From: Roseicella frigidaeris
GTDB lineage: Bacteria; Pseudomonadota; Alphaproteobacteria; Acetobacterales; Acetobacteraceae
Assembly (NCBI RefSeq): GCF_003258945.1
Contig: NZ_QLIX01000002.1
Span: 310,843-374,842, forward strand
Direction of reading: 5' to 3'
DNA: 64,000 nucleotides
Positions 1-64,000 of this stretch are shown piece by piece. A model generated the notes under the pieces. It was not told the DNA's origin. It saw nothing but the letters and a program-made list of their open reading frames with translations, and made no database searches. Made by a program: the position numbers and the translations under genes. The first letter of the stretch is position 1, and the number at the start of each line of letters is the position of its first letter.

Positions 1-26
1 GAAGGGTTCGCTGATCGACATGCTGC

Positions 27-3000
27 CTACTCGGCCGGTACCGCCTGGCCGCGGCGCCGCCAGCGCCGCAGCCGGACTTGAAGCCGTTCCATGGCGAGAT
101 AGATCGCCGGCGTGGTGTAGAGGGTGATCACCTGGCACAGCAGCAGCCCGCCGATGACCGTGACGCCGAGCGGCCGGCGCAGCTCGGAGCCGGCGCCCGT
201 CTCCAGCGCCAGGGGCAGGGCGCCGAGCACGGCGGCGACGGTCGTCATCAGGATGGGGCGGAAGCGCTCCCGGCACGCCTCGAGGATCGCCGCCTCGGCG
301 CCGCGGCGCTCGATCCGCTCATGCTCGAGCGCGAAATCGACCATCATGATGGCGTTCTTCTTCACGATGCCCATCAGCAGGATGACGCCGACCAGCGCGA
401 TGACCGAGAAGTCGAGGCCGAAGAGGCGGAGCGCGAGCAGGGCGCCGATGCCGGCGGTGGGCAGGGTGGACAGGATGGTGATGGGGTGCAGCGCATGCTC
501 GTAGAGCATGCCGAGCACGATGTAGATGGTGACGAGGGCGGCGAGGATCAGCAGCGGCTGGCTGCGGGTGAAGGACTGGAAGGCGCGGGCGTTGCCGGCG
601 AACTCGGTGCGCATCGTGTCTGGCAGGCCGATCTCGGCGGCGGCACGCTCCACCGCCGCGGTCGCCTCGCCGAGCGAGAGCCCCGGCGCGGGGTTGAAGG
701 TGATGGTCGCGGCCGGGAACTGGCCGCGATGGGTGATGAAGGTGGGCGCCGTGCTCCGCTCCAGGGCGACGAGGGCGGCGAGCGGCACCTGCCTGCCGTC
801 GCGGCCGCTCAGCCAGACATCGTCCACCTGCTCCGGCCGCTGCTGCAGACCGGGCTCGATCTCGAGCACCACGCGGTACTGGTTGCGGGCGCGGTAGATG
901 ATCGAGACCTGGCGCTGGGCGAAGGCGCTGTTCAGCGCCTGCGCGATGGCCTGGACGCTGACGCCGAGCCGGGCGGCGGCGTCGCGGTCGATCGCCAGCC
1001 GGGTGATCGGCCCGGGATTCTGCTGGTCGGAGGAGACGTCGTTGAGGCCGGGGACGGTCCGCAGCTTCCGCACCAGCGCCTCGGACCAGCCCGCCAGCGC
1101 GCCGGCATCGGCCGAGAGCAGCACGAACTGGATCGCCGCGCCGTCGCTGCGGCCGCCGATATTGATCTCCGGCACCGCCCGCAGCGTGGTCTCGATGCCA
1201 GGGATCGCGGCGAGCGCGGCCCGCAGCCGCTCGATCACCTCATTGGCCGAGATGCCGGGCCGTTCCGCCAGCGGCCGCAGGCTGATCAGCACCCGTCCGG
1301 AGGTGACGGAGCCGTTGCTGTTGCCGACGCCGGTGATGGAGGCGATGCGGGCCACCGCCGGGTCGCCCTGGATCGCGGCGACGACCCGCTCCTGCAGCCG
1401 CACCATCGCCTGGTAGGAGGTGTCCGCGGCGGCGAAGGTCGTGCCGGAGATGAAGCCGGTGTCCTGGTCGGGGAAGAAGCTCTTCGGCGCGGCGAGGTAG
1501 AGCCAGACCGTGGTGCCGACCAGGCCGAGCGTGCCGAGCAGCATCGCCCGCTGGTGCCGGAGCGCGCGCCCGAGGCTCCGCACATAGGCGGCGGTGAGGC
1601 CGGCGAAGCCCCGCTCGATCGCCCGGCCGAGCCGCCCCGGCGGCGGCGGCGCCCGCCGCGCCAGATGCGCCGCCATGGCCGGCGTCACGCTGAGCGAGAC
1701 GAGGCCGGAGGCGGCCACCGCGATCGCCAGGGTGAGCGAGAACTCGCGGAACAGCCGGCCGACCACGCCCTCCATGAAGAGCAGCGGGATGAAGACCGCG
1801 ATCAGCGAGACGGTGATGGAGACCACGGTGAAGCCGATCTGCCGCGCCCCCTCCAGCGCCGCCGCGAGCGGGGCGAGGCCGCGCTCGCGCAGCCGGGCGA
1901 TGTTCTCGGTCATGACGATGGCGTCGTCGACGACGAAGCCGACGGAGATGGTCAGCGCCATGAGCGACAGGTTGTCGAGCGAGAAGCCGGCCAGCCACAT
2001 CGCCGCCAGGGTGGCGAAGAGCGAGAGCGGCACCGCGATGCCGGTCGCCAGGATGGCCGAGACCCGCCGCAGGAACAGCGCCACCACCAGCACGACGAGC
2101 AGGATCGAGACCAGCAGCGTCCGCTGCACGTCGTGGACGCTGGCGCGGATCATGTCCGAGCGGTCGCGGACCGTCTCCACCCGGACGCCGCCCGGCAGCC
2201 AGCGCTCGAATTGCGGCACCAGGGCCTGGATGCCGTCGAACACCTCGATGACGTTGGCATCGGCCTGCTTGAAGATGGTCAGCAGCACCGCCCGCTGGCC
2301 GTCGAGCGTGGCGCCCTGGCGGCGGTCGCGGGCATCGACCGCCACGCGGCCGATGGCGCCGACCCGCACCACCGCCTGGCCGTCCCGCTTGACGATCATG
2401 CGGGCGTAGTCGTCCGGCTCGGTGAGGCGGTCGTTCACCGAGACGGCGGCGAACTGCTCCCGCCCGTCGGCGGTGCCGGTCGGCTGGGTGACGTTGTTCT
2501 CGTTGATCGCCTGCCGGACGCGCTCCATGCTAACGCCGGCCGCCTTGGCGGCGGCAGGGTCGACGGCGATGCGGATCGCCGGCTGCTCGGCGCCCTGCAG
2601 CTGCACCCGCGCCACGCCCGGCACCTGGGAGATGCGGGGCAGGACGATGCTGTCGGCGAGATCGTAGATCGCCCCCGGGGTCAGCACCGGCGAGGTGAGC
2701 GACATGATCAGCACCGGCGCGTCGCCCGGGTTGAACTTGCCGACCCAGGGCGAGGAGGGCAGGGGCGCCATGTCGCTGCCGGCCGCGTTGATCGCCGCCT
2801 GCACGTCGCGCGCCGCGCCGTCCGAGCTCCGGCCGAGCTCGAACTGGGTGACGATGAAGAAGGCCCCGAGCGAGGACCAGGAGGTCATCTCGGCGACGCC
2901 GGCGATGGCGCCGATCCGCCGCTCGAGCGGCGCCACCACCGAGGCGGCGATGGTCTCCGGATCGGCGCCCGGCAGGACGCCGCCGACGGCCACCGTCGGC

Positions 3001-3125
3001 AGGTCGGTCCGCGGCAGCGGGGCGATCGGCAGCAGGGCATAGGCGAGCAGGCCGATCAGCGCGATCCCGAGGGCGAGCAGGCCGGTGGCGACCGGCCGCA
3101 GGATGAAGGGCGCGCTGAAGGACAC
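27..3125 (-). CDS. RND efflux permease (MdtC-like, HAE1 family)
   Basis: Inner-membrane proton-driven drug/metabolite exporter of the RND (AcrB/MdtC) family, 1032 residues, the full family length. The N-terminal FxxRPVATxLL segment, the two large periplasmic porter regions and the TM4 signature GFVVDDAIVMTENIARLRE with its paired proton-relay aspartates are all present, as is the late TM motif MGIVKKNAIMMVDFALE. Translation starts at a GTG one base after the stop of the other RND gene, so the two are translated as a pair. Paired non-identical RND genes downstream of a membrane-fusion protein are typical of MdtABC systems, where both permeases form one heterotrimeric pump. The substrate cannot be read from sequence. 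Confidence 0.93.
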   Translation of the reverse strand: MSFSAPFILRPVATGLLALGIALIGLLAYALLPIAPLPRTDLPTVAVGGVLPGADPETIAASVVAPLERRIGAIAGVAEMTSWSSLGAFFIVTQFELGRSSDGAARDVQAAINAAGSDMAPLPSSPWVGKFNPGDAPVLIMSLTSPVLTPGAIYDLADSIVLPRISQVPGVARVQLQGAEQPAIRIAVDPAAAKAAGVSMERVRQAINENNVTQPTGTADGREQFAAVSVNDRLTEPDDYARMIVKRDGQAVVRVGAIGRVAVDARDRRQGATLDGQRAVLLTIFKQADANVIEVFDGIQALVPQFERWLPGGVRVETVRDRSDMIRASVHDVQRTLLVSILLVVLVVALFLRRVSAILATGIAVPLSLFATLAAMWLAGFSLDNLSLMALTISVGFVVDDAIVMTENIARLRERGLAPLAAALEGARQIGFTVVSITVSLIAVFIPLLFMEGVVGRLFREFSLTLAIAVAASGLVSLSVTPAMAAHLARRAPPPPGRLGRAIERGFAGLTAAYVRSLGRALRHQRAMLLGTLGLVGTTVWLYLAAPKSFFPDQDTGFISGTTFAAADTSYQAMVRLQERVVAAIQGDPAVARIASITGVGNSNGSVTSGRVLISLRPLAERPGISANEVIERLRAALAAIPGIETTLRAVPEINIGGRSDGAAIQFVLLSADAGALAGWSEALVRKLRTVPGLNDVSSDQQNPGPITRLAIDRDAAARLGVSVQAIAQALNSAFAQRQVSIIYRARNQYRVVLEIEPGLQQRPEQVDDVWLSGRDGRQVPLAALVALERSTAPTFITHRGQFPAATITFNPAPGLSLGEATAAVERAAAEIGLPDTMRTEFAGNARAFQSFTRSQPLLILAALVTIYIVLGMLYEHALHPITILSTLPTAGIGALLALRLFGLDFSVIALVGVILLMGIVKKNAIMMVDFALEHERIERRGAEAAILEACRERFRPILMTTVAAVLGALPLALETGAGSELRRPLGVTVIGGLLLCQVITLYTTPAIYLAMERLQVRLRRWRRRGQAVPAE

Positions 3126-3126
3126 G

Positions 3127-6100
3127 CTATTCGGCCGGTACGGACGCGGGCTGCCGGTGCAGGCGCTGCACGCGCTCGCGCAGGCGCTCCATGCCGAGAT
3201 AGATCACCGGCGTGGTGTAGAGGGTGATCACCTGCGAGAGCAGCAGCCCGCCGACCACCGAGACGCCGAGCGGCAGGCGCAGCTCCGAGCCGGTGCCGTT
3301 CTCGAGCACCAGCGGCAGCGCCCCGAGCAGGGCGGCGAGCGTCGTCATCATGATCGGGCGGAAGCGCAGCAGGCAGGCCTCCTCGATCGCCTCCCGCGGC
3401 GTCTTGCCGTGGTCGCGCTGCGCCTCCAGCGCGAAGTCGATCATCATGATCGCATTCTTCTTCACGATGCCCATCAGCAGCACGATGCCGATCAGCGCGA
3501 CCACCGAGAGGTCGAGGCCGAAGAGGCGCAGCGCCAGCAGGGCGCCGATGCCGGCCGAGGGCAGGGTGGAGAGGATGGTGACCGGGTGGATCAGGCTCTC
3601 GTAGAGCATGCCGAGCACGATGTAGATGACCACGATGGCGGCGAGGATCAGCCAGGGCTCGCCCTGCAGCGAGCGCTGGAACTCCGCCGCGTCGCCGGCG
3701 AAGCTGCCGGCGATGGTGTCGGGCAGGCCGATCTCCGCCTCCGCCGCGCGGATCGCCGCGACCGCGTCGCTGAGCGAGGCGCCGGGGGCGAGGTCGAAGC
3801 CGAGGGTGACGGCCGGGAACTGCCCCTGCTTGGTCACGGTGAGCGGCCCGGCGGCGCGGTCGATGCGGGCGAATTCCGAGAGCGGCACCTGCGGCGTGCC
3901 GGCCGGGGCCTGCACCGGCGTGCCCTGCGCCGTCGCCGCCTGGCCGGCCGTCGCCGGCACCCGCAGCAGGCCGATCATCGAGGGATCGTCGCGCAGCGCC
4001 GGCGTCGCCTCCAGCACCACCCGGTACTGGTTGTTCTGGGTGTAGATGGTGCTGATCTGCCGCTGGCCGAAGGCGTCGTAGAGCGTGTCGTCGATGCCCT
4101 GCATGGTGACGCCGAGGCGGCCGGCCTTGTCGCGGTCGACATCGACCGTCACCCGCAGCCCTCCGTCGCGGCGGTCGGAGGCGACGTCGCGCAGCACCGG
4201 CAGCTCGCGCAGCCGCTGCTCCAGCACCGGCGCCCAGCGGCTGAGCTCGGCCGCGTCCGGGTCCATCAGCGTGTACTGGTAGGCGGTGCTGCCGGGCCGG
4301 GCGCCGATCTGGATGTCCTGCACCGGGGCGAGATGGATGGACAGGCCGGGCAGCGCGTCGAGGCGCGGCTGCAGCCGGGCGATGATCGCCGCCGCATCGG
4401 CGGCGCGCCGCTCGCGCGGCCGCAGCACGGCGGTGAGGCGGCCGGTGTTCTGCGCCGGGTTGACGATGCCGGCGCCGATCACCGAGGTCACGCTCACCAC
4501 GTCCGGATCGGTCCGCAGCACCTCCGCGACGCCGTGCTGCAACCGCGCCATGCGGCTGAAGGAGGCGTCCTCCGGCCCCTCGACCGTGGCGACGATCAGG
4601 CCGGTATCCTGCGAGGGTAGGAAGCCCTTCGGCATCACCACGTAGAGGGCGATGGTGCCGGCGAGCGTCAGCAGCGCCACCAGCAGCATCAGCCCCTCGC
4701 GGCGCAGTGCCCAGCGCAGGCTGCGGGCATAGGCGTCGCGCATGCCGTCGAGCCCGCGCTCGGTCAGGCGGGAGAGGCGGCCGGGCCGCGCCGTCCCGGC
4801 CGGGCGGAGCAGCCGGCCGCACATCATCGGCGTCAGCGTCAGCGACACCACCATGGAGACGGTGACGCTGATCGTCAGCACCAGGGCGAATTCCTGGAAC
4901 AGCCGCCCCACCACCCCCGGCATGAAAAGCAGCGGGATGAAGACCGCGACTAGCGAGACGGTGAGGGAGACCACGGTGAAGCCGATCTGCGCCGCGCCCT
5001 CATAGGCGGCGGCGAGCGGGTGCTTGCCCTCCTCGATCAGCCGGACGATGTTCTCGATCATGACGATCGCGTCGTCGACCACGAAGCCGGTGGCGATGGT
5101 CAGCGCCATGAGCGAGAGGTTGTCGAGCGAGAAGCCGCAGAGCGCCATGACGCCGAAGGTGCCGATGATCGAGAGCGGCAGGGCGATGCCGGGGATCAGC
5201 GTCGCCCGGCCGCTGCGCAGGAAGACGAAGATCACCGCGACGACCAGGGCGACGGCCAGCACCAGGGTGAACTGCACGTCGTGCACCGAGGCGCGGATGG
5301 TCGAGGTGCGGTCGGAGACGATGGAGAGCTTCGCCCCCTGCGGCAGCGCCCGCTCCAGCAGGCCGAGCTGCGCCCGGACATCCTCGACGGTCGCCACGAT
5401 GTTGGCGCCGGGCTGGCGCTGCACGTCGATCAGCACCGCCGGCCCGCCATCGAACCAGGCGCCGTTCAGGGTGTTCTCCAGGTCCTGCACCGCCTCGCCG
5501 ACATCGGAGAGGCGCACCGGCGCGCCGTTGCGCCAGGCGATGATCAGCCGGGCGAAATCCTCGGGCGAGCGGATCTGGTCGTTGGCCATGATCGAGGAGG
5601 CCTGGCGCGGCCCGTCGACGCTGCCCTTCGGCGTGTTGACATTGGCGGCCGAGACCGCGGTCCGCACATCCTCGAGCGAGAGCCCATAGGCCGCGAGCCG
5701 CACCGGATCGGCCTGCAGCCGGACCGCCGGCCGCATGCTGCCCTGGACGATGACGCGGCCGACGCCGCTCACCTGGCTGAGGCGCTGCGCGAGCAGCGTG
5801 TCGGCGGCGTCCGAGAGGCGCCAGATCGGCAGCGTCTCGCTGGTGAGCGCCAGGGTGATGATCGGCGGATCGGCCGGGTTCACCTTCGCATAGGTCGGCG
5901 GATAGGGCAGGGTGCTCGGCAGGGTGCCCTTGGCGGCGTTGATCGCCGCCTGCACGTCCTGCGCCGCGTCGTCGATGTCGCGCCCGAGGTTGAACTGCAG
6001 GGTGATGCGCGAGGTGCCGGGGCCGCTGGTCGAGACGATGTCGGTCAGCCCGGCGATCTGCGCCAGCTGCCGCTCCAGCGAGGCGGTGACCAGCAGCGCC

Positions 6101-6360
6101 ACCGTCTCCGGTGAGGCGCCGGGGAGGGTCGTCGACACCTCGATGGTCGGGAAGTCCACCTCCGGCAGCGCCGAGACCGGCAGGCGGAGATAGCCGAGCA
6201 CCCCGGTCAGCAGCACGGCGATGGCCAGCAGCGTGGTGGCGATGGGCCGGGCGATGAAGGGGGCGGAGACGCCGCCGAAGCGGCCGGAGGCGCCCGGGCC
6301 GGAGGCGGGGCCGGACCCTGGGCCGGGCCGGCCGGCGCCGCCATCCGCGGCCGGGCTCAT
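3127..6360 (-). CDS. RND efflux permease (MdtB-like, HAE1 family)
   Basis: Second RND pump subunit, 1077 residues. It has a Gly/Pro-rich 30-residue cytoplasmic N-terminal extension before the usual SAPFIARPIATTLLAIA segment. The TM4 motif GFVVDDAIVMIENIVRLIEE and the KKNAIMMIDFALE motif are intact. A loop near residues 790-820 is enriched in Ala, Gln, Thr and Pro and is longer than in the neighbouring pump. Its ATG overlaps the stop of the membrane-fusion gene (ATGA). Sequence differs clearly from the 27-3125 copy, so this is an MdtB/MdtC-type pair rather than a recent duplication. Confidence 0.93.
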   Translation of the reverse strand: MSPAADGGAGRPGPGSGPASGPGASGRFGGVSAPFIARPIATTLLAIAVLLTGVLGYLRLPVSALPEVDFPTIEVSTTLPGASPETVALLVTASLERQLAQIAGLTDIVSTSGPGTSRITLQFNLGRDIDDAAQDVQAAINAAKGTLPSTLPYPPTYAKVNPADPPIITLALTSETLPIWRLSDAADTLLAQRLSQVSGVGRVIVQGSMRPAVRLQADPVRLAAYGLSLEDVRTAVSAANVNTPKGSVDGPRQASSIMANDQIRSPEDFARLIIAWRNGAPVRLSDVGEAVQDLENTLNGAWFDGGPAVLIDVQRQPGANIVATVEDVRAQLGLLERALPQGAKLSIVSDRTSTIRASVHDVQFTLVLAVALVVAVIFVFLRSGRATLIPGIALPLSIIGTFGVMALCGFSLDNLSLMALTIATGFVVDDAIVMIENIVRLIEEGKHPLAAAYEGAAQIGFTVVSLTVSLVAVFIPLLFMPGVVGRLFQEFALVLTISVTVSMVVSLTLTPMMCGRLLRPAGTARPGRLSRLTERGLDGMRDAYARSLRWALRREGLMLLVALLTLAGTIALYVVMPKGFLPSQDTGLIVATVEGPEDASFSRMARLQHGVAEVLRTDPDVVSVTSVIGAGIVNPAQNTGRLTAVLRPRERRAADAAAIIARLQPRLDALPGLSIHLAPVQDIQIGARPGSTAYQYTLMDPDAAELSRWAPVLEQRLRELPVLRDVASDRRDGGLRVTVDVDRDKAGRLGVTMQGIDDTLYDAFGQRQISTIYTQNNQYRVVLEATPALRDDPSMIGLLRVPATAGQAATAQGTPVQAPAGTPQVPLSEFARIDRAAGPLTVTKQGQFPAVTLGFDLAPGASLSDAVAAIRAAEAEIGLPDTIAGSFAGDAAEFQRSLQGEPWLILAAIVVIYIVLGMLYESLIHPVTILSTLPSAGIGALLALRLFGLDLSVVALIGIVLLMGIVKKNAIMMIDFALEAQRDHGKTPREAIEEACLLRFRPIMMTTLAALLGALPLVLENGTGSELRLPLGVSVVGGLLLSQVITLYTTPVIYLGMERLRERVQRLHRQPASVPAE

Positions 6361-7616
6361 GGCCGCGCATCCGCGGCCTGGCGCGGCCGCCGGCGCGGCT
6401 CGCCCGGGGCCGGGGCGGGGCCGTTGCCGCCCTCGTCATGCACCAGCACGGCGGCGCCCGGGCTGAGGCGCAGCGCCCCCGAGGTCACCACCTGCTCGCC
6501 TGGCCGCAGCCCCTGCCGCACCACCGCCTCGGTGTTGGTCAGCGCGCCGAGGCGGAGCGGCCGCTGCTCGACCGTCCGCTCGGCGCCGACGACGAAGGCG
6601 AAGGCCCCGTCCGGGCCCCGCTGCACGGCGACGAGCGGGACGGTGGTGACGCCCGGCAGGCGCTCGACCTCGAGCCGGACATTGACGAAGGCGCCGGGCC
6701 AGAGCCGGAAATCCTCGTTGGCGAAGGAGGCCTTCAGCTTGATCGTGCCGGTCTGCGCATCGACGGCGTTGTCGAGGGTCAGCAGCTCGCCCTCGGCCTG
6801 CACGCTGGCGTCGCGCGCCGCCGGCAGGGCGCCGGCGGCGGCGCCGAGCGTCGGGCCGGAGCGCACCACCTGCACCGGCACCTTGCCGCGCGCCATCGCC
6901 TCCTGCACCCGGCCGAGCTCCTGCTGCGGCAGGGTGAAGACCACGGCGATCGGCTGCAGCTGGGAGACGGTGACGATGCCGGTGGCGTCGCCGGAATGCA
7001 CGACATTGCCCTGGTCGACCAGGCGCAGCCCGACCCGGCCGTTGATCGGCGAGCGGATGGTGGTGAAGGAGAGCTGGGTGCGGGCCGCGTCGATGGCGCC
7101 CTGGTCGGCGGCCACCTGCGCCTCGTACTGCGCGACCAGCGCCCGCTGCGTGTCCTGCTGCTGCCGCGAGATGCCCTGGTTCTGCGCCAGGCTGGTGTAG
7201 CGCTGCAGGTCCAGCCGGGCATTGGCCAGCAGCGCCTCGTCCTGCGCCTTCTTCGCCACCGCCTGGTCGAGCGCCGCCTGGTAGCTGCGGGGGTCGATGC
7301 GGGCGAGCACATCGCCCTGCTTCACCATCTGCCCCTCCCGGAAGGCGATCTCCAGCAGTTGCCCATCCACCTGCGGGCGGACGGTGATGGTGTTGTAGGC
7401 CTGCACCGTGCCGATCGCGTCCAGGCTGATCGGCACGTCCTGCACCTTCGCCGCGGCGACGGTCACCGGCACCGGGGCGCCGCCGCCGCGGCCGCCCGGC
7501 CGGCCGGCCTCGGCCTGGGGCGCCGTGGCGGCCGGCCGCTGGCGCCAGGCCCAGAGGCCGGCGCCGGCGCCGGCGAGCAGCCCGAGGCCGAGGAGGATGA
7601 GGAGCGGACGGCGCAT
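6357..7616 (-). CDS. RND membrane-fusion (periplasmic adaptor) protein
   Basis: Periplasmic adaptor joining the RND pumps to the outer-membrane channel; 419 residues. It begins with an N-terminal membrane anchor (residues 4-24), then a low-complexity Gly/Arg stretch, a first lipoyl half (TVRPQVDGQLLEIAFREGQ), an alpha-hairpin rich in Gln/Ala, the second lipoyl half (TTIRSPINGRVGLRLVDQG) and beta-barrel and membrane-proximal domains. I chose the ATG at 7616 because it precedes the anchor directly; a longer open frame continues upstream but belongs to the outer-membrane protein region read out of frame. Its stop overlaps the start of the next RND gene. Family: MdtA/AcrA. Confidence 0.92.
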   Translation of the reverse strand: MRRPLLILLGLGLLAGAGAGLWAWRQRPAATAPQAEAGRPGGRGGGAPVPVTVAAAKVQDVPISLDAIGTVQAYNTITVRPQVDGQLLEIAFREGQMVKQGDVLARIDPRSYQAALDQAVAKKAQDEALLANARLDLQRYTSLAQNQGISRQQQDTQRALVAQYEAQVAADQGAIDAARTQLSFTTIRSPINGRVGLRLVDQGNVVHSGDATGIVTVSQLQPIAVVFTLPQQELGRVQEAMARGKVPVQVVRSGPTLGAAAGALPAARDASVQAEGELLTLDNAVDAQTGTIKLKASFANEDFRLWPGAFVNVRLEVERLPGVTTVPLVAVQRGPDGAFAFVVGAERTVEQRPLRLGALTNTEAVVRQGLRPGEQVVTSGALRLSPGAAVLVHDEGGNGPAPAPGEPRRRPRQAADARP

Positions 7617-7699
7617 GGACAGGGCGGGGACCTCGCGGCTGGGTGCTTCACATACGCCGCGCCGGGGCATTTCCCATGCGTCGGCCTCGGGGGGCGGGG

Positions 7700-9151
7700 T
7701 CACGCCGGCGTTCCCCAGCCGCCGCCGAGGGCGCGGAACAGGCCGACAGCCGCCTGCAGCCGCGCCAGCCGCGCCTGGGCCAACGTGTTCCGCGCCGAGA
7801 AAAGCGTCTGCTGCGTGTTCAGCAGGGTCACGATGTCGATGGTCCCGGCGCGGAGCTGGGCCTCGGAGATGGCATAGGCCCGCTCGGCCATGCGGACGGC
7901 ATTGGCCTGCAGCGTTTCCTGCTCGGTGGTCTGGCGCAGCGCCACCAGGGCGTTCTCGGTGTCGACCAGGGCGTTGAGGATGGCGAAGCGGTAGGTGGCC
8001 AGCAGCTCCGCCGCCTGCGCCTCGGTGAGCTGCACCTGGCCGCGCAGGGCGCCACCGCGGAAGATCGGCTGGGCCAGGCCGGCGGCGAGGGTGAAGATCA
8101 GGCTCTCGGGCCGGGTCAGGGTCTCGAGGGCGAGGCTGGTCCAGCCGCCCGAGCCGGTCAGGGTGATCGAGGGCAGGAGCTGGGCCCGCGCCACGACGAT
8201 GTTGGCATTGGCCGCGGCGAGCGTCGCCTCGGCGTTCAGCACGTCCGGCCGGCGGGCCAGCACCTCGGCGGGCAGGCCCGGGCGGACCGCCGGCACGGCG
8301 ATGCGGTTGAACTCGCCGCCCCGCAGGCTGATCTGCTCCGGCGGCCGGGCGATGAGCGTGCCGAGCGAGTTGCGGTTGGTCTCGACCTCCTGCACCAGGG
8401 GCGGGATCAGCGCCTGCTGCTGCGCCGCCACCGTCTCCTGCTGCGCCAGGTCGAGGCCGGTGCCGGTGCCGACCGAGACGCGGTCGCGGATCACCCGCAG
8501 CACCCGCTGCGCCGTCTCCAGGTTCTCCCGCTGGATCGCCAGCCGCTCCTGCGCCCCGAGCATGGCGAAATAGGTGTTGGCGACCGCGGCCTGGGTGGTC
8601 AGCGTCACCGTGCCGACATCGAAGCGGCTGGCCGAGGCGGATTGCTGCGCCGCCTCGGCCGAGGCGCGGTTCTTGCCCCAGAAATCGACCTCGTAGCTGG
8701 CCGAGAGCAGGATCCGGTCGCTCGCCGTGACCCGGACGCGGCGGCTGGTGACGCCGGTGATGCTGGCGGTGTTCACGCTGCCGGTCTGCGAGCGCGTCGC
8801 CTGGCTGGTGAGGTCGAGCGTCGGCAGCAGCGCGGCGCCGGCGATCCGCACCTGCGCATCCGCCTGCCGCACCCGGGCGACGGCGCCGGCGATGTCGGTG
8901 TTCGCCGCCATGGCCTCGGCCATCAGCATGTCGAGCTCGCCGGAGCCGAAGCCGTGCCACCAGGCCGGATTGGGCCAGAGCGCGCCCGCCGCCGGGTCGG
9001 CCGCCGTCAGCCGCGGCGGCAGCGCGACGCCGGAGGAGGTGGCCGGCGGCGTCAGCCAGGAACAGCCCGGCAGCAGGGTGGCGGCCGCGAGCAGGGCGGC
9101 CCGGCGGCGGGCCATGGGGCGCGCCGCGGGGTGGGCGGGGGGGCGGGGCAT
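7700..9151 (-). CDS. Outer-membrane efflux lipoprotein, NodT/OprM family
   Basis: Trimeric outer-membrane channel for the RND pump, 483 residues. The N-terminus carries a lipoprotein signal with a lipobox LLPGC, so the mature protein is probably lipidated. The body has the two TolC-type repeats: early AEAMAANTDIAGAVARVRQA and later NIVVARAQLLPSITLTGSG blocks are characteristic of NodT. The ATG at 9151 was chosen because the signal peptide follows; an in-frame ATG at 9115 directly before ARRRAALL is an alternative. The stop of the upstream small gene is one base away, which ties the channel to the sigma/anti-sigma genes. Confidence 0.92.
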   Translation of the reverse strand: MPRPPAHPAARPMARRRAALLAAATLLPGCSWLTPPATSSGVALPPRLTAADPAAGALWPNPAWWHGFGSGELDMLMAEAMAANTDIAGAVARVRQADAQVRIAGAALLPTLDLTSQATRSQTGSVNTASITGVTSRRVRVTASDRILLSASYEVDFWGKNRASAEAAQQSASASRFDVGTVTLTTQAAVANTYFAMLGAQERLAIQRENLETAQRVLRVIRDRVSVGTGTGLDLAQQETVAAQQQALIPPLVQEVETNRNSLGTLIARPPEQISLRGGEFNRIAVPAVRPGLPAEVLARRPDVLNAEATLAAANANIVVARAQLLPSITLTGSGGWTSLALETLTRPESLIFTLAAGLAQPIFRGGALRGQVQLTEAQAAELLATYRFAILNALVDTENALVALRQTTEQETLQANAVRMAERAYAISEAQLRAGTIDIVTLLNTQQTLFSARNTLAQARLARLQAAVGLFRALGGGWGTPA

Positions 9152-9152
9152 G

Positions 9153-9533
9153 CTAGCGTCCCTGCCGGCGCGCCGCGGCGATCTGCGCCCGCCCGGTGGG
9201 CGAGACGGCCTGCATGGCCTGCACCATGGTGCCGTTGAAGGCGACGTTGAAGGCGGCCCAGCGCTCGGTCCAGGCATCGAGCGCGGCCTTGAGGGCGGCG
9301 GCGTCGAAGGGCTCGCGCGCCGTCGCCTCGTCCACCGTGCCGCTGGCGGCCCGCAGCGCCGCGAGCTGCGGCGCGTAGCTGTCGCGCTCGGCCTCCAGCA
9401 CGGCGCGGAAGCGCGGCCGGTCCTCGGCCGGCAGCGCCGCCTCGATCCGGCCCACCAGCCGGTCCAGCCCGCGCCCGCGATGCTCGCGCGGGCCGCCGCC
9501 GAAGACGAAGAGGGAGCCAAGGACCAGGTTCAC
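9153..9533 (-). CDS. Membrane-anchored periplasmic sensor-like protein (heavy-metal-sensor/Spy-like)
   Basis: Small protein of 126 residues from the GTG at 9533. After a hydrophobic N-terminus it is alpha-helical and charged, with GRIEAALPAEDRPRFRAVLE and a second helix around YAPQLAALRAAS, the look of CnrX/Spy/CpxP-type periplasmic sensors. The GTG start cuts the membrane segment in half: the open frame continues upstream through RALLVAALGASLAVNLVLG, so translation more probably begins at a CTG (9593) or ATC (9590) overlapping the stop of the anti-sigma gene. It lies between the anti-sigma gene and the efflux channel, so a sensory role for that system is inferred. No metal-binding His/Cys cluster is visible. 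Confidence 0.7.
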   Translation of the reverse strand: MNLVLGSLFVFGGGPREHRGRGLDRLVGRIEAALPAEDRPRFRAVLEAERDSYAPQLAALRAASGTVDEATAREPFDAAALKAALDAWTERWAAFNVAFNGTMVQAMQAVSPTGRAQIAAARRQGR

Positions 9534-9589
9534 GGCAAGGGAAGCGCCGAGCGCCGCGACGAGCAGCGCCCGGCCGGATGGCCAGGAGA

Positions 9590-10024
9590 TCAGAGCGGGT
9601 CCTCCGCAAGGGGCAGGGTCTGCAGCGGCGCCAGGGGGTCGCCGGCCGGGCCGCCGACCGCCGGCGCCGGGGCGAGGCTGAGCCAGAGGGCGCAGGTGGC
9701 CATCGCCGCCAGCGCGCCGTAGCCGGCCGGCGCCGCCGGCCGCAGCCTCTGGCCGAGCCGGGCCCAGCGGCCGGCCGGGACGGGCAGGGGCGAGCGCGCG
9801 ATCTCCCGCGCCACCCGCGCCTGCAGCCGCGCCAGCGCCGCCGGCGGCGGCTGCGGCAGGACCTGCCCGAGCGCCGCATCGAGGCGCTCGGCCGCGGCGA
9901 GCTGCCGCCGCGCCTCGGCCGAGACCGCGAGCAGCGCCGCGGCGGCGGCGCGGCGCGGCGCGGGCCAGCCCTCGAGACGGGGGCCATGGGCATCGAGCAG
10001 CCGGGCGAAGCGGGCCGGGGTCAT
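9590..10024 (-). CDS. Putative anti-sigma factor (single-pass membrane protein)
   Basis: 144-residue protein with a soluble, Ala/Arg-rich N-terminal region (about 1-90), one hydrophobic segment around residues 98-116 and a short acidic tail ending LPLAEDPL. It starts with an ATG that overlaps the stop of the ECF sigma gene (ATGA), the usual arrangement for sigma/anti-sigma partners. I see no zinc-binding HxxxCxxC anti-sigma motif, so the assignment rests on position, size and topology. It would hold the sigma factor inactive at the inner membrane. Confidence 0.65.
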   Translation of the reverse strand: MTPARFARLLDAHGPRLEGWPAPRRAAAAALLAVSAEARRQLAAAERLDAALGQVLPQPPPAALARLQARVAREIARSPLPVPAGRWARLGQRLRPAAPAGYGALAAMATCALWLSLAPAPAVGGPAGDPLAPLQTLPLAEDPL

Positions 10025-10569
10025 GGCGTCATCAGCCTCCGCAACATCAGGCGGGCGCGGCGCAGCAGGCCCTCGAGCGCCCGCTCCGAGACATCCAGCA
10101 TGGCGGCCGCCTCGGCGCCGCTCAGCCCTTCCTCATAGGCGAGGGCGATCGCGGCGCGCTGGCGGGCGGGCAGCCGCGCCAGGGCCCCGGCCAGGGCGGC
10201 ATGGTCCTCCGCGGCCGCGGCCGCGGCCTCGGGGCCGGGCGCCGGGTCGGCCAGCAGGGCGAGCGCCTCCTCGCCGGCTTCCGTCGCCCGGCCGCGGCGC
10301 CGGCCACGGTCGATGGCGAGGTTCAGCGTGATGCGGTGCAGCCAGGTGGTGAAGCGGGCCCGGCCGGGATCGAAGCTGGCGGCGGCCTGCCAGGCGCGCA
10401 GGAAGGCCTCCTGCGCCACCTCCTCCGCCTCCTCGGTCCGGCCGAGGACGCGCAGCGCCAGGCGCAGCGTGCGGTCGCCATGCCGGGCGACCAGCACGCC
10501 GAAGGCGGCGCGGTCGCCGGCCGCCGCCCAGGCCATGAGCTCGGCATCGCTGGCCTCGTCGCGCGCCAT
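10021..10569 (-). CDS. ECF-type RNA polymerase sigma factor
   Basis: Extracytoplasmic-function sigma-70 factor, 182 residues from the ATG at 10569. Region 2 is clear (GRTEEAEEVAQEAFLRAWQA and FTTWLHRITLNLAIDRGRRR, -10 recognition and core binding) and region 4 too (LARLPARQRAAIALAYEEG, then a helix-turn-helix LSGAEAAAMLDVSERALEGL). The open frame extends another 55 codons upstream, but that part is Pro/Ala-rich and unlike the family. It heads a run of genes ending with two RND pumps and probably drives that operon. I found no convincing ECF promoter (GGAAC/CGTC) in 10570-10765. Confidence 0.92.
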   Translation of the reverse strand: MARDEASDAELMAWAAAGDRAAFGVLVARHGDRTLRLALRVLGRTEEAEEVAQEAFLRAWQAAASFDPGRARFTTWLHRITLNLAIDRGRRRGRATEAGEEALALLADPAPGPEAAAAAAEDHAALAGALARLPARQRAAIALAYEEGLSGAEAAAMLDVSERALEGLLRRARLMLRRLMTP

Positions 10570-10765
10570 CAGCCCGGGCGGCCGGGCGGGGCCGGCGGTC
10601 TCCGGCGGTCCGGCGGTGTCGGCCAGGCGCGGCAAGACCGCGGGGGCGCGGGCCAGCAGGGCGTGGGGGGAGGGGTGGAGCGGGATCGGCATCGTCGGCT
10701 GCGGGATGGTACGGCCGCCGCGCCCGCATCCCACGCGGCCATCCGTCCCGCCGGCGGCCAGCCGG

Positions 10766-11566
10766 TCATGGGGCCGGGAAGAGCGCGTCCGTGCGACCCA
10801 TGAGCCAATAGGCCGTCAGCCCGACCCACTCCCGGATGCCCCATTCGAAATCCCGCAGCCGGGCGGGGAAGGTGCCGTCGAGCCAGACCTCGGGATCGAG
10901 GCTGGTGCGGTAGTTCACCGGCCAGGCGATGATGCCCGCCCAGCCGGCCTGGCGGAAGACGCCCATGCTGCGCGGCATGTGGCTGGCCGAGGTGACCAGC
11001 AGCCAGGTCTCGCCCGGCTTCGGCCCGACCAGGCGCCGCGTGTAGGCGGCATTCTCGAAGGTGTTGCGCGACTGGGTCTCGAAGGCCATGCGCTCCGGCG
11101 GCACGCCGAGCTCGTCCCAGAGCCGGCGCGCCACATCCGCCTCGGTGGTGGCCCCGGGCGCGAGGCTGGCCGAGCCGCCGGTGAAGACCAGCCGCGCCTC
11201 CGGATGCCGGCGCAGCAGCGCGACCGGCTCGGTCATGCGCTCGGCGGCGCCGTTCAGCGCCGGGATGCCGCGCGCCTCGGTCAGGCGCTGCTCGACCGCG
11301 CCGCCGAGGACAACGATGCCGTCGATATGCGCCGGCTCCTGCGCCGGCCGGGGGAAGCGCTGCTCCAGCGGCAGCAGCACCGGCTGGTCGAGCGGCAGGA
11401 CGGCGATCAGGGCGAGGAAGCCGATGCCGAGCAGCGCCGGCCAGCGCCCGACGCGCCGGCCGCGCCAGAGCAGGACGAGGCCGAGGAGGGCGAGCAGGAT
11501 GGCGGCGGTGCCGGGCCGCGCCGGCCACCAGAGCAGCTTGGAGGCGAAGAAGGCGAGGTCCTGCAC
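10766..11566 (-). CDS. YdcF/ElyC/SanA family protein (DUF218)
   Basis: 266-residue membrane-anchored protein. Two N-terminal hydrophobic segments (about 17-34 and 40-57) precede a DUF218 domain with the signature DGIVVLGGAVEQRL, a mid-domain RLVFTGGSASLAPG and TWLLVTSASHMPRSMGVFRQAG. ElyC, SanA and YdcF are linked to envelope polymer synthesis, which fits its place at the downstream end of the exopolysaccharide cluster. It starts with GTG three bases after the stop of the upstream glycosyltransferase. Its exact reaction is unknown. Confidence 0.88.
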   Translation of the reverse strand: MQDLAFFASKLLWWPARPGTAAILLALLGLVLLWRGRRVGRWPALLGIGFLALIAVLPLDQPVLLPLEQRFPRPAQEPAHIDGIVVLGGAVEQRLTEARGIPALNGAAERMTEPVALLRRHPEARLVFTGGSASLAPGATTEADVARRLWDELGVPPERMAFETQSRNTFENAAYTRRLVGPKPGETWLLVTSASHMPRSMGVFRQAGWAGIIAWPVNYRTSLDPEVWLDGTFPARLRDFEWGIREWVGLTAYWLMGRTDALFPAP

Positions 11567-11569
11567 CGG

Positions 11570-12433
11570 CTAGAGCTCCAGGACCCGCCCCGGCGCGACG
11601 CGGCCGCGCGCCCAGTCGGCGAGGGCGAGGAGGTTGCCGCGGAACCGCCCCCAGCGATCCGCCCAGGGCTCCGGCCAGGGCGCCCGCACGGCGTTCTTCA
11701 GCGTGTGCCGCAGCAGGCTCGGCAGGGCGTGCGACCAGGGATAGGTGCCCTTGCGGGCGAGATAGACCGGGTTCGCCACCTGCGAGTAGCCGAGCCGCCG
11801 CCCCGGGCTCCGGCCGAGCTTGGTGCCGAGATGCACGCCGCGCGCCCCGGCGAGGCGGAGGATGCGGCCATGCCGGCCGAGCTGCCGGGTGAAGTCGATA
11901 TCCTCGTACCAGGCATAGAGCGGCAGCGCCTCGTCGACGCGGATGCCGTGGCGCCGCACGACCGCCAGGCGGACCGCCATGTTGCAGCCATAGCCGTTGA
12001 AATGCGGCGCCGCGGCGAGCGGGTCGCCGGCGGGCGCGTCGCCGGCGAGGATCGCCCGCCCCTCGGCCAGGCTGAAGCCGGGGCCGTTGGCGCCGTCGGC
12101 GAGCACGGTCCCGGTGGTGACGACGCAATCGGGCTGCGCGGCGAAGACCGCGGCCGTGACCCGCAGGTAATCGGGCGCCGGCAGGAAATCGTCGTCGAGG
12201 AAGAGCAGCAGGTCGCAATCCGCCGCGGCGTCGAGGATGGCGTTGCGCTGCCGCGGCAGGCCGGCGGGGCTCCGGATATAGGCGATGCCCGGCTGCGCCG
12301 GCGCCACGTCCTCCGGCTCCACATGGCAGACGATGATCCGGTCGGCCGGCCGGGTCTGCCGCGCCAGCTCGTGCAGCGTCCCGGCCAGGATGGCGGCGCG
12401 GCCGCGCGTGGCGATGCCGATGGCGATGCGCAT
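11570..12433 (-). CDS. Glycosyltransferase family 2
   Basis: 287-residue GT-A fold enzyme. It opens with MRIAIGIATRGRAAILAGTL, has the nucleotide-sugar/metal motif LLFLDDDFLPAPDYL around residues 86-100, and the acceptor-side motif YAWYEDIDFTRQLGRHG (ED near residue 190). No membrane segment is visible, so it acts at the cytoplasmic face. The ATG at 12433 is preferred over the much longer open frame because the canonical first beta strand begins there. It is two bases downstream of the next GT2 gene and belongs to the exopolysaccharide operon. Sugar specificity is unknown. Confidence 0.9.
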   Translation of the reverse strand: MRIAIGIATRGRAAILAGTLHELARQTRPADRIIVCHVEPEDVAPAQPGIAYIRSPAGLPRQRNAILDAAADCDLLLFLDDDFLPAPDYLRVTAAVFAAQPDCVVTTGTVLADGANGPGFSLAEGRAILAGDAPAGDPLAAAPHFNGYGCNMAVRLAVVRRHGIRVDEALPLYAWYEDIDFTRQLGRHGRILRLAGARGVHLGTKLGRSPGRRLGYSQVANPVYLARKGTYPWSHALPSLLRHTLKNAVRAPWPEPWADRWGRFRGNLLALADWARGRVAPGRVLEL

Positions 12434-12435
12434 GC

Positions 12436-13362
12436 TCAGGCTCCGGTCGTCGCCGGCAGGGTCGGGGCGGGCTGGGTCACGCCGGAGGGGGCGGCGTCGG
12501 GCAGGGCCGGCAGGGGCAGGCCGGAGGCCGCGCCCGGCGTCAGGAAGCCGGCGACCCGGCCGCGCAGCGTGGCGAGGTAGTAGCGCGCCGCCAGCCCGTT
12601 GCCGCGCGCCGCGGCGAGCAGCGCGCCGCCGAGCGGGCGGATCAGGAAGGGCAGCCAGGTGCCCGCCGGCACCGCATGCCGGCGCAGCACGAAGCCCATG
12701 CCGCGGCCATAGAGCGCGGCGCGCTCCACCGCGACCGGCGTCAGCCGCTTGTCGGGGTGCAGGATGCGCTGCGCCGGGTCGTAGCGCGCCGCATGGCCGG
12801 CGCGGATGGCGCGCAGCACCAGGTCGTTGCCCTCGGTCGAGCCGAGCGGCGTGCCCGGGCCGAGGCGCTCGTCGAAGCCGCCCATGGCGAGCGCGACGGC
12901 GCGGCGGAGGAAGAGGTTGAACTCGATCACGCTGGTCCAGACAGTCGTCGCGTCGATGGCGCCGGCCTCGGCGCGCCAGCGGCCGGAGCCGAGCCCGCCC
13001 GCCGGCGAGGCGGCGGGGCCGGTGAGGATCGCCAGGCCGGGATCGCCCGCGAAGCCGGCAAGGACGCGGGCGACGAGGCCGGGCGGGAAGAGGCAGTCGT
13101 CGTCGGGGAAGCCGACGATCCCGCCGCGGGCCAGCGCCAGGCCGAGGTTGCGCGCGTGGTTCGCATGCGCCCACGCGCTGCGCCGCCAGGTGATCGCCAG
13201 CCGGTCGCGCCAGGCGGCGACGATGGGCGCCAGCCGGTCATCGGCATTCTGGTCGACGAGGATGACCTCGAGGGACGGCTCGTCCTGCGCGGCGAGGCTC
13301 TCGAAGAGCGCGCCGAGCTCGCGGTCGCGGCCCCGCGTGGCGACGATGAGGCTGAGCTTCAT
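12436..13362 (-). CDS. Glycosyltransferase family 2
   Basis: 308 residues. MKLSLIVATRGRDRELGALF is the first GT-A strand; EVILVDQNADDRLAPIV and GIVGFPDDDCLFPPGLV (DDD metal-binding motif about residue 89-91) follow. A later STEGNDLVLRAIRAGHAARY region aligns with the ED acceptor area, with Glu-Gly-Asn-Asp rather than Glu-Asp. It probably adds a sugar to the growing lipid-linked repeat unit. Its ATG overlaps the stop of the upstream GT4 gene (ATGA). It is related to the GT2 enzyme that follows but is not a close copy. Confidence 0.9.
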   Translation of the reverse strand: MKLSLIVATRGRDRELGALFESLAAQDEPSLEVILVDQNADDRLAPIVAAWRDRLAITWRRSAWAHANHARNLGLALARGGIVGFPDDDCLFPPGLVARVLAGFAGDPGLAILTGPAASPAGGLGSGRWRAEAGAIDATTVWTSVIEFNLFLRRAVALAMGGFDERLGPGTPLGSTEGNDLVLRAIRAGHAARYDPAQRILHPDKRLTPVAVERAALYGRGMGFVLRRHAVPAGTWLPFLIRPLGGALLAAARGNGLAARYYLATLRGRVAGFLTPGAASGLPLPALPDAAPSGVTQPAPTLPATTGA

Positions 13363-14486
13363 GCCGCCGCCGCCTTCCGCTCCTCCATCAGCCCCTCGAC
13401 ATGCGAGCGGAAGCGGGCCCGGAAGGCCGAGACCGAGAAGCGCATGGCATTCGCCCGGCAGCTTCGCGGGTCCATGGCCGGCGCCAGCGTCTCGAAGCGG
13501 CGCACCGCGGCGGCGATCGACTCCGCGCTCTGCTCGCCGAAGAGCAGCCCGGTGCCGGGGCGGACGATGTCGCGCGCGCCGCCGCGGCCGAAGGCGATCA
13601 GCGGCGTGCCGCAGGCCTGCGCCTCCACCATGCCGATGCCGAAATCCTCCTCGGCGGCGTAGACGAAGGCGCGGGCGCTGCGGGTGAGGGCGATCAGCTC
13701 GGTCTGCGGCACCCGGCCGCGCAGCTCGATGTTCGGCGCGCCGGCCGCGGCGGCGCGCACCTGCGCGAGGCCCGGCCCGTCGCCGCAGATGACGAGGCGC
13801 CGCTCCGGCATGGCGCGGAAGGCCTCGGCCACCAGCTCGACGCGCTTGTAGGGCACCATGCGGGCGGCGATCAGGTAGTGGTCCTCCCGCGATTCGCTGA
13901 GCGCGAAATGGTCCACGTCGACCGGCGGATGGATCACCGTGGCGTTGCGGCGCCAGGTCTTGGCGATGCGGTCGGCGATATAGGCGCTGTTGGCGACGAT
14001 GGAATCGACCCCCGCGGCCGAGGCCCGGTCCCAGAGCCGCAGCCGGTGCAGCAGCCAGCGCGTGTAGAGCGACATCGGCCCGCGCTCGAGCCCGGCCTGG
14101 CGGAGATACTGGTGCTGCAGGTCCCAGGCATAGCGCATCGGGCTGTGCACGTAGCTCACATGCAGCTGCCCCGGCCCGGTGATGACGCCCTTGGCGACGG
14201 CATGGTTCGAGGAGAGGACGAGGTCGTAGCCCGAGAGGTCGAACTGCTCGACCGCCAGCGGCATCAGGCCGAGATACTTGCGGAAATGCCGCCGCGCGAA
14301 GGGCAGGTTCTGGATGAAGCTGGTCCGCACCTCCCGCCCGCGCAGGAAGCCGCGCTCATTCTCGGGCAGCATGTCGCAGACCGCGAAGAGATCGGCATGC
14401 GGCCAGAGATCGAGCATCTGCTCGACCACGCGTTCCGAGCCGGAATAGCTCTCCAGCCATTCATGGACGATCGCGACCCTCACCAC
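13359..14486 (-). CDS. Glycosyltransferase family 4
   Basis: 375-residue GT-B enzyme. The N-terminal domain begins MVRVAIVHEWLESYSGSERV and contains HVSYVHSPMRYAWD; the C-terminal domain has YLIAARMVPYKRVELVAEAF, ICGDGPGLAQVR and the donor-binding EX7E-like block EEDFGIGMVEAQACGTPLIA around residues 279-298. This architecture is common in mannosyl- or rhamnosyl-transferases of capsule and EPS clusters, but the sugar is not predictable here. It overlaps the preceding GT4 gene by seven bases and the following GT2 by four. Confidence 0.92.
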   Translation of the reverse strand: MVRVAIVHEWLESYSGSERVVEQMLDLWPHADLFAVCDMLPENERGFLRGREVRTSFIQNLPFARRHFRKYLGLMPLAVEQFDLSGYDLVLSSNHAVAKGVITGPGQLHVSYVHSPMRYAWDLQHQYLRQAGLERGPMSLYTRWLLHRLRLWDRASAAGVDSIVANSAYIADRIAKTWRRNATVIHPPVDVDHFALSESREDHYLIAARMVPYKRVELVAEAFRAMPERRLVICGDGPGLAQVRAAAAGAPNIELRGRVPQTELIALTRSARAFVYAAEEDFGIGMVEAQACGTPLIAFGRGGARDIVRPGTGLLFGEQSAESIAAAVRRFETLAPAMDPRSCRANAMRFSVSAFRARFRSHVEGLMEERKAAAA

Positions 14487-15562
14487 CCGCGCTCCCCTGG
14501 CAGCAGGGCGAGCAGCCGTTCCGCGGCGGCACGCCAGGTGAAACCCGCAGCCCGCGCCAGGCCCTGCTCGCGCAGGCTGGCCGCCAGGCCCTCCTCCTGC
14601 AGCAGCCGCGCGAGCGCGGCCGGCAGGGCACCCTCGGCCGCCGGATCGAACCAGAGCGCGGCCTCGCCGCAGACCTCCGGCACGGCGCCGGAGGCGGCGG
14701 CGATGACTGGGCAGCCGCAGGCCATGGCCTCGAGTGGCGGCAGGCCGAACCCCTCATAGCGGGAGGGAAAGAGCAGGCAGAGCGCCGATTCGTAGAGGGC
14801 GCGCAACTCGGCGTCGCTGACCCGCCCGAGCGCCCGGACCGCCCCGGCCGCGGCATCGACGCCGCCGCCCCGGCGGTAGACGGCGGGATCGGCGGCGCCG
14901 GCGACGGCGAGCAGGCAGCCATGCCGCGCCAGCAGCCCGGCGCAGTCGGCCAGCGCCGCCAGGTTCTTGTGCGCCGCCGGATTGCCGACCACCAGCGCGT
15001 AGCGGCCCGACTGCAGGCCATGGCGCGCCAGCACCTCGGCCGCCGCCGGGGCGCGCAGGATATGCTCCGCCCCCTCGGGCATGACGCCGATGCGGCCGGG
15101 ATCGAGGCCGAGATGATGCGCGATCCGTCCGCGGGAGAAGCCGGAGACGGTGACGATGCGCGCGCCGGCCCGCGCCAGCGCCAGGTGCAGCGCCCGGTAC
15201 CAGTTCCGGAAGGCGGCGGAGTAGCTCTCCGGCGTGTCGAAGGCGCCGGCGTCGTGGATGACGACGAGCTGCCGGCGCCCCATGGCGAGGGGCGCGGTGT
15301 TGCCGAGATTGACCAGGGTGCAGCCGCGTGCGCGCAGCGGCAGCTCCAGCTGCTCCCAGGCCTGGCCGCGCAGCAGCGAGGCCGCGCCGTCCCGCAGCGA
15401 GCGGAAGGGGGAGGGCGCGCCGCCGGCGGGCTGCAGCAGCCGGGCATCGGGCAGGCGGAACTCGCCGGCCAGCGCATCCAGCGCGCGGGTGACCTCGGTG
15501 GCGAAGCGCTGCACGCCGGTCACCTTCTGGCCGAGGAAGCGGCCATTGATCGCGAGCGGCAT
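14480..15562 (-). CDS. Glycosyltransferase family 4
   Basis: 360-residue GT-B enzyme starting MPLAINGRFLGQKVTGVQRF, the usual opening of EPS mannosyltransferase-type GT4 proteins. Conserved blocks: LVVIHDAGAFDTPESYSAAF, IVTVSGFSRGRIAHHLG, YALVVGNPAAHKNLAAL and the C-terminal donor site LFPSRYEGFGLPPLEAMACG. The ATG at 15562 overlaps the stop of the flippase gene (ATGA); the much longer frame upstream is the flippase read out of frame. It is part of the seven-gene EPS run. Confidence 0.92.
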   Translation of the reverse strand: MPLAINGRFLGQKVTGVQRFATEVTRALDALAGEFRLPDARLLQPAGGAPSPFRSLRDGAASLLRGQAWEQLELPLRARGCTLVNLGNTAPLAMGRRQLVVIHDAGAFDTPESYSAAFRNWYRALHLALARAGARIVTVSGFSRGRIAHHLGLDPGRIGVMPEGAEHILRAPAAAEVLARHGLQSGRYALVVGNPAAHKNLAALADCAGLLARHGCLLAVAGAADPAVYRRGGGVDAAAGAVRALGRVSDAELRALYESALCLLFPSRYEGFGLPPLEAMACGCPVIAAASGAVPEVCGEAALWFDPAAEGALPAALARLLQEEGLAASLREQGLARAAGFTWRAAAERLLALLPGERGW

Positions 15563-17082
15563 CAGGAGCCGCTCCCGGCGCGGAGCGCCCCGCCCGGCAG
15601 CCGCAGCAGGCCCCTGAGCCGCGCCTTCTCCGCCGGCTCGAGCGCCCGCAGCGCCAGCAGCCCGAAGCCGGCGAGGCCGGCCAGGGCCAGAAGCGGGGCC
15701 GCCGTCGCCCGGGGCAGCACCGGCAGCAGGGCGAGGCAGCAGCCTGCCGCCGCCAGCGGCGGCAGCAGCGTCGCCACCGCCCGCCGCACCGCCGGGTAGA
15801 GCCGGCCGGCGAGCCAGAGCTTGCCGAGCGCGTCGACGAGGCAGCGCAGCGCCCAGGCGATGGCCGCGCCCTCGATGCCGATCCAGCGCAGCAGCAGGGC
15901 GGCGAGCGGCAGGTAGAGCAGGGCCTGGAGCAGGGCGAAGCGGGCGGTGACGTCCGGCCGGCCGATCGCGTCGATCAGCGCCGCCGGCACGAAGGCGAGG
16001 CAGGAGAAGAAGATGCCGGCGCCGAGGATGCGCAGCACCTGGCCGCCGCCGGCGGCGAAATCCGGCCCCAGCCAGAGGACGAGGATGAACTCGCCGCCGC
16101 CGGCCAGCAGCAGCCCGACCGGCAGCACCAGCCCCATCACCATCAGCCCGCCGCGGCGCAGCAGCGATGCGGTCTGCCGCGGCAGCGTGGCATGGGCCGA
16201 GGCGAAGGCCGGCAGCAGCGTCTGCGCCACCGCGACCGGCAGCATCCAGACCCGCATGACGAGGTCGAGCGGCGTCGCGTAGTAGGCGACGGCCGTCAGC
16301 GAGAGCAGGGCGCCGATGAGGAAGCGGTCGGCATAGAGCAGGGCCTGGGTCAGCAGGCCGGAGAAGGTCATCCAGCCGCCGATCCGCAGCAGCGGCAGCA
16401 CCAGCCCGAGCCGCAGCGGCGTCGCCAGCACCTGCGCGACCAGGCGGCGCAGCAGGAGCAGGTAGGAGAGCGTGTTGACCAGCCGCACCCCGACCAGCGC
16501 CAGCATCACCGCCGTCAGGCTGTCCCAGACCAGCAGCACCAGCACCGGGCCGAGATAGTAGAAGAGGTTGACCGGGATGGTGACGAGGTTGGCGGCGCGG
16601 AAGCGCTGATAGGCCGCCAGCACGCCCCAGAGCGCCGCGTTCAGCACCACCAGCGGCGCCGCGAGGGCCAGCACCCGCATGCCGGAGACGGCCTGCGGCT
16701 GCAGCGCCGGCGGCACCTGGAGGCCATGCTCGACCAGCCAGGGGATGCCGAGCCAGAGGGCGAGGGCCATGACCAGGCTGATGCCGGCGAGCACCGCGAG
16801 CGCGGCGCCCACCAGCCCGGCCGCCTCCGCCTCCCGTCCGGCGCCGATCCGCTCCGACAGGGCGCGGGTCAGGGCCTGGCCGACGCCCAGGTCGAAGACG
16901 CCGAAGACGCCGACCATGGCGAGGGCCAGGGTGAAGAGACCCCAGCGGTCGAGCCCGAGCTGATGCACGAGGATCGGCGTCAGCAGCAGGGCGAGCAGGA
17001 GCGGCAGGCCGCGCCCGGCGGCGTTCCAGGCGATCCCGGCGACCATCATGCGTGCCCTGGTGCGGGATTCGGGATGGTCCAT
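15562..17082 (-). CDS. Lipopolysaccharide/exopolysaccharide flippase (Wzx-like, MATE/MOP superfamily)
   Basis: 506-residue polytopic membrane protein with about 12-14 hydrophobic segments, starting with a soluble MDHPESRTRARMMVAG leader; an ATG at 17049 is an alternative start. The arrangement and the GVFGVFDLGVGQALTRALSE segment are typical of polysaccharide-biosynthesis (PST/Wzx) flippases, which move undecaprenyl-linked repeat units across the inner membrane. It is flanked by an initiating sugar transferase upstream and four glycosyltransferases downstream. No Wzy-type polymerase or export (Wza/Wzc) gene is in the window. Confidence 0.88.
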   Translation of the reverse strand: MDHPESRTRARMMVAGIAWNAAGRGLPLLLALLLTPILVHQLGLDRWGLFTLALAMVGVFGVFDLGVGQALTRALSERIGAGREAEAAGLVGAALAVLAGISLVMALALWLGIPWLVEHGLQVPPALQPQAVSGMRVLALAAPLVVLNAALWGVLAAYQRFRAANLVTIPVNLFYYLGPVLVLLVWDSLTAVMLALVGVRLVNTLSYLLLLRRLVAQVLATPLRLGLVLPLLRIGGWMTFSGLLTQALLYADRFLIGALLSLTAVAYYATPLDLVMRVWMLPVAVAQTLLPAFASAHATLPRQTASLLRRGGLMVMGLVLPVGLLLAGGGEFILVLWLGPDFAAGGGQVLRILGAGIFFSCLAFVPAALIDAIGRPDVTARFALLQALLYLPLAALLLRWIGIEGAAIAWALRCLVDALGKLWLAGRLYPAVRRAVATLLPPLAAAGCCLALLPVLPRATAAPLLALAGLAGFGLLALRALEPAEKARLRGLLRLPGGALRAGSGS

Positions 17083-17168
17083 GGGTACCTTGCGTGATCC
17101 GGCAGGGGATCGGGCGGGAGGAGGCGGCGGGGGTGCCAGCCCCTCCGCAGGGGGTCAAGGGTGGCGGG

Positions 17169-17894
17169 TCAGTAGGCGCCGCGGCGCAGCAGCACCACGA
17201 GCGGCGTGCGCAGCAGGATCTTCAGGTCGGTCCGCAGCGAGGGGGACCGCGCATAGCGGCTGTCGAGGGCGACGCGGGTGGCGTAGCTCGTATCGCTGCG
17301 GCCGCTGATCTGCCACAGGCCGGTGACGCCGGGCCGCACCGCGAGGTAGTCCCGCGCCGCCTCGCCGTAGTGGTCGTCGAGCTCGCTGGCCACGACCGGG
17401 CGGGGGCCGACGAGGCTCATCTCGCCGCGGAGGACGTTGATGAGCTGCGGCAGCTCGTCGAGGCTGGAGGCGCGCAGGAAGCGGCCGGTGCGGGTGACCC
17501 GCGGATCGTCCTTCAGCTTGCGCGTCCTCTCCCACTCGGCGCGGGCGGCGGGGTCCGACTGCAGCAGGGCGGCGAGCCGGGCCTGCGAATCCACGACCAT
17601 CGAGCGGAACTTCAGGCAGCCGAAGCGGCGGCCGTCGCGGCCGATCCGCTCATGCGCATAGAGCACCGGGCCGCCATCGGCGCGGATCAGCAGCGCGAGC
17701 AGCAGGAAGGCCGGCGCCGCGAGCAGCAGCAGCGCGCCGGCGCCGAGGATGTCGATCATCCGCTTCGCGGCGGCCCGCAGCCGGGCCCGGCGGCCCAGCG
17801 GCCGGGCCGCGGGCGCCGATAGGGCAAGGGAGCCGGCCATGGTGGCGAAGGCGGCCTCGCTGGCCGTGTGTGCATAGATCTCGACGCCGAGCAT
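17169..17894 (-). CDS. Initiating sugar transferase (undecaprenyl-phosphate glycosylphosphotransferase)
   Basis: 241-residue short-form polyprenyl-phosphate hexose-1-phosphate transferase that starts the lipid-linked repeat unit. After an unrelated N-terminal 45 residues it has KRMIDILGAG plus a re-entrant hydrophobic helix, RFGCLKFRSMVVDSQ, LDELPQLINVLRGEMSLVGP and YLAVRPGVTGLWQISGRSD, all diagnostic. It lacks the four-helix CoA-binding region of long WbaP-type enzymes. I chose the ATG at 17894; a 92-codon extension upstream runs through non-coding-looking sequence. It is the first gene of the EPS run, 86 bases before the flippase. Confidence 0.92.
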   Translation of the reverse strand: MLGVEIYAHTASEAAFATMAGSLALSAPAARPLGRRARLRAAAKRMIDILGAGALLLLAAPAFLLLALLIRADGGPVLYAHERIGRDGRRFGCLKFRSMVVDSQARLAALLQSDPAARAEWERTRKLKDDPRVTRTGRFLRASSLDELPQLINVLRGEMSLVGPRPVVASELDDHYGEAARDYLAVRPGVTGLWQISGRSDTSYATRVALDSRYARSPSLRTDLKILLRTPLVVLLRRGAY

Positions 17895-18203
17895 GGCGAG
17901 CCGACCCTTCCTCGATCCGGGGCGCCATGCGGCAGCGCCGGGATATTCCTCATCCGCCGGGCGTCGCGGCCCGGAGGCCGCGCATCCCACTGCCAGCGTT
18001 ATGACCCCGCAGCGTCGCCGGAATGCGACGGGGTTGCGGCCGGATTGTGGCGGCGCACAACTCCGCGATCTCACAGAACCGAAATCGCAATGCGAGGTTT
18101 TGTGATTTACGGTTGAATTACGACAGCCGAGCAATCGTGGAGACGCGATGGGCCCGGGGGATATGCCCAAAAGGCCGGCGCGGATCGGACGCGGGAGGAT
18201 CCC
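17895..18203. other. Intergenic region with comparatively A/T-rich segment
   Basis: About 310 bases without a recognisable gene between the EPS operon (leftward) and a tiny membrane protein (rightward). The stretch 18050-18140 is clearly less GC-rich than the surroundings and is the most likely place for the EPS operon promoter. I could not identify a convincing -35/-10 pair on either strand. Confidence 0.4.
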
Positions 18204-18344
18204 ATGCCTTCAGACATGGACGGGGACGGAGACGACACCCTGTATGGCGATCCGGGCGAGGCGCCGCGCGGCATCGCCTGCGCCCTGATGCTGTCCTCGG
18301 TGCTCTGGATCGGGTTGGTGCTGACGATTCGCGCCCTCTGGTGA
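18204..18344 (+). CDS. Small single-pass membrane protein (46 residues), unknown function
   Basis: Unannotated-size ORF beginning MPSDMDGDGDDTLYGDPGEA, with an acidic Asp/Gly-rich soluble head and one hydrophobic helix (residues 24-42, ACALMLSSVLWIGLVLTIRA) ending in RALW. A good ribosome-binding site (GGGAGG) lies five bases before the ATG. The topology (charged head, one helix, very short tail) and the clean Shine-Dalgarno support a real gene, but I recognise no family. It is divergent from the sugar transferase gene. Confidence 0.55.
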   Translation: MPSDMDGDGDDTLYGDPGEAPRGIACALMLSSVLWIGLVLTIRALW

Positions 18345-18647
18345 GGGCGGGCCCGCTGGTCCCACAGGGTCCGGCCTTCCGGGGACGGAGCCTGGCCGGA
18401 CGGCGGCGCTCAGCCGGCCGCGGTGGCTCTGCAGGGATGGCGTGGCGGCGGGGATGCCCGGAGGGCGGCGTCAGCTTCGCCGACGCCGGACCGGGACGGC
18501 GCCGGGATCCGCCGGCCACGCGTCATGCGGCCCGGCGATGGGCTCATGGGACCTGTGCGCGGGTCGTCCGACACACGGCACTTGGCACCCGAGAGCCTGC
18601 TTCGACCACTGCGCGAGGCAGTTCAGCGGACCCGCGCACGGGTCTCG
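18345..18647. other. Gene-poor stretch, no feature recognised
   Basis: About 300 bases between the small membrane protein and the leftward HIRAN-like gene. Open frames here are Arg/Pro/Gly-rich, have no supported starts, and look like chance frames of GC-rich DNA. I see no terminator hairpin or RNA gene. Confidence 0.4.
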
Positions 18648-18941
18648 TCACTCGGCGTTGACGCGGATATGGATCCGTCCGGCGCCCTGGCGCTGCGGCC
18701 GCGGCACCAGGGCGTCGATCTGCCCGATGAGGCTGGCAAGACCGGCCGGCACGATGCCGGCGATGACCTCGCGTTCGGCCGGCGGCAGGCGGCCGAGACG
18801 CTGGCCCGCCGCGGAGTAGGCCTCGATGGTGCGGCCGCCTTGCAGGAAGCGAAGCTCGACCGGGTCGCCGACCCGGGGGCTGGCGACGTCGGGGCCCGGT
18901 TCCCCGGTGATGTAGGTGAGAAGATCGAGGCGGTCCGGCAC
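18648..18941 (-). CDS. Small HIRAN-like protein, unknown function
   Basis: 97 residues from a GTG at 18941, which has an AGGA eight bases upstream; a TTG at 19016 would add 25 weakly structured residues. The sequence VGDPVELRFLQGGRTIEAYS, then GQRLGRLPPAEREVIAGIV and a final GRIHIRVNAE strand resembles the HIRAN fold (property strand, 'G..lGy.P' turn, helix, last strand), a domain often found with DNA-repair and helicase proteins. The resemblance is by eye only. It stands alone, downstream of an A/T-rich segment with an operator-like palindrome. Confidence 0.5.
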   Translation of the reverse strand: MPDRLDLLTYITGEPGPDVASPRVGDPVELRFLQGGRTIEAYSAAGQRLGRLPPAEREVIAGIVPAGLASLIGQIDALVPRPQRQGAGRIHIRVNAE

Positions 18942-19058
18942 GCGTGCTGTCCTGTTTTGCAAGCCGCTGTTCAATGGCGGATGGGCGGGCCGGGTTCTCG
19001 CATGCGGAGATGACAATTGCGAGGAGAATTCGTCTCATAGTTGATATAGCAGCAAGGA

Positions 19059-19085
19059 CTTATCGCCGGATACTATCCTTATCGC
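19059..19085. promoter_or_regulatory. Operator-like palindrome flanked by direct repeats
   Basis: An 11-base perfect palindrome, GGATACTATCC (19068-19078), is bracketed by two exact copies of CTTATCGC (19059-19066 and 19078-19085). The segment is one of the least GC-rich in the window and sits upstream of the leftward HIRAN-like gene. The symmetry suggests a protein-binding site; the regulator is unknown. Confidence 0.4.
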
Positions 19086-19093
19086 AACGAATC

Positions 19094-19154
19094 TCCGGCG
19101 CGTGCCAGGGGCGCATGCCAGGGGCGCGTGACGGGGGCGCGTGACGGGGGCGCC
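19094..19154. repeat. 13-bp tandem repeat, about 4.5 copies
   Basis: Consecutive units of consensus GGGGCGCGTGACG-type sequence: 19107-19119, 19120-19132 and 19133-19145 are 13 bases each with one or two differences, preceded and followed by partial copies. Non-coding, between the HIRAN-like gene and the LhgO-like gene. Confidence 0.8.
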
Positions 19155-19218
19155 GGCCGGGCGCGCCATCGCCGGCGGCGGAGGCCGCGCGGGACGGCCG
19201 GTCCTCCCGCGTTCCGCC

Positions 19219-20331
19219 CTATCGCCCCCAGGCGGCCACCTGTTCCGCCGCCAGGTCGCCGAGGGCGAGGGAGGCGGTGAGGCCCGGGCTCTCGATGCCG
19301 AAGAGATGCAGCAGGCCGGGGATGCCATGCGCCTCCGGGCCCATCAGCGTGAAATCCTGGCCGGGCGCGCCCGGCGGCACGATCTTCGGCCGGATGCCGC
19401 TGTAGCCGGGCGCCAGCGCCCCATCCCGCAGATCGGGCCAGTAGCGGCGGATGGCGGCGTAGAAGCTGTCGCCGCGGCGCGGATCGACCTCGTAGTCGAG
19501 GCGCTCGACCCATTCGACATCCGGGCCGAACCGCGCCTGGCCGCCGAGATCGATCGTCAGATGCGTCCCCAGCCCACCCGGCACCGGCACCGGGTAGATC
19601 AGCCGCGAGAAGGGGTTCTTCCCGGTCAGGGTGAAGTAATTGCCCTTGGCGTAGTAGGCGGTCGGGACGAGTTGGCTCGGCATGCCGGCGAGGCCGCGGG
19701 CGAGCTTCGGCGCATGCAGGCCGGCGGCGTTCACCAGCACGCGGCAGCGCAGCGCCATGGGCTCGGCCCCGCCGACATCAAGCACGATCCCGGCGGCGGT
19801 CGCCCGGCCGCCCAGCACCGGCGCATGAAAGACGAGGGTCGCGCCGGCATTCTCGGCATCGCCCTGCAGGCTCAGCATATAGGCGTGGCTGTCGATGATG
19901 CCGGTCGAGGGCGAGAGCAGCGCGGCGGTGCAGTGCAGCGCCGGCTCCATCGCCAGCGCCTCCGCCCGCGTCAGCCGCCGCAAATCCGGCACGCCGTTGG
20001 CGGCGGCGCGGGCCTGGATGGAGGCGAGCTTCTCCGCCTCCGCCTCGTCCGTCGCCACGATCAGCTTGCCGCAATTGGCGTGCGGGATGCCGCGCTCCCG
20101 GCAATAGGCGTAGAGCTGCCGCTTGCCCGCGACGCAGGCCCGCGCCATCAGGCTGCCGGCCGGGTAGTAGATGCCGGCATGGATCACCTCGGAATTGCGC
20201 GAGGAGGTCTCGGTCCCGATCCCCTCCGCCGCCTCCAGCACCAGCACCTCGCGCCCGGCCAGCGCCAGAGCCCGCGCCACCGCGAGCCCCACCACGCCGG
20301 CGCCGGCCACCACGCAATCGACTTCGTCCAT
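19219..20331 (-). CDS. lhgO: FAD-dependent oxidoreductase, L-2-hydroxyglutarate oxidase-like (DAO family)
   Basis: 370-residue flavoprotein. The N-terminal dinucleotide fold is [18 protein letters not shown], followed by [20 protein letters not shown], the block characteristic of LhgO/YgaF-type 2-hydroxyglutarate oxidases, and a C-terminal [18 protein letters not shown]. It would oxidise L-2-hydroxyglutarate or a related hydroxyacid to the keto acid, passing electrons to quinone or oxygen. The start at 20331 is 25 bases after the enoyl-CoA hydratase stop, so the two are likely co-transcribed. Other DAO-family substrates remain possible. Confidence 0.82.
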
Positions 20332-20356
20332 CTGTCCCGTCCCGCCGCTTGCGGTC

Positions 20357-21163
20357 TCAGCGGCCGCGGAAGACCGGCTTGCGCTTCTCCTTGAAGGCCG
20401 CCAGCCCCTCGCGGATGTCCTCGCTCGCCTTCGCGGCCCTGATCCGGGCCTCCAGCGCCGGCACGTCGAGCGCCTGGTGGCCGATTTCGTTGATCGCCAG
20501 CTTGGCGCCCTGCACCGCGAGCGGCGCCAGCTCGCCCAGCCGCGCGGCGATGGCGTCGATCCGGGCATCGAGCTCGGAGGGCGCCACCAGATCCGTCAGG
20601 TAGCCGATCCGCAGGAGCTCCTCCGGGCTCTGCTCCTCGGCCAGCATGAAGAGCCGCTTGGCATGGTTGAGGCCGAGCCGCGAGACATAGCGGCGCAGCC
20701 CGCTCTCGTAGTAATGCACGCCGATCCGCGCCGCCGGCATGAACATCACCGTCCCCGGGCTGACGCCGACGCGGAAGTCGCAGGCGAGGGCGAGGTCGGT
20801 GCTGCCGCCATAGACCCCGCCATGCAGCCGGGCGATGGTCGGCACGGTCAGCATCTCGATCCGGTTGATCATGTCCTCGAAGCCGGCGCCGCCGGTCTCG
20901 CGGATGCCGCCGGCCTCGGCCTGCCGCGCCATGTCGCCGAGATGCGCCCCCGCCGAGAAGGACTTGCCGGTCGAGGCGATGACCAGCACCCGCACCGCCG
21001 GGTCCTGCTCCGCCGCGGCGAGCAGGCGGAGGATCTCGGCGATGTCCTCCGGCTGCACCCGGTTCATCACTGCCGGCCGGTTGAGGCGCAGCGTCGCCCG
21101 GCTGCCGGTGATCTCGAGGGTGGGCAGGGAGCCCTCGTCCCGGGTCTTCGCGGCGGCGCTCAT
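20357..21163 (-). CDS. Enoyl-CoA hydratase/isomerase family protein
   Basis: 268-residue crotonase-fold protein. Oxyanion-hole blocks are present: [16 protein letters not shown] and [20 protein letters not shown]. The usual catalytic glutamates of enoyl-CoA hydratase 1 are not obvious in the [19 protein letters not shown] segment, where the family normally has an 'E..LG..P' pattern, so the reaction may be isomerisation, hydrolysis or another crotonase activity. The ATG at 21163 follows a strong AGGAGG. It is divergent from the HMG-CoA-lyase-like gene, sharing a 159-base promoter region. Confidence 0.85.
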
Positions 21164-21322
21164 CGCGGCTGTCTCCTCCTGGCTCCCCGCCTTGTGCCGG
21201 GGGCGGTCGCGGGCGGCAAGGGTGTGCCCGGCGCCGGGGCCGGGGCGGGCCCGCCGGCGCCCCCTGGCGCGGGCGGGCCATGCGGGCCACCATCGCCGGC
21301 CAATCTGTCATCGGAGGGCGTC
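21164..21322. promoter_or_regulatory. Divergent promoter region
   Basis: 159 bases between the leftward enoyl-CoA hydratase and the rightward lyase gene. It must contain starts for both directions. Both genes have good Shine-Dalgarno sites (AGGAGG leftward, GGAGGG rightward), but no clear -35/-10 boxes or palindromes stand out in this GC-rich sequence. Confidence 0.4.
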
Positions 21323-22282
21323 ATGTCCGATCTTCCCCGGACCGTCGAGATCCATGAGGAGGGACCGCGCGAGGGCTTCCAGATCGAGCCCGGGCCGATT
21401 CCGACGGCCGAGAAGATCGCCCTCGTCGAGGCGCTGGCCGAGACCGGCCTCCGCCACATCCAGATCTGCTCCTTCGTGAACCCCCGGCTGGTGCCGGGCT
21501 GGGCGGATGCCGAGGCGGTGGCGGGCGGCGTCCGGCCGCGGCCGGGCGTGCACTACACCGCGCTCTGGTTCAACGAGAACGGCCTCAACCGGGCGCTGGC
21601 CTTCGCCGACCGGCTGACCCTCGGCGGCTCCATCTCGCTCGCCGCCTCCAACGCCTTCTCCATCAAGAACCTGAACCGGCCGCATGCCGAGAATCTCGAG
21701 GCGATGCGCAAGCAGACCGCGGTGCACCAGAAGCACGGCATCAAGGTCACGCGGGTCGGGGTGATGGCCGCCTTCGGCTGCAACTACCAGGGCGATATCG
21801 CGCCCGAGCAGGTCGTCCGCACCGTCGAGGACGGGCTGGCCATCGCCGCCGCGGCGGGCGAGACCATCACCGACGTCTCGCTCGCCGACACCATGGGCTG
21901 GGCGACGCCGATCCGCATCGAGCGCGGCGTCGCCGCGGTGCGCGAGCGCTGGCCGGATCTCCGCATCGGCCTGCACCTGCACGACACGCGCGGCCTGGCC
22001 GTCGCCAACGCCCATGCCGGGCTGCGGCTCGGGGTGAGCCGGTTCGACAGCACCGTCGGCGGCCTCGGCGGCTGCCCCTTCGCCGGGCAGAAGGGCGCCG
22101 CCGGCAACATCTGCACCGAGGAGCTGGCGCTGCTCTGCGAGGAGATGGGCATCGCCACCGGCATCGACCTCGATGCGCTGATCGAGGTCGGGCGGCTGGC
22201 CGAGCGCATCGTCGGCCACCAGCTCCCCTCCGAGCTGCTGCGCGCCGGCAGCCTCGACGCCTTCCGCCGGCAGGCGGCATGA
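21323..22282 (+). CDS. Hydroxymethylglutaryl-CoA lyase family enzyme
   Basis: 319-residue DRE-TIM metallolyase. EIHEEGPREGFQIEPG replaces the usual 'DGLQ' start of HMG-CoA lyase, VSLADTMGWATP and GLHLHDTRGLAVANAHAG give the metal-binding HxH, and GGLGGCPFAGQKGAAGNICT carries the catalytic Cys loop. The family cleaves 3-hydroxy-3-methylglutaryl-CoA, citramalyl-CoA or similar 3-hydroxyacyl-CoA. The Glu-Gly-Pro-Arg-Glu-Gly opening and pairing with a CaiB transferase argue for a non-HMG substrate. It overlaps the CoA-transferase by four bases. Confidence 0.88.
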   Translation: MSDLPRTVEIHEEGPREGFQIEPGPIPTAEKIALVEALAETGLRHIQICSFVNPRLVPGWADAEAVAGGVRPRPGVHYTALWFNENGLNRALAFADRLTLGGSISLAASNAFSIKNLNRPHAENLEAMRKQTAVHQKHGIKVTRVGVMAAFGCNYQGDIAPEQVVRTVEDGLAIAAAAGETITDVSLADTMGWATPIRIERGVAAVRERWPDLRIGLHLHDTRGLAVANAHAGLRLGVSRFDSTVGGLGGCPFAGQKGAAGNICTEELALLCEEMGIATGIDLDALIEVGRLAERIVGHQLPSELLRAGSLDAFRRQAA

Positions 22283-23508
22283 GCGCCGCCGCCGAGGGGC
22301 CGCAGCCGCTCCGGGGCCTCCGGGTCCTCGAGTTCAGCCACACCATCATGGGGCCCTGCGCCGGGCTGCTGCTGGCCGATCTCGGCGCCGACGTCATCAA
22401 GGTCGAGCCGGCGCCGCAGGGCGACCACACCCGGCGCCTGCCGGGCTTCGCCGCGGGCTTCTTCGCCACCTTCAACCGCAACAAGCGCAGCCTGGCGCTC
22501 GACCTGAAGCGCCCGGAGGGGCTGGCGGCGGCGCATCGCCTGGTCGCCGGCGCCGACATCGTGCTGGAGAATTACGGGCCGGGCACGATGGAGCGGCTCG
22601 GCTGCGGCTGGGAGCAGCTCCGCGCCGTCAACCCGCGGCTGGTCTACCTGGCGCTGAAGGGCTTCCTCGCCGGCCCCTACGAGCACCGGCCAGCGCTCGA
22701 CGAGGTGGTGCAGTTCCAGTCCGGCCTCGCCTACATGACCGGGCCGCCCGGCCGGCCGCTGCGCGCCGGCGCCTCGATCATCGACATCCTCGGCGCCGTC
22801 TTCGGCGTCACCGCGACGCTCGCCGCCCTGCGCCAGCGGGATGCGACCGGGGAGGGGCAGCGGGTCTGCTCCTCGCTCTTCGAGAGCGCGGTCTTCCTGA
22901 TGGGCAGCCACATGGCCGGCCTCGCCGCGACCGGCGAGGCGCCGCCGCCGATGCCGGCGCGCCGCGGCGCCTGGGGCATCTACGACACCTTCCGCACCGC
23001 CGACGGCCAGCTCTTCATCGGCGTCACCAGCGACCAGCAATGGGCCCGCTTCACCGCCGGCTTCGATCTCGCCGGCCTCGCCGCCGATCCGCGCCTCGCC
23101 ACCAATGCGCAGCGGGCGCGGGAGCGGTCCTGGCTGCTGCCGGCGCTGCAGGAGGTGATCGAGACCCTGCCGACCGCCGAGGTGTCGCGGCGCTGCGAGG
23201 CGGCCGGCATCTCCTGGGCGCCGGTCGGGCAGCCGGCCGATCTCTTCGCGGACCCGCACCTGCTGGCCGGCGGCGGCCTGCTGCAGACGGCGATCTCGGC
23301 GCTCGGTGGCGGCGCGGAGGTGGGCCTGCCGGCGCTGCCGCTGGAATTCGGGCCGGCGCGGCAGCGGGTGACGCTCCGCCGGCAGCCGCCGCGCATGGGC
23401 GAGCACAATGCCGAGCTGCTGGCCGAGGCGGGCTATGCCGCGACCGAGATCACCGCCCTCTCGGCCGCCGGCGTGATCGTCGCCTCGGACCCGCCGGCCG
23501 ATCCCTGA
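22279..23508 (+). CDS. CaiB/BaiF family CoA-transferase
   Basis: 409-residue family III CoA-transferase. RVLEFSHTIMGPCAGLLLAD, LGADVIKVEPAPQGDHTRRL, FNRNKRSLALDLKRPEG (catalytic Asp of LDLK, about residue 76) and DEVVQFQSGLAYMTGPPGRP are diagnostic. Such enzymes move CoA from succinyl-CoA or another donor to a carboxylic acid. Translation is coupled to the lyase gene (ATGA). The pair suggests activation of a hydroxy-dicarboxylate followed by cleavage, as in citramalate/itaconate catabolism, but no substrate is proven. Confidence 0.9.
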   Translation: MSAAAEGPQPLRGLRVLEFSHTIMGPCAGLLLADLGADVIKVEPAPQGDHTRRLPGFAAGFFATFNRNKRSLALDLKRPEGLAAAHRLVAGADIVLENYGPGTMERLGCGWEQLRAVNPRLVYLALKGFLAGPYEHRPALDEVVQFQSGLAYMTGPPGRPLRAGASIIDILGAVFGVTATLAALRQRDATGEGQRVCSSLFESAVFLMGSHMAGLAATGEAPPPMPARRGAWGIYDTFRTADGQLFIGVTSDQQWARFTAGFDLAGLAADPRLATNAQRARERSWLLPALQEVIETLPTAEVSRRCEAAGISWAPVGQPADLFADPHLLAGGGLLQTAISALGGGAEVGLPALPLEFGPARQRVTLRRQPPRMGEHNAELLAEAGYAATEITALSAAGVIVASDPPADP

Positions 23509-23515
23509 GGCGCGC

Positions 23516-24031
23516 TCAGCCCGTCGCCGCGAGGCGGCTGGCCGATTCCGCGAAGGAGGAGAGGGCGCGCAGCCGCCGCAGCAGGGCCCGCTCCGGCCCG
23601 CGCGGCGCCGCCATCACCGGCTCGGCGTTGAGCTGGGCGAGCAGCATCGCCCCGAGGCCGCGCTCGCGCTGCCGCGGGTCCTCGCTCACCGCCGTCCACC
23701 AGCCCCGGTGCCCGGGCGCCGCATAGGCGGCGGCGAGGATGGCGCGGCCGGTCACGGCGCCGAGCACGAGGAGGCGGGAGAAGTCGATGGCGGCGCAGGC
23801 GGCCGCCAGCCCTTCGGCATCGCAGAGCGGCGGCTGCCAGGGCTCGGCGGCGGCGACCCGGCGCAGATGCGCGGCGAGGGCGGCGCGGTCCGCCGCCTCC
23901 AGCCGCCGCAGCTGCATCCAGGGCACCGGCAGGTCGCGGGCGATGACGTAGAGGCGCGGCGGGGGGCCCCGGCGCGGGCGGCGCGGCGCGGCGGCGTCGG
24001 GCAGGCAGGGATCGGCCATACGCGTCTCCAT
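23516..24031 (-). CDS. GNAT-like acetyltransferase domain protein
   Basis: 171 residues; METRMADPCLP gives two possible ATGs (24031 and 24019). RLYVIARDLPVPWMQLRRLE and a central LLVLGAVTGRAILAAAYAAP strand followed by EDPRQRERGLGAMLLAQLNA look like the GNAT core with a degenerate acetyl-CoA loop (RQRERGLG). Similarity is weak; it could be an unrelated alpha/beta protein. It is convergent with the CoA-transferase gene, seven bases away. Confidence 0.5.
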   Translation of the reverse strand: METRMADPCLPDAAAPRRPRRGPPPRLYVIARDLPVPWMQLRRLEAADRAALAAHLRRVAAAEPWQPPLCDAEGLAAACAAIDFSRLLVLGAVTGRAILAAAYAAPGHRGWWTAVSEDPRQRERGLGAMLLAQLNAEPVMAAPRGPERALLRRLRALSSFAESASRLAATG

Positions 24032-24168
24032 CGGGGTCGAGTCGGGCCAGCCCGGTCAACCCCGAATCAGGGCTGTAGGGCATGCGGCGGTGTTCCGCTG
24101 TGCGGTGGCGCACGGACTGGTTGCCGGCCGGTGAATCGCGCCGCGGCGTGCTCCCGGCGCCGCGGCGC

Positions 24169-25407
24169 TCAGCGCTCCGCCGTCCGGGACCGGCCGCGCC
24201 AGGCGATGACCGCGCCGATCGCCGGCAGCCCGGCCAGCAGCGCGAAGGCGAGCGCATAGGAGCCGACCAGCCCGACCAGCAGCCCGAGCAGGGAGGGGCC
24301 GACGACGACGCCGGCGAAGGCGACGGCCAGCACGCCTCCGGTGGCCTCGCCGGCCCGGCCTGGCGCCGCCAGCCGCGCCGCCTCGGCCATCAGCACGCCG
24401 TTCCAGCCGGTGGCGCTGCCGCCGAGCACCACGAAGAGGCCGATCACCGCCGCCGGCGGCCAGCTGGGGACGAAGGGCAGCAGCACCCCGCCGGCGAGGG
24501 TGATGGCGCCGATCGTCGCCAGCGTGCGCATGCCGTCGCGCCAGCGATCCGCGACGCCGCCCCAGACGAGGCGCGCCCCGGCACCCACCGCCTGGGTGAC
24601 CGAGGCGACCAGCCCGGCCGCGACCGGGCTCCAGCCCGCCTCCTCGACCAGCATCGCCACCGTCATCGCGCCGAGGGCGAGCTGGAAGCCGGAATAGAGG
24701 CCCGAGATGGCGGCAAGCCCGGCCATGCCCGGCTGCTCGCGCAGCGCCCGCCAGCCGCCGCCGGCGCCGCGCCGGGTCGCCTTGCCGGCCTCGCGCTCCG
24801 CCGCCCAGGGCCGGTGGAACAGGCCGGCGACGAGGGCGGCGAGCAGCAGCACCGCCGCCAGGGCGAGCAGGGCGCCGCGCCAGCCCAGCGCCTGGGCGAT
24901 CGAGGGCAGCAGCAGCCCGGCCAGGGCGCCGCCGATCGGCACGCCGGTCTGCTTCACCGCGAAGACCATGTTGCGGCGGCCCGCCGGCGCCAGCCGCGCC
25001 AGCACCTCGGTGGCGGCCGGGTTGGTGAGGCCGTAGCCGAAGCCGGTCAGCCCGGCGCCGAGCAGCGCGCCGGGCAGCCCGCCGAAGGTCACCAGCAGGC
25101 AGGCGATGGCCGCCGCCGCCAGCGCCAGCTGGGTGCAGCGGGCCGAGCCGTGGCGGCGCAGCGCCCCGGCCGAGAGCAGCGAGGTGGCGCTGGCGGCGAG
25201 GTAGACGGCGGCCACCTGGCCGCCGATCCAGTGCGGCGCGACGCCGAGATCGGGCGCGACCAGCGGCGCCAGCACCGGCAGGCTGAAGACGGCAAGCGTC
25301 GCCAGCGCCTGTGCCAGGGTGGTCGCCAGCAGCGCCGCGGCCAGGCCGCCGAGCCAGGGGCGGGGTCGGGATGCCCGCCCGGTTCCGTCATCCTCGGCCA
25401 AGGCCAA
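24169..25407 (-). CDS. Major facilitator superfamily transporter
   Basis: 412 residues with 12 hydrophobic segments in two halves of six, separated by a basic loop around residues 205-220 (FHRPWAAEREAGKATRRG). The GYGLTNPAATEVLARLAPAG and VKQTGVPIGGALAG segments are typical of small-molecule or drug MFS permeases. There is no ATG near the first TM helix; TTG at 25407 (or 25401) is the best start. The preceding SDR gene ends ten bases upstream, suggesting co-transcription. Substrate unknown. Confidence 0.88.
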   Translation of the reverse strand: MALAEDDGTGRASRPRPWLGGLAAALLATTLAQALATLAVFSLPVLAPLVAPDLGVAPHWIGGQVAAVYLAASATSLLSAGALRRHGSARCTQLALAAAAIACLLVTFGGLPGALLGAGLTGFGYGLTNPAATEVLARLAPAGRRNMVFAVKQTGVPIGGALAGLLLPSIAQALGWRGALLALAAVLLLAALVAGLFHRPWAAEREAGKATRRGAGGGWRALREQPGMAGLAAISGLYSGFQLALGAMTVAMLVEEAGWSPVAAGLVASVTQAVGAGARLVWGGVADRWRDGMRTLATIGAITLAGGVLLPFVPSWPPAAVIGLFVVLGGSATGWNGVLMAEAARLAAPGRAGEATGGVLAVAFAGVVVGPSLLGLLVGLVGSYALAFALLAGLPAIGAVIAWRGRSRTAER

Positions 25408-25417
25408 GGCGCGGCCG

Positions 25418-26179
25418 CTACTGCGGCGGCAGCCGGAGCCCGCCGTCGAGGCGGATCGTCTCGCCGTTCAGCATCGGGTTGCCGGCGATGGCCAGCACTA
25501 GGCGGGCGAAGTCGCGGTCCTCGCCGAGGCGCTTCGGGAAGAGCGGCAGCTTCAGCAGCGCCTCCCGGGCCGGGTCGGGCAGCCCGGCCAGCATCGGCGT
25601 CTCCATCAGCCCGGGCGCGATGGTCATCACCCGGATGCCGCTGCGCGCCAGCTCGCGCGCCGCCGGCAGCGCCAGCCCGACGACGCCGGCCTTGCTCGCG
25701 GCATAGGCGCATTGCCCGAACTGGCCCTCATAGGCGGCGATGGAGGCGGTGTTGACGATCAGCCCGCGCTCGCCGTCCGGCCCGGCCGGCTCGAGCGCCT
25801 GCATCCGCGCGGCCGCCAGGCGCAGCACGTTGAAGGTGCCGATCAGGTTCACCCGGATCACCCGCTCGAAGAGGGCGAGGTCGTGCGGACCGTCGCGCCC
25901 GACCACCCGGGCCGGCGGCGCGATGCCGGCGCAGGAGACGACGAGGCGGAGCGGGCCGAGGCCGGCCGCGGCGTCGAGCGCCGCCTCGACCGCGGCGGGA
26001 TCGGCCACGTCGCCGGCCACGGCGCGGCCGCCGATGCGGGCGGCGACCGCCTCGGCCGCCTCGGCCCGCATGTCGAGCAGCACCGGCCGGGCGCCGGCGG
26101 CGGCCAGCGCCTCCGCCGTCGCCGCGCCGAGGCCGGAGCCGCCGCCGGTGACGAGTGCCGCGATGCCCTGCAGTTCCAT
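25418..26179 (-). CDS. SDR-family dehydrogenase (3-hydroxyacyl-CoA dehydrogenase type 2-like)
   Basis: 253-residue short-chain dehydrogenase. The cofactor motif TGGGSGLGAATAEAL, the catalytic block NTASIAAYEGQFGQCAYAAS with YxxxK (Tyr-Ala-Ala-Ser-Lys) and IAPGLMETPMLAGLP are intact; an Asp after the second strand (VLLDMRAEA) favours NAD. The pattern VNTASIAAYEGQ.GQ.AYAASK and the GLMETPM ending match human HSD17B10-type 3-hydroxyacyl-CoA dehydrogenases. I chose the ATG at 26179 that precedes the Rossmann fold directly. Confidence 0.9.
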   Translation of the reverse strand: MELQGIAALVTGGGSGLGAATAEALAAAGARPVLLDMRAEAAEAVAARIGGRAVAGDVADPAAVEAALDAAAGLGPLRLVVSCAGIAPPARVVGRDGPHDLALFERVIRVNLIGTFNVLRLAAARMQALEPAGPDGERGLIVNTASIAAYEGQFGQCAYAASKAGVVGLALPAARELARSGIRVMTIAPGLMETPMLAGLPDPAREALLKLPLFPKRLGEDRDFARLVLAIAGNPMLNGETIRLDGGLRLPPQ

Positions 26180-26273
26180 GGCGCTACCCCGATGCCGCTC
26201 CAACCGGCCGAGGCTCCTGCCAAAGCGAGGTCCGGTCAACGCGGCCGGATCGGGCAGGGCGGCGTGGGCGCGG

Positions 26274-27572
26274 CTACCCCGCGTATTCGAAGACGATGCG
26301 CGAGACGGCGGCGGCCAGCAGGCGGCGGTCGCCGCTCTCGCCCTCCTCGGCCGGGCAGCCGCCGGTCTGGCTGTCGAGGCGCAGCAGGCGGACCGGCCGC
26401 GGCCCGCCGGGCGGCGCCAGCCGCAGCACGAAGCCGTCCGGGCCGCATGGCGTCACCGCCACCTCGGCCGCCGCCTCGTCGAGCGCGGCGGTGATCGCCG
26501 GCGCGGCGGCGCGGTAGAGGGCGCTGATCTCGAGGGTGACGGCGACGAGGTCGCGGTCGCCGACGGGGTTCAGCAACAGGCTGCGCGGCCCCATCCAGCG
26601 GAAGGCGCCGTGCGGATAGACCTCCTCGCGGTGCCAGCCGGCGCCGAACAGCCCGGAGTCGAGCGGCAGCTCCACCCGCCGCGCCAGCCGATCGAGCAGC
26701 GGGTCGCCGGCGGCGACCGCGCCGCTGTCGGCCAGCAGGCTGCGGAGCGCATCCTCGCCGCTCGCCGGCGCGCCGGCGAGACGGTCGAAGAGCAGCGTCG
26801 AGGCGGCGGCGATGAAGGCGTCGATCCGCTCCTGCTGCAGGGCGAGGCGGCGCTCCATCGCGGCCTGCAGCCCCTGCTGCGCCGCGGCCGTCTCCTCCTC
26901 GAGCTGCCGCAGCCGGCCTTCGAGCTCGACCAGCCGGCGCTCGGCCGGCCCGGCCTCCTGGCGGGCCCAGGCGAAGCTGCCGACCGGCGCCTCCTGGCCG
27001 ACCAGGAGCAACGTCACCGATAGCCCCGATTCGGTCAGGTCGGCGGGGTGGATGGGCAGGGCGAAGCGGAAGGCGCAGCCGCCCTCCGGCAGGCCGATGG
27101 GCGGCTCGGTGCCGACCATGCGCGCGCCGCTGCCGTTGATGCGGGCATAGAGCACGGGCTCAAGCAGGCCGTTGCGCGGCTCGCGCGCCGTGCCGCGCAG
27201 CACCCCATGGTCGAGGCGGAGATCCTCGATCCGGATCTCCGGCGGCCCGAGCAGCGTCAGGGCCGCCGCGGCGCTGTCGAGGCGCCAGGGCCTGGTCAGG
27301 TCGCGGCCGTCGCGCGCGGTCGAGACGCGCAGCTCGGCCGGCAGCGGCACGCGCGGCAGCCGGGTGACCGGGATGCAGGAGACCTCGTCCTGCTGCAGCC
27401 CGGCGGGCAGGGACAGGCGCCCCACCTCGATGCCGCGGCAATGCAGCAGCAAGGTCTCGATGTCGGGGAGCGGACGCAGCGCCCGGAGGCTCAGCCCGTC
27501 GGGTCCGGCACCCAGCGGGATCAAGGGGCAAAAGATTGCCTGGAAGCCATCCATGGCAGTGGCGGGTATCAC
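26274..27572 (-). CDS. Unknown protein of carbohydrate cluster with coiled coil
   Basis: 432 residues, three parts. N-terminal (1-195) is beta-rich, with repeated short strands such as ETLLLHCRGIEVGRLSLPAG. A charged coiled coil follows (about 205-245: RRLVELEGRLRQLEEETAAA). The C-terminal part contains GWHREEVYPHGAFRWMGPRS, resembling the 'GW..E......RW' beta-sandwich domain often attached to glycosyltransferases in polysaccharide clusters. No signal peptide or TM. It diverges from a glycosyltransferase gene. Function unknown; a carbohydrate-linked role is inferred from context. Confidence 0.65.
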   Translation of the reverse strand: MIPATAMDGFQAIFCPLIPLGAGPDGLSLRALRPLPDIETLLLHCRGIEVGRLSLPAGLQQDEVSCIPVTRLPRVPLPAELRVSTARDGRDLTRPWRLDSAAAALTLLGPPEIRIEDLRLDHGVLRGTAREPRNGLLEPVLYARINGSGARMVGTEPPIGLPEGGCAFRFALPIHPADLTESGLSVTLLLVGQEAPVGSFAWARQEAGPAERRLVELEGRLRQLEEETAAAQQGLQAAMERRLALQQERIDAFIAAASTLLFDRLAGAPASGEDALRSLLADSGAVAAGDPLLDRLARRVELPLDSGLFGAGWHREEVYPHGAFRWMGPRSLLLNPVGDRDLVAVTLEISALYRAAAPAITAALDEAAAEVAVTPCGPDGFVLRLAPPGGPRPVRLLRLDSQTGGCPAEEGESGDRRLLAAAVSRIVFEYAG

Positions 27573-27605
27573 GTCGCGGCGCCGCGTAACAAGGGATCAA
27601 TTCAA

Positions 27606-27632
27606 TGGACAAAACAACTCAAGGTTTATAAC
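27606..27632 (+). promoter_or_regulatory. Putative sigma-70 promoter
   Basis: In the A/T-rich divergent region, TGGACA (27606-27611) and TATAAC (27627-27632) are separated by 15 bases, each one mismatch from the consensus hexamers; spacing is slightly short. It lies about 40 bases before the glycosyltransferase ATG at 27672. Confidence 0.35.
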
Positions 27633-27671
27633 CGGATTGTCAGAAAGCCTCCGCGAGGCACCGCCCTGCCG

Positions 27672-29168
27672 ATGACCGCCGCCCGTGACGCCCTGACCGT
27701 CTGGACACCCCTGCCGCCGGAGCGGAACGGCATCGCGGATTACGCCCATGGCCTGCTGACCGGCCTCGCGCGGCACTACGACTGCCGGGCGGCCTGTGCC
27801 GACTGGCTGGCCGAGGCCCCGGAGGGGGTGGCGGTGCTCGACCCCGCCCTGGCGCATCGCGCGGCCGGGCCACGCGCGCTGCACCAGATCGGCAACAATC
27901 CCGGCCATGGCTTCGTGGTGCGCGGGATGCGCCGCATGCCGGGCGTGACCACCCTGCACGATCCGGGGCTGCTGCACCTCTACGAGACCATGGGCGAGCC
28001 CGACCCGGTGATCGGCGCCGGCATGCAGGCGACCCTGCCGGGGCTGGCGGCGGTCTATGGCCGGCACCGCCGCGAGGACGGGGTGCAGAGCCGGGCCAAC
28101 CACCTGCTTTTCGACCTCGCCGGCGAGGTGCTGGCGCGCTCGCGCGCCGTCGTCGTCCATTCCCGCTTCGCGCGCAACCGGCTGCGGCTGGCGCATGGGC
28201 CGGCGGCGACCGCGCATGTCGCGGTGATCCCGCATGTCCTGCCACCGAGCCGCATGCCGGCGCGCGGCGCGGCGCGGGCCCGGCTCGGCCTCGACGACGA
28301 CACCTTCCTCGTGCTCACCGCCGGCTTCGCCACCGCGGCCAAGCGCTTCGACTGGCTGATCGCCGCGCTCGACACGGCCATCGCCCGAGGGGCCATCACC
28401 CGGGGAGCCACCACCCGGGGGGCGCGGCTGCGCTGGATCCATGCCGGGGCCGAGCGGGCCGAGGAATACGGCCTCGGCGCGGCCATCGCCGCGCGGCCGG
28501 CGGTGGCCGCCATCGCCCGGGTGACCGGCTATCTCGGGGCGGCTGCGCTCGATGACCACATCGCCGCGGCGGATGTGCTGGTGAACCTGCGCTTTCCCTC
28601 GAGCGGCGAGAGCTCGGGCTCGCTGGCGCGCGCCTTCGCGGCCGGGACCTGCTGCATCGTCTCGGCGACGGCCGCCTATGCCGAGCTGCCGCGCGACGCG
28701 GTGCTGCAACTGCCGCTGACCGGCGCGCCCCGCCTCCTCGGCGAGACGCTGCGCGCCCTGGCCGAGGCGCCGGCGCGGGCGGCCGAGATCGGGGCCGGCG
28801 GCCGCCGCCACGCGCTGGCCGAGATGGCGCTGCCGGCGGTGGCGGCGCGCTACCGCGACGTGATCGAGGCGTCGCTCGATCGTCCCGTGGCCGGGCCGGC
28901 CGCGCCGGGCCCGCCGCCGCTGCTGGTGCTCGATGCCGCTTCCAGCCTGCGGCCGCCGCAGGTGGCGGCGGCGCTGGCCGGGCGGCAGGGGCGCTGCCGG
29001 CTGCTGCTCGCCGCGCCGGACCTGCCGGCGCTGGCCCGGCTGACGCTCGACCGGCCCGGCCTGCTGGCCTCGCTGCTGCCGGTCTCGGCCGGGCTGCTGG
29101 CGACGCGGGTGGTGCTGGCGCCGCAGCCCGGGCTGCTGCTCGACCTCGCGCTGGGCTGGGCGGCATGA
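27672..29168 (+). CDS. Glycosyltransferase family 4 protein with extra C-terminal region
   Basis: 498 residues. WTPLPPERNGIADYAHGLLT is the typical start of GT4 enzymes in polysaccharide clusters, VVVHSRFARNRLRLAHG and VIPHVLPP follow, then FLVLTAGFATAAKRFDWLIA and the donor site FPSSGESSGSLARAFAAGTC (SGESSGS instead of EGFGLP, as in one GT4 subgroup). The last about 110 residues after VIEASL form an extra, Leu/Ala-rich segment not needed for a GT-B fold. An internal in-frame 15-bp tandem repeat adds Ala-Ile-Thr-Arg-Gly units near residue 236-251. The following gene overlaps by four bases. Confidence 0.85.
   Translation: MTAARDALTVWTPLPPERNGIADYAHGLLTGLARHYDCRAACADWLAEAPEGVAVLDPALAHRAAGPRALHQIGNNPGHGFVVRGMRRMPGVTTLHDPGLLHLYETMGEPDPVIGAGMQATLPGLAAVYGRHRREDGVQSRANHLLFDLAGEVLARSRAVVVHSRFARNRLRLAHGPAATAHVAVIPHVLPPSRMPARGAARARLGLDDDTFLVLTAGFATAAKRFDWLIAALDTAIARGAITRGATTRGARLRWIHAGAERAEEYGLGAAIAARPAVAAIARVTGYLGAAALDDHIAAADVLVNLRFPSSGESSGSLARAFAAGTCCIVSATAAYAELPRDAVLQLPLTGAPRLLGETLRALAEAPARAAEIGAGGRRHALAEMALPAVAARYRDVIEASLDRPVAGPAAPGPPPLLVLDAASSLRPPQVAAALAGRQGRCRLLLAAPDLPALARLTLDRPGLLASLLPVSAGLLATRVVLAPQPGLLLDLALGWAA
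28377..28421 (+). repeat. In-frame 15-bp tandem repeat (3 copies) inside the glycosyltransferase
   Basis: Units 28377-28391, 28392-28406 and 28407-28421 follow GCCATCACCCGGGGA with one to three differences. They encode AIARG-AITRG-ATTRG and lie in a loop between two strands of the C-terminal domain, so length changes would be tolerated. Confidence 0.8.
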
Positions 29169-30118
29169 GCGCGGGCGCCATCCTGGCCAGCCTGCTGCGG
29201 CAGGCGCTGCCGGCCTGCCGCCTGCTCGATCTCGGCCTGCCCGCGGCGCCGCTGCTCGCCTGGTGGCCGGAGGCGTTGTGCGGCCTCGCCGAGCCGGCGC
29301 TGCTGCCGCCGGCGGAGGCGGCGCTGCTCGGCCGCTTCCGGCACGGGCCCCGGCGCCTGCCGGTCTTCGGGCTCGATCCGGCGGGCGATGCGGCGGTGCT
29401 CGCCGCGGCCGCCGGCCGGCCGGAGGCGCCGCTGCTCCTGGCGCTGCCCGGCGCGATCCCCTCCGCCCTGGCGCCGGCGGTGGAGGCGGGGGCGCTGCTG
29501 CTGCGCCACGGCCGCGCCGCGGGGCTGCCGCCGCCGCCCGGGCCGGGGCGCGGCCGGATCATGCTGCTCGCCGGCCCCGTGGCGCGGATCGAGCGCTGGG
29601 ACCTGCTGCTGCCACCGGCGGCGGTCGAGCCGGTCTTCGCCCGGCTGCACGACGCGGCGCAGGGTCTCGCCGCCCAGCTCGGCGGCGGCCGGGCCTGGCA
29701 GATCGGCGGGCGGCTGGTGACGCCGGGCCTCGCCAGCCTCGGCATGCTCGGTATCGGCGCGGAGCGGGTGCCGCCGCTGCGCCTGCCGGGGGCGGCGCTC
29801 TGGCACGACCTGCCGGGCGTGCCGGAGGCGGAGGGGCTGCCGCTCGGGGCGGCGCGGCGGCTGCGGCTGCTGCTCGGCGGGATGCCGGCGCGGGGGGCCT
29901 GGCTGCGGCTGCGGCTGCAGGGACTCGATCCGGCGCGGCCGCCGGCGCTGCTCCTCGACGGGGTCCGGCTCGAGGCGCAGCTCCGCGCCGAGGGCGCGGC
30001 GCATTGGCTCGAGGCGCCGGCGCGGATGCGCCCCGGCCAGGCCAGCATCGCCGGCCTCGCCCTGCCGCCCGGCGCGCCGGAGGCGGCGGTGCTGCTGGCG
30101 CTGGAATTCGCCGCGTGA
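29165..30118 (+). CDS. Unknown protein of carbohydrate cluster
   Basis: 317 residues, extremely Ala/Leu/Pro/Gly-rich. The middle contains a strand-loop segment GRIMLLAGPVARIERWDLLL and the C-terminal 80 residues (RLRLLLGGMPARGAWLRLRL onward) look like a beta-sandwich similar in style to the N-terminal part of the unknown protein at 26274-27572. No TM helix or catalytic motif is recognised. It sits between two glycosyltransferase genes, overlapping both (ATGA and GTGA), so its product is made in step with them. Function unknown. Confidence 0.65.
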   Translation: MSAGAILASLLRQALPACRLLDLGLPAAPLLAWWPEALCGLAEPALLPPAEAALLGRFRHGPRRLPVFGLDPAGDAAVLAAAAGRPEAPLLLALPGAIPSALAPAVEAGALLLRHGRAAGLPPPPGPGRGRIMLLAGPVARIERWDLLLPPAAVEPVFARLHDAAQGLAAQLGGGRAWQIGGRLVTPGLASLGMLGIGAERVPPLRLPGAALWHDLPGVPEAEGLPLGAARRLRLLLGGMPARGAWLRLRLQGLDPARPPALLLDGVRLEAQLRAEGAAHWLEAPARMRPGQASIAGLALPPGAPEAAVLLALEFAA

Positions 30119-31239
30119 GCCGCAGCCCGCGCCTGCTGGTCGTCTCGCCCGCGCCCTCGCATCCGGCGGACCAGGGCAACTCCGCCCGCATCCAGGCGCT
30201 CGGCGCCGGGCTGATGGCGCGCGGCGTCGCCTGCGACTTCCTCTACTACGCGACCGAGGGCTGCAGCCCAGCGCAGCGCGAGGCCATGGCGGGCTTCTGG
30301 CAGGCGCTGCACCTCGTGCCGCCGGTGCCGACCGGCGCCATGCGCTTCCCGGGCCTCTGGGGCCTCGACGACTGGTGCGACGTCTCGGTCGTCGAGCAGG
30401 TGGCGGCGTTGCAGCGCGGCGCCCGCTACGACGCGGTGCTGGTGAACTATGTCTGGATGTCGCGGGTGCTCGAGGCGGTGCCCGACGCCTTCCGCATCAT
30501 CGACGCCCACGACCTGTTCGGCGACCGGCACCGGGTCGCGCAGGCCGCCGGCATCGACCCCTCCTGGTTCTTCACCAGCATCGCCGAGGAGGGGCGGGGG
30601 CTCGGCCGCGCCGATCTCGTCATCGGCATCCAGGAGGAGGAGGCCGAGGCGCTGCGGCAGCGGAGCGCGACGCCGGTGATGACCGTCGGCCACATGCCGG
30701 CGCTGCGCTTCCTCGAGGCCAGGCCCGCGCCGCCGCCGCGCGCGCCCTTCGGCTATCTCGGCAGCGCCAATCCCTGGAACCTCGCCTCGGTGCGGGCGCT
30801 CGACGCGGCGCTGGCCGAGGCGGGGGGCATGCCCTGGCTGCTCGCCGGGCGGATCCTGCAGCGCCGCGACCTCGCCCTGGCGAGCCGGCCGCTGCGCCTG
30901 GGCGAGGTGGCGGACCCGGCGCTGTTCTACGACGCGGTGGCCTGCGTGCTGAACCCCATGGTTCCGGGCACCGGGCTCAAGATCAAGACCGTCGAGGCCC
31001 TGGCGCATGGCCGGCCGATCCTCGGCACCCGGCACGCCTTCACCGGCCTGCCGGCCGAGCATCCGGGGCATGCCGCGGCGGACATCGCCGAGCTGGTCGG
31101 GCTGATGCGGGCGTGGTGCGCGAGCGGGTCCTTCCGCGACGAGCTGGCCACGGCCTCGCGGCTGCTGGCGCTCCGCTACGCCGCCGACCTCGCTCTGCAG
31201 CTCGACGCGCTGGCCGCGCGGCTGCGCGCCCTCGCCTAG
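30115..31239 (+). CDS. Glycosyltransferase (GT4-like)
   Basis: 374 residues from a GTG that overlaps the previous stop (GTGA). RLLVVSPAPSHPADQGNSAR is the N-terminal GT-B strand and loop of GT4 enzymes in polysaccharide loci; FRIIDAHDLFGDRHRVAQA, APFGYLGSANPWNLASVRAL and the donor site VPGTGLKIKTVEALAHGRPI (Gly-Thr-Gly-Leu-Lys-Ile-Lys) define the fold. There is no signal or TM. Last gene of the rightward three-gene run; a hairpin follows in the intergenic region. Confidence 0.88.
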   Translation: MSRSPRLLVVSPAPSHPADQGNSARIQALGAGLMARGVACDFLYYATEGCSPAQREAMAGFWQALHLVPPVPTGAMRFPGLWGLDDWCDVSVVEQVAALQRGARYDAVLVNYVWMSRVLEAVPDAFRIIDAHDLFGDRHRVAQAAGIDPSWFFTSIAEEGRGLGRADLVIGIQEEEAEALRQRSATPVMTVGHMPALRFLEARPAPPPRAPFGYLGSANPWNLASVRALDAALAEAGGMPWLLAGRILQRRDLALASRPLRLGEVADPALFYDAVACVLNPMVPGTGLKIKTVEALAHGRPILGTRHAFTGLPAEHPGHAAADIAELVGLMRAWCASGSFRDELATASRLLALRYAADLALQLDALAARLRALA

Positions 31240-31489
31240 GGCGTGAATCACGTGACCGAACAACGCCCTGGACCATGGTCCGCGAACCGAAGGGAGCGGT
31301 TCGTGGTCCGGAGCGGATCCCGTTCGGGTGGAAGCGCGCGAGCGGGTGAAGATGCTCTGAAAACAAGGCGCTGAGGTTCGCCCGCGCCGGCGGCGCGGGG
31401 CCGGCCCCATTGCCCGCCGGGCCGGCGGCGGTCAAAGTGCGCCCCCCAAGGCGCCCCGGCGCGAGTTCGGGGCTGGAGGAGAACCGTCG
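31240..31489. repeat. Intergenic region with nested palindromes (possible dispersed repeat)
   Basis: 250 bases between a glycosyltransferase and the aldehyde dehydrogenase. GGACCATGGTCC (31270-31281) is a perfect 12-base palindrome overlapping the left arm of a larger hairpin: GGTCCGCGAACCG (31277-31289) pairs with CGGTTCGTGGTCC (31297-31309) with two mismatches that can form wobble pairs. Composition is less GC-rich than the coding DNA. It may act as a transcription terminator or be a copy of a genome-wide intergenic element; one copy only is visible here. Confidence 0.5.
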
Positions 31490-32926
31490 ATGGCCTATCC
31501 GAACGTCCAGCTCTACATCAACGGCGAATGGCGCAACGCCCGCTCCGGCAGGACCGGCGAGGTCCTCAACCCGGCGACCGAGGAGGTGATCGGCACCTAC
31601 GCCTATGCCGGCAAGGAGGATCTCGACGAGGCGCTGGAGGCGGCGGAGAAGGGCTTCGCGCAGTGGCGCAAGGTCTCGGCCTTCGAGCGGTCGAAGGTGA
31701 TGCGCAAGGCCGCCGACATCCTGCGCAGCCGCGCCGACGCGATCGCCCGCATCATGACCATGGAGCAGGGCAAGCCGCTGCCCGAGGCGAAGATGGAGGT
31801 GCTGGCCGGCGCCGACGTCATCGACTGGTTCGCCGAGGAGGCCCGCCGCGCCTATGGCCGCGTCATCCCGGCCCGCGCCGAGGGCGTCTACCAGCTCGTG
31901 GTGAAGGAGCCGGTCGGCCCCGTCGCCGCCTTCACGCCCTGGAACTTCCCGATCAACCAGGTGGTCCGCAAGCTCTCGGCGGCCGTCGCCACGGGCTGCT
32001 CCATCATCGTCAAAGCGCCCGAGGACACCCCGGCCTCGCCGGCCGAGCTGATCCGCGCCTATGCCGATGCCGGCCTCCCGGCCGGGGTGATGAACCTCGT
32101 CTATGGCAGCCCGGCCGAGATCAGCGAGTACCTGATCCCGCACCCGGTCATCCGCAAGGTGACCTTCACCGGCTCCACCCCGGTCGGCAAGCAGCTCGCG
32201 GCGCTCGCCGGCAAGCACATGAAGCGGGTGACGATGGAGCTCGGCGGCCATGCGCCGGCGATCGTCTTCGACGATGCCGATCTCGACCTCGCGGCGAAGA
32301 CGCTGGCGGCGGCGAAGTTCCGCAATGCCGGCCAGGTCTGCGTCAGCCCGACGCGCTTCCTGGTGCAGGAGGCGCTCTACGAGCCCTTCATCGAGAAATT
32401 CGTCGCCGCAGCCAAGGCGGTGAAGGTCGGCAACGGCCTCGAGGAGGGCACGCAGATGGGCCCGCTGGTGCATGAGCGGCGCATCCCCTGGGTCGACGGG
32501 CTGATGGCCGATGCCCGGCAGAAGGGCGGCGAGGTGCGGACCGGCGGCGAGCGCATCGGCAACAAGGGCTATTTCTACCAGCCGACCGTCGTCACCGGCC
32601 TCTCCAAGGAGGCGCGGATGATGAACGAGGAGCCCTTCGCGCCGGTTGCCATGATCGCGTCCTTCAAGGAGTTCGAGGAAGTCGTCGCCGAGGCGAACCG
32701 GCTGCCCTATGGCCTGGCCAGCTACGCCTTCACCCGCAGCGCCAAGACGGCGAACGCCATCGCCTCGAAGGTCGAGAGCGGCATGATGACGATCAACCAT
32801 CTCGGCCTCGCCCTGCCCGAGGTGCCCTTCGGCGGCATCAAGGACAGCGGCTACGGCTCGGAGGGCGGCTCGGAGGCGATCGAGGCCTATCTGAACACCA
32901 AGTTCGTCAGCCAGGCGGGCCTCTGA
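31490..32926 (+). CDS. NAD(P)-dependent aldehyde dehydrogenase (succinate-semialdehyde dehydrogenase-like)
   Basis: 478 residues, normal family length. [20 protein letters not shown] is the cofactor-binding block, [19 protein letters not shown] contains general base Glu250, and [17 protein letters not shown] holds catalytic Cys284. [15 protein letters not shown] near the C-terminus is typical of GabD/AldA-type semialdehyde dehydrogenases. A GGAGGAG lies before the ATG. Substrate is uncertain; 2-formylglutarate or succinic/glutaric semialdehyde are attractive given the catabolic context, but it is 20-30 kb from the nicotinate genes. Confidence 0.9.
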
Positions 32927-32932
32927 TGATGT

Positions 32933-33026
32933 CCCCATGACGCCGCGGTGCGGCGTCATGGGGCCCCGTGAATCGCCTCTGATCCCAGAGGCGTCACGCC
33001 CTGCCGCGGCGAAGCCGCGGCAGGGC
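32933..33026. terminator. Three tandem hairpins between convergent genes (bidirectional terminator)
   Basis: Three perfect inverted repeats in 94 bases: 14-base arms 32933-32946/32950-32963 with a 3-base loop, 8-base arms 32974-32981/32986-32993 with a 4-base loop, and 13-base arms 32998-33010/33014-33026 with a GAA loop. No T-tracts follow. They lie just after the aldehyde dehydrogenase stop and before the end of the convergent binding-protein gene. Confidence 0.75.
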
Positions 33027-33079
33027 AACGGGCAGCGATGGTTGCGGCGCGGGGCGGCAAGCCCCGGACGCGCCGTGCA

Positions 33080-33826
33080 TCAGGGCTCGATGCCGGCCGC
33101 CGCGAAGGCGCGCCGGGCCTCGGGGCCGGCGAGGAATTGCAGCAGCGCCTCGCCCGCGCCGCCCGGCAGCGCCGCCGCGCCATAGGCGGTGTAGCTCTGC
33201 AAGGCGTCAGGCAGCGGGCCGAGCGCATGCAGCGCCGGCACCAGACCGATCTCGGTCATGGCGCCGAAGCCGAGCTCGGCCCCGTGCCCCTGCAGCAGGT
33301 GCTGCATCACCGCCGCCCCCGTCGCATAGCGCCGCGCCTTGGCGGCCACCAGCGCGGCGAGGCCGAGCCGCGCGAAGAGCCGCTCCATCGCCTGGCCGGT
33401 CGAGGCGCGGTTGAACACCACCGCATCGGCGCCCTCGACGGCCGCGCGCAGCCCCGCCGCGTCGCGGATCATCGGCGCCGGCGCGCCCCGGCGCACCACC
33501 ACCCCGATGCCGACCCGGCCGAGCGGCAGGGGCGGGCCGGCCAGCCGGTCGGGAAGCGCATCCAACAGGCTGGTTGGCGCGACCAGCAGGTCCGGCCGCT
33601 CGCCCGCCAGCAGCCGCTCCCGCAACTGCGGCGCCGTGGCATAGGCCACCTGCACCGCCCGGCCCGTGGCGGCCCGGAAGCCGGCGATGGCGGCGGCGAG
33701 GCCGGGTTCCACGGCGCCGGCGCTCAGCACCCGGATCGCCGCCGGCGCCCCGCCCGCGGCGAGGAGCAACGGCGAGAGGGCGAGCAGGCTGCGGCGCCGG
33801 CGGCGCGACGGCCCCGCGCGCGGCAT
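33080..33826 (-). CDS. ModA-like extracytoplasmic substrate-binding protein
   Basis: 248 residues. A twin-arginine-like basic leader (RRRRRSLLALSPLLLAAGG) is followed by IRVLSAGAVEPGLAAAIAGF, RPDLLVAPTSLLDALP and GLVPALHALGPLPDALQSYT, the order of blocks in ModA/PBP2-type binding proteins. There is no permease or ATPase gene nearby, so this is an orphan; it need not bind molybdate. It ends 17 bases upstream of the next binding-protein gene's stop side and is read in the same direction, so co-transcription is possible. Confidence 0.8.
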   Translation of the reverse strand: MPRAGPSRRRRRSLLALSPLLLAAGGAPAAIRVLSAGAVEPGLAAAIAGFRAATGRAVQVAYATAPQLRERLLAGERPDLLVAPTSLLDALPDRLAGPPLPLGRVGIGVVVRRGAPAPMIRDAAGLRAAVEGADAVVFNRASTGQAMERLFARLGLAALVAAKARRYATGAAVMQHLLQGHGAELGFGAMTEIGLVPALHALGPLPDALQSYTAYGAAALPGGAGEALLQFLAGPEARRAFAAAGIEP

Positions 33827-33842
33827 CCTCCGCCCCGGCCGC

Positions 33843-35060
33843 TCAGGCCTTGACCAGCGGGCAGCCGCCTTCGGCCAGCGGACGGAAGGCCTCCTCGCCG
33901 CGGATCGTCTCCGCCACCTCCAGCAGGTCCCACTCGCTGCGGGACTGCCGCGGCTGCTTCACCCGCAACAGGTAGACGTCGCGCACCACCCTGCCATCGG
34001 CGCGCAGCACGCCGTCCTTGGTCATGAAGTCGTTGATCGGCGTCTCGCGCATCTTCGCCATCACCGGCGCGGTGGCATCCGTGCCGGCGGCCTGCACCGC
34101 CTTCAGGTAATGCAGCACGGCGCCGTAGGAGCCTGCCTGGAAGGCGGTCGGCGGCTTGCCATGCGCCTTGGCGAAGCGGGTGGCGAAGGCGCGCGTCGCC
34201 TCGGTCTGGTCCCAATAGTAGCTCGCCGCATAGACCATGCCCTGGCCGGTCTCGAGCCCGATGGAGCGGATGTTGGTCAGCGAGCAGTTGAGCGCCGCCG
34301 GCACGATGCCGCGGCGGATCAGGCCGAACTCGCCCATCTGCTTGGCGATGTTGATCATGTCCGTGCCGCCGGCGCAGATGCCGACGGCCTGCGCGCCGGA
34401 GGCGGCGGCGCGCACGAGATAGGAGGAGTAGTCGCTCTCGCCGAGCGGCGCCCGCACGCTGCCCAGCACCTCCCCGCCCAGGCCCTTCAGGATCGCGCTC
34501 GCATTGGCCTCCAGCGAATGGCCGAAGGCGTAGTCCGAGGTGACGAAGAACCACTTGGTCTTGCCGCCGCGCACCAGCGCCGTCACCGGCCCCTTGGCGG
34601 CGGAGTAGTTGTCGTAGACCCAGTGCGCCGTCCAGGGGCCGCACTCCTTGCCCGTGAGGTCGGTGGTGCCGGCCGACATCGGGATGACGATCCGCTGCTT
34701 CTCCTTCGAGAGGGTCTGCACCGCGAGCGCCACGGCGGAGTTGCCGAGGCCGGTGATGATGTCGACCTTCTCCTGGTCGAACCAGCGGCGGGCGACGCCG
34801 AGCCCGATATCGGCGCGGTTCAGCAGGTCGCCATGCACCAGCTCGATCGGCGCGCCGAGCACCTTGCCGCCCATGTCCTCGATCGCCAGCCGGGCGGCCA
34901 CCACCTCGCCCATGCCCTGCTGGTCGGCGAAGACGCCGGTCATGTCGTTCAGCACGCCGATCTTCACCACGCCATCCGAGACCTGGCCCTGGGCGCGGCC
35001 GGGCAGGATGCGGAAGAGCGGCAGCGCGGCGGCGCCGCCGAGGAGCGTTCTGCGATGCAT
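33843..35060 (-). CDS. Branched-chain-type ABC transporter substrate-binding protein
   Basis: 405-residue periplasmic binding protein (Peripla_BP_6). Leader MHRRTLLGGAAALPLFRILP with a twin-Arg; mature part begins VVKIGVLNDMTGVFADQQG, then WFFVTSDYAFGHSLEANASA and FGLIRRGIVPAALNCSLTNI. The family binds amino acids, aromatic acids or similar carboxylates. Permease and ATPase genes are not adjacent; the complete Liv set at 48436-52951 has its own binding protein. The ATG at 35060 is directly before the signal peptide. Confidence 0.9.
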   Translation of the reverse strand: MHRRTLLGGAAALPLFRILPGRAQGQVSDGVVKIGVLNDMTGVFADQQGMGEVVAARLAIEDMGGKVLGAPIELVHGDLLNRADIGLGVARRWFDQEKVDIITGLGNSAVALAVQTLSKEKQRIVIPMSAGTTDLTGKECGPWTAHWVYDNYSAAKGPVTALVRGGKTKWFFVTSDYAFGHSLEANASAILKGLGGEVLGSVRAPLGESDYSSYLVRAAASGAQAVGICAGGTDMINIAKQMGEFGLIRRGIVPAALNCSLTNIRSIGLETGQGMVYAASYYWDQTEATRAFATRFAKAHGKPPTAFQAGSYGAVLHYLKAVQAAGTDATAPVMAKMRETPINDFMTKDGVLRADGRVVRDVYLLRVKQPRQSRSEWDLLEVAETIRGEEAFRPLAEGGCPLVKA

Positions 35061-35197
35061 AGGATGATCCTCCCGGCCGGTTCGGTACGGCCCCGTTGCG
35101 GGCAGGCTAGGCGGAGGCAGCAGGGCCGCGCAACCCTGTGCCCTTGGGCCTGCCCACGGCCCTGCCCTCGGCCCCGCCGCGGCCCGGGCCGGCCGGC

Positions 35198-36175
35198 TCA
35201 TTCGAGCTTCACCCCGGCGCGGCGGATCACCTCGGCCCAGCGTGCGCGCTCCGCCTCGAGGAAGCCGGCGAATTCCGCCGGTTGGTTGCCGGCCGGCACG
35301 GCCCCCTGGTCGCGCAGCAGGCGCGCCACCTCGGTATCGGCAAGCGCCGCCGTCGCCGCGCGGTGCAGCGCCGCCAGGGCGGATGGCGGGGTCCCCGCCG
35401 GCGCCAGCAGCCCGTGCCAATTGTCGGTCATCACCGCGGGCAGGCCGATCTCGGCCATGGTCGGCACCTCCGGCAGCAGCGGGTCGCGCGCCTTGCCGCC
35501 GATGGCGAGCGCCCGCAGCGCGCCGGCGCGGACATGCGGCAGCAGGATCGGCAGGTCGGCGAAGCCGAGCTCCACCTCCCGCGCGACCAGCGCCAGGGCG
35601 AGCGGGGCGCCGCCCTTGTAGGGCACATGGGTCAGCCGGATGCCGGTGGCGAGTTGCAGCAGCTCGCCCGCCAGATGCGGCATGCCGCCCGGCCCGGTCG
35701 AGCCGTAATTGAGCTCGCCCGGCCTCGCCTTCGCCGCCGCGACCAGCGCCTCGACGCTGCGCCAGGGCTGCGCCGCCGGCACCACCAGCGGCTCGTGCAC
35801 GATGACCGCGAGGCTGATCGGCGCGAAGTCCCGCGCCGCGTCATAGGGCATGGCCGGCTGCAGCGAGGGCGAGATGACCAGGCCGCCGGCGCTCCCCATG
35901 CCGATGACATGCCCGTCCGGCGGCGCCTTCGCCACCGCGTCGAGCCCGGTGACGCCGCCCGCGCCCGGCCGTGCCTCCACCACCACCGGCTGGCCGAGTT
36001 CGGCCGACATCCGCGGCACCAGCAGCCGGGCGATGATGTCGCTCGGCCCGCCGGTGGCGAAGGGGACGATCAGGCGGAGCGGCCGGCTGGGAAAGGGCGC
36101 CGCCAGGGCCGGGCCGGGGACGCGGGCGGCGGCGAGGGCGGGCAGCGCCAGCAGGGCGCGGCGTCGAAGGCGCAT
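35198..36175 (-). CDS. Bug-family tripartite tricarboxylate transporter (TctC-like) binding protein
   Basis: 325 residues. Signal peptide MRLRRRALLALPALAAARVP..ALA, then FPSRPLRLIVPFATGGPSDI, the hallmark Bug start, and LNYGSTGPGGMPHLAGELLQ and THVPYKGGAPLALALVAREV. Bug proteins capture carboxylates in the periplasm. No TctA/TctB membrane partner is present. GGGGGAGG lies before the ATG at 36175. Divergent from the enolase-superfamily gene, so the two may share control. Confidence 0.92.
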   Translation of the reverse strand: MRLRRRALLALPALAAARVPGPALAAPFPSRPLRLIVPFATGGPSDIIARLLVPRMSAELGQPVVVEARPGAGGVTGLDAVAKAPPDGHVIGMGSAGGLVISPSLQPAMPYDAARDFAPISLAVIVHEPLVVPAAQPWRSVEALVAAAKARPGELNYGSTGPGGMPHLAGELLQLATGIRLTHVPYKGGAPLALALVAREVELGFADLPILLPHVRAGALRALAIGGKARDPLLPEVPTMAEIGLPAVMTDNWHGLLAPAGTPPSALAALHRAATAALADTEVARLLRDQGAVPAGNQPAEFAGFLEAERARWAEVIRRAGVKLE

Positions 36176-36297
36176 GGTTCCTCCCCCAGGGGTCGTCGCC
36201 GGGGCTTTCATGGCCCTCGGCGGGCTGCGAGTATGGCCCCCGGCCGCCGGTCCCGGCGAGGGCCGGCGGCCCAAGCGAGAGGGACAGGACCCGGCCC

Positions 36298-37386
36298 ATG
36301 CGCATCACCGCCGTCACCGGCCACATCCTCAGCAGCCCCTTCACCTATGGCGGCCCGCCGGGGCCGGGCGGCAACCTGCATCTGCGCGACATCGACACGC
36401 TGCTGGTGCGGGTCGAGACGGATGCCGGCATCACCGGCTGGGGCGAGGCCTTCGGCTTCAACCTGGTGCGCACCACGCGGCAGGCGCTGACCGAGCTCAT
36501 CGCGCCGGTCTGCCAGGGCGAGGCGGTGGCGGACATCGCCGGGCTGATGCGCCGGCTGCAGCGGCGCCTGCACAATTTCGGCCGCAACGGCGCCGTCACC
36601 TTCGCGCTCTCCGGCCTCGACATCGCGCTCTGGGACATCGCCGCCAAGGCGGCGGGGAAGCCGCTGCACGCGCTGCTCGGCGGCGCGCGGCGGGAGCGGG
36701 TGCCGGCCTATGCCAGCCTGCTGCGCTACGGCGAGGCCGGGCATGTCGCGCGCAACACGGCCGAGGCGATCCGCCGCGGCTACCGGCGCATCAAGCTGCA
36801 CGAGGTCGATCTCGGCTGCATCCGCGCGGCGCGCGAGGCGGCGCCGGCCGAGGTGCCGCTGATGCTCGACATCAACTGCGCCTGGGACAGCGTGGACCAG
36901 GCGGTCGGCTTCTGCCGGGCGGTGCAGGGGATGAACGTGCGCTGGGTGGAGGAGCCGGTCTGGCCGCCGGAGGATTTCGCCGCCATCGCCGCGGTGCGCC
37001 GGGCGGGCGGCACCGGCATCGCGGCCGGCGAGTGCCTCGGCAGCCCGGAGAGCATCGGCACCATGCTGGCGGCCGGCGCGGTGGATGTCGTGCAGCCGAG
37101 CGTGACGAAGGTCGGCGGCCTCTCGGCCATGCTGGCGGTGCGCGACCTCGCGGCCCGGCACGGCGCGGCGCTGGTGCCGCACTGCCCCTATTACGGCCCC
37201 GGCCTGCTGGCGAGCCTGCATGTCCTCGCCTGCGCCGCGGTCGAGGAGCCACTGGAATACTATTTCGCCGATCTCGCCCAGCCGCCCTATCCGGCGCTGA
37301 TCCCGCGCGAGGGCTTCGTCGCCGTGCCGCAGGGACCGGGGCTTGGGCTCGAGATCGACCCGGCGGTCCTGGCCGGCGCGGGCTGA
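36298..37386 (+). CDS. Mandelate racemase/muconate lactonizing enzyme family protein (enolase superfamily)
   Basis: 362-residue enolase-superfamily enzyme. N-terminal capping domain (1-125) and barrel with metal ligands Asp191 (LMLDIN), Glu218/219 (WVEEP) and Glu245 (AAGECLG). The second-strand motif, normally Lys-x-Lys, is here KLH (Lys166-x-His168), and His295 (VPHCPYYGPG) is in the position of the mandelate racemase His. The base pair therefore looks altered but functional. The substrate is unknown: sugar acid dehydratase or racemase are options. A BenE-like transporter follows after 60 bases. Confidence 0.88.
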   Translation: MRITAVTGHILSSPFTYGGPPGPGGNLHLRDIDTLLVRVETDAGITGWGEAFGFNLVRTTRQALTELIAPVCQGEAVADIAGLMRRLQRRLHNFGRNGAVTFALSGLDIALWDIAAKAAGKPLHALLGGARRERVPAYASLLRYGEAGHVARNTAEAIRRGYRRIKLHEVDLGCIRAAREAAPAEVPLMLDINCAWDSVDQAVGFCRAVQGMNVRWVEEPVWPPEDFAAIAAVRRAGGTGIAAGECLGSPESIGTMLAAGAVDVVQPSVTKVGGLSAMLAVRDLAARHGAALVPHCPYYGPGLLASLHVLACAAVEEPLEYYFADLAQPPYPALIPREGFVAVPQGPGLGLEIDPAVLAGAG

Positions 37387-37446
37387 GCGCGAAGCGCCGC
37401 CGCCCCGGTTGTTCGCCGCCGCCCGATCGGCTGTAAACGCCGTCGC

Positions 37447-38607
37447 ATGATCGGATCGCTCTCGGCCCCGGCCCTCGCCGCGGGGCTGCTCGCCGGCTTC
37501 GTCGGCTTCGCCTCCTCCTTCGCCGTGGTGCTGCAGGGCCTCTCGGCCATGGGGGCGAGCCCGGCGCAGGCGGCCTCCGGCCTGATGGCGCTCTCCATCG
37601 CCATGGGGCTTTGCGGCATCGTGCTCAGCCTGTGGCGGCGCATGCCGATCAGCGTCGCCTGGTCGACGCCGGGCGGGGCGCTGCTCGCCGCCTCGGCCCT
37701 GCCGGCGGGCGGCTTCGCCGAGGCCGTCGGCGCCTTCCTCCTCGCCGGGGCGCTGATCCTGCTGGCCGGGCTGTGGCGCCCGCTCGGCCGCGCGGTCGCC
37801 GCCATCCCGCCGCCGCTGGCCAATGCCATGCTCGCCGGGGTGCTGCTCGGCCTTTGCCTGGCGCCGGTGCGGGCGCTGGTGGAGGCGCCGCTGCCCGGCC
37901 TCGCCATCCTGCTCGGCTGGGCGCTGGTCGGGCGTGTCAACCGGCTGCTCGCCGTGCCGGCGGCGGTGCTGATCGCGGTGGTCGCCATCGCCCTGACGGT
38001 GTCGCTGCCGCCCGGCCTGCTCGCCGCGGCGGGGCCGGCGCCGGTGCTGGTCGCGCCGCAATTCTCGCTCGCCGCCCTGGCCGGCATCGCCCTGCCGCTC
38101 TTCCTCGTCACCATGGCGTCGCAGAACATCCCGGGCATGGCGGTGCTCACCGTGAACGGCTACCGGCCGGCGCCTGGGCCGCTCTTCGCCGTCACCGGCC
38201 TCTTCACCCTGGCGGCGGCGCCCTTCGGCGGCCATGCGGTCAACCTCGCCGCCATCACCGCCGCGCTCTGTGCCAGCCCCGAGGCCGATCCCGACCCGCG
38301 GCGGCGATGGCAGGCGGCGGTGGTTGCCGGGGTGGTCTACATCCTCTTCGGCCTGCTGGCCGGCACGGCGACGCGCTTCGTCGGCGCGGCGCCGCCGATC
38401 CTGATCCAGGCCGTGGCCGGCCTCGCCCTGCTCGGGGCCTTCGCCGGGGCGTTGCAGGCGGCGCTGGCGGCGGCCGAGACGCGGGAGGCGGCGGTGATCA
38501 CCTTCCTCGTCACCGCCTCGGGCCTCACCGTCTTCGGCATCAGCGGCGCCTTCTGGGGGTTGCTGGCGGGCGGGGCGATGCTCGCCCTGCAGCATCGGCG
38601 CGGCTGA
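37447..38607 (+). CDS. benE: BenE-family benzoate/H+ symporter-like permease
   Basis: 386 residues with about 11-12 hydrophobic segments. Conserved BenE features include GFVGFASSFAVVLQGLSAMG, WSTPGGALLAA and VTMASQNIPGMAVLTVNGYR, the last being the family signature. BenE members import benzoate-like aromatic acids with protons, though many have other substrates. It follows the enolase-superfamily gene in the same direction, so it may import that enzyme's substrate. A convergent Bug gene starts ten bases after its stop. Confidence 0.9.
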   Translation: MIGSLSAPALAAGLLAGFVGFASSFAVVLQGLSAMGASPAQAASGLMALSIAMGLCGIVLSLWRRMPISVAWSTPGGALLAASALPAGGFAEAVGAFLLAGALILLAGLWRPLGRAVAAIPPPLANAMLAGVLLGLCLAPVRALVEAPLPGLAILLGWALVGRVNRLLAVPAAVLIAVVAIALTVSLPPGLLAAAGPAPVLVAPQFSLAALAGIALPLFLVTMASQNIPGMAVLTVNGYRPAPGPLFAVTGLFTLAAAPFGGHAVNLAAITAALCASPEADPDPRRRWQAAVVAGVVYILFGLLAGTATRFVGAAPPILIQAVAGLALLGAFAGALQAALAAAETREAAVITFLVTASGLTVFGISGAFWGLLAGGAMLALQHRRG

Positions 38608-38616
38608 GCGCCCCGG

Positions 38617-39618
38617 CTATTCCGCCTTCACCCCGGAGGCCGCCACCGCCTCGCGCCAGGTCGCGGACTCCGTGCGCACCAGCACGGCGAAATCCTGCTG
38701 CGAGGTCCAGGCCGCCCCGGCGCCCTGCGTCGCCAGGCCGTCGCGCACCGGCGCCGCCGCGCTCGCCGTCCTCAGCGCGGCCGAGAGCTGCGCCGCGATC
38801 GCTGCCGGCAACCCGCGCGGCGCGACGGCGCAGTACCAGTTCTCGGCCAGCAGATGCGGGAGGCCCGCCTCGCCGGTGGTCGGCAGCGCCGGCAGCGACG
38901 GGCTGCGTTGCCGCGCGGCGAGGGCGAGGGCGGTGATGGCGCCCGCCTTGATATGCGGCAGGATCACGGGCAGGTCGGCGAAGAGGAGCTGGATCTGGCC
39001 GGCGACGAGATCCGTCACCGCCGGCGCGGCGCCGCGATAGGGCACGATCTCCGCCTGGATGCCGGCCTGGCTGCGGAAGCGATGCGCCGTCAGGTGGCTG
39101 ATGCCGGCCGCGCCGGCCGTGCCGATGTTGAGCGTGCCGGGGCGGCGGCGGGCCAGGTCCAGCAGCGCCGGCAGGCTGTCCAGGCCGAGGCCGGGATGCG
39201 CGACCAGCGCCTCCGGCACCGTCGCCACCACGCTGAGCAGCGTGACATCCTCCGGCACCCGATAGGGCATGCTGGGCTGGGTGTGCGGCGCGATCACCAG
39301 CGAGCCGCCATCGACGATGCCGAAGAGGCTGCCATCCGGCGGCGATTTCAGGACGAAATCCGTTCCCACCACGCCCGAGCCGCCGGCGCGGTTCTCGACC
39401 AGCACGGTCTGGCCGAGGGCGGCGGTGAGGGCCGGGGCGTAGAGGCGGGCGATGATGTCGTTCGGCCCGCCGGGCGGGTAGGGGACGATGGCGCGGATCG
39501 GGCGCGCGAGCCAGCCGGTCGCCGCCGCATCCTGGCTCTGGCTCTGGCCCTGGCCCTGGCCCTGGGCCCGGGCCAGCGACAGCGCCGGCAGGGCGCCGAG
39601 CAGCGAACGTCGCCGCAT
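38617..39618 (-). CDS. Bug-family tripartite tricarboxylate transporter binding protein
   Basis: 333 residues. Export leader MRRRSLLGALPALSLARAQG runs into an odd Gln-Gly/Gln-Ser dipeptide repeat (residues 19-31) that continues to the mature start PIRAIVPYPPGGPNDIIARL. Then LNIGTAGAAGISHLTAHRFR and EIVPYRGAAPAVTDLVAGQI are canonical Bug blocks. It is a homologue, not a copy, of the 35198-36175 protein. Membrane partners are absent. A GGGAGG lies before the ATG at 39618. Confidence 0.92.
   Translation of the reverse strand: MRRRSLLGALPALSLARAQGQGQGQSQSQDAAATGWLARPIRAIVPYPPGGPNDIIARLYAPALTAALGQTVLVENRAGGSGVVGTDFVLKSPPDGSLFGIVDGGSLVIAPHTQPSMPYRVPEDVTLLSVVATVPEALVAHPGLGLDSLPALLDLARRRPGTLNIGTAGAAGISHLTAHRFRSQAGIQAEIVPYRGAAPAVTDLVAGQIQLLFADLPVILPHIKAGAITALALAARQRSPSLPALPTTGEAGLPHLLAENWYCAVAPRGLPAAIAAQLSAALRTASAAAPVRDGLATQGAGAAWTSQQDFAVLVRTESATWREAVAASGVKAE
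39532..39567 (-). repeat. Hexanucleotide repeat in Bug leader
   Basis: Six 6-base units (CTGGCC/CTGGCT/CTGGGC) coding for alternating Gln-Gly and Gln-Ser just after the signal peptide of the binding protein. Such repeats can change length by slippage without breaking the frame. Confidence 0.7.
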
Positions 39619-39819
39619 GTCCTGTCCTCCCCATGCGTTCCGCGACGCATGGTGCCCGCCGGTCCGCCCCGCTGCCAGAGGCGGCGGCGCCGGCGGCCGG
39701 GCGCCAATCGGACCCGTCGCTGCCCGGTCGCGGCGTCACCCCGGCCGGCCGTGGCGCCCCAGGGCCGGCGGGGACGCGCCGGAGCCCCCGCAGCGCCGCG
39801 AAGCGGCTTCGGAGCGTTC

Positions 39820-40209
39820 TCAATCGAGCGGCAGGGCGTAGGGGTCGAAGGCCGGGTCGGGATCGGCGTAGGGATAGGGCGGCGGCGGCTCGGGCGCGGC
39901 CTGGGGCAGCGGGGGATAGGCCGCCGCGGCCGCCCGCTCGCGGTCCAGCCCGTCGCCGACCACGCCGCCGAGCAGCGCCCCGGCGGCGGCCCCCCCGAGC
40001 ACGCCGAGGCCGCGGTCATGCGGCCCGGCGGCGACGCCGCCGATCAGCCCGCCGGCCAGGGCGCCGGCCGCGGCGCCGGCCCCGGCATTCGGGCCCAGCG
40101 GCGGCGCCTGGCCATAGGGCGGATAGGCGGGCTCCTGGACATAGACGCAGCCGCCCAGGGCCAGAGCGAGGGCGAGGAGGGCAGCACCGATGGGGCGGAC
40201 GCCGGTCAT
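39820..40209 (-). CDS. Glycine-zipper outer-membrane lipoprotein-like protein
   Basis: 129 residues. The N-terminal signal ends in a lipobox ALALGGC, followed by VYVQEPAYPPYGQAPPLGP, then two glycine-zipper helices, GAAAGALAGGLIGGVAAG and GGAAAGALLGGVVGDGLD, and a Pro/Tyr-rich tail. The pattern is that of small SlyB/OmpA-like glycine-zipper lipoproteins. Divergent from the ChrA genes. Function is structural or stress-related by family; not known here. Confidence 0.75.
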   Translation of the reverse strand: MTGVRPIGAALLALALALGGCVYVQEPAYPPYGQAPPLGPNAGAGAAAGALAGGLIGGVAAGPHDRGLGVLGGAAAGALLGGVVGDGLDRERAAAAAYPPLPQAAPEPPPPYPYADPDPAFDPYALPLD

Positions 40210-40338
40210 GCGCCGAGCCTGCCGCCCGCCCGCGGCCGTCCCGTGGCGCGACGATGGCGAGGCCGGGGCAGGCGAGGCGGCTCGACAGCCCGGCGCCGCC
40301 GGGGGAGAAGCGGGGATCCCCAGCCAGGCGGACCGGCC

Positions 40339-40893
40339 GTGTCGAACCCCCAGCGCCCGCAGGCGCCGCTCCTCGAGATCCTGCGCGTCTTCGGCGCCAT
40401 CGGCATGGCCAGCTTCGGCGGCGGGCTGCCGGGCTGGATGCACCGCGAGGTCGTCGAGAAGCGCGGCTGGATGGCCGAGGAGCGCTTCCTCGCCGGCATC
40501 GCGCTCGGCCAGGTGCTGCCGGGGCCGAACAGCGTCAACCTCGCCCTCTATATCGGCCAGCAATTGCGCGGCTGGGCCGGCGCCGCCATGGCCTTCCTCG
40601 GCATCCTCGGGCCGCCCTTCCTGTTCATCCTCGCCCTCACCCTGCTCTATGGCTGGGCCGGCAGCGTCGCCGGTCTCGGCGTGGTGCTCTCCGGCGTCGC
40701 GGCCGCCGGCCTCGCCAACTCGCTCACCGTCGGCCTGCGCACGGCGCGGCGGATGCGCGGGCTCTGGTCCTGGGCGGTGGTGCTGGCGACCTTCCTCGGC
40801 GTCGGCGTGCTGCGCCTGCCGATGATCCCCGTCATGCTGGTGCTCGGCCCGGTGAGCATCGGCCTCGCCTGGCGGTTCGCCCGGCATGCCTGA
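40339..40893 (+). CDS. chrA: Chromate transporter, N-terminal half (ChrA family)
   Basis: 184 residues, starting with GTG. FGAIGMASFGGGLPGWMHRE and GIALGQVLPGPNSVNLALYI are the signature of the first CHR domain. Five to six hydrophobic segments follow. The next gene encodes the second half in another frame, overlapping by eight bases. Such paired short CHR proteins work together as one antiporter. Homologues export chromate in return for sulfate, but the physiological substrate here may be different. Confidence 0.85.
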   Translation: MSNPQRPQAPLLEILRVFGAIGMASFGGGLPGWMHREVVEKRGWMAEERFLAGIALGQVLPGPNSVNLALYIGQQLRGWAGAAMAFLGILGPPFLFILALTLLYGWAGSVAGLGVVLSGVAAAGLANSLTVGLRTARRMRGLWSWAVVLATFLGVGVLRLPMIPVMLVLGPVSIGLAWRFARHA

Positions 40894-41431
40894 GCGGCTG
40901 CTCGCCCTCCTCCTGGTCTTCGCGCCGCTCTCCCTGGTCTCGCTCGGCGGCGGCCCCTCGATCTTCGCCGAGATGCAGCGCCAGGCGGTCGAGGTGCATC
41001 GCTGGATGCCGGCGGGGATGTTCACCGACCTCTTCGCCATCTCGCGCGCCGCGCCGGGGCCCGGCTCGCTGATCGGCGCGCTGGTCGGCTGGCAGGCGGC
41101 GGGCTTCGCCGGCGCGCTGGTCGCGGCGCTGGCGCTCTACCTGCCCTCCTCGCTGTTGCTGCTCGGCATCGGGCATTGGTGGCACCGGCGCGGCGACGGG
41201 CCGGCCCGGCGGGTGGTCGAGCGCGGGCTGGCGCCGCTGGCCGTCGGGCTGATCTTCGCCGGCGTGCTGACCCTGCTGCGCGCCGACGGCGCCGGCTGGC
41301 TGGAACTCGTGACGCTCGGCCTCAGCACCCTGGCGCTGCTGCGCGGGGTCAGCCCCTACTGGGTGCTGCTGGTGGTCGGCCTCGCCTATGCGACGCTGCA
41401 GCAGGCCGGGGCGATCGGCAGCGGCGGTTGA
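40886..41431 (+). CDS. chrA: Chromate transporter, C-terminal half (ChrA family)
   Basis: 181 residues, with the CHR signature SLGGGPSIFAEMQRQAVEVH and FAISRAAPGPGSLIGALVGW. Six hydrophobic segments. It overlaps the first half by eight bases; both halves keep complete domain boundaries (own start, own SGGG-type motif), so this is a genuine two-gene transporter, not a frameshifted long ChrA. Stop 71 bases before the pimF-like gene. Confidence 0.85.
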   Translation: MPERLLALLLVFAPLSLVSLGGGPSIFAEMQRQAVEVHRWMPAGMFTDLFAISRAAPGPGSLIGALVGWQAAGFAGALVAALALYLPSSLLLLGIGHWWHRRGDGPARRVVERGLAPLAVGLIFAGVLTLLRADGAGWLELVTLGLSTLALLRGVSPYWVLLVVGLAYATLQQAGAIGSGG

Positions 41432-41502
41432 CGCGGGCCGGGCCTGGCCCGAGACTGCGGCCCGAGCACACACCCGAAATCAAGAACTTACGGAGGGGAG
41501 CC

Positions 41503-43590
41503 ATGGCCGGAGAGCCGCAATTCGTCGAGCATGCGCGGGACGGCGACATCCACGTCCTCCGCATCGCCAATCCGCCGGTGAACACGCTGCGGACCGAGGT
41601 CCGCGCCGGCCTGCTGGACGGCATCCAGGCGGCGACGCGCGAGGGCGCGCGGGCCATCGTGCTGATGGGGTCGAACCGCGGCTTCTCGGCCGGGGCCGAG
41701 ATGACCGAGTTCGGCAAGCCGCGGAAGCCGCCCTCGCTGCCGGAGGTGTTCGACGCCATCGAGCAGTCGAAGGTGCCGGTGATCGCCGCGATCCACGGCA
41801 ATGCGCTCGGCGGCGGGCTGGAGCTGGCGCTCGCCTGCCATGCCCGCGTCGCCTCGCCGGGCGCGCAGCTCGGCCTGCCGGAGGTCAAGCGCGGCTTCGT
41901 GCCGGGGGCGGGCGGCACGCAGCGCCTGCCGCGGTTGATCGGGCTCGAGGCGCTCCGCCTCATCGTCTCCGGCGAGTCGGTGACGCCGGAGGAAGCCCAG
42001 CGCCTCGGCTTCGTCGATGCGGTGCTGGGCGGCGACCTGGAGCATGCCGCCATCGCCTGGGCGCGGGAGAATGCCGGGACGTCCTTCACCCTGGCACGCA
42101 ACCGGACGGACCGGATCGCCGGCTACGACGCCGCGCAATTCGACGAGGCCGCCAAGAAGCTCACCGCCCGCAGCCGCGGCCAGGAAAGCCCGCTCGGCTG
42201 CGTCGCCGCGGTGCGCGCCGCCTTCACCATGCCCTTCGAGGATGGGCTGAACGTCGAGCGCGAGCAGTTCACCCGCCTGGTGCAGGGCGAGCAGAGCCAG
42301 GCGCTGCGGCACATCTTCTTCGGCGAGCGCGAGGCGCAGCGCATCCCCGACCTGCCAGCGGAGGCGAAGCCGCTGCCGGTGAACCGCCTCGTCGTCATCG
42401 GCGGCGGCACCATGGGCGGCGGCATCGCCATGTCGGCGGCGAATTTCGGCCTGCCGGTGACGATGGTCGAGACCTCGGAGGAGGCGCTGCAGAAGGGCCT
42501 CAAGCGCTGCGAGGCGAATTGGGAGCGCACCGTGAAGTCCGGCCGCCTCTCCCAGGCCGAGTACGAGAAGCGCCGCGCCCTGCTCTCCGGCACCACCGAC
42601 TTCGAGAAGGCGGTCGGCGAGGCCGATCTCGTCATCGAGGCGGTGTTCGAGAACATGGCGGTGAAGAAGGAGGTCTTCGCCCGGCTCGACAAGGCGGCGC
42701 GGCCGGGCGTGGTGCTCGCCTCCAACACCTCGACCCTCGACATCGACGAGATCGCCTCGGCGACGCAGCGGCCCGAGCTCGTCATCGGCATGCACTTCTT
42801 CAGCCCGGCCAATGTCATGCGGCTGCTGGAGAACGTGAAGGGCAAGGCCTCTAGCCCGGCGACCATCGCCACCGCCACCGAGGTGGGCAAGCGGATCGGC
42901 AAGCTGCCGGTGCTGGTCGGCAATTGCGACGGCTTCGTCGGCAACCGGATGACCGGCAAGCGCGGGCCGCAGATCGAGAAGCTGCTGCTGGAGGGCTGCC
43001 TGCCGCAGGATATCGACCGGGTGATGGAGGGCTATGGCATGGCCATGGGCCCGCTCGCCACCGGCGACCTGGCCGGGCTCGATATCGGCGCGGCGGTGCG
43101 TAAGGCGCGCGGCACGGTGGCGCCGGTGGCCGATGCGGTGGTCGCCGCCGGGCGGCTCGGCCAGAAGACCAGCAAGGGCTATTACGACTACGACGAGAAC
43201 CGCAAGCGCATCCCCTCGAAGGAGGTCGAGCAGATCATCCTCGATCTCGCCGAGAAGATGCAGGTGCGGCGGCGCAAGATCGAGGATGGCGAGATCCTGG
43301 AGCGGGTGCTGCTGCCGATGGTGAACGAGGGCGCCCGCATCCTCGAGGAGGGGATCGCCTATCGCCCCATCGACATCGACGTCATCTTCGTCAACGGCTT
43401 CGGCTGGCCGGCCTTCCGCGGCGGGCCGATGTTCTTCGCCGACCGGATCGGGTTGAAGGCAGTGCGCGACAAGCTGGCGCATTACGCCGAGACGACCAAC
43501 GACCCGAACCTGAAGCCGGCGGCGCTGATCGAGCGGCTGGCTAAGGAGGGCGGCAGCTTCGCCACGCTGAAGGGCGCCGCGAAGGGCTGA
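41503..43590 (+). CDS. pimF: PimF-like enoyl-CoA hydratase/3-hydroxyacyl-CoA dehydrogenase
   Basis: 695-residue bifunctional beta-oxidation enzyme (FadB/FadJ family). N-terminal crotonase domain (1-200: NALGGGLELALACHARV, then PEVKRGFVPGAGGTQRLPRL), a linker, NAD-binding domain (VVIGGGTMGGGIAMSAANFG, about residue 297) with VIEAVFENMAVKKEVFARLD and MHFFSPANVMRLLENVKG, and the C-terminal double HAD domains. A GGAGGGG lies before the ATG at 41503. It heads a four-gene run matching pimF-A-C-D of Rhodopseudomonas palustris pimeloyl-CoA degradation. Confidence 0.9.
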   Translation: MAGEPQFVEHARDGDIHVLRIANPPVNTLRTEVRAGLLDGIQAATREGARAIVLMGSNRGFSAGAEMTEFGKPRKPPSLPEVFDAIEQSKVPVIAAIHGNALGGGLELALACHARVASPGAQLGLPEVKRGFVPGAGGTQRLPRLIGLEALRLIVSGESVTPEEAQRLGFVDAVLGGDLEHAAIAWARENAGTSFTLARNRTDRIAGYDAAQFDEAAKKLTARSRGQESPLGCVAAVRAAFTMPFEDGLNVEREQFTRLVQGEQSQALRHIFFGEREAQRIPDLPAEAKPLPVNRLVVIGGGTMGGGIAMSAANFGLPVTMVETSEEALQKGLKRCEANWERTVKSGRLSQAEYEKRRALLSGTTDFEKAVGEADLVIEAVFENMAVKKEVFARLDKAARPGVVLASNTSTLDIDEIASATQRPELVIGMHFFSPANVMRLLENVKGKASSPATIATATEVGKRIGKLPVLVGNCDGFVGNRMTGKRGPQIEKLLLEGCLPQDIDRVMEGYGMAMGPLATGDLAGLDIGAAVRKARGTVAPVADAVVAAGRLGQKTSKGYYDYDENRKRIPSKEVEQIILDLAEKMQVRRRKIEDGEILERVLLPMVNEGARILEEGIAYRPIDIDVIFVNGFGWPAFRGGPMFFADRIGLKAVRDKLAHYAETTNDPNLKPAALIERLAKEGGSFATLKGAAKG

Positions 43591-45251
43591 TGAGCGAAGG
43601 CCGGCCCTTCCCCTGGGAGGCGGTCTATCCGCCCAGGCTCGATTGGGGCGTCCCGATCGAGCCGGGCACGCTCGGGCAATTGCTGGCGCGCAGCGCGGCC
43701 GAGTTCGGGCCGCGCGTGGCGCTGCGCTACCGCGATGCCGCGATCCGCTACGAGGAGCTGGCGGCGATGGCGCGGCGCGTGGCGGGCGCGCTGCTCGCGC
43801 TGCCGGCGGCGCGCGACGGCGTCGCGCTGCTGCTCGGCAACACCGCCTTCCATCCGGCGGTGGTCTTCGGCGCGGCGCTCGCCGGGCTGCGGGTGACGCA
43901 GCTCTCGCCGCTCGATGCGCCGCGCACCCTTCGCCACAAGCTGCGGGACAGCGGCGCGCGCGTGCTGGTGACGCTGGCGCAGGAGGGGCTGCTGCGGCTC
44001 GCCGGCCTGCTGCGCGCCGAGGGGCTGGTGGAGGTGCTGGCGGTCGGGGACGACGCGCAGTGGGGGGAGGGGCCCGCCTCAGCGCCGATTCCCGCCGAGG
44101 CGGTGCGGCTGGAGGACTGGCTGGCGGCCGCGGCGCCCGCCGCCCTGCCAGCGGTGCGGCCCGGCGACGTCATGCTGCTGCAATACACCGGCGGCACCAC
44201 CGGCCTGCCCAAGGGCGCCATGCTCACCCATGGCAACCTGACCGCCGCTTGCGCGCAATACGGGCTCTGGAACGGCGGCCGCGGGCCGGAGGCGGAACGG
44301 CGGCACCGCCGCGTCATCTGCGTGCTGCCGCTCTTCCACATCTATGCCTTCACCGTCGACCTGCTGGTGTCGCTGGCCCGCGGCGACGAGATGCTGCTGC
44401 ATGCGCGCTTCGACGCCGATGCCGTGCTGCGCGACATCGAGGAGCGGCGGGCGAGCGACATGTGCGGCGTGCCGACCATGTGGATCGCGCTCGCCAACCA
44501 CCCGCGCATCGACCAGGCGGATCTGTCCTCGCTGCGCGGCGTGGCCTCCGGCGGCGCCGCGCTGCCGGCCGAGGTGGCGGCGCGCTTCGAGCGCGTCACC
44601 GGCATGCGCATCGGCGCCGGCTGGGGCATGACCGAGACGGCGCCGGCCGGGACCAGCCAGCCCAATTGGGAGGGCGCGCCGAAGCGGCCCGGCACGATCG
44701 GCGTGCCGCTGCCGGGGATCGAGATGCGCATCGTGGCCTTCGACGACCCGGGACGGCCGCTGCCGCCGGGCGAGACGGGCGAGATCGCGGTCCGCGGCCC
44801 CAACCTCTTCGCCGGCTACTGGCGGCAGGCCGAGGCGACGGCCCAGGCCTTCCGCGACGGCTTCTTCCTCACCGGCGATATCGGGCATATGGAGCCGGAC
44901 GGCGTCTTCGTCCTGACGGACCGGAAGAAGGAGATGATCCTCTGCGGCGGGTTCAACGTCTATCCGCGGATCATCGAGGAGGCGATCCACGCCCATCCGG
45001 ATGTCGCGGAATGCGCCGTCATCGGGATCGCCGATGCCTATCGCGGCCAGGCGGCGAAGGCCTTCGTCACCCTGCGGCCGGGCGCCGTGCCCTTCACGCT
45101 GGAGGGGTTGCAGGTCTTCCTCGCCGACCGGCTCGGCCGGCATGAGATGCCGGCGGCGCTCGAGATCCGCGAGAGCCTGCCGCGCACGCCGGTCGGCAAG
45201 CTGGCCAAGCTCGAGCTGATCGAGGAGGAACGGCGCCGGGCCGCCGATTGA
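43590..45251 (+). CDS. pimA: Acyl-CoA ligase, PimA-like (pimeloyl-CoA or related dicarboxylic acid)
   Basis: 553-residue AMP-forming acyl-CoA synthetase. P-loop-like YTGGTTGLPKGAMLTHGN, GWGMTETAPAGTSQPN, the hinge Asp-Arg in VLTDRKKEMILCGGFNVYPR and C-terminal catalytic Lys region PVGKLAKLEL are all present. The ATG overlaps the preceding stop (TGATG), so translation is coupled to the pimF-like gene. Placement between PimF- and PimC-like genes supports a dicarboxylate substrate; on sequence alone it is a generic long-chain-type ligase. Confidence 0.88.
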   Translation: MSEGRPFPWEAVYPPRLDWGVPIEPGTLGQLLARSAAEFGPRVALRYRDAAIRYEELAAMARRVAGALLALPAARDGVALLLGNTAFHPAVVFGAALAGLRVTQLSPLDAPRTLRHKLRDSGARVLVTLAQEGLLRLAGLLRAEGLVEVLAVGDDAQWGEGPASAPIPAEAVRLEDWLAAAAPAALPAVRPGDVMLLQYTGGTTGLPKGAMLTHGNLTAACAQYGLWNGGRGPEAERRHRRVICVLPLFHIYAFTVDLLVSLARGDEMLLHARFDADAVLRDIEERRASDMCGVPTMWIALANHPRIDQADLSSLRGVASGGAALPAEVAARFERVTGMRIGAGWGMTETAPAGTSQPNWEGAPKRPGTIGVPLPGIEMRIVAFDDPGRPLPPGETGEIAVRGPNLFAGYWRQAEATAQAFRDGFFLTGDIGHMEPDGVFVLTDRKKEMILCGGFNVYPRIIEEAIHAHPDVAECAVIGIADAYRGQAAKAFVTLRPGAVPFTLEGLQVFLADRLGRHEMPAALEIRESLPRTPVGKLAKLELIEEERRRAAD

Positions 45252-45276
45252 GAGACCGAGTCACAGGGAGAGAGCC

Positions 45277-46479
<1,203 letters not shown>

Positions 46480-46484
46480 CGCAC

Positions 46485-47630
46485 ATGGATTTCGATCTGA
46501 CCGAGGAGCAGCGTCTCCTCCAGGACAGCGTGGCCCGGCTGCTGACCGACCGGTACGGCTTCGAGCAGCGCAAGGCCTTCATGCAATCGCCGGAGGGCTG
46601 GAGCAAGGAGATCTGGGCGCAGTATGCCGAGCTCGGCCTGCTCGGCCTGCCCTTCGCCGAGGATGAGGGCGGCTTCGGCGGCAGCAACGTCGAGACCATG
46701 CTCGTCGCCGAGCAGCTCGGCAAGGCGATCGCGCTCGAGCCCTGGATCCCGACCGTGGTCACCGGCGGCGGCTTCCTCCGCCACGGCGCGACGGCCGAGC
46801 TGCGCGCCGAGCTCGTGCCGCAGATCGCCGGCGGCGAGCTGCGCCTCGCCTTCGCGCATACCGAGCGGCAATCGCGCTACGACCTGAACGACGTGGCGAC
46901 GACGGCGAAGCGGGACGGCTCCGCCTGGGTGATCAACGGCCGCAAGGGCATGGTCATCCACGGCGACAGCGCCGGGAAGCTGATCGTCACCGCCCGCACC
47001 GCCGGCGGCCAGCGCGACCACAAGGGCATCGGCGTCTTCCTGGTCGATGCCACGGGGCCGGGCGTCACCCGCCGCGGCTACCGCACCGTGGACGGGCAGC
47101 GCGCCGCCGAAGTGGAGTTCTCCGGCGCCCAGGCCGAGGCGGTGCTCGGCAGTCCGGAGGACGGGCTGCCGCTGGTCGACCAGGTGGTGGACGAGACCAT
47201 CGTGGCGCTCGCCGCCGAGGCGGTCGGCTGCATGCAGGTCGCGCATGACATGACGATCGACTACATGAAGACCCGCAAGCAGTTCGACCGGCCGATCGGC
47301 AGCTTCCAGGCGCTGCAGCACCGCGCCGCCGACATGCTCGTGCAGCTCGAGCAGGCGCGCAGCATGTCCTACTTCGCCGCCATGGGCGTCGAGGAGCGCG
47401 ACCCGGTCGAGCGGCGCAAGAACATGGCCTCGGTCAAGGTGCAGATCGGCCGCTCGGCGCGCTTCGTCGGGCAGCAGTCGATCCAGCTGCATGGCGGCAT
47501 CGCCATGACGATGGAATATGCCGCCGGGCATTACTTCAAGCGGCTGACGGTGAACGACGCCATGTTCGGCGATGCGGATTATTGGCTTCGCTACCTGGCC
47601 AGCAGCGGCGGCCTGGTCGCCGCCGCCTGA
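46485..47630 (+). CDS. pimD: Acyl-CoA dehydrogenase, PimD-like small subunit
   Basis: 381 residues, starting MDFDLTEEQRLLQDSVARLL as in PimD. LGLLGLPFAEDEGGFGGSNV, EPWIPTVVTGGGFLRHG and the late HGGIAMTMEYAAGHYFKRL are typical of this subunit type. In the family this partner is more divergent than PimC and may not carry the full catalytic set. The ATG at 46485 is six bases after the pimC stop; the longer frame upstream belongs to PimC read out of frame. A hairpin at 47643-47666 follows. Confidence 0.9.
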   Translation: MDFDLTEEQRLLQDSVARLLTDRYGFEQRKAFMQSPEGWSKEIWAQYAELGLLGLPFAEDEGGFGGSNVETMLVAEQLGKAIALEPWIPTVVTGGGFLRHGATAELRAELVPQIAGGELRLAFAHTERQSRYDLNDVATTAKRDGSAWVINGRKGMVIHGDSAGKLIVTARTAGGQRDHKGIGVFLVDATGPGVTRRGYRTVDGQRAAEVEFSGAQAEAVLGSPEDGLPLVDQVVDETIVALAAEAVGCMQVAHDMTIDYMKTRKQFDRPIGSFQALQHRAADMLVQLEQARSMSYFAAMGVEERDPVERRKNMASVKVQIGRSARFVGQQSIQLHGGIAMTMEYAAGHYFKRLTVNDAMFGDADYWLRYLASSGGLVAAA

Positions 47631-47642
47631 GGCCTCTGGCGC

Positions 47643-47666
47643 GGCCGGCCCTTGTCGTGGCCGGCC
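47643..47666 (+). terminator. Hairpin after the pim-like operon
   Basis: GGCCGGCC (47643-47650) and GGCCGGCC (47659-47666) can pair across an 8-base loop. It lies 13 bases after the pimD stop. No T-run follows, so termination efficiency is uncertain. Confidence 0.4.
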
Positions 47667-47729
47667 GGCTTGCCAAGGTGAGGCACGGGCGGCCGGCGGC
47701 GGCCGCCCGCGCATGGGGAGACCTGAGTC

Positions 47730-48356
47730 ATGATCCAGCTCGGCCAGACTGCACCGGATTTCGAGGCCGATACCACCCAGGGCCGCATCCGCTTCCATGA
47801 CTGGCTCGGCGGCGCCTGGGGCGTGCTGTTCAGCCACCCGAAGGACTACACGCCGGTCTGCACCACCGAGCTCGGCGAGACGGCGCGGCTGAAGCCGGAA
47901 TTCGACCGTCGCGGCGTCAAGGTCATCGGCCTCTCGGTCGATCCGGTGGACAGCCATGCCGGCTGGGAGGCGGATATCGCCGAGACCCAGGGGCATGCGG
48001 TGAACTTCCCGATGATCGCGGACCCGGAGAAGCAGGTCGCCAACCTCTACGGCATGGTGCATCCGGATGCCGATCCCAGCATCACCGTGCGCACCGTCTT
48101 CATCATCGATCCGCAGAAGAAGGTGCGGCTCTTCATGGTCTATCCGCCGAGCACGGGGCGGAATTTCGACGAGATCCTGCGCGTCATCGACAGCCTGCAG
48201 CTCACCGACCGCGCCAAGGTGGCGACGCCGGTGAACTGGCGCCCGGGCGAGCGCGGCATCATCCCGCCCTCCATCCCGGATGAGCAGGCGAGGACGCTCT
48301 TCCCGCAGGGCTGGGAGGCGAAGAAGCCCTATCTGCGTTACGTTGAGGTGAAGTAA
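47730..48356 (+). CDS. 1-Cys peroxiredoxin (Prx6 type)
   Basis: 208 residues. FSHPKDYTPVCTTELGETAR holds the peroxidatic Cys44 in the PVCTTE motif of the Prx6 subfamily, GLSVDPVDSHAGWEADIAET follows, and the long C-terminal arm (NWRPGERGIIPPSIPDEQA) is typical. There is no resolving Cys in the C-terminal arm. It reduces hydrogen peroxide and organic peroxides in the cytoplasm. A GGGGAG lies before the ATG. It stands between the pim operon and the Liv transporter and may have its own promoter. Confidence 0.92.
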   Translation: MIQLGQTAPDFEADTTQGRIRFHDWLGGAWGVLFSHPKDYTPVCTTELGETARLKPEFDRRGVKVIGLSVDPVDSHAGWEADIAETQGHAVNFPMIADPEKQVANLYGMVHPDADPSITVRTVFIIDPQKKVRLFMVYPPSTGRNFDEILRVIDSLQLTDRAKVATPVNWRPGERGIIPPSIPDEQARTLFPQGWEAKKPYLRYVEVK

Positions 48357-48435
48357 CGGCTCCAGGGGTCTTGCGCCGGAGGGAGCGTTGCGGTTGCATG
48401 CGTGCATCGCAGGACGAGACGCGACCGGGGGCGAC

Positions 48436-49650
48436 ATGACGGTTCGGTTGTTCGGGCGCCGCCAGATGCTGGCAGGTGCAGGGACGGTATTGGCAGCGCC
48501 CGCGCTTGCTCAGGCACCGGCAGGCGCGATCCGGATCGGCGAGATCAACAGCTACACGGCGCAGCCGGCCTTCCTGCTGCCCTATCGCAATGGCTGGACC
48601 CTGGCGCTGGAGCAGGTGAACGCCGCCGGCGGCATCAATGGCCGGCGGCTGGAGACGCTGCATCGCGACGATGGCGGCAAGCCGGAGGATGCGGTCCGCC
48701 TGGCCGGGGAGCTGGCGAATGCCGAGAAGGTGGCGCTGCTCGCGGGCGGCTTCCTGTCGAATATCGGCCTCGCCATCTCCGATTACGCCAACCAGAACCG
48801 TATGCTCTACGTCGCCTCCGAGCCGCTGACGGATGCGCTCGTCTGGTCGCGCGGCAACCGCTACACCTTCCGCTTGCGCGCCAGCACCTACATGCAGTCG
48901 GCGATGCTGGTGGAGCAGGCGGCGAAGCTGCCGGCGAAGCGCTGGGCCTGCGTGGCGCCGAACTACGAATACGGCCAGTCGGCCGTGCGCTGGTTCAAGG
49001 AGCTGCTGACGCGCCACCGCCCCGATGTGAGCTTCGTCGCCGAGCAATTCCCGGCACTCGGCCGCATCGATGCCGGCGCCACGGTGCAGGCGCTCGCCGC
49101 GGCGAATCCGGAGGCGATCTTCAACGTCACCTTCGGGGCCGACCTGACCAATTTCGTCCGCCAAGGCCTGACCCGCGGGCTGTTCGAGCAGCGGCGCGTC
49201 GTCTCGCTCCTCACCGGCGAGCCCGAATATCTCGACCCGCTGCAGGACGAGGCGCCGGAGAACTGGATCGTCACGGGCTATCCCTGGGAGCAGGTGAACA
49301 CCCCGGAGCATGCTGCCTTCCGCGACGCCTACCGCAAGCGCTGGAACGACCACCCACGGCTCGGCAGCGTGGTCGGGCACGATACCGTCATGGCCATCGC
49401 CGCCATGCTGCGGAAGGCGACGGCCGTGGAATCGGAGGCGATGGTGGATGCCATGGCGGGGCTGCGCTTCGGCTCGGTCTTCGGGCCGGTGGAGTTCCGC
49501 GCCATCGACCATCAATCGACCATGGGTGCCTTCGTCGGCCGCACCGTGCTGAAGAACGGCCGGGGCACCATGGCCGACTGGCACTATGCCGATGGCAAGG
49601 ACTACCTGCCGCCCGACGAGACGGTGCGCCAGCTGCGACCGCAAAGCTGA
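48436..49650 (+). CDS. Branched-chain-type ABC transporter substrate-binding protein
   Basis: 404 residues from the ATG at 48436 (an upstream in-frame ATG at 48388 is less likely because the export leader begins at the second). Leader FGRRQMLAGAGTVLAAPALA has a twin-Arg, mature part starts AIRIGEINSYTAQPAFLLPY, and WACVAPNYEYGQSAVRWFKE is typical of LivK-type proteins. First gene of a complete Liv set: binding protein, fused permease, two ATPases. The ligand could be an amino acid or an aromatic or N-heterocyclic acid. Confidence 0.9.
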   Translation: MTVRLFGRRQMLAGAGTVLAAPALAQAPAGAIRIGEINSYTAQPAFLLPYRNGWTLALEQVNAAGGINGRRLETLHRDDGGKPEDAVRLAGELANAEKVALLAGGFLSNIGLAISDYANQNRMLYVASEPLTDALVWSRGNRYTFRLRASTYMQSAMLVEQAAKLPAKRWACVAPNYEYGQSAVRWFKELLTRHRPDVSFVAEQFPALGRIDAGATVQALAAANPEAIFNVTFGADLTNFVRQGLTRGLFEQRRVVSLLTGEPEYLDPLQDEAPENWIVTGYPWEQVNTPEHAAFRDAYRKRWNDHPRLGSVVGHDTVMAIAAMLRKATAVESEAMVDAMAGLRFGSVFGPVEFRAIDHQSTMGAFVGRTVLKNGRGTMADWHYADGKDYLPPDETVRQLRPQS

Positions 49651-49660
49651 TCCAGGCGCC

Positions 49661-51505
49661 TTGGAGACCCTGGTTCTTCAGGCGCTCAGCGGCCTGGCAA
49701 GCGCCTCGTCCCTTTTCCTGGTGGCGAGCGGGCTGACGGTCATCTTCGGCGTCAGCCGCATCGTCAACTTCGCCCATGGCTCCTTCTACATGCTGGGCGC
49801 CTACCTGGCCTGGAGCCTGGTCACCGCCCTGCCGCGCGGCCATCTCGGCTTCTGGGGCGGCATCCTGGCGGCCGCGCTCGGCGTCGGGCTGATCGGCATC
49901 GCGATCGAGACGCTGCTGCTCCGCCGCATCTACCGGGCGCCGGAGCTGTTCCAGCTGCTGGCGACCTTCGGCGTCGTGCTCATCGTGCAAGACCTCGCGC
50001 TGCTCCTCTGGGGGGCGCAGGACCTGCTCGGGCCGCGGGCGCCCGGGCTGCGCGGCGGCACGATGATCCTCGGGCTGCGCTTCCCGGATTACGAGCTGTT
50101 CCTGATCGCGGTCGGGCCGGTCGTCCTTCTCCTGCTGCACCTGCTCTTCCACCGCACGCGCTGGGGCATGCTGGTGCGCGCGGCAACCCAGGACCGGGAG
50201 ATGGTCGGGGCCCTCGGCGTCAACCAGCGCATGCTCTTCACCAGCGTCTTCTTCCTCGGCGCCTGCCTGGCCGGTCTGGGGGGCGCGCTGCAGCTGCCGC
50301 GCGAGAGCGTCAATCTCGGCATGGACCTCGCCATCATCGTCGAGGCCTTCGTGGTGGTCGTCGTCGGCGGCCTCGGCAGCCTGATGGGCGCGGCGCTGGC
50401 CGCCCTGCTGATCGGCGAGCTGCACGCCCTCGGCATCCTCGTCCTGCCGAAGATCACGCTGGTGCTCGTCTTCCTGGTGATGGCGGTGGTGCTGGTCATG
50501 CGGCCGCATGGCTTGCTGGGCCGCGCCCAGGCGCCGGCGGCGGCCGGGGCGGCGGCCGAGCCCGCCATCGGCGCGACGCCGCGGCCGCTGGTCTGGCTCG
50601 GGCTCGCGGCGCTGCTCGCGGCGCTGGCGCTGCCGCCCTTCGCCGGGGATTACGCGCTCTCGGTGCTGACCGAGATCGCCATCCTGATCCTCTTCGCCGC
50701 CAGCCTGCATCTCATCATGGGGCCGGGCGGCATGGCGAGCTTCGGCCATGCCGCTTATTTTGGCCTCGGCGCCTATAGCGCGGCGCTCGCCGCCAAATGG
50801 CTGCTGGCGCCGATGGCGATCGGCCTCGCCCTGGCGCCGGTGGCGGCGGGGTTGGGCGGCCTGCTCTTCGGCTGGTTCTGCGTCCGCCTCTCCGGGGTCT
50901 ATGCGGCGATGCTGACCCTCGCCTTCGCCCAGATCGCCTGGTCCGTCGCCTTCCAATGGAGCGAGGTGACGGGCGGCGACAACGGCATCCTCGGCGTCTG
51001 GCCGGATGCCTGGGCGGCACCGCGGCTGGTCTACTACTATCTGACGCTCGGCCTCTGCCTGGCGGCGACCCTCCTCCTGCGCCGGGTGATCCGCGCCCCC
51101 TTCGGCTATGCCCTCCGGGCGCAGCGGGACAGCGCCCTCAGGGCGGAGACGATCGGCATCGACGCCTTCGCCATCCGCTGGCGCGCCTTCGCGCTGGCCG
51201 CCGTCATGGCCGGGCTGGCCGGCGGGCTCTTCGCCTATGCCAAGGGCAGCGTCTTCCCCACCTATCTCGGCATCCCGCGCAGCGTCGATGCGCTGCTCAT
51301 GGTCCTGCTGGGCGGGGTGCAGACGCTGAGCGGGCCGATCCTCGGCGCCATCGCCTATACCGGGCTGCAGGAGCAGCTCATGCGCCTGACCGATCTCTGG
51401 CGCCTCATGCTCGGCACGACGATCCTGCTGCTGGTTCTGTTCTTCCCGCAGGGGCTGGCCGGCGCCGCCCGCGCGCGCTGGGAGGGCCGCCATGGCGGTG
51501 CTTGA
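49661..51505 (+). CDS. Fused LivH-LivM permease of branched-chain-type ABC transporter
   Basis: 614-residue inner-membrane protein combining both Liv permeases. Residues about 1-290 are LivH-like (GLTVIFGVSRIVNFAHGSFY; AFVVVVVGGLGSLMGAALAA), a 20-residue Ala-rich linker follows (QAPAAAGAAAEPAIGA), then LivM (LIMGPGGMASFGHAAYFGLG; TGGDNGILGVWPD; SVDALLMVLLGGVQTLSGPI). I chose TTG at 49661, which begins exactly at the usual LivH N-terminus; an ATG at 49586 would overlap the binding-protein gene by 65 bases. Normally these are two genes. It overlaps livG by 14 bases. Confidence 0.88.
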   Translation: METLVLQALSGLASASSLFLVASGLTVIFGVSRIVNFAHGSFYMLGAYLAWSLVTALPRGHLGFWGGILAAALGVGLIGIAIETLLLRRIYRAPELFQLLATFGVVLIVQDLALLLWGAQDLLGPRAPGLRGGTMILGLRFPDYELFLIAVGPVVLLLLHLLFHRTRWGMLVRAATQDREMVGALGVNQRMLFTSVFFLGACLAGLGGALQLPRESVNLGMDLAIIVEAFVVVVVGGLGSLMGAALAALLIGELHALGILVLPKITLVLVFLVMAVVLVMRPHGLLGRAQAPAAAGAAAEPAIGATPRPLVWLGLAALLAALALPPFAGDYALSVLTEIAILILFAASLHLIMGPGGMASFGHAAYFGLGAYSAALAAKWLLAPMAIGLALAPVAAGLGGLLFGWFCVRLSGVYAAMLTLAFAQIAWSVAFQWSEVTGGDNGILGVWPDAWAAPRLVYYYLTLGLCLAATLLLRRVIRAPFGYALRAQRDSALRAETIGIDAFAIRWRAFALAAVMAGLAGGLFAYAKGSVFPTYLGIPRSVDALLMVLLGGVQTLSGPILGAIAYTGLQEQLMRLTDLWRLMLGTTILLLVLFFPQGLAGAARARWEGRHGGA

Positions 51506-52250
51506 GGCGGAAGGGCTGCGCAAGCGCTTCGGCGGCGTCGAGGCGGTGCGCGGCGTCTCCTTCGCCGTCGAGGCGGGCGAGATGCTGGCGCTCATCGGCC
51601 CGAACGGCGCCGGCAAATCCACCTGCTTCAACATGCTGAACGGCCAGTTGCGGCCCGATGCGGGCCGCGTGCGCCTCCGTGGGCAGGACATCACCGGCCT
51701 CGCGCCGCGCAAGGTCTGGCGCCTCGGCGTCGGCCGCACCTTCCAGGTCACCGCCACCTTCGGCTCCATGACGGTGCTGGAGAACGTGCAGATGGCGCTG
51801 CTCTCGCACCAGGGGCGCCTCGGCCGGCTCTGGCGGCCGGTCTCCGCCATGGACCGGGCGCCCGCCGAAGCGCTGCTGGCGCGGCTCGGCATCGCGGCGC
51901 AGGCGGAGCGTCCCTGCGGCATCCTGGCCTATGGCGACCTCAAGCGGGTCGAGCTCGCCATCGCCCTGGCGAACGACCCGGCACTGCTGCTGATGGACGA
52001 GCCGACGGCCGGCATGGCGCCGCAGGAGCGGGTGGCGCTGATGGCGCTGACGGCGCGCATCGCCCGCGAGCGGCGGATCGCCGTCCTCTTCACCGAGCAC
52101 GACATGGACGTGGTCTTCGCGCATGCCGACCGGATCCTGGTGCTCGACCGCGGCGCGCCGATCGCCGAGGGCGCGCCTGCCGCGGTGCGGGCCGATGCGC
52201 GGGTGCGCGAGGTCTATCTCGGCTCCGGCGCCACCCAGGGCGGGCATTGA
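51492..52250 (+). CDS. livG: ABC transporter ATP-binding protein, LivG-like
   Basis: 252 residues. Walker A GPNGAGKSTCFNMLNGQL, LivG-specific GVGRTFQVTATFGSMTVLEN (Q-loop region), a weak signature LAYGDLKRVELAIAL in place of LSGGQ, Walker B ALLLMDEPTAGMAPQERVAL and switch His in FTEHDMDVVFAHADRIL. The tail reading AREVYLGSGA matches the family. It overlaps the next gene (TGATG). Pairs with LivF as the ATPase dimer. Confidence 0.93.
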   Translation: MAVLEAEGLRKRFGGVEAVRGVSFAVEAGEMLALIGPNGAGKSTCFNMLNGQLRPDAGRVRLRGQDITGLAPRKVWRLGVGRTFQVTATFGSMTVLENVQMALLSHQGRLGRLWRPVSAMDRAPAEALLARLGIAAQAERPCGILAYGDLKRVELAIALANDPALLLMDEPTAGMAPQERVALMALTARIARERRIAVLFTEHDMDVVFAHADRILVLDRGAPIAEGAPAAVRADARVREVYLGSGATQGGH

Positions 52251-52951
52251 TGCTGGAGGTCAGCGGCCTCGCGGCGCAGTATGGCCGCGCCCAGATCCTC
52301 GCCGAAGTCGGGCTGACCGTCGCGGCCGGCGAGGTGGTCGTCCTGCTCGGCCGCAACGGCGCCGGCAAGAGCACCACCCTGAAGGCGATCATGGGGCTGG
52401 TGCCGCCGAGCGCCGGACGGATCCGCTTCCGCGGCCAGGAGATCGCCGGGCGCCCGCCCTTCGAGATCGCCCGGCTCGGCCTCGGCTATGTGCCGGAGGA
52501 GCGGCGCATCTTCTCCGAGCTGACGGTGATGGAGAATCTCGAGGTCGGCCGCCGCCCCGCGCCGCCGGGGCAGCAGGCCTGGACGCCGGAGCGGCTCTTC
52601 GCGCTCTTCCCGAGCCTCGGCGCCATGCGCCACCGGCCGGGCGGCCGCATGAGCGGCGGCGAGCAGCAGATGCTGACCATCGCCCGCACCCTGATGGGCC
52701 AGCCGCGCCTGGTGCTGCTCGACGAGCCGAGCGAGGGCCTCGCCCCGGTGGTGGTGGAGCGCATGGCCGAGGCGATCCTGGCGCTGAAGGCCGAGGGGCT
52801 CTCGATCCTGCTCTCCGAGCAGAACCTGCATTTCGCCCGTGCCGTCAGCGACCGCGCCACCATCATCGAGAAGGGCCGCATCCGCTGGGAAGGCGGCATG
52901 GCGGCGCTGATGGCCGATGCCGGGATCCGCGAGCAGTATCTTTCCGTCTGA
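52250..52951 (+). CDS. livF: ABC transporter ATP-binding protein, LivF-like
   Basis: 233 residues. Walker A GRNGAGKSTTLKAIMGL, LivF-specific GLGYVPEERRIFSELTVMEN, signature RMSGGEQQMLTIARTL, Walker B LVLLDEPSEGLAPVVVERM. The ATG at 52250 overlaps the LivG stop; a TTG one codon earlier exists but is less likely. Convergent with the UPF0280 gene, whose stop is ten bases further on. Completes the Liv transporter. Confidence 0.93.
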   Translation: MLEVSGLAAQYGRAQILAEVGLTVAAGEVVVLLGRNGAGKSTTLKAIMGLVPPSAGRIRFRGQEIAGRPPFEIARLGLGYVPEERRIFSELTVMENLEVGRRPAPPGQQAWTPERLFALFPSLGAMRHRPGGRMSGGEQQMLTIARTLMGQPRLVLLDEPSEGLAPVVVERMAEAILALKAEGLSILLSEQNLHFARAVSDRATIIEKGRIRWEGGMAALMADAGIREQYLSV

Positions 52952-52960
52952 GCCGGCCGC

Positions 52961-53821
52961 TCAACCGGGCCCGCAGCCCGGCAGCAGCCGCGGATCGCCG
53001 ACGCTGCGCAGCCCGTCCTGCAGCGCCAGCAGCGCCGCCTGGATCAGGCCGCGCTGCAGCAGCGCCTCCGCCACCGCCGCGCCGGCCTCGAGCGCCGCGG
53101 CGATCACCGCCTCCGGCAGCGGCCCGACCTCCGTGGTGACGAGCCGCTCGCCGAGATCGCTGTCGGGATCGAGCGACCGCGCCGGCGCCCGCCGGATCGC
53201 CGGATGCTCGGCATCGACGGCATTGGCGATGACCGTGGCGGCGGCATCGGCCGCGGCCCCGTTCGCCGCCAGCACGGTGACGGCATCGGCGATGCCGCGG
53301 GAGAAGCTGCGGCCCGGCCAGCCGGAGGTGGCGACGCCGCGCACCGGGTCGGCAGCGGCGAGGCGCACCAGCCCCTCCGGCGCGGCGCGTTGCAGGCTGC
53401 GCACGAGGCCGACCCGCAGCGCCTGGCCGGGGGCGAGGAAGAGCGCGATGTCGCCGCCATTGTTGACATGCGCGCTCAGCAGGCCCGGCGTGCCGGCGAT
53501 GGCCTCGCACAGCTCGTCCGCCACGGCACCGGCCACCGCGGCCATCGGCGTGATGTAGTCGCGGCGGAAGGGCCAGACCGCCGCCGCCATACGCCGCGCG
53601 ACGGGGCCGCGCAGGGCAGGGGGATCGGCGCCGACCGGCTGGCGCAGCAGCGGCAGTTCCGCGGCCAGCCCGGCGAGCAGTCCGTCGAAACCCGCCGCGG
53701 CCCGGCGCGCCGCCTCCGCCATGGCGGCGCGCGTGCCGTCGAGCCCGATCACCAGGTCGATCGGCCCCTCCTGCAGGTGCAGCCGCCCGTCCGGCAGCGC
53801 CGCGATCACGGCGCCGGCCAT
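52961..53821 (-). CDS. UPF0280 family protein, ApbE-like (candidate flavin transferase for 6-hydroxynicotinate reductase)
   Basis: 286-residue soluble protein of UPF0280, a family without an assigned function. Several blocks parallel ApbE FMN transferases: HVNNGGDIALFL (residues 118-129, ApbE 'N.GGDI'), GVATSGW (162-168), ADAVTVLAANGAAADAAAT (178-196, ApbE 'VTV..... ADALAT'). The family's known fold is ApbE-like. The gene overlaps the end of the 6-hydroxynicotinate reductase gene by 16 bases, and E. barkeri Hnr has covalently bound flavin. A flavinylation role is my inference. Start ATG at 53821 was chosen where the family's usual N-terminus begins. Confidence 0.85.
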   Translation of the reverse strand: MAGAVIAALPDGRLHLQEGPIDLVIGLDGTRAAMAEAARRAAAGFDGLLAGLAAELPLLRQPVGADPPALRGPVARRMAAAVWPFRRDYITPMAAVAGAVADELCEAIAGTPGLLSAHVNNGGDIALFLAPGQALRVGLVRSLQRAAPEGLVRLAAADPVRGVATSGWPGRSFSRGIADAVTVLAANGAAADAAATVIANAVDAEHPAIRRAPARSLDPDSDLGERLVTTEVGPLPEAVIAAALEAGAAVAEALLQRGLIQAALLALQDGLRSVGDPRLLPGCGPG

Positions 53822-55290
53822 GGATTCCCGGCCATCCAGGGCTCGTGCCGCGCCGCCTCGCCATGCTCGGCGAGCAGGCGTTCCAGCGGGATCGCATGCC
53901 CGACATGGCCGCCGAGCCGGGCATAGAGGTCGGCGCGCAGGGTGAACTCGATCGGCGCCACCAAAGCGGGCGTCGGCACCGTGCCGAAGGCGCCCTCCGG
54001 CACCCGCAGCACATCCGCCATGATGGTGATGCCGCCACCGGGCCAGAGGGTGCAGGGCGCGCCGCCGATCGTCACCCGCACCAGGCCGTTCTGCACCTCG
54101 CGGGTCAGCCGCACCGGGTTTTCCGTCACCCCGGCGCGCAGGCTGCCGCCGGCGCCGGCCATGAAGAGGATGGAGGTGAGGGCCGGCTCGCAATTCTCGC
54201 CGATGCGCTCGACCGTCCGCAGCACGGCAGGCGGCGTCGGCACCGGCACGGGGCGCAGCCCCTCGTCGAGCTCGACATAGAGATGCTCCTCGCCCGTGGT
54301 GCTGGTCAGCAGTAGCCGCAGCCCCGGCCAGGCCTGCTTCGGGTCGATCCGCTCGATGACGGCGAGCGGGTCGGTGATGTCGGTGCCGCCCCAGCCGGTG
54401 CCGGGATCGGCCACCTGGAAGTAGCGGCCGGGCGTCGAGCGACGGCCGCGCAGGCGGATGCCGCTCGGCGGGATGTCGAGGCACTTCCCGGCCTGGTGCT
54501 CGGAGAGCAGCCCGGTGATGTGGTCGTCGATGACGATCACCTCATCGACATGGCCATGCCATTGCTGCGCGAAGATGCCGATGGCGGCGCTGCCGCAGCC
54601 GACCCGCATGCGCCGCTCCGGCACGCCATCGACGATCGGCGCCTGGCCGGCCTGCAGCACCAGCCGGGCGCCGCCATCGATCGTCACCTCGACCGCCGCC
54701 TTCTCGCAGAGCGCCAGCATGGCGGCGCAGGTGGTGCTGCCCTCCTTCTTGCTGCCGCCCGTGAGGTGCCGCACGCCGCCGAGGCTCAGCATCTGGCTGC
54801 CATATTCGGCGGTGGTGACATGCCCGACCGGCTCGCCCTCCACCCGCACGGTTGCCGTCTCCGGGCCGAGATAGCGGTCGGTGTCGATCTTCACCTTCAA
54901 CCCGCAATAGCTGAAGATGCCCTCCGTCACCACGGTGACGGTATCGACCCCCGCATGCTGCGCGGCGACGATGAAGGGCGCCGGCTTGTAGTCGGGATAG
55001 GTGGTGCCGGCGCCGATGCCGGTCACGAAGGTCTCGCGCGCGGCGGCGATGCCGCCCTGCCAGTCCTCGGCCGCCTCGAGGAAGGGCACGGTCGCGCCGC
55101 CCGCCGCCAGGGTGCGGTGCAGCAGCAGCAGCGGCTCGGTGCGGACCAGGCGGCCGTCGCGGTTGGCGTAGCGGTCGCAGGCACCGGCGCGGCCGGGCCG
55201 GATGCGGCAGAGGACGGGGCAGGCATCGCAGCGGATGATGCCCTCGTCGCCCTCGCGCGCGCCTAGCAGGGCGGTGCGGTCCTGGCTCAT
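53806..55290 (-). CDS. hnr: 6-hydroxynicotinate reductase (Hnr)
   Basis: 494-residue iron-sulfur flavoprotein-type reductase. It would reduce 6-hydroxynicotinate to 1,4,5,6-tetrahydro-6-oxonicotinate. The N-terminal Cys cluster CDACPVLCRIRPGRAGAC (Cys21, 24, 28, 38) is a typical [4Fe-4S] site, with further Cys near residues 130, 190, 237 and 270. TYPDYKPAPFIVAAQHAGVD and SQMLSLGGVRHLTGGSKKEG belong to the conserved core. No textbook ApbE flavinylation motif (D..S/TGAT) is evident. It overlaps the Mo-enzyme gene by four bases upstream and UPF0280 downstream. No transmembrane segment. Confidence 0.85.
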   Translation of the reverse strand: MSQDRTALLGAREGDEGIIRCDACPVLCRIRPGRAGACDRYANRDGRLVRTEPLLLLHRTLAAGGATVPFLEAAEDWQGGIAAARETFVTGIGAGTTYPDYKPAPFIVAAQHAGVDTVTVVTEGIFSYCGLKVKIDTDRYLGPETATVRVEGEPVGHVTTAEYGSQMLSLGGVRHLTGGSKKEGSTTCAAMLALCEKAAVEVTIDGGARLVLQAGQAPIVDGVPERRMRVGCGSAAIGIFAQQWHGHVDEVIVIDDHITGLLSEHQAGKCLDIPPSGIRLRGRRSTPGRYFQVADPGTGWGGTDITDPLAVIERIDPKQAWPGLRLLLTSTTGEEHLYVELDEGLRPVPVPTPPAVLRTVERIGENCEPALTSILFMAGAGGSLRAGVTENPVRLTREVQNGLVRVTIGGAPCTLWPGGGITIMADVLRVPEGAFGTVPTPALVAPIEFTLRADLYARLGGHVGHAIPLERLLAEHGEAARHEPWMAGNPWPAP

Positions 55291-57989
55291 CGGTGCAGCG
55301 CCTCCAGGATGCGGTGCGGCAGAGCGGGGATGCGGGTCAGGCTGGCCCCGGTCGCGTCGCGGATCGCCGAGAGGATCGCCGGGGCGGTCGCCACCAGCGC
55401 CGGCTCGCCGATGCCCTTGGCGCCGAAAGGGCCGAGCGGCTCGCGCGCCTCGATCAGCAGGCACTCGATCTCCGGCACGTCGCCGATGGTCGGGATCAGG
55501 TAGTCGTGCAGGTTCTCGGTGCGGCCGGGCAGGTATTCCTCCATCAGGGCGAGGCCGATGCCCTGGGCGATGCCGCCCTGGATCTGGCCCTCGACCAGGG
55601 TGGGGTTGATCGCCCGGCCGACATCATGCGCCGCGACGATGCGTTGCAGATGCACGGTGCCGAGATCGAGATCCACCGAGAGGGCGGCAAGCTGCGCCGC
55701 GAAGCCGTAGGTCGCATAGGGGATGCCCTGGCCATCGGCATCGAGCGGCCGGGTCGGCGGATCGAAGCGGCCGATGCCCTCCAGCGGCGTCTCCAGCCCG
55801 ACCGGGCGGCCATCGACCAGCAGCCTGCCATCGCGCAGCGCCAGCCGCGCCTCCGGCCCGGCATTGGCCCGCAGCAGGATGGCCTGGCGCAGCGCCTGGC
55901 CGGCCTCGGCGGCGGCGCGGCCGCTGACGAAGGTCTGGCGGGAGGCGCTGGTCTTGCCGGCATCCGCGGTCAGGTCGGTGTCGCCGAGCACGAGGCGGAA
56001 GGCCGCGACCGGCAGGCCGAGCGCATCGGCCGCGATCTGCAGCAGCGCCGTGGTGCTGCCCTGGCCGATATCGACCGCGCCGTTGTGGAAGACGAGGCCG
56101 TCCGGCCCGAGGGTGAGGCGCATGGTCGAGGGGTTCGACATGCCGGTATTGCCGATGCCGTACCACATGCAGCCGATGCCGACGCCATGCCGCCGGCGGC
56201 CGCCCTCCGCATCGGCCTGGGCATTGGCCGCCGCCGCTGCGGCGCGCAGCGCCCGCCAGCGCGGCCGCAGCGCGTCGAGGCACTCCACCAGCCCGACGGA
56301 ATGCTCCAGCCGCTGCCCGGTCGCCGTCCCGTCGCCCGCCCGCAGCGCGTTCAGGGCCCGGAATTCCAGCCGGTCGAGCCCCGCCGCATCGGCCAGCCGG
56401 TCCCAGAGCGCCTCCTGCGCGATCGCCGCCTGCGGCACGCCGAAGCCGCGGAAGGCGCCGGCCGGCGGGTTGTTGGTGAAGATGGCGCGCGCCCGGGCGG
56501 CGACCGCCGGCACGCGGTAGGGACCCATGGCATGCACCGGCACCCGCCCGGCGACGGTCGGGCCCCAGCTCGCATAGGCGCCGGTCTCGTAGAGGCCCTC
56601 GAAGGCGAAGCTAGTGAGGCGCCCGGCGGCGTCGCAGCCGGCGCGGGCCGCGATGCGCGCCGGATGCCGCTTGGTGCTGCTCGCCATGCTCTCGCCCCGC
56701 GGCAGCACGGCGCGCACCGGGCGATGCAGCAGCCAGGCGGCGATGGCGAGCATGGGCTGGATCGAGACGTCGAGCTTGCCGCCGAAGCCGCCGCCGCAGG
56801 CCGAGGGGATAATGCGCACCGCCGCCTGCGGCAGGCCGAGCACGCCGGCCACCTCCTCGAGATCCATGTAGGGGGCCTGGGTGCAGGCGAAGACCTCGAT
56901 CCGGTCGCCCACCCGCCGCGCCCAGCCCGCCTCGGGCTCGATATAGGCATGCTCGACGAAGCCGGTCTCGATCTCGATCGCGGCGCTGTGCCGGCTCGTC
57001 CGCAGCGCCGCCTCGGCATCGCCGGAGACCACGCGGCCGGTGGTCAGCACGTTGTCCGGCCAGCGCGGCTGCACCGGCTCGCCACCCAGCGCATCCTCGA
57101 GCGTAACCGGGGCGAGTTGCGTCCAGGCGATGGGCAACTCTTCGGTCCGGATCGCCTCCAGCGCCGCCCGGTCGCCGACCAGGGCGCAGAGGCAGTCGCC
57201 GCGATAGCGCACCTCGCCCTCGGCGAAGACCGGCTGGTCCTTGATGTCGGGATAGATGCCGAAGCCGTTGCGGCCCGGCACGTCGGCCGCCGTCAGCACC
57301 CGCGCCAGCCCGGGATGGCGCGCCAGCAGCGGCGCCCAGTCGCCGAAGGCGAAGCGGGCGCGCGGATAGGGGCTGCGCACGGCGCGCAGCCAGAGGGCGC
57401 CGTCGGGCGCGGCATCGGCGCCGAAGCGATCCGTGCCGGTGACCTTGGCAGGACCATCGGCGCGCGGCAGGCGCTCGCCCACGGCGCAGCCGGCCCAGGG
57501 CGCGCGTGGTTCCGGCCCGCCGCCGAGGAAACGGTGCGCGTCGCAGACCGCCTCGACGATCTTGCGGTAGCCGGTGCAGCGGCAGAGCACGCCGCCGAGC
57601 GCCGCCGCCACCGCCGCCTCCTCCGGCCGGGCCTCGGCCGCGAGCAGCTCGCTCGCCGCCATCAGCATGCCCGGCGTGCAGATGCCGCATTGCGCCGCCC
57701 CGTGATGCAGGAAGGCGCGCTGCAGCGCGGCGCCCATGGGCGTCGCGGCCAGCCCCTCCACGGTGGTGACGGCATGGCCCGCCGCCTGCGCCACCGGCAC
57801 CAGGCAGGCGCAGGCCTGGACGCCGTCGATCTGCACCGTGCAGGCGCCGCAATCGCCGGCATCGCAGCCGATCTTGGTGCCGGTCAGGCCGAGCTCGTCG
57901 CGCAGGACGGTGCTCAGCCGCGTCTGGCCGGGCACCAGCACGCGGCGGGTCTCGCCATTGACCTGCAGCAGCAGGGCCGGGCTGGTCAT
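55287..57989 (-). CDS. Xanthine-dehydrogenase-family Mo hydroxylase with fused [2Fe-2S] domain (probable nicotinate dehydrogenase)
   Basis: 900-residue fusion. Residues 1-160: two [2Fe-2S] clusters, plant-type GCDAGDCGACTVQIDG (Cys42, 47, 50 and one of 60/62) and CGICTPG (101, 104) with CRCTGY (136, 138). Residues 165-900: molybdopterin domain with ACGGGFGGKLD, FRGFGVPQAAIAQEAL, VDIGQGSTTALLQIAADALG and the catalytic Glu862 in GAKGIGEP. Most bacterial enzymes have the iron-sulfur and Mo parts on separate chains. The FAD chain is the adjacent upstream gene, overlapping by four bases. Nicotinate as substrate is inferred from Hnr and enamidase neighbours. Confidence 0.9.
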   Translation of the reverse strand: MTSPALLLQVNGETRRVLVPGQTRLSTVLRDELGLTGTKIGCDAGDCGACTVQIDGVQACACLVPVAQAAGHAVTTVEGLAATPMGAALQRAFLHHGAAQCGICTPGMLMAASELLAAEARPEEAAVAAALGGVLCRCTGYRKIVEAVCDAHRFLGGGPEPRAPWAGCAVGERLPRADGPAKVTGTDRFGADAAPDGALWLRAVRSPYPRARFAFGDWAPLLARHPGLARVLTAADVPGRNGFGIYPDIKDQPVFAEGEVRYRGDCLCALVGDRAALEAIRTEELPIAWTQLAPVTLEDALGGEPVQPRWPDNVLTTGRVVSGDAEAALRTSRHSAAIEIETGFVEHAYIEPEAGWARRVGDRIEVFACTQAPYMDLEEVAGVLGLPQAAVRIIPSACGGGFGGKLDVSIQPMLAIAAWLLHRPVRAVLPRGESMASSTKRHPARIAARAGCDAAGRLTSFAFEGLYETGAYASWGPTVAGRVPVHAMGPYRVPAVAARARAIFTNNPPAGAFRGFGVPQAAIAQEALWDRLADAAGLDRLEFRALNALRAGDGTATGQRLEHSVGLVECLDALRPRWRALRAAAAAANAQADAEGGRRRHGVGIGCMWYGIGNTGMSNPSTMRLTLGPDGLVFHNGAVDIGQGSTTALLQIAADALGLPVAAFRLVLGDTDLTADAGKTSASRQTFVSGRAAAEAGQALRQAILLRANAGPEARLALRDGRLLVDGRPVGLETPLEGIGRFDPPTRPLDADGQGIPYATYGFAAQLAALSVDLDLGTVHLQRIVAAHDVGRAINPTLVEGQIQGGIAQGIGLALMEEYLPGRTENLHDYLIPTIGDVPEIECLLIEAREPLGPFGAKGIGEPALVATAPAILSAIRDATGASLTRIPALPHRILEALHR

Positions 57990-58846
57990 GCCGCCGCACC
58001 CGCCAGCGATGGGGCGAGGGCGCGCCGCAGCAGCACCAGCGCGGCGTGGCGGCGGTAGGCCGCGCTCGCCCGCACATCGTCGATCGGGGCGAGGGGGGCC
58101 AGATGCGCCGGCTCCGGCACCGCGGCGGCCAAGCCCAGGGGCAGGCCGGCGAGATCTGCTTCCAGCGCCGGCAGGCGCTGCGGCACCGCGGAGCAGGCGC
58201 CGATGGCAATGCGGGCGCGAGTGATGCGGCCGGCCTCGGCCTCGATCACCACCGCCACCGAAACCAGCGAGATCACCAGGAAGGCGCGGCTGCCGAGCTT
58301 GTCGAAGCGGGCCGTGGCGCCCCGGCCGGGCTTCGGCACGATCACCGCCGTCATGATCTCGCCGGGGGCGAGGGCGGTCCGGCGGTTGCCCAGGAGGAAG
58401 CTGCTGAGCGGCAGGCGGCGCCGGCCCTCCCGGCATGCCAGCTCCAGCTCGGCACCCAGCGCCAGCAGGGGCGGCGCGCCATCGGCGGCGGGCGAGGCGT
58501 TGCAGAGATTGCCGCCGAGCGTCGCCCGGCTCTGCACCTGCCGGCCGCCGATCCACGCCGCCGCCCCGCGCAGCCCGTCGAACCAGGGCGGCAAGCCGGC
58601 ATCGCGGATCGTCGCCCAGCGCGTGCCGGCGCCGATGCGGTGGTGGTCGGGGCGCTCGGCGATGCCGGCCATGCCGGGAAGCGCCGAGAGATCGAGCAGC
58701 GGGCGGTCCCGCGGCTGCAGCCAGGCCTCGGCCGCGGCGCGGGCGGGGTAGATGTCGGTGCCGCCCGCGAGCGGCTGCATCGCGGGCACCGCCGCCAGCA
58801 GGTCGAGCGCCTCCCGCAGGCAGGTCGGTCGATGATAGGCGGGCAT
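57986..58846 (-). CDS. FAD-binding subunit of the Mo hydroxylase (CoxM/NdhF-like)
   Basis: 286 residues. MPAYHRPTCLREALDLLAA, QPLAGGTDIYPARAAAE (FAD-binding GGTD), IGAGTRWATIRDAGL and QSRATLGGNLCNASPAADGA (FAD/iron-sulfur interface) are canonical for FAD_binding_5/CO-dehydrogenase medium subunits. It completes the three-cofactor Mo hydroxylase. ATG at 58846 begins at the family N-terminus; longer frame upstream is the iron-transport permease region read out of frame. It lies 76 bases after the end of the frameshifted permease. Confidence 0.9.
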   Translation of the reverse strand: MPAYHRPTCLREALDLLAAVPAMQPLAGGTDIYPARAAAEAWLQPRDRPLLDLSALPGMAGIAERPDHHRIGAGTRWATIRDAGLPPWFDGLRGAAAWIGGRQVQSRATLGGNLCNASPAADGAPPLLALGAELELACREGRRRLPLSSFLLGNRRTALAPGEIMTAVIVPKPGRGATARFDKLGSRAFLVISLVSVAVVIEAEAGRITRARIAIGACSAVPQRLPALEADLAGLPLGLAAAVPEPAHLAPLAPIDDVRASAAYRRHAALVLLRRALAPSLAGAAA

Positions 58847-58922
58847 GCCCCTCCGGATGGCCTGATCGGGCCAATCCCAACCCGGCGCCGCCAAGGGCGC
58901 AAGCAAAAGGAGGGTGCGGCCG

Positions 58923-60507
58923 CTACCCGCCGGGCCGGCGGGCCATGAACAGGGCGACCGAGGCGAGGCCGACCACCACCAGGGCGAGGGCGGCGACGGC
59001 GCCTTCCTCATAGGTGCCCCGCGCAGCCTCGGCATAGAGGGCCGTCGCCAGGGTCTCGCGGTTCAGCGGCCGCAGCAGCAGGGTCGCCGGCAACTCCTTC
59101 ATCGCATCGAGGAAGGTCAGCAGCGCGGCGGCCGAGAGGGAGGGCGCCAGCAGCGGCAGATGGACCTGGCACAGGAGCCGCGCCTCCGACGCCCCCATGG
59201 AGCGGGCGGACCAGTCCATCTCCCTGCGGAGGCGGGCGTAGCCGGCATCCAGCCCGCCGGCCGGGATGGCGAGGAAGCGGATGACATAGGCCGCAACCAC
59301 GGCGGCCATGCTGCCGGACAGCGCCATCGGCGCCCAGGCTGCGGCGAGGTCGTCCAGCCGGCCGAAGGCAATGGTCAGGCCGACCGCCGCCACGCCGCCC
59401 GGCAAGGCATAGCCGAGCATGCCCGCCCGCAGCAGCAGCGCCCCCGGCCCGGGCCGCGGCTCGCGCCGCGCGCCATAGGCCATGGGCAGCGCCAGCAGGA
59501 GGGCCAGCAGCGTCGCCAGGCCGCTGAACATCCCGCTATGGGCGATCCAGCGGGCGAGGTCCGGCGGCAGCCCGAATTCGGCGACGCGCCGGCCGGCCGC
59601 CCAGGCGAGATAGGCGACGGGCAGGAGGAAGCCCAGCAGCACCGGCAGCGCGCAGGCCAGCATGGCGAGGAGCCCGGCGGCGCCGGGGAGGGGGCGCGGC
59701 TCGAGCGGGACCGACTGGTCAGGCGCGCCGGGCGCCTGCCGGCGCGCCCAGCGCTCCAGCGTCAGCACGGCCGCCACCAGCAGGAGCAATGCCAGGGCGA
59801 CCTGCGCCGCGCCCGGCAGCGAGGAGCGGGTGATCCAGGTGACGTAGACGGCGACCGTCAGGCTGCGCACGCCGAGGATATCGGCGGCGCCGACATCGTT
59901 CAGGGTCTCCAGCAGCGCCAGCGCCGCGCCGGCGGCGATGGCCGGGCGCGCCATCGGCAGGCCGATGCGGCGGAACAGCAGCCACCCCGTCGCCCCGGCC
60001 GACCGGCCGGCGCGCAGCGGGCCGGGGCCCTGGCTGCGGAAGGCGGCGCGGGCGGCGAGATAGACATAGGGAAAGAGCACCATCCCCAGCACCAGCACGC
60101 AGCCGCCGAGGGAGCGGATCTCCGGCAGCGGGATCGCGCGCGGATCCGTCAGCCCCAGGCTCCGCCGCAGCGCCATCTGCACCGGCCCGGCGGGATGCAG
60201 CACGTCCAGCCAGGCATAGGCGGCGACATAGCCGGGCAGCGCCATGGGCAGCACCAGGGCGCCGGCCAGCAGGCGGCGCCCGGGAAAGCGGTAGCAGGTG
60301 ACCAGCCAGGCCGTGCCGGTGCCGACCGCGACCACCACCAGCCCGACGCCGGCCAGCAGCAGCCGTCTCGCGCAGCGCCGCGGGCAGGACATGGCGCAGC
60401 AGATGCGGCCAGAGCTCGCCCGAGCCGGCCGCCGCGGCGCCGGCGAGGGCCAAGACCGGCAGCATCACCAGCGCCGCCGCGGCGCCGGCGATCAGCCGCA
60501 GCCACAT
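58923..60507 (-). pseudogene. Fe3+ ABC transporter permease (FbpB/AfuB-like), frameshifted near the N-terminus
   Basis: Two-domain iron permease of about 525 residues if restored. The true N-terminus, starting ATG at 60507 (MWLRLIAGAAAALVMLPVLA, then HLLRHVLPAALRET), is in one frame; the rest (LLLAGVGLVVVAVGTGTAWL, FPGRRLLAGALVLPMALPGY, then GGCVLVLGMVLFPYVYLAAR and a second domain with SMGASEARLLCQVHLPLLAP) is in another. A single extra G at 60363-60364 shifts the frame: removing it gives RET-LLLAGVG in register. The ATG at 60392 in the second frame is not a natural start. This is either a real inactivating mutation or a base-call error. The usual ATPase gene is absent. Confidence 0.78.
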
Positions 60508-60514
60508 CGCCGCA

Positions 60515-60559
60515 TCACGCGCCCTGGCCTCACGCGCCCTGGCCTCACGCGCCTTGGGC
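60515..60559. repeat. 15-bp tandem repeat, three copies
   Basis: Units 60515-60529, 60530-60544 and 60545-60559 of TCACGCGCCCTGGCC, the last with two differences. It fills the gap between the iron-binding protein stop and the permease start and shares the core TCACGCGCCC with the 13-bp repeat at 19094-19154 (read on the other strand). Confidence 0.8.
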
Positions 60560-60561
60560 GG

Positions 60562-61581
60562 TCAGCGGTCGAAGCCGACCTCATCGACGATGCGGCTGGC
60601 GCGGCTGCGCTGGGCGGCGATCTCGGGCAGCGGCACGGCGCCGATCCGCAGCTGGCCGAAGCCGGCGACGATCGGGTCGAGCGGCGCGTCGGGCCGCACC
60701 GGCATCTCGAAATTCACCTTCGCATAGAGGGATTGCGCCTCCTCCGAGGCGAGGAACTCCAGCAGCCTGACCGCCTCCGCCCGGTTCGGGGCGTGGCGCG
60801 CCACGACGGCGCCGGAGACGTTCACCGCCGTGCCCTCGGCCGGCAGGACGACGCGCACCGCCTCGCCCCAGTGGCGCTGCTCCTCGCCGCCGCGGCCCGA
60901 CAGCATGAGGCCGACATAATAGGTGTTGGCCAGGCCGACATCGCAGAGCCCGGCCAGGATATCGCGCGCCACCTCGCGGTCGCCGCCGGCGGCCTGCCGC
61001 GCCAGGTTGGCCTTCAGCCGGGTCAGGTAGTCCCGCAGCCATGGCTCGCCATGCTGCACGAGCAGGGTCGAGAACAGCGCGGTGTTGTAGGGATGCTGGC
61101 CGGAGCGGATGCAGACGCGGCCGCGGAAGCGCGGCTCGGCCAGCGCCTCGTAGGTGAGGCGCGCCGCATCGGCCTCCGCGACGCGCTCGCGCGAGGCGTA
61201 GATGGCGCGGGCCCGCAGGGAGAGGGCGAACCAGCGGCCGTCGGACCCGCGCAGGGCCGGCGGGATCGCGGCCTCGAGCACGGCCGACCGGACAGGCTGG
61301 GCGAGGTCCCGGTCCACCAGCTCCATCAGGTTGCCGATATCGACGACCATGGCGACATCGGCGGCGGAGCGGGTCCCCTCGGCCGCGATGCGCTCGGCCA
61401 GCCCGCCCTGGACGAAGACCGTGTTCACCGTGACGCCGGTCTGCTGCGTGAAGCGGTCGAGCAGGGGGCGGATCAGCGCCGGCTCGCGGGTCGTGTAGAG
61501 ATTGACCTCGGCGGCGCGCGCGGCCGCGGCGCCGAGCATGAGGAGAAGGGCCCCGATGGCGGCGCCGGCTTGCTTGAGCAT
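60562..61581 (-). CDS. Fe3+ ABC transporter substrate-binding protein (FutA/FbpA-like)
   Basis: 339 residues. Signal peptide IGALLLMLGAAAARA, then EVNLYTTREPALIRPLLDRF, the standard start of ferric-binding FutA/AfuA proteins. FVQGGLAERIAAEGTRSAAD and ANTYYVGLMLSGRGG contain the Tyr-Tyr pair that binds iron; VNVSGAVVARHAPNRAEAVR follows. It delivers ferric iron to the permease downstream, which is frameshifted. A Fur-like palindrome lies 54 bases upstream of its start. No FbpC-type ATPase is nearby. Confidence 0.9.
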   Translation of the reverse strand: MLKQAGAAIGALLLMLGAAAARAAEVNLYTTREPALIRPLLDRFTQQTGVTVNTVFVQGGLAERIAAEGTRSAADVAMVVDIGNLMELVDRDLAQPVRSAVLEAAIPPALRGSDGRWFALSLRARAIYASRERVAEADAARLTYEALAEPRFRGRVCIRSGQHPYNTALFSTLLVQHGEPWLRDYLTRLKANLARQAAGGDREVARDILAGLCDVGLANTYYVGLMLSGRGGEEQRHWGEAVRVVLPAEGTAVNVSGAVVARHAPNRAEAVRLLEFLASEEAQSLYAKVNFEMPVRPDAPLDPIVAGFGQLRIGAVPLPEIAAQRSRASRIVDEVGFDR

Positions 61582-61634
61582 GCGACCTCGCTTCCCCGGT
61601 CCAGATGGACGGTTCGTAACCTAGCCGGTGCAAG

Positions 61635-61651
61635 TTGCGAGTCAATCGCAA
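61635..61651. promoter_or_regulatory. Fur-like inverted repeat
   Basis: TTGCGAGTCAATCGCAA has perfect 6-base arms (TTGCGA/TCGCAA) around a 5-base centre and resembles 'TGCGAAT.ATTCGCA'-type Fur boxes. It lies in the divergent gap between the iron-binding protein gene and the enamidase gene, so iron-dependent control of either is possible. Confidence 0.45.
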
Positions 61652-61753
61652 TTCGCCACGGACCATCGTGACCCGGGCGGAATCAGGCCGCCGGGCCTTC
61701 GCGCCCATCCGCGATCTGCTCTAGGCTCCGGCCCGGCGCAGGAGGCGGATGCG

Positions 61754-62953
61754 ATGGCGGTCGAGCAGGCGGCGGGACCTGCGACGGGACGGACCCTGGT
61801 GCGGCGGATCGGCCTGCTGCTCTCCGGCGACCTCGCCCGGCCGCTGCTGGAGGCGGATGCCCTGCTGATCGAGGCGGGGCGGATCGTCGGCATCGGCCGC
61901 GAGTCGGAGCTCGCCGCCCGCGGGCCGGTCGATGCCACCATCGACGCGCATGGCTGCGCCGTCGCGCCCGGCCTGATCGACAGCCACGTGCATCCGGTGA
62001 TCGGCGACTGGACGCCGCGGCAGACCCAGATCGGCTGGGTGGAGAGCTGCCTGAACGGCGGCGTGACCACCATGATCTCGGCCGGCGAGGTGCATCTGCC
62101 GGGCCGCCCGAAGGACATACTCGGCCTGAAGGCGCTGGCGATCACCGCGCAGCGGGCCTTCGAGAATGCCCGGCCGGCCGGGGTGAAGGTGCTCGCCGGG
62201 GCGCCGGTGCTCGAGAAGGGCATGGTCGAGAGCGATTTCGCCGAGCTGGCGGCGGCCGGCGTCACCCTGCTCGGCGAGGTCGGGCTCGGCTCGGTCAAGG
62301 CCGGCTACGAGGCGCGCGAGATGGTCGCCTGGGCCCGCCGCCACGGCATCCAGAGCACCATCCATACCGGCGGCCCCTCGATCCCCGGCAGCGGGCTGAT
62401 CGACCGGGACACGGTGCTCGAGGCCGATGCCGACATCATCGGCCATATCAATGGCGGCCATACCAGCCTGCCGGAGGCGCATGTCTGCGAGCTCTGCGAG
62501 CGGTCGAGCCGCGCCATCGAGATCGTGCACAACGGCAACGAGCGGGTGGCGATCGCGGCGGTGCAGGCGGCGCGGGATCTGGGGCAGCTGCACCGGGTCA
62601 TCCTCGGCACCGACAGCCCGGCCGGCTCGGGAGTGCAGCCGCTCGGCATCCTGCGGCTGGTCTCGCTGCTCTCCTCGCTCGGCGGCATCCCGGCCGCCGA
62701 GGCCATCGCGCTGGCCACCGGCAACACCGCGCGCATCCGGGCCCTCGATGCCGGGCTGCTGGAGGTGGGGCGCGCGGCCGACCTGGTCTTCCTCGACCGG
62801 GCGCAGCACACAGCCGGCCGCGACCTGCTGCACAGCATCGAGCTCGGCGACATCCCGGGCATCGGCGGCGTCATGATCGATGGCGCCATGCGCTGCGGCC
62901 GCAGCCGCAACACCCCGCCGGCCGAGCGGGTGCCCGAGGTCCTCGGACACTGA
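61754..62953 (+). CDS. ena: Enamidase (1,4,5,6-tetrahydro-6-oxonicotinate hydrolase), amidohydrolase family
   Basis: 399 residues. Blocks GGVTTMISAGEVHLPGRPKD, LGLKALAIT.QRAFENARPA and the end SRNTPPAERVPEVLG match what I recall of Eubacterium barkeri enamidase. Metal ligands are in place: HxH (His78, His80), bridging Glu175, His204 (IHTGG), His231 (IGHINGG) and Asp287 (LGTDSPAGSG). It would hydrolyse tetrahydro-6-oxonicotinate to ammonia and 2-formylglutarate in the cytoplasm with an Fe/Zn centre. Good GGAGGCGG before the ATG at 61754. Divergent from the iron transporter; the other nicotinate genes are 3 kb away on the opposite strand. Confidence 0.88.
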   Translation: MAVEQAAGPATGRTLVRRIGLLLSGDLARPLLEADALLIEAGRIVGIGRESELAARGPVDATIDAHGCAVAPGLIDSHVHPVIGDWTPRQTQIGWVESCLNGGVTTMISAGEVHLPGRPKDILGLKALAITAQRAFENARPAGVKVLAGAPVLEKGMVESDFAELAAAGVTLLGEVGLGSVKAGYEAREMVAWARRHGIQSTIHTGGPSIPGSGLIDRDTVLEADADIIGHINGGHTSLPEAHVCELCERSSRAIEIVHNGNERVAIAAVQAARDLGQLHRVILGTDSPAGSGVQPLGILRLVSLLSSLGGIPAAEAIALATGNTARIRALDAGLLEVGRAADLVFLDRAQHTAGRDLLHSIELGDIPGIGGVMIDGAMRCGRSRNTPPAERVPEVLGH

Positions 62954-63033
62954 GCGCGACCGAGGAGGCGACCGCGCCCGGGCGCCTGCCCGGCTGGCGG
63001 CGCGGCATCCGCAACGGGCTGCTGCTCGGCGCC

Positions 63034-63999
<966 letters not shown>

Positions 64000-64000
64000 A

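Follow-up and report, generated by a model that had tools for sequence, protein, structure and literature searches.

The DNA studied here raises the question of what is done by a protein of the UPF0280 family whose gene lies against that of 6-hydroxynicotinate reductase (Hnr). The window, meaning the whole stretch of 64,000 nucleotides from Roseicella frigidaeris that was analysed, holds both genes within a nicotinate gene cluster, and a preliminary description of it had proposed that the UPF0280 protein attaches flavin to Hnr. The features concerned are these.

48433..52951, plus strand: ABC importer, with periplasmic binding protein, fused permease and two ATPases (Pfam Peripla_BP_6, BPD_transp_2, ABC_tran twice)
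52961..53821, minus strand: UPF0280/COG2122 family protein of the Hnr-linked clade, 286 aa, ATG start (NF003322, 362 bits; ApbE fold predicted by AlphaFold2 and Foldseek)
53234..53248, minus strand: codons of UPF0280 residues D192-T196 (ADAAAT), counterpart of the ApbE Mg2+-site Asp and Thr (D 51/51, T 50/51)
53285..53314, minus strand: codons of the conserved UPF0280 loop GRSxSxGxAD (residues 170-179), at the place of the ApbE His segment (51/51 sequences; hhalign gap)
53324..53326, minus strand: codon of UPF0280 S166 (ATSG), counterpart of the ApbE triad Ser (51/51; hhalign alignment)
53806..55290, minus strand: hnr, 6-hydroxynicotinate reductase, 494 aa, ATG start (relatives at 60-70% identity on plasmids, several annotated as 6-hydroxynicotinate reductase)
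54502..54528, minus strand: codons of Hnr residues 255-263 (D-D-H-I-T-G-x-x-S/T), nearest to the flavinylation motif and a candidate acceptor only (residue conservation in 49 Hnr)
55287..57989, minus strand: fused [2Fe-2S]/molybdopterin hydroxylase, probable nicotinate dehydrogenase, whose stop overlaps the hnr start (Pfam Fer2_2, MoCoBD_1, MoCoBD_2)
57986..59035, minus strand: FAD subunit of the hydroxylase, start codon provisional (Pfam FAD_binding_5, CO_deh_flav_C)
61754..62953, plus strand: amidohydrolase, probable enamidase, the name being inferred from context (Pfam Amidohydro_1)

The hnr and UPF0280 genes share 16 bases (53806-53821), in agreement with the preliminary description, and this overlap was peculiar to the source genome, which held the sole overlapping pair by matched ends among 67 same-contig pairs. 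The hydroxylase and its FAD subunit lie upstream of hnr on the same strand, and the amidohydrolase and the ABC importer flank the cluster. Hnr was identified by its homology to the annotated Hnr on plasmids and by its nicotinate-pathway neighbours (hydroxylase and amidohydrolase); searches with it reached the cut-off of no family in Pfam or NCBIfam and matched no sequence in PDB.

The UPF0280 protein scored 362 bits against NCBIfam NF003322 (PRK04334.1-2; cut-off 290) and 18.9 bits against Pfam ApbE (PF02424), below the gathering cut-off of 25.6. The blocks VNNGGDI, GVATSGW, ADAVTVLA and ADAAAT, which had been called ApbE-like, were all found in it. When 51 UPF0280 sequences were aligned by hhalign with 12 ApbE sequences (12 of 14 ApbE loci, L098 and L099 being left out at the phmmer step), the match reached 95.9% with an E-value of 6e-9 and placed UPF0280 residues 98-199 on ApbE residues 197-312. 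Taken with the NF003322 score and the sub-threshold Pfam match, this puts the likeness beyond chance. The family had also been described as having no assigned function, which was incorrect, in that UPF0280 corresponds to COG2122, and the accessible part of one paper links COG2122 with homocysteine synthesis (PMC5764234).

The survey of co-occurrence that the preliminary description had called for was carried out in 385 Alphaproteobacteria. We found that Hnr and NF003322-type UPF0280 were present in the same 68 genomes, covering 42 genera, and that neither was present in the other 317; the latter included four genomes of the source genome's own family (G026, G158, G256, and G334). The Hnr search matched 70 genomes at E <=0.001, of which two were set aside as matches of 34-38 residues in the N-terminal Cys region, and the NF003322 search matched 74, of which six were set aside at <=29.5 bits; 65 of the 68 retained UPF0280 genomes were over the curated cut-off. 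Among the weak NF003322 matches, that of L135 was spurious, being a short-chain dehydrogenase, and five further ones were degenerate relatives in which the ATSG and ADAAAT blocks are missing. UPF0280 adjoined hnr on one strand in 67 of the 68 genomes, with a gap of -10 to 222 nt between matched ends; for G064, G087, and G292, in which the UPF0280 gene was cut by contig ends, adjacency was taken from its N-terminal piece. The sole non-adjacent case (G231) had its matches on different contigs, with UPF0280 32 bases from a contig end.

The pairing extended beyond this class. Hnr was present in 21 of 299 genomes sampled across the phylum (16 of them new), and UPF0280 lay in the flank of all 21, having been sought only beside the Hnr genes found and not in the 278 other genomes. 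An AT-biased codon pattern for distant Hnr, applied to the contigs of named genomes, yielded 24 loci from Alphaproteobacteria, other proteobacteria and one Acidobacteriaceae, and none from Firmicutes. All 24 stretches encoded Hnr (their titles included SAR116, Rhodobacteraceae, Limnohabitans, Jezberella, Granulosicoccus, and an Acidobacteriaceae), and 19 contained UPF0280 as well. UPF0280 was found in the genomes of the remaining five loci (9/9 genomes searched matched, 4 over cut-off); the SAR116 forms were divergent, and in Granulosicoccus UPF0280 was away from hnr, and the two appear to share a contig (81 common 60-mers). Of 72,556 plasmids, 26 carried Hnr, 27 carried UPF0280, and 26 carried both. 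The only plasmid with UPF0280 and without an Hnr match, Hydrogenophaga pBPS33-1, has a reading PPIEFSMTMADYLDFGGHSDQVFSVDAAL between IS1071 and UPF0280, which by eye fits the Hnr C-terminal consensus APIEFTLxxxDYAALGGHxDxV (tblastn E 0.70 only); pBPS33-1 therefore looks like the carrier of an IS1071-truncated hnr. Neither Hnr nor DUF39 nor UPF0280 had a relative among the viral contigs.

Separated pairs and exceptions were found in a further phylum, that of G657, where UPF0280 matched in 16 of 52 genomes (13 over cut-off) and Hnr was present in 14 of these 16, the only genomes in which it was sought. The pairing reaches beyond a single shared operon: hnr and UPF0280 lay on separate contigs in G680 and G681, and 2.4 kb separated them in G679. 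No Hnr was found in G701, whose UPF0280 was a 97-codon fragment at the end of a contig; this is the single unexplained case, possibly an incomplete assembly. In G704, which also had no Hnr, UPF0280 scored 66 bits to NF003322 versus 196-218 bits to three sister models, and the gene order was DUF39 - NIL/4Fe-4S ferredoxin - UPF0280. It had been held that UPF0280 widespread in genomes lacking Hnr and any other covalent flavoprotein partner would speak against the proposed flavinylation. UPF0280 without Hnr does occur when the whole family is considered (D. vulgaris, methanogens, and G704), whereas the Hnr-linked clade, set apart by both its sequence and its partner, shows no such pattern.

The pairing of hnr and UPF0280 is far from chance, and the UPF0280 clade is well supported as a dedicated, near-exclusive partner of Hnr. 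Its place within the nicotinate gene cluster, and its position beside an AA_synth gene instead of hnr in four loci, could also indicate an enzyme of a neighbouring step in nicotinate catabolism that does not assist Hnr at all. The steps to 2-formylglutarate are already assigned to other enzymes, however, and the family otherwise lies beside an unrelated pathway, so that a helper fits better and an enzyme of this kind is quite improbable. UPF0280 is probably Hnr's private cofactor-installing helper.

An AlphaFold2 model of the UPF0280 protein, built from a 49-row alignment, reached a mean pLDDT of 96.0 and a pTM of 0.93. Foldseek placed 2o34 first, followed by FmnB (7esb, E 7e-5), the ApbE proteins of P. 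stutzeri, V. cholerae, and E. coli, and Treponema Ftp (4ig1). The comparison with ApbE suggested earlier thus returned a predicted ApbE fold; since the query TM-scores against FmnB, ApbE and Ftp were 0.30-0.53, the likeness is one of fold and not of detail. Among the 51 UPF0280 sequences, S166 and D192 were invariant and T196 was kept in 50 (one Ser). By hhalign, S166 and D192 align with the Ser and Asp of the ApbE catalytic triad, and D192 and T196 with the ApbE AD...T block. In ApbE, the Asp and Thr of ADxxxT act as ligands of the metal.

The third member of the triad was a different matter. The accessible part of one study describes ApbE catalysis as an Asp-Ser-His triad, with His as the general base, and Mg2+, and reports reduced activity for V. 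cholerae ApbE H257G (PMC12052999). The segment bearing this His was present in all 12 ApbE compared and missing from all 51 UPF0280, with no aligned His; its position is occupied by GRSxSxGxAD in 51/51, and an unconserved His occurs between S166 and D192 in 11 of the 51. Since the activity of H257G was only decreased, the loss of His need not be fatal. UPF0280 of the Hnr clade is, even so, not an ordinary ApbE. It resembles ApbE/Ftp/FmnB (FAD:protein FMN transferase, PF02424) in predicted fold, in the NGGD, ATSG and AD...T blocks, in the triad Ser and Asp, and in the Mg2+-site Asp and Thr, but it differs in the missing His segment, in an N-terminal half that hhalign could not align, in its sub-threshold Pfam score, in a partner without the canonical target motif, and in having no export signal evident in its sequence.

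The fold admits two other readings. A catalytically dead relative of ApbE that acts as a passive chaperone, while Hnr flavinylates itself, would account for both the missing catalytic His and the missing acceptor motif; the conservation of D192, T196 and S166 points instead to a functional Mg2+-nucleotide site, and we regard a dead protein as very improbable. Alternatively, UPF0280 might deliver flavin non-covalently, by hydrolysing FAD to FMN, by handing a flavin nucleotide over to Hnr, or by remaining bound as a flavin-binding subunit. FMN in the cytosol is supplied by ordinary enzymes, which argues against such a service, and a covalent flavin in Hnr, if general, would be left unexplained by it. 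Delivery of this sort would need no acceptor motif in Hnr, it agrees with the conserved Mg2+-site Asp and Thr, and the fold is that of Treponema Ftp (Foldseek 4ig1), an FAD pyrophosphatase according to the accessible part of PMC4767422; on balance we find it rather unlikely.

UPF0280/COG2122 consists of at least two clades with different partners. The available portions of the literature state that D. vulgaris requires COG2122, along with DUF39 and NIL/ferredoxin, to make homocysteine (PMC5764234), describe MA1715 as a sulfur trafficking protein (PMC12068725), and report a Cys cluster in a methanogen COG2122 member (PMC9431491). The homocysteine-synthesis proteins (D. vulgaris DvMF_0044, DVU1097 with structure 2o34, and MA1715) share family and fold with the Hnr-clade protein, whereas they are partnered by DUF39 with NIL/ferredoxin, not by Hnr, and their best NCBIfam models differ. 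In the two sequences of the homocysteine type that were compared, the loop reads CGSSARIGHS (2o34) and CSSSSKMGHS (L116), against ATSGxxGRS in the Hnr clade, so that Cys is replaced by Ala and His by Arg.

This relationship raises the possibility that UPF0280 is an Hnr-specific Fe-S cluster or sulfur factor, comparable to the role proposed for COG2122 in sulfide assimilation. On this view it would load or repair the Hnr clusters and owe its ApbE likeness merely to ancestry. The action of COG2122 with DUF39 and NIL/ferredoxin and the naming of MA1715 as a sulfur trafficking protein favour it, as far as the available text of those reports goes (PMC5764234, PMC12068725), and so do seven invariant Cys in Hnr, namely 21, 24, 28, and 38 (47/47 rows reaching them) and 129, 232, and 367 (49/49). 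Hnr-clade UPF0280, on the other hand, had no conserved Cys, no column exceeding 13 of 51 sequences; Ala takes the place of the Cys that precedes the loop in 2o34 and in L116; and DUF39 (PF01837) was absent from all 68 Hnr genomes, the source genome included, with G704 as the positive case. A cysteine-based sulfur role is for these reasons unlikely in the Hnr clade, and we consider the Fe-S or sulfur factor an unlikely account, though one that keeps some weight. DUF39 gave no match on plasmids either.

A distant kinship between Hnr and DUF39, which would have meant one kind of UPF0280 partner in both settings, was considered and rejected. The hhalign comparison showed a visual likeness (VTTAEYGSQMLSLGG / VTTATFGPMCSSGC), but its P-value was 0.35 (0.3 for the C-terminal part) with a single DUF39 sequence compared, and the 14 Pfam families listed at E <=10 for 49 Hnr did not include HcyBio. 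Hnr gave no match to NIL-ferredoxin, and the UPF0280 profile gave none to Hnr.

Flavin transfer also requires an acceptor. Mean column identity was 66% in Hnr versus 51% in UPF0280, and 21 positions of Hnr carry an invariant Ser or an invariant Thr. The canonical flavinylation motif D-x-x-[ST]-G-A-[ST] was found in none of 49 Hnr, nor was [ST]GA[ST], which upholds for all 49 the earlier remark that the D..S/TGAT target is missing. The nearest stretch is D255-D-H-I-T259-[GA]-x-x-[ST]263, with T259 in 49/49 and Ser or Thr at residue 263 in 49/49. A scan of the 49 sequences for D-x-x-[ST]-G with [ST] after it, at a conservation of 90% for each, was empty because residue 260 is Gly in 42 and Ala in 7, and the stretch was not significant in a column-shuffle test; residues 255-263 are thus no more than a suggested acceptor. 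For the Hnr model (pLDDT 82.6), the PDB contained no matching fold at E <=0.001.

Whether Hnr of these bacteria bears covalent flavin is the weakest link of the transfer reading. Alhapel et al. 2006 reportedly described covalently bound flavin in Hnr of E. barkeri, and we infer by analogy that the bacterial enzymes studied here may carry it too. A flavin in 8-alpha linkage is self-catalysed and needs no transferase. The Eubacterium barkeri enzyme is 42% identical to Hnr of a like cluster in Bradyrhizobiaceae SG-6C, according to the accessible part of PMC3511419. Ordinary ApbE (PF02424) was present in 30 of the 68 Hnr genomes, with three elsewhere in the source genome, and in none of the other 38; within the 61 high-quality Hnr genomes, 33 had no PF02424 protein, six of these being single-contig. 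If Hnr of the 38 genomes bears a phosphoester flavin, UPF0280 is the sole ApbE-like candidate there, because PF02424 is lacking.

Covalent flavin transfer to Hnr is the best single mechanism for UPF0280, and our judgement of it is evenly balanced. UPF0280 would be a cytosolic, Mg2+-dependent ApbE-fold protein serving Hnr only; it would split FAD and put FMN, or a related flavin, onto a Ser or Thr of Hnr, which would thereby gain a covalent flavin as in the E. barkeri enzyme, and the GRSxSxGxAD loop would take over the work of the absent His segment. In favour of this role stand the co-occurrence, the predicted fold, the conserved Asp, Ser and Thr, and the absence of PF02424 from 38/68 genomes and of DUF39 from 68/68. 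Against it count the His segment missing in 51/51, the motif found in 0/49 Hnr, the sub-threshold Pfam ApbE score, and an hhalign match limited to UPF0280 residues 98-199. Of the original proposal that UPF0280 flavinylates Hnr, the near-exclusive partnership, the ApbE fold as predicted, the retained site residues and the 38 genomes without another ApbE have stood, whereas an ordinary ApbE active site has not and no acceptor site was demonstrable. A fuller picture is tentative and, taken whole, doubtful: a cytosolic flavin transferase with an active site rebuilt around GRSxSxGxAD would act on a new, non-canonical Hnr acceptor, possibly D-D-H-I-T-[GA]-x-x-[ST] at 255-263, related chemistry would let the homocysteine clade modify a partner of its own, and the common function of COG2122 would be dedicated, partner-specific post-translational modification.

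No link between UPF0280 and Hnr was found in the literature searched, a scope that left most subscription journals outside. If flavin transfer is true, the protein that installs Hnr's covalent flavin would be named, a second class of protein flavin transferase, independent of the canonical motif, would be recognised, and UPF0280/COG2122 would gain its first biochemical handle. Whatever the chemistry, expression of Hnr in another host probably needs UPF0280.

Two stretches of the 6-hydroxynicotinate reductase (Hnr) bore some likeness to other protein families:
Window 55171-55233, minus strand, hnr residues 20-40: four-Cys stretch (C21, C24, C28, C38)
Window 54796-54906, minus strand, hnr residues 129-165: stretch weakly like GCV_T_C

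The former was similar to the N-terminal end of radical SAM enzymes of the AmmeMemoRadiSam type (E 0.019 to TIGR04337, under the cut-off), and some matches in other genomes covered this part of Hnr only. The latter weakly resembled the C-terminal barrel of the glycine cleavage T-protein (GCV_T_C); this domain was matched by 42 of the 49 Hnr proteins compared, with a best E of 1.4e-4, and the score of the window Hnr was under the cut-off.

In the single-contig genome G028 (loci L055/L056), hnr was split into two pieces that overlapped and were read in separate frames, while the frame of the adjoining UPF0280 was uninterrupted. This split possibly reflects a recent break of hnr or a sequencing error. 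Hydrogenophaga sp. BPS33 plasmid pBPS33-1, with four UPF0280 places counted in its record, carried an IS1071-flanked module consisting of UPF0280, a Rieske oxygenase, a PDR/VanB reductase, and transporter binding proteins. Two copies lay within the stretch shown (locus L081), and UPF0280 was accompanied in the module by an apparent C-terminal remnant of hnr:
L081 4126-5058: UPF0280
L081 14935-15867: UPF0280

Weak NF003322 matches in five further Alphaproteobacteria loci formed one degenerate UPF0280-like family, which lacked the ATSG and ADAAAT blocks and shared the C-terminal tail DLLVRFGVSEWR/DRLLRFGVSxWR:
L133 3479-4273: degenerate UPF0280-like protein
L134 2885-3757: degenerate UPF0280-like protein
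L136 2534-3319: degenerate UPF0280-like protein
L137 2356-3150: degenerate UPF0280-like protein
L138 2917-3669: degenerate UPF0280-like protein

At loci L084, L105, L106, and L108, UPF0280 stood apart from hnr and was adjoined instead by an AA_synth-type gene, assigned by its Pfam PF06684 score for the L105 copy and by likeness for the other three. This gene may be an additional member of the nicotinate cluster.
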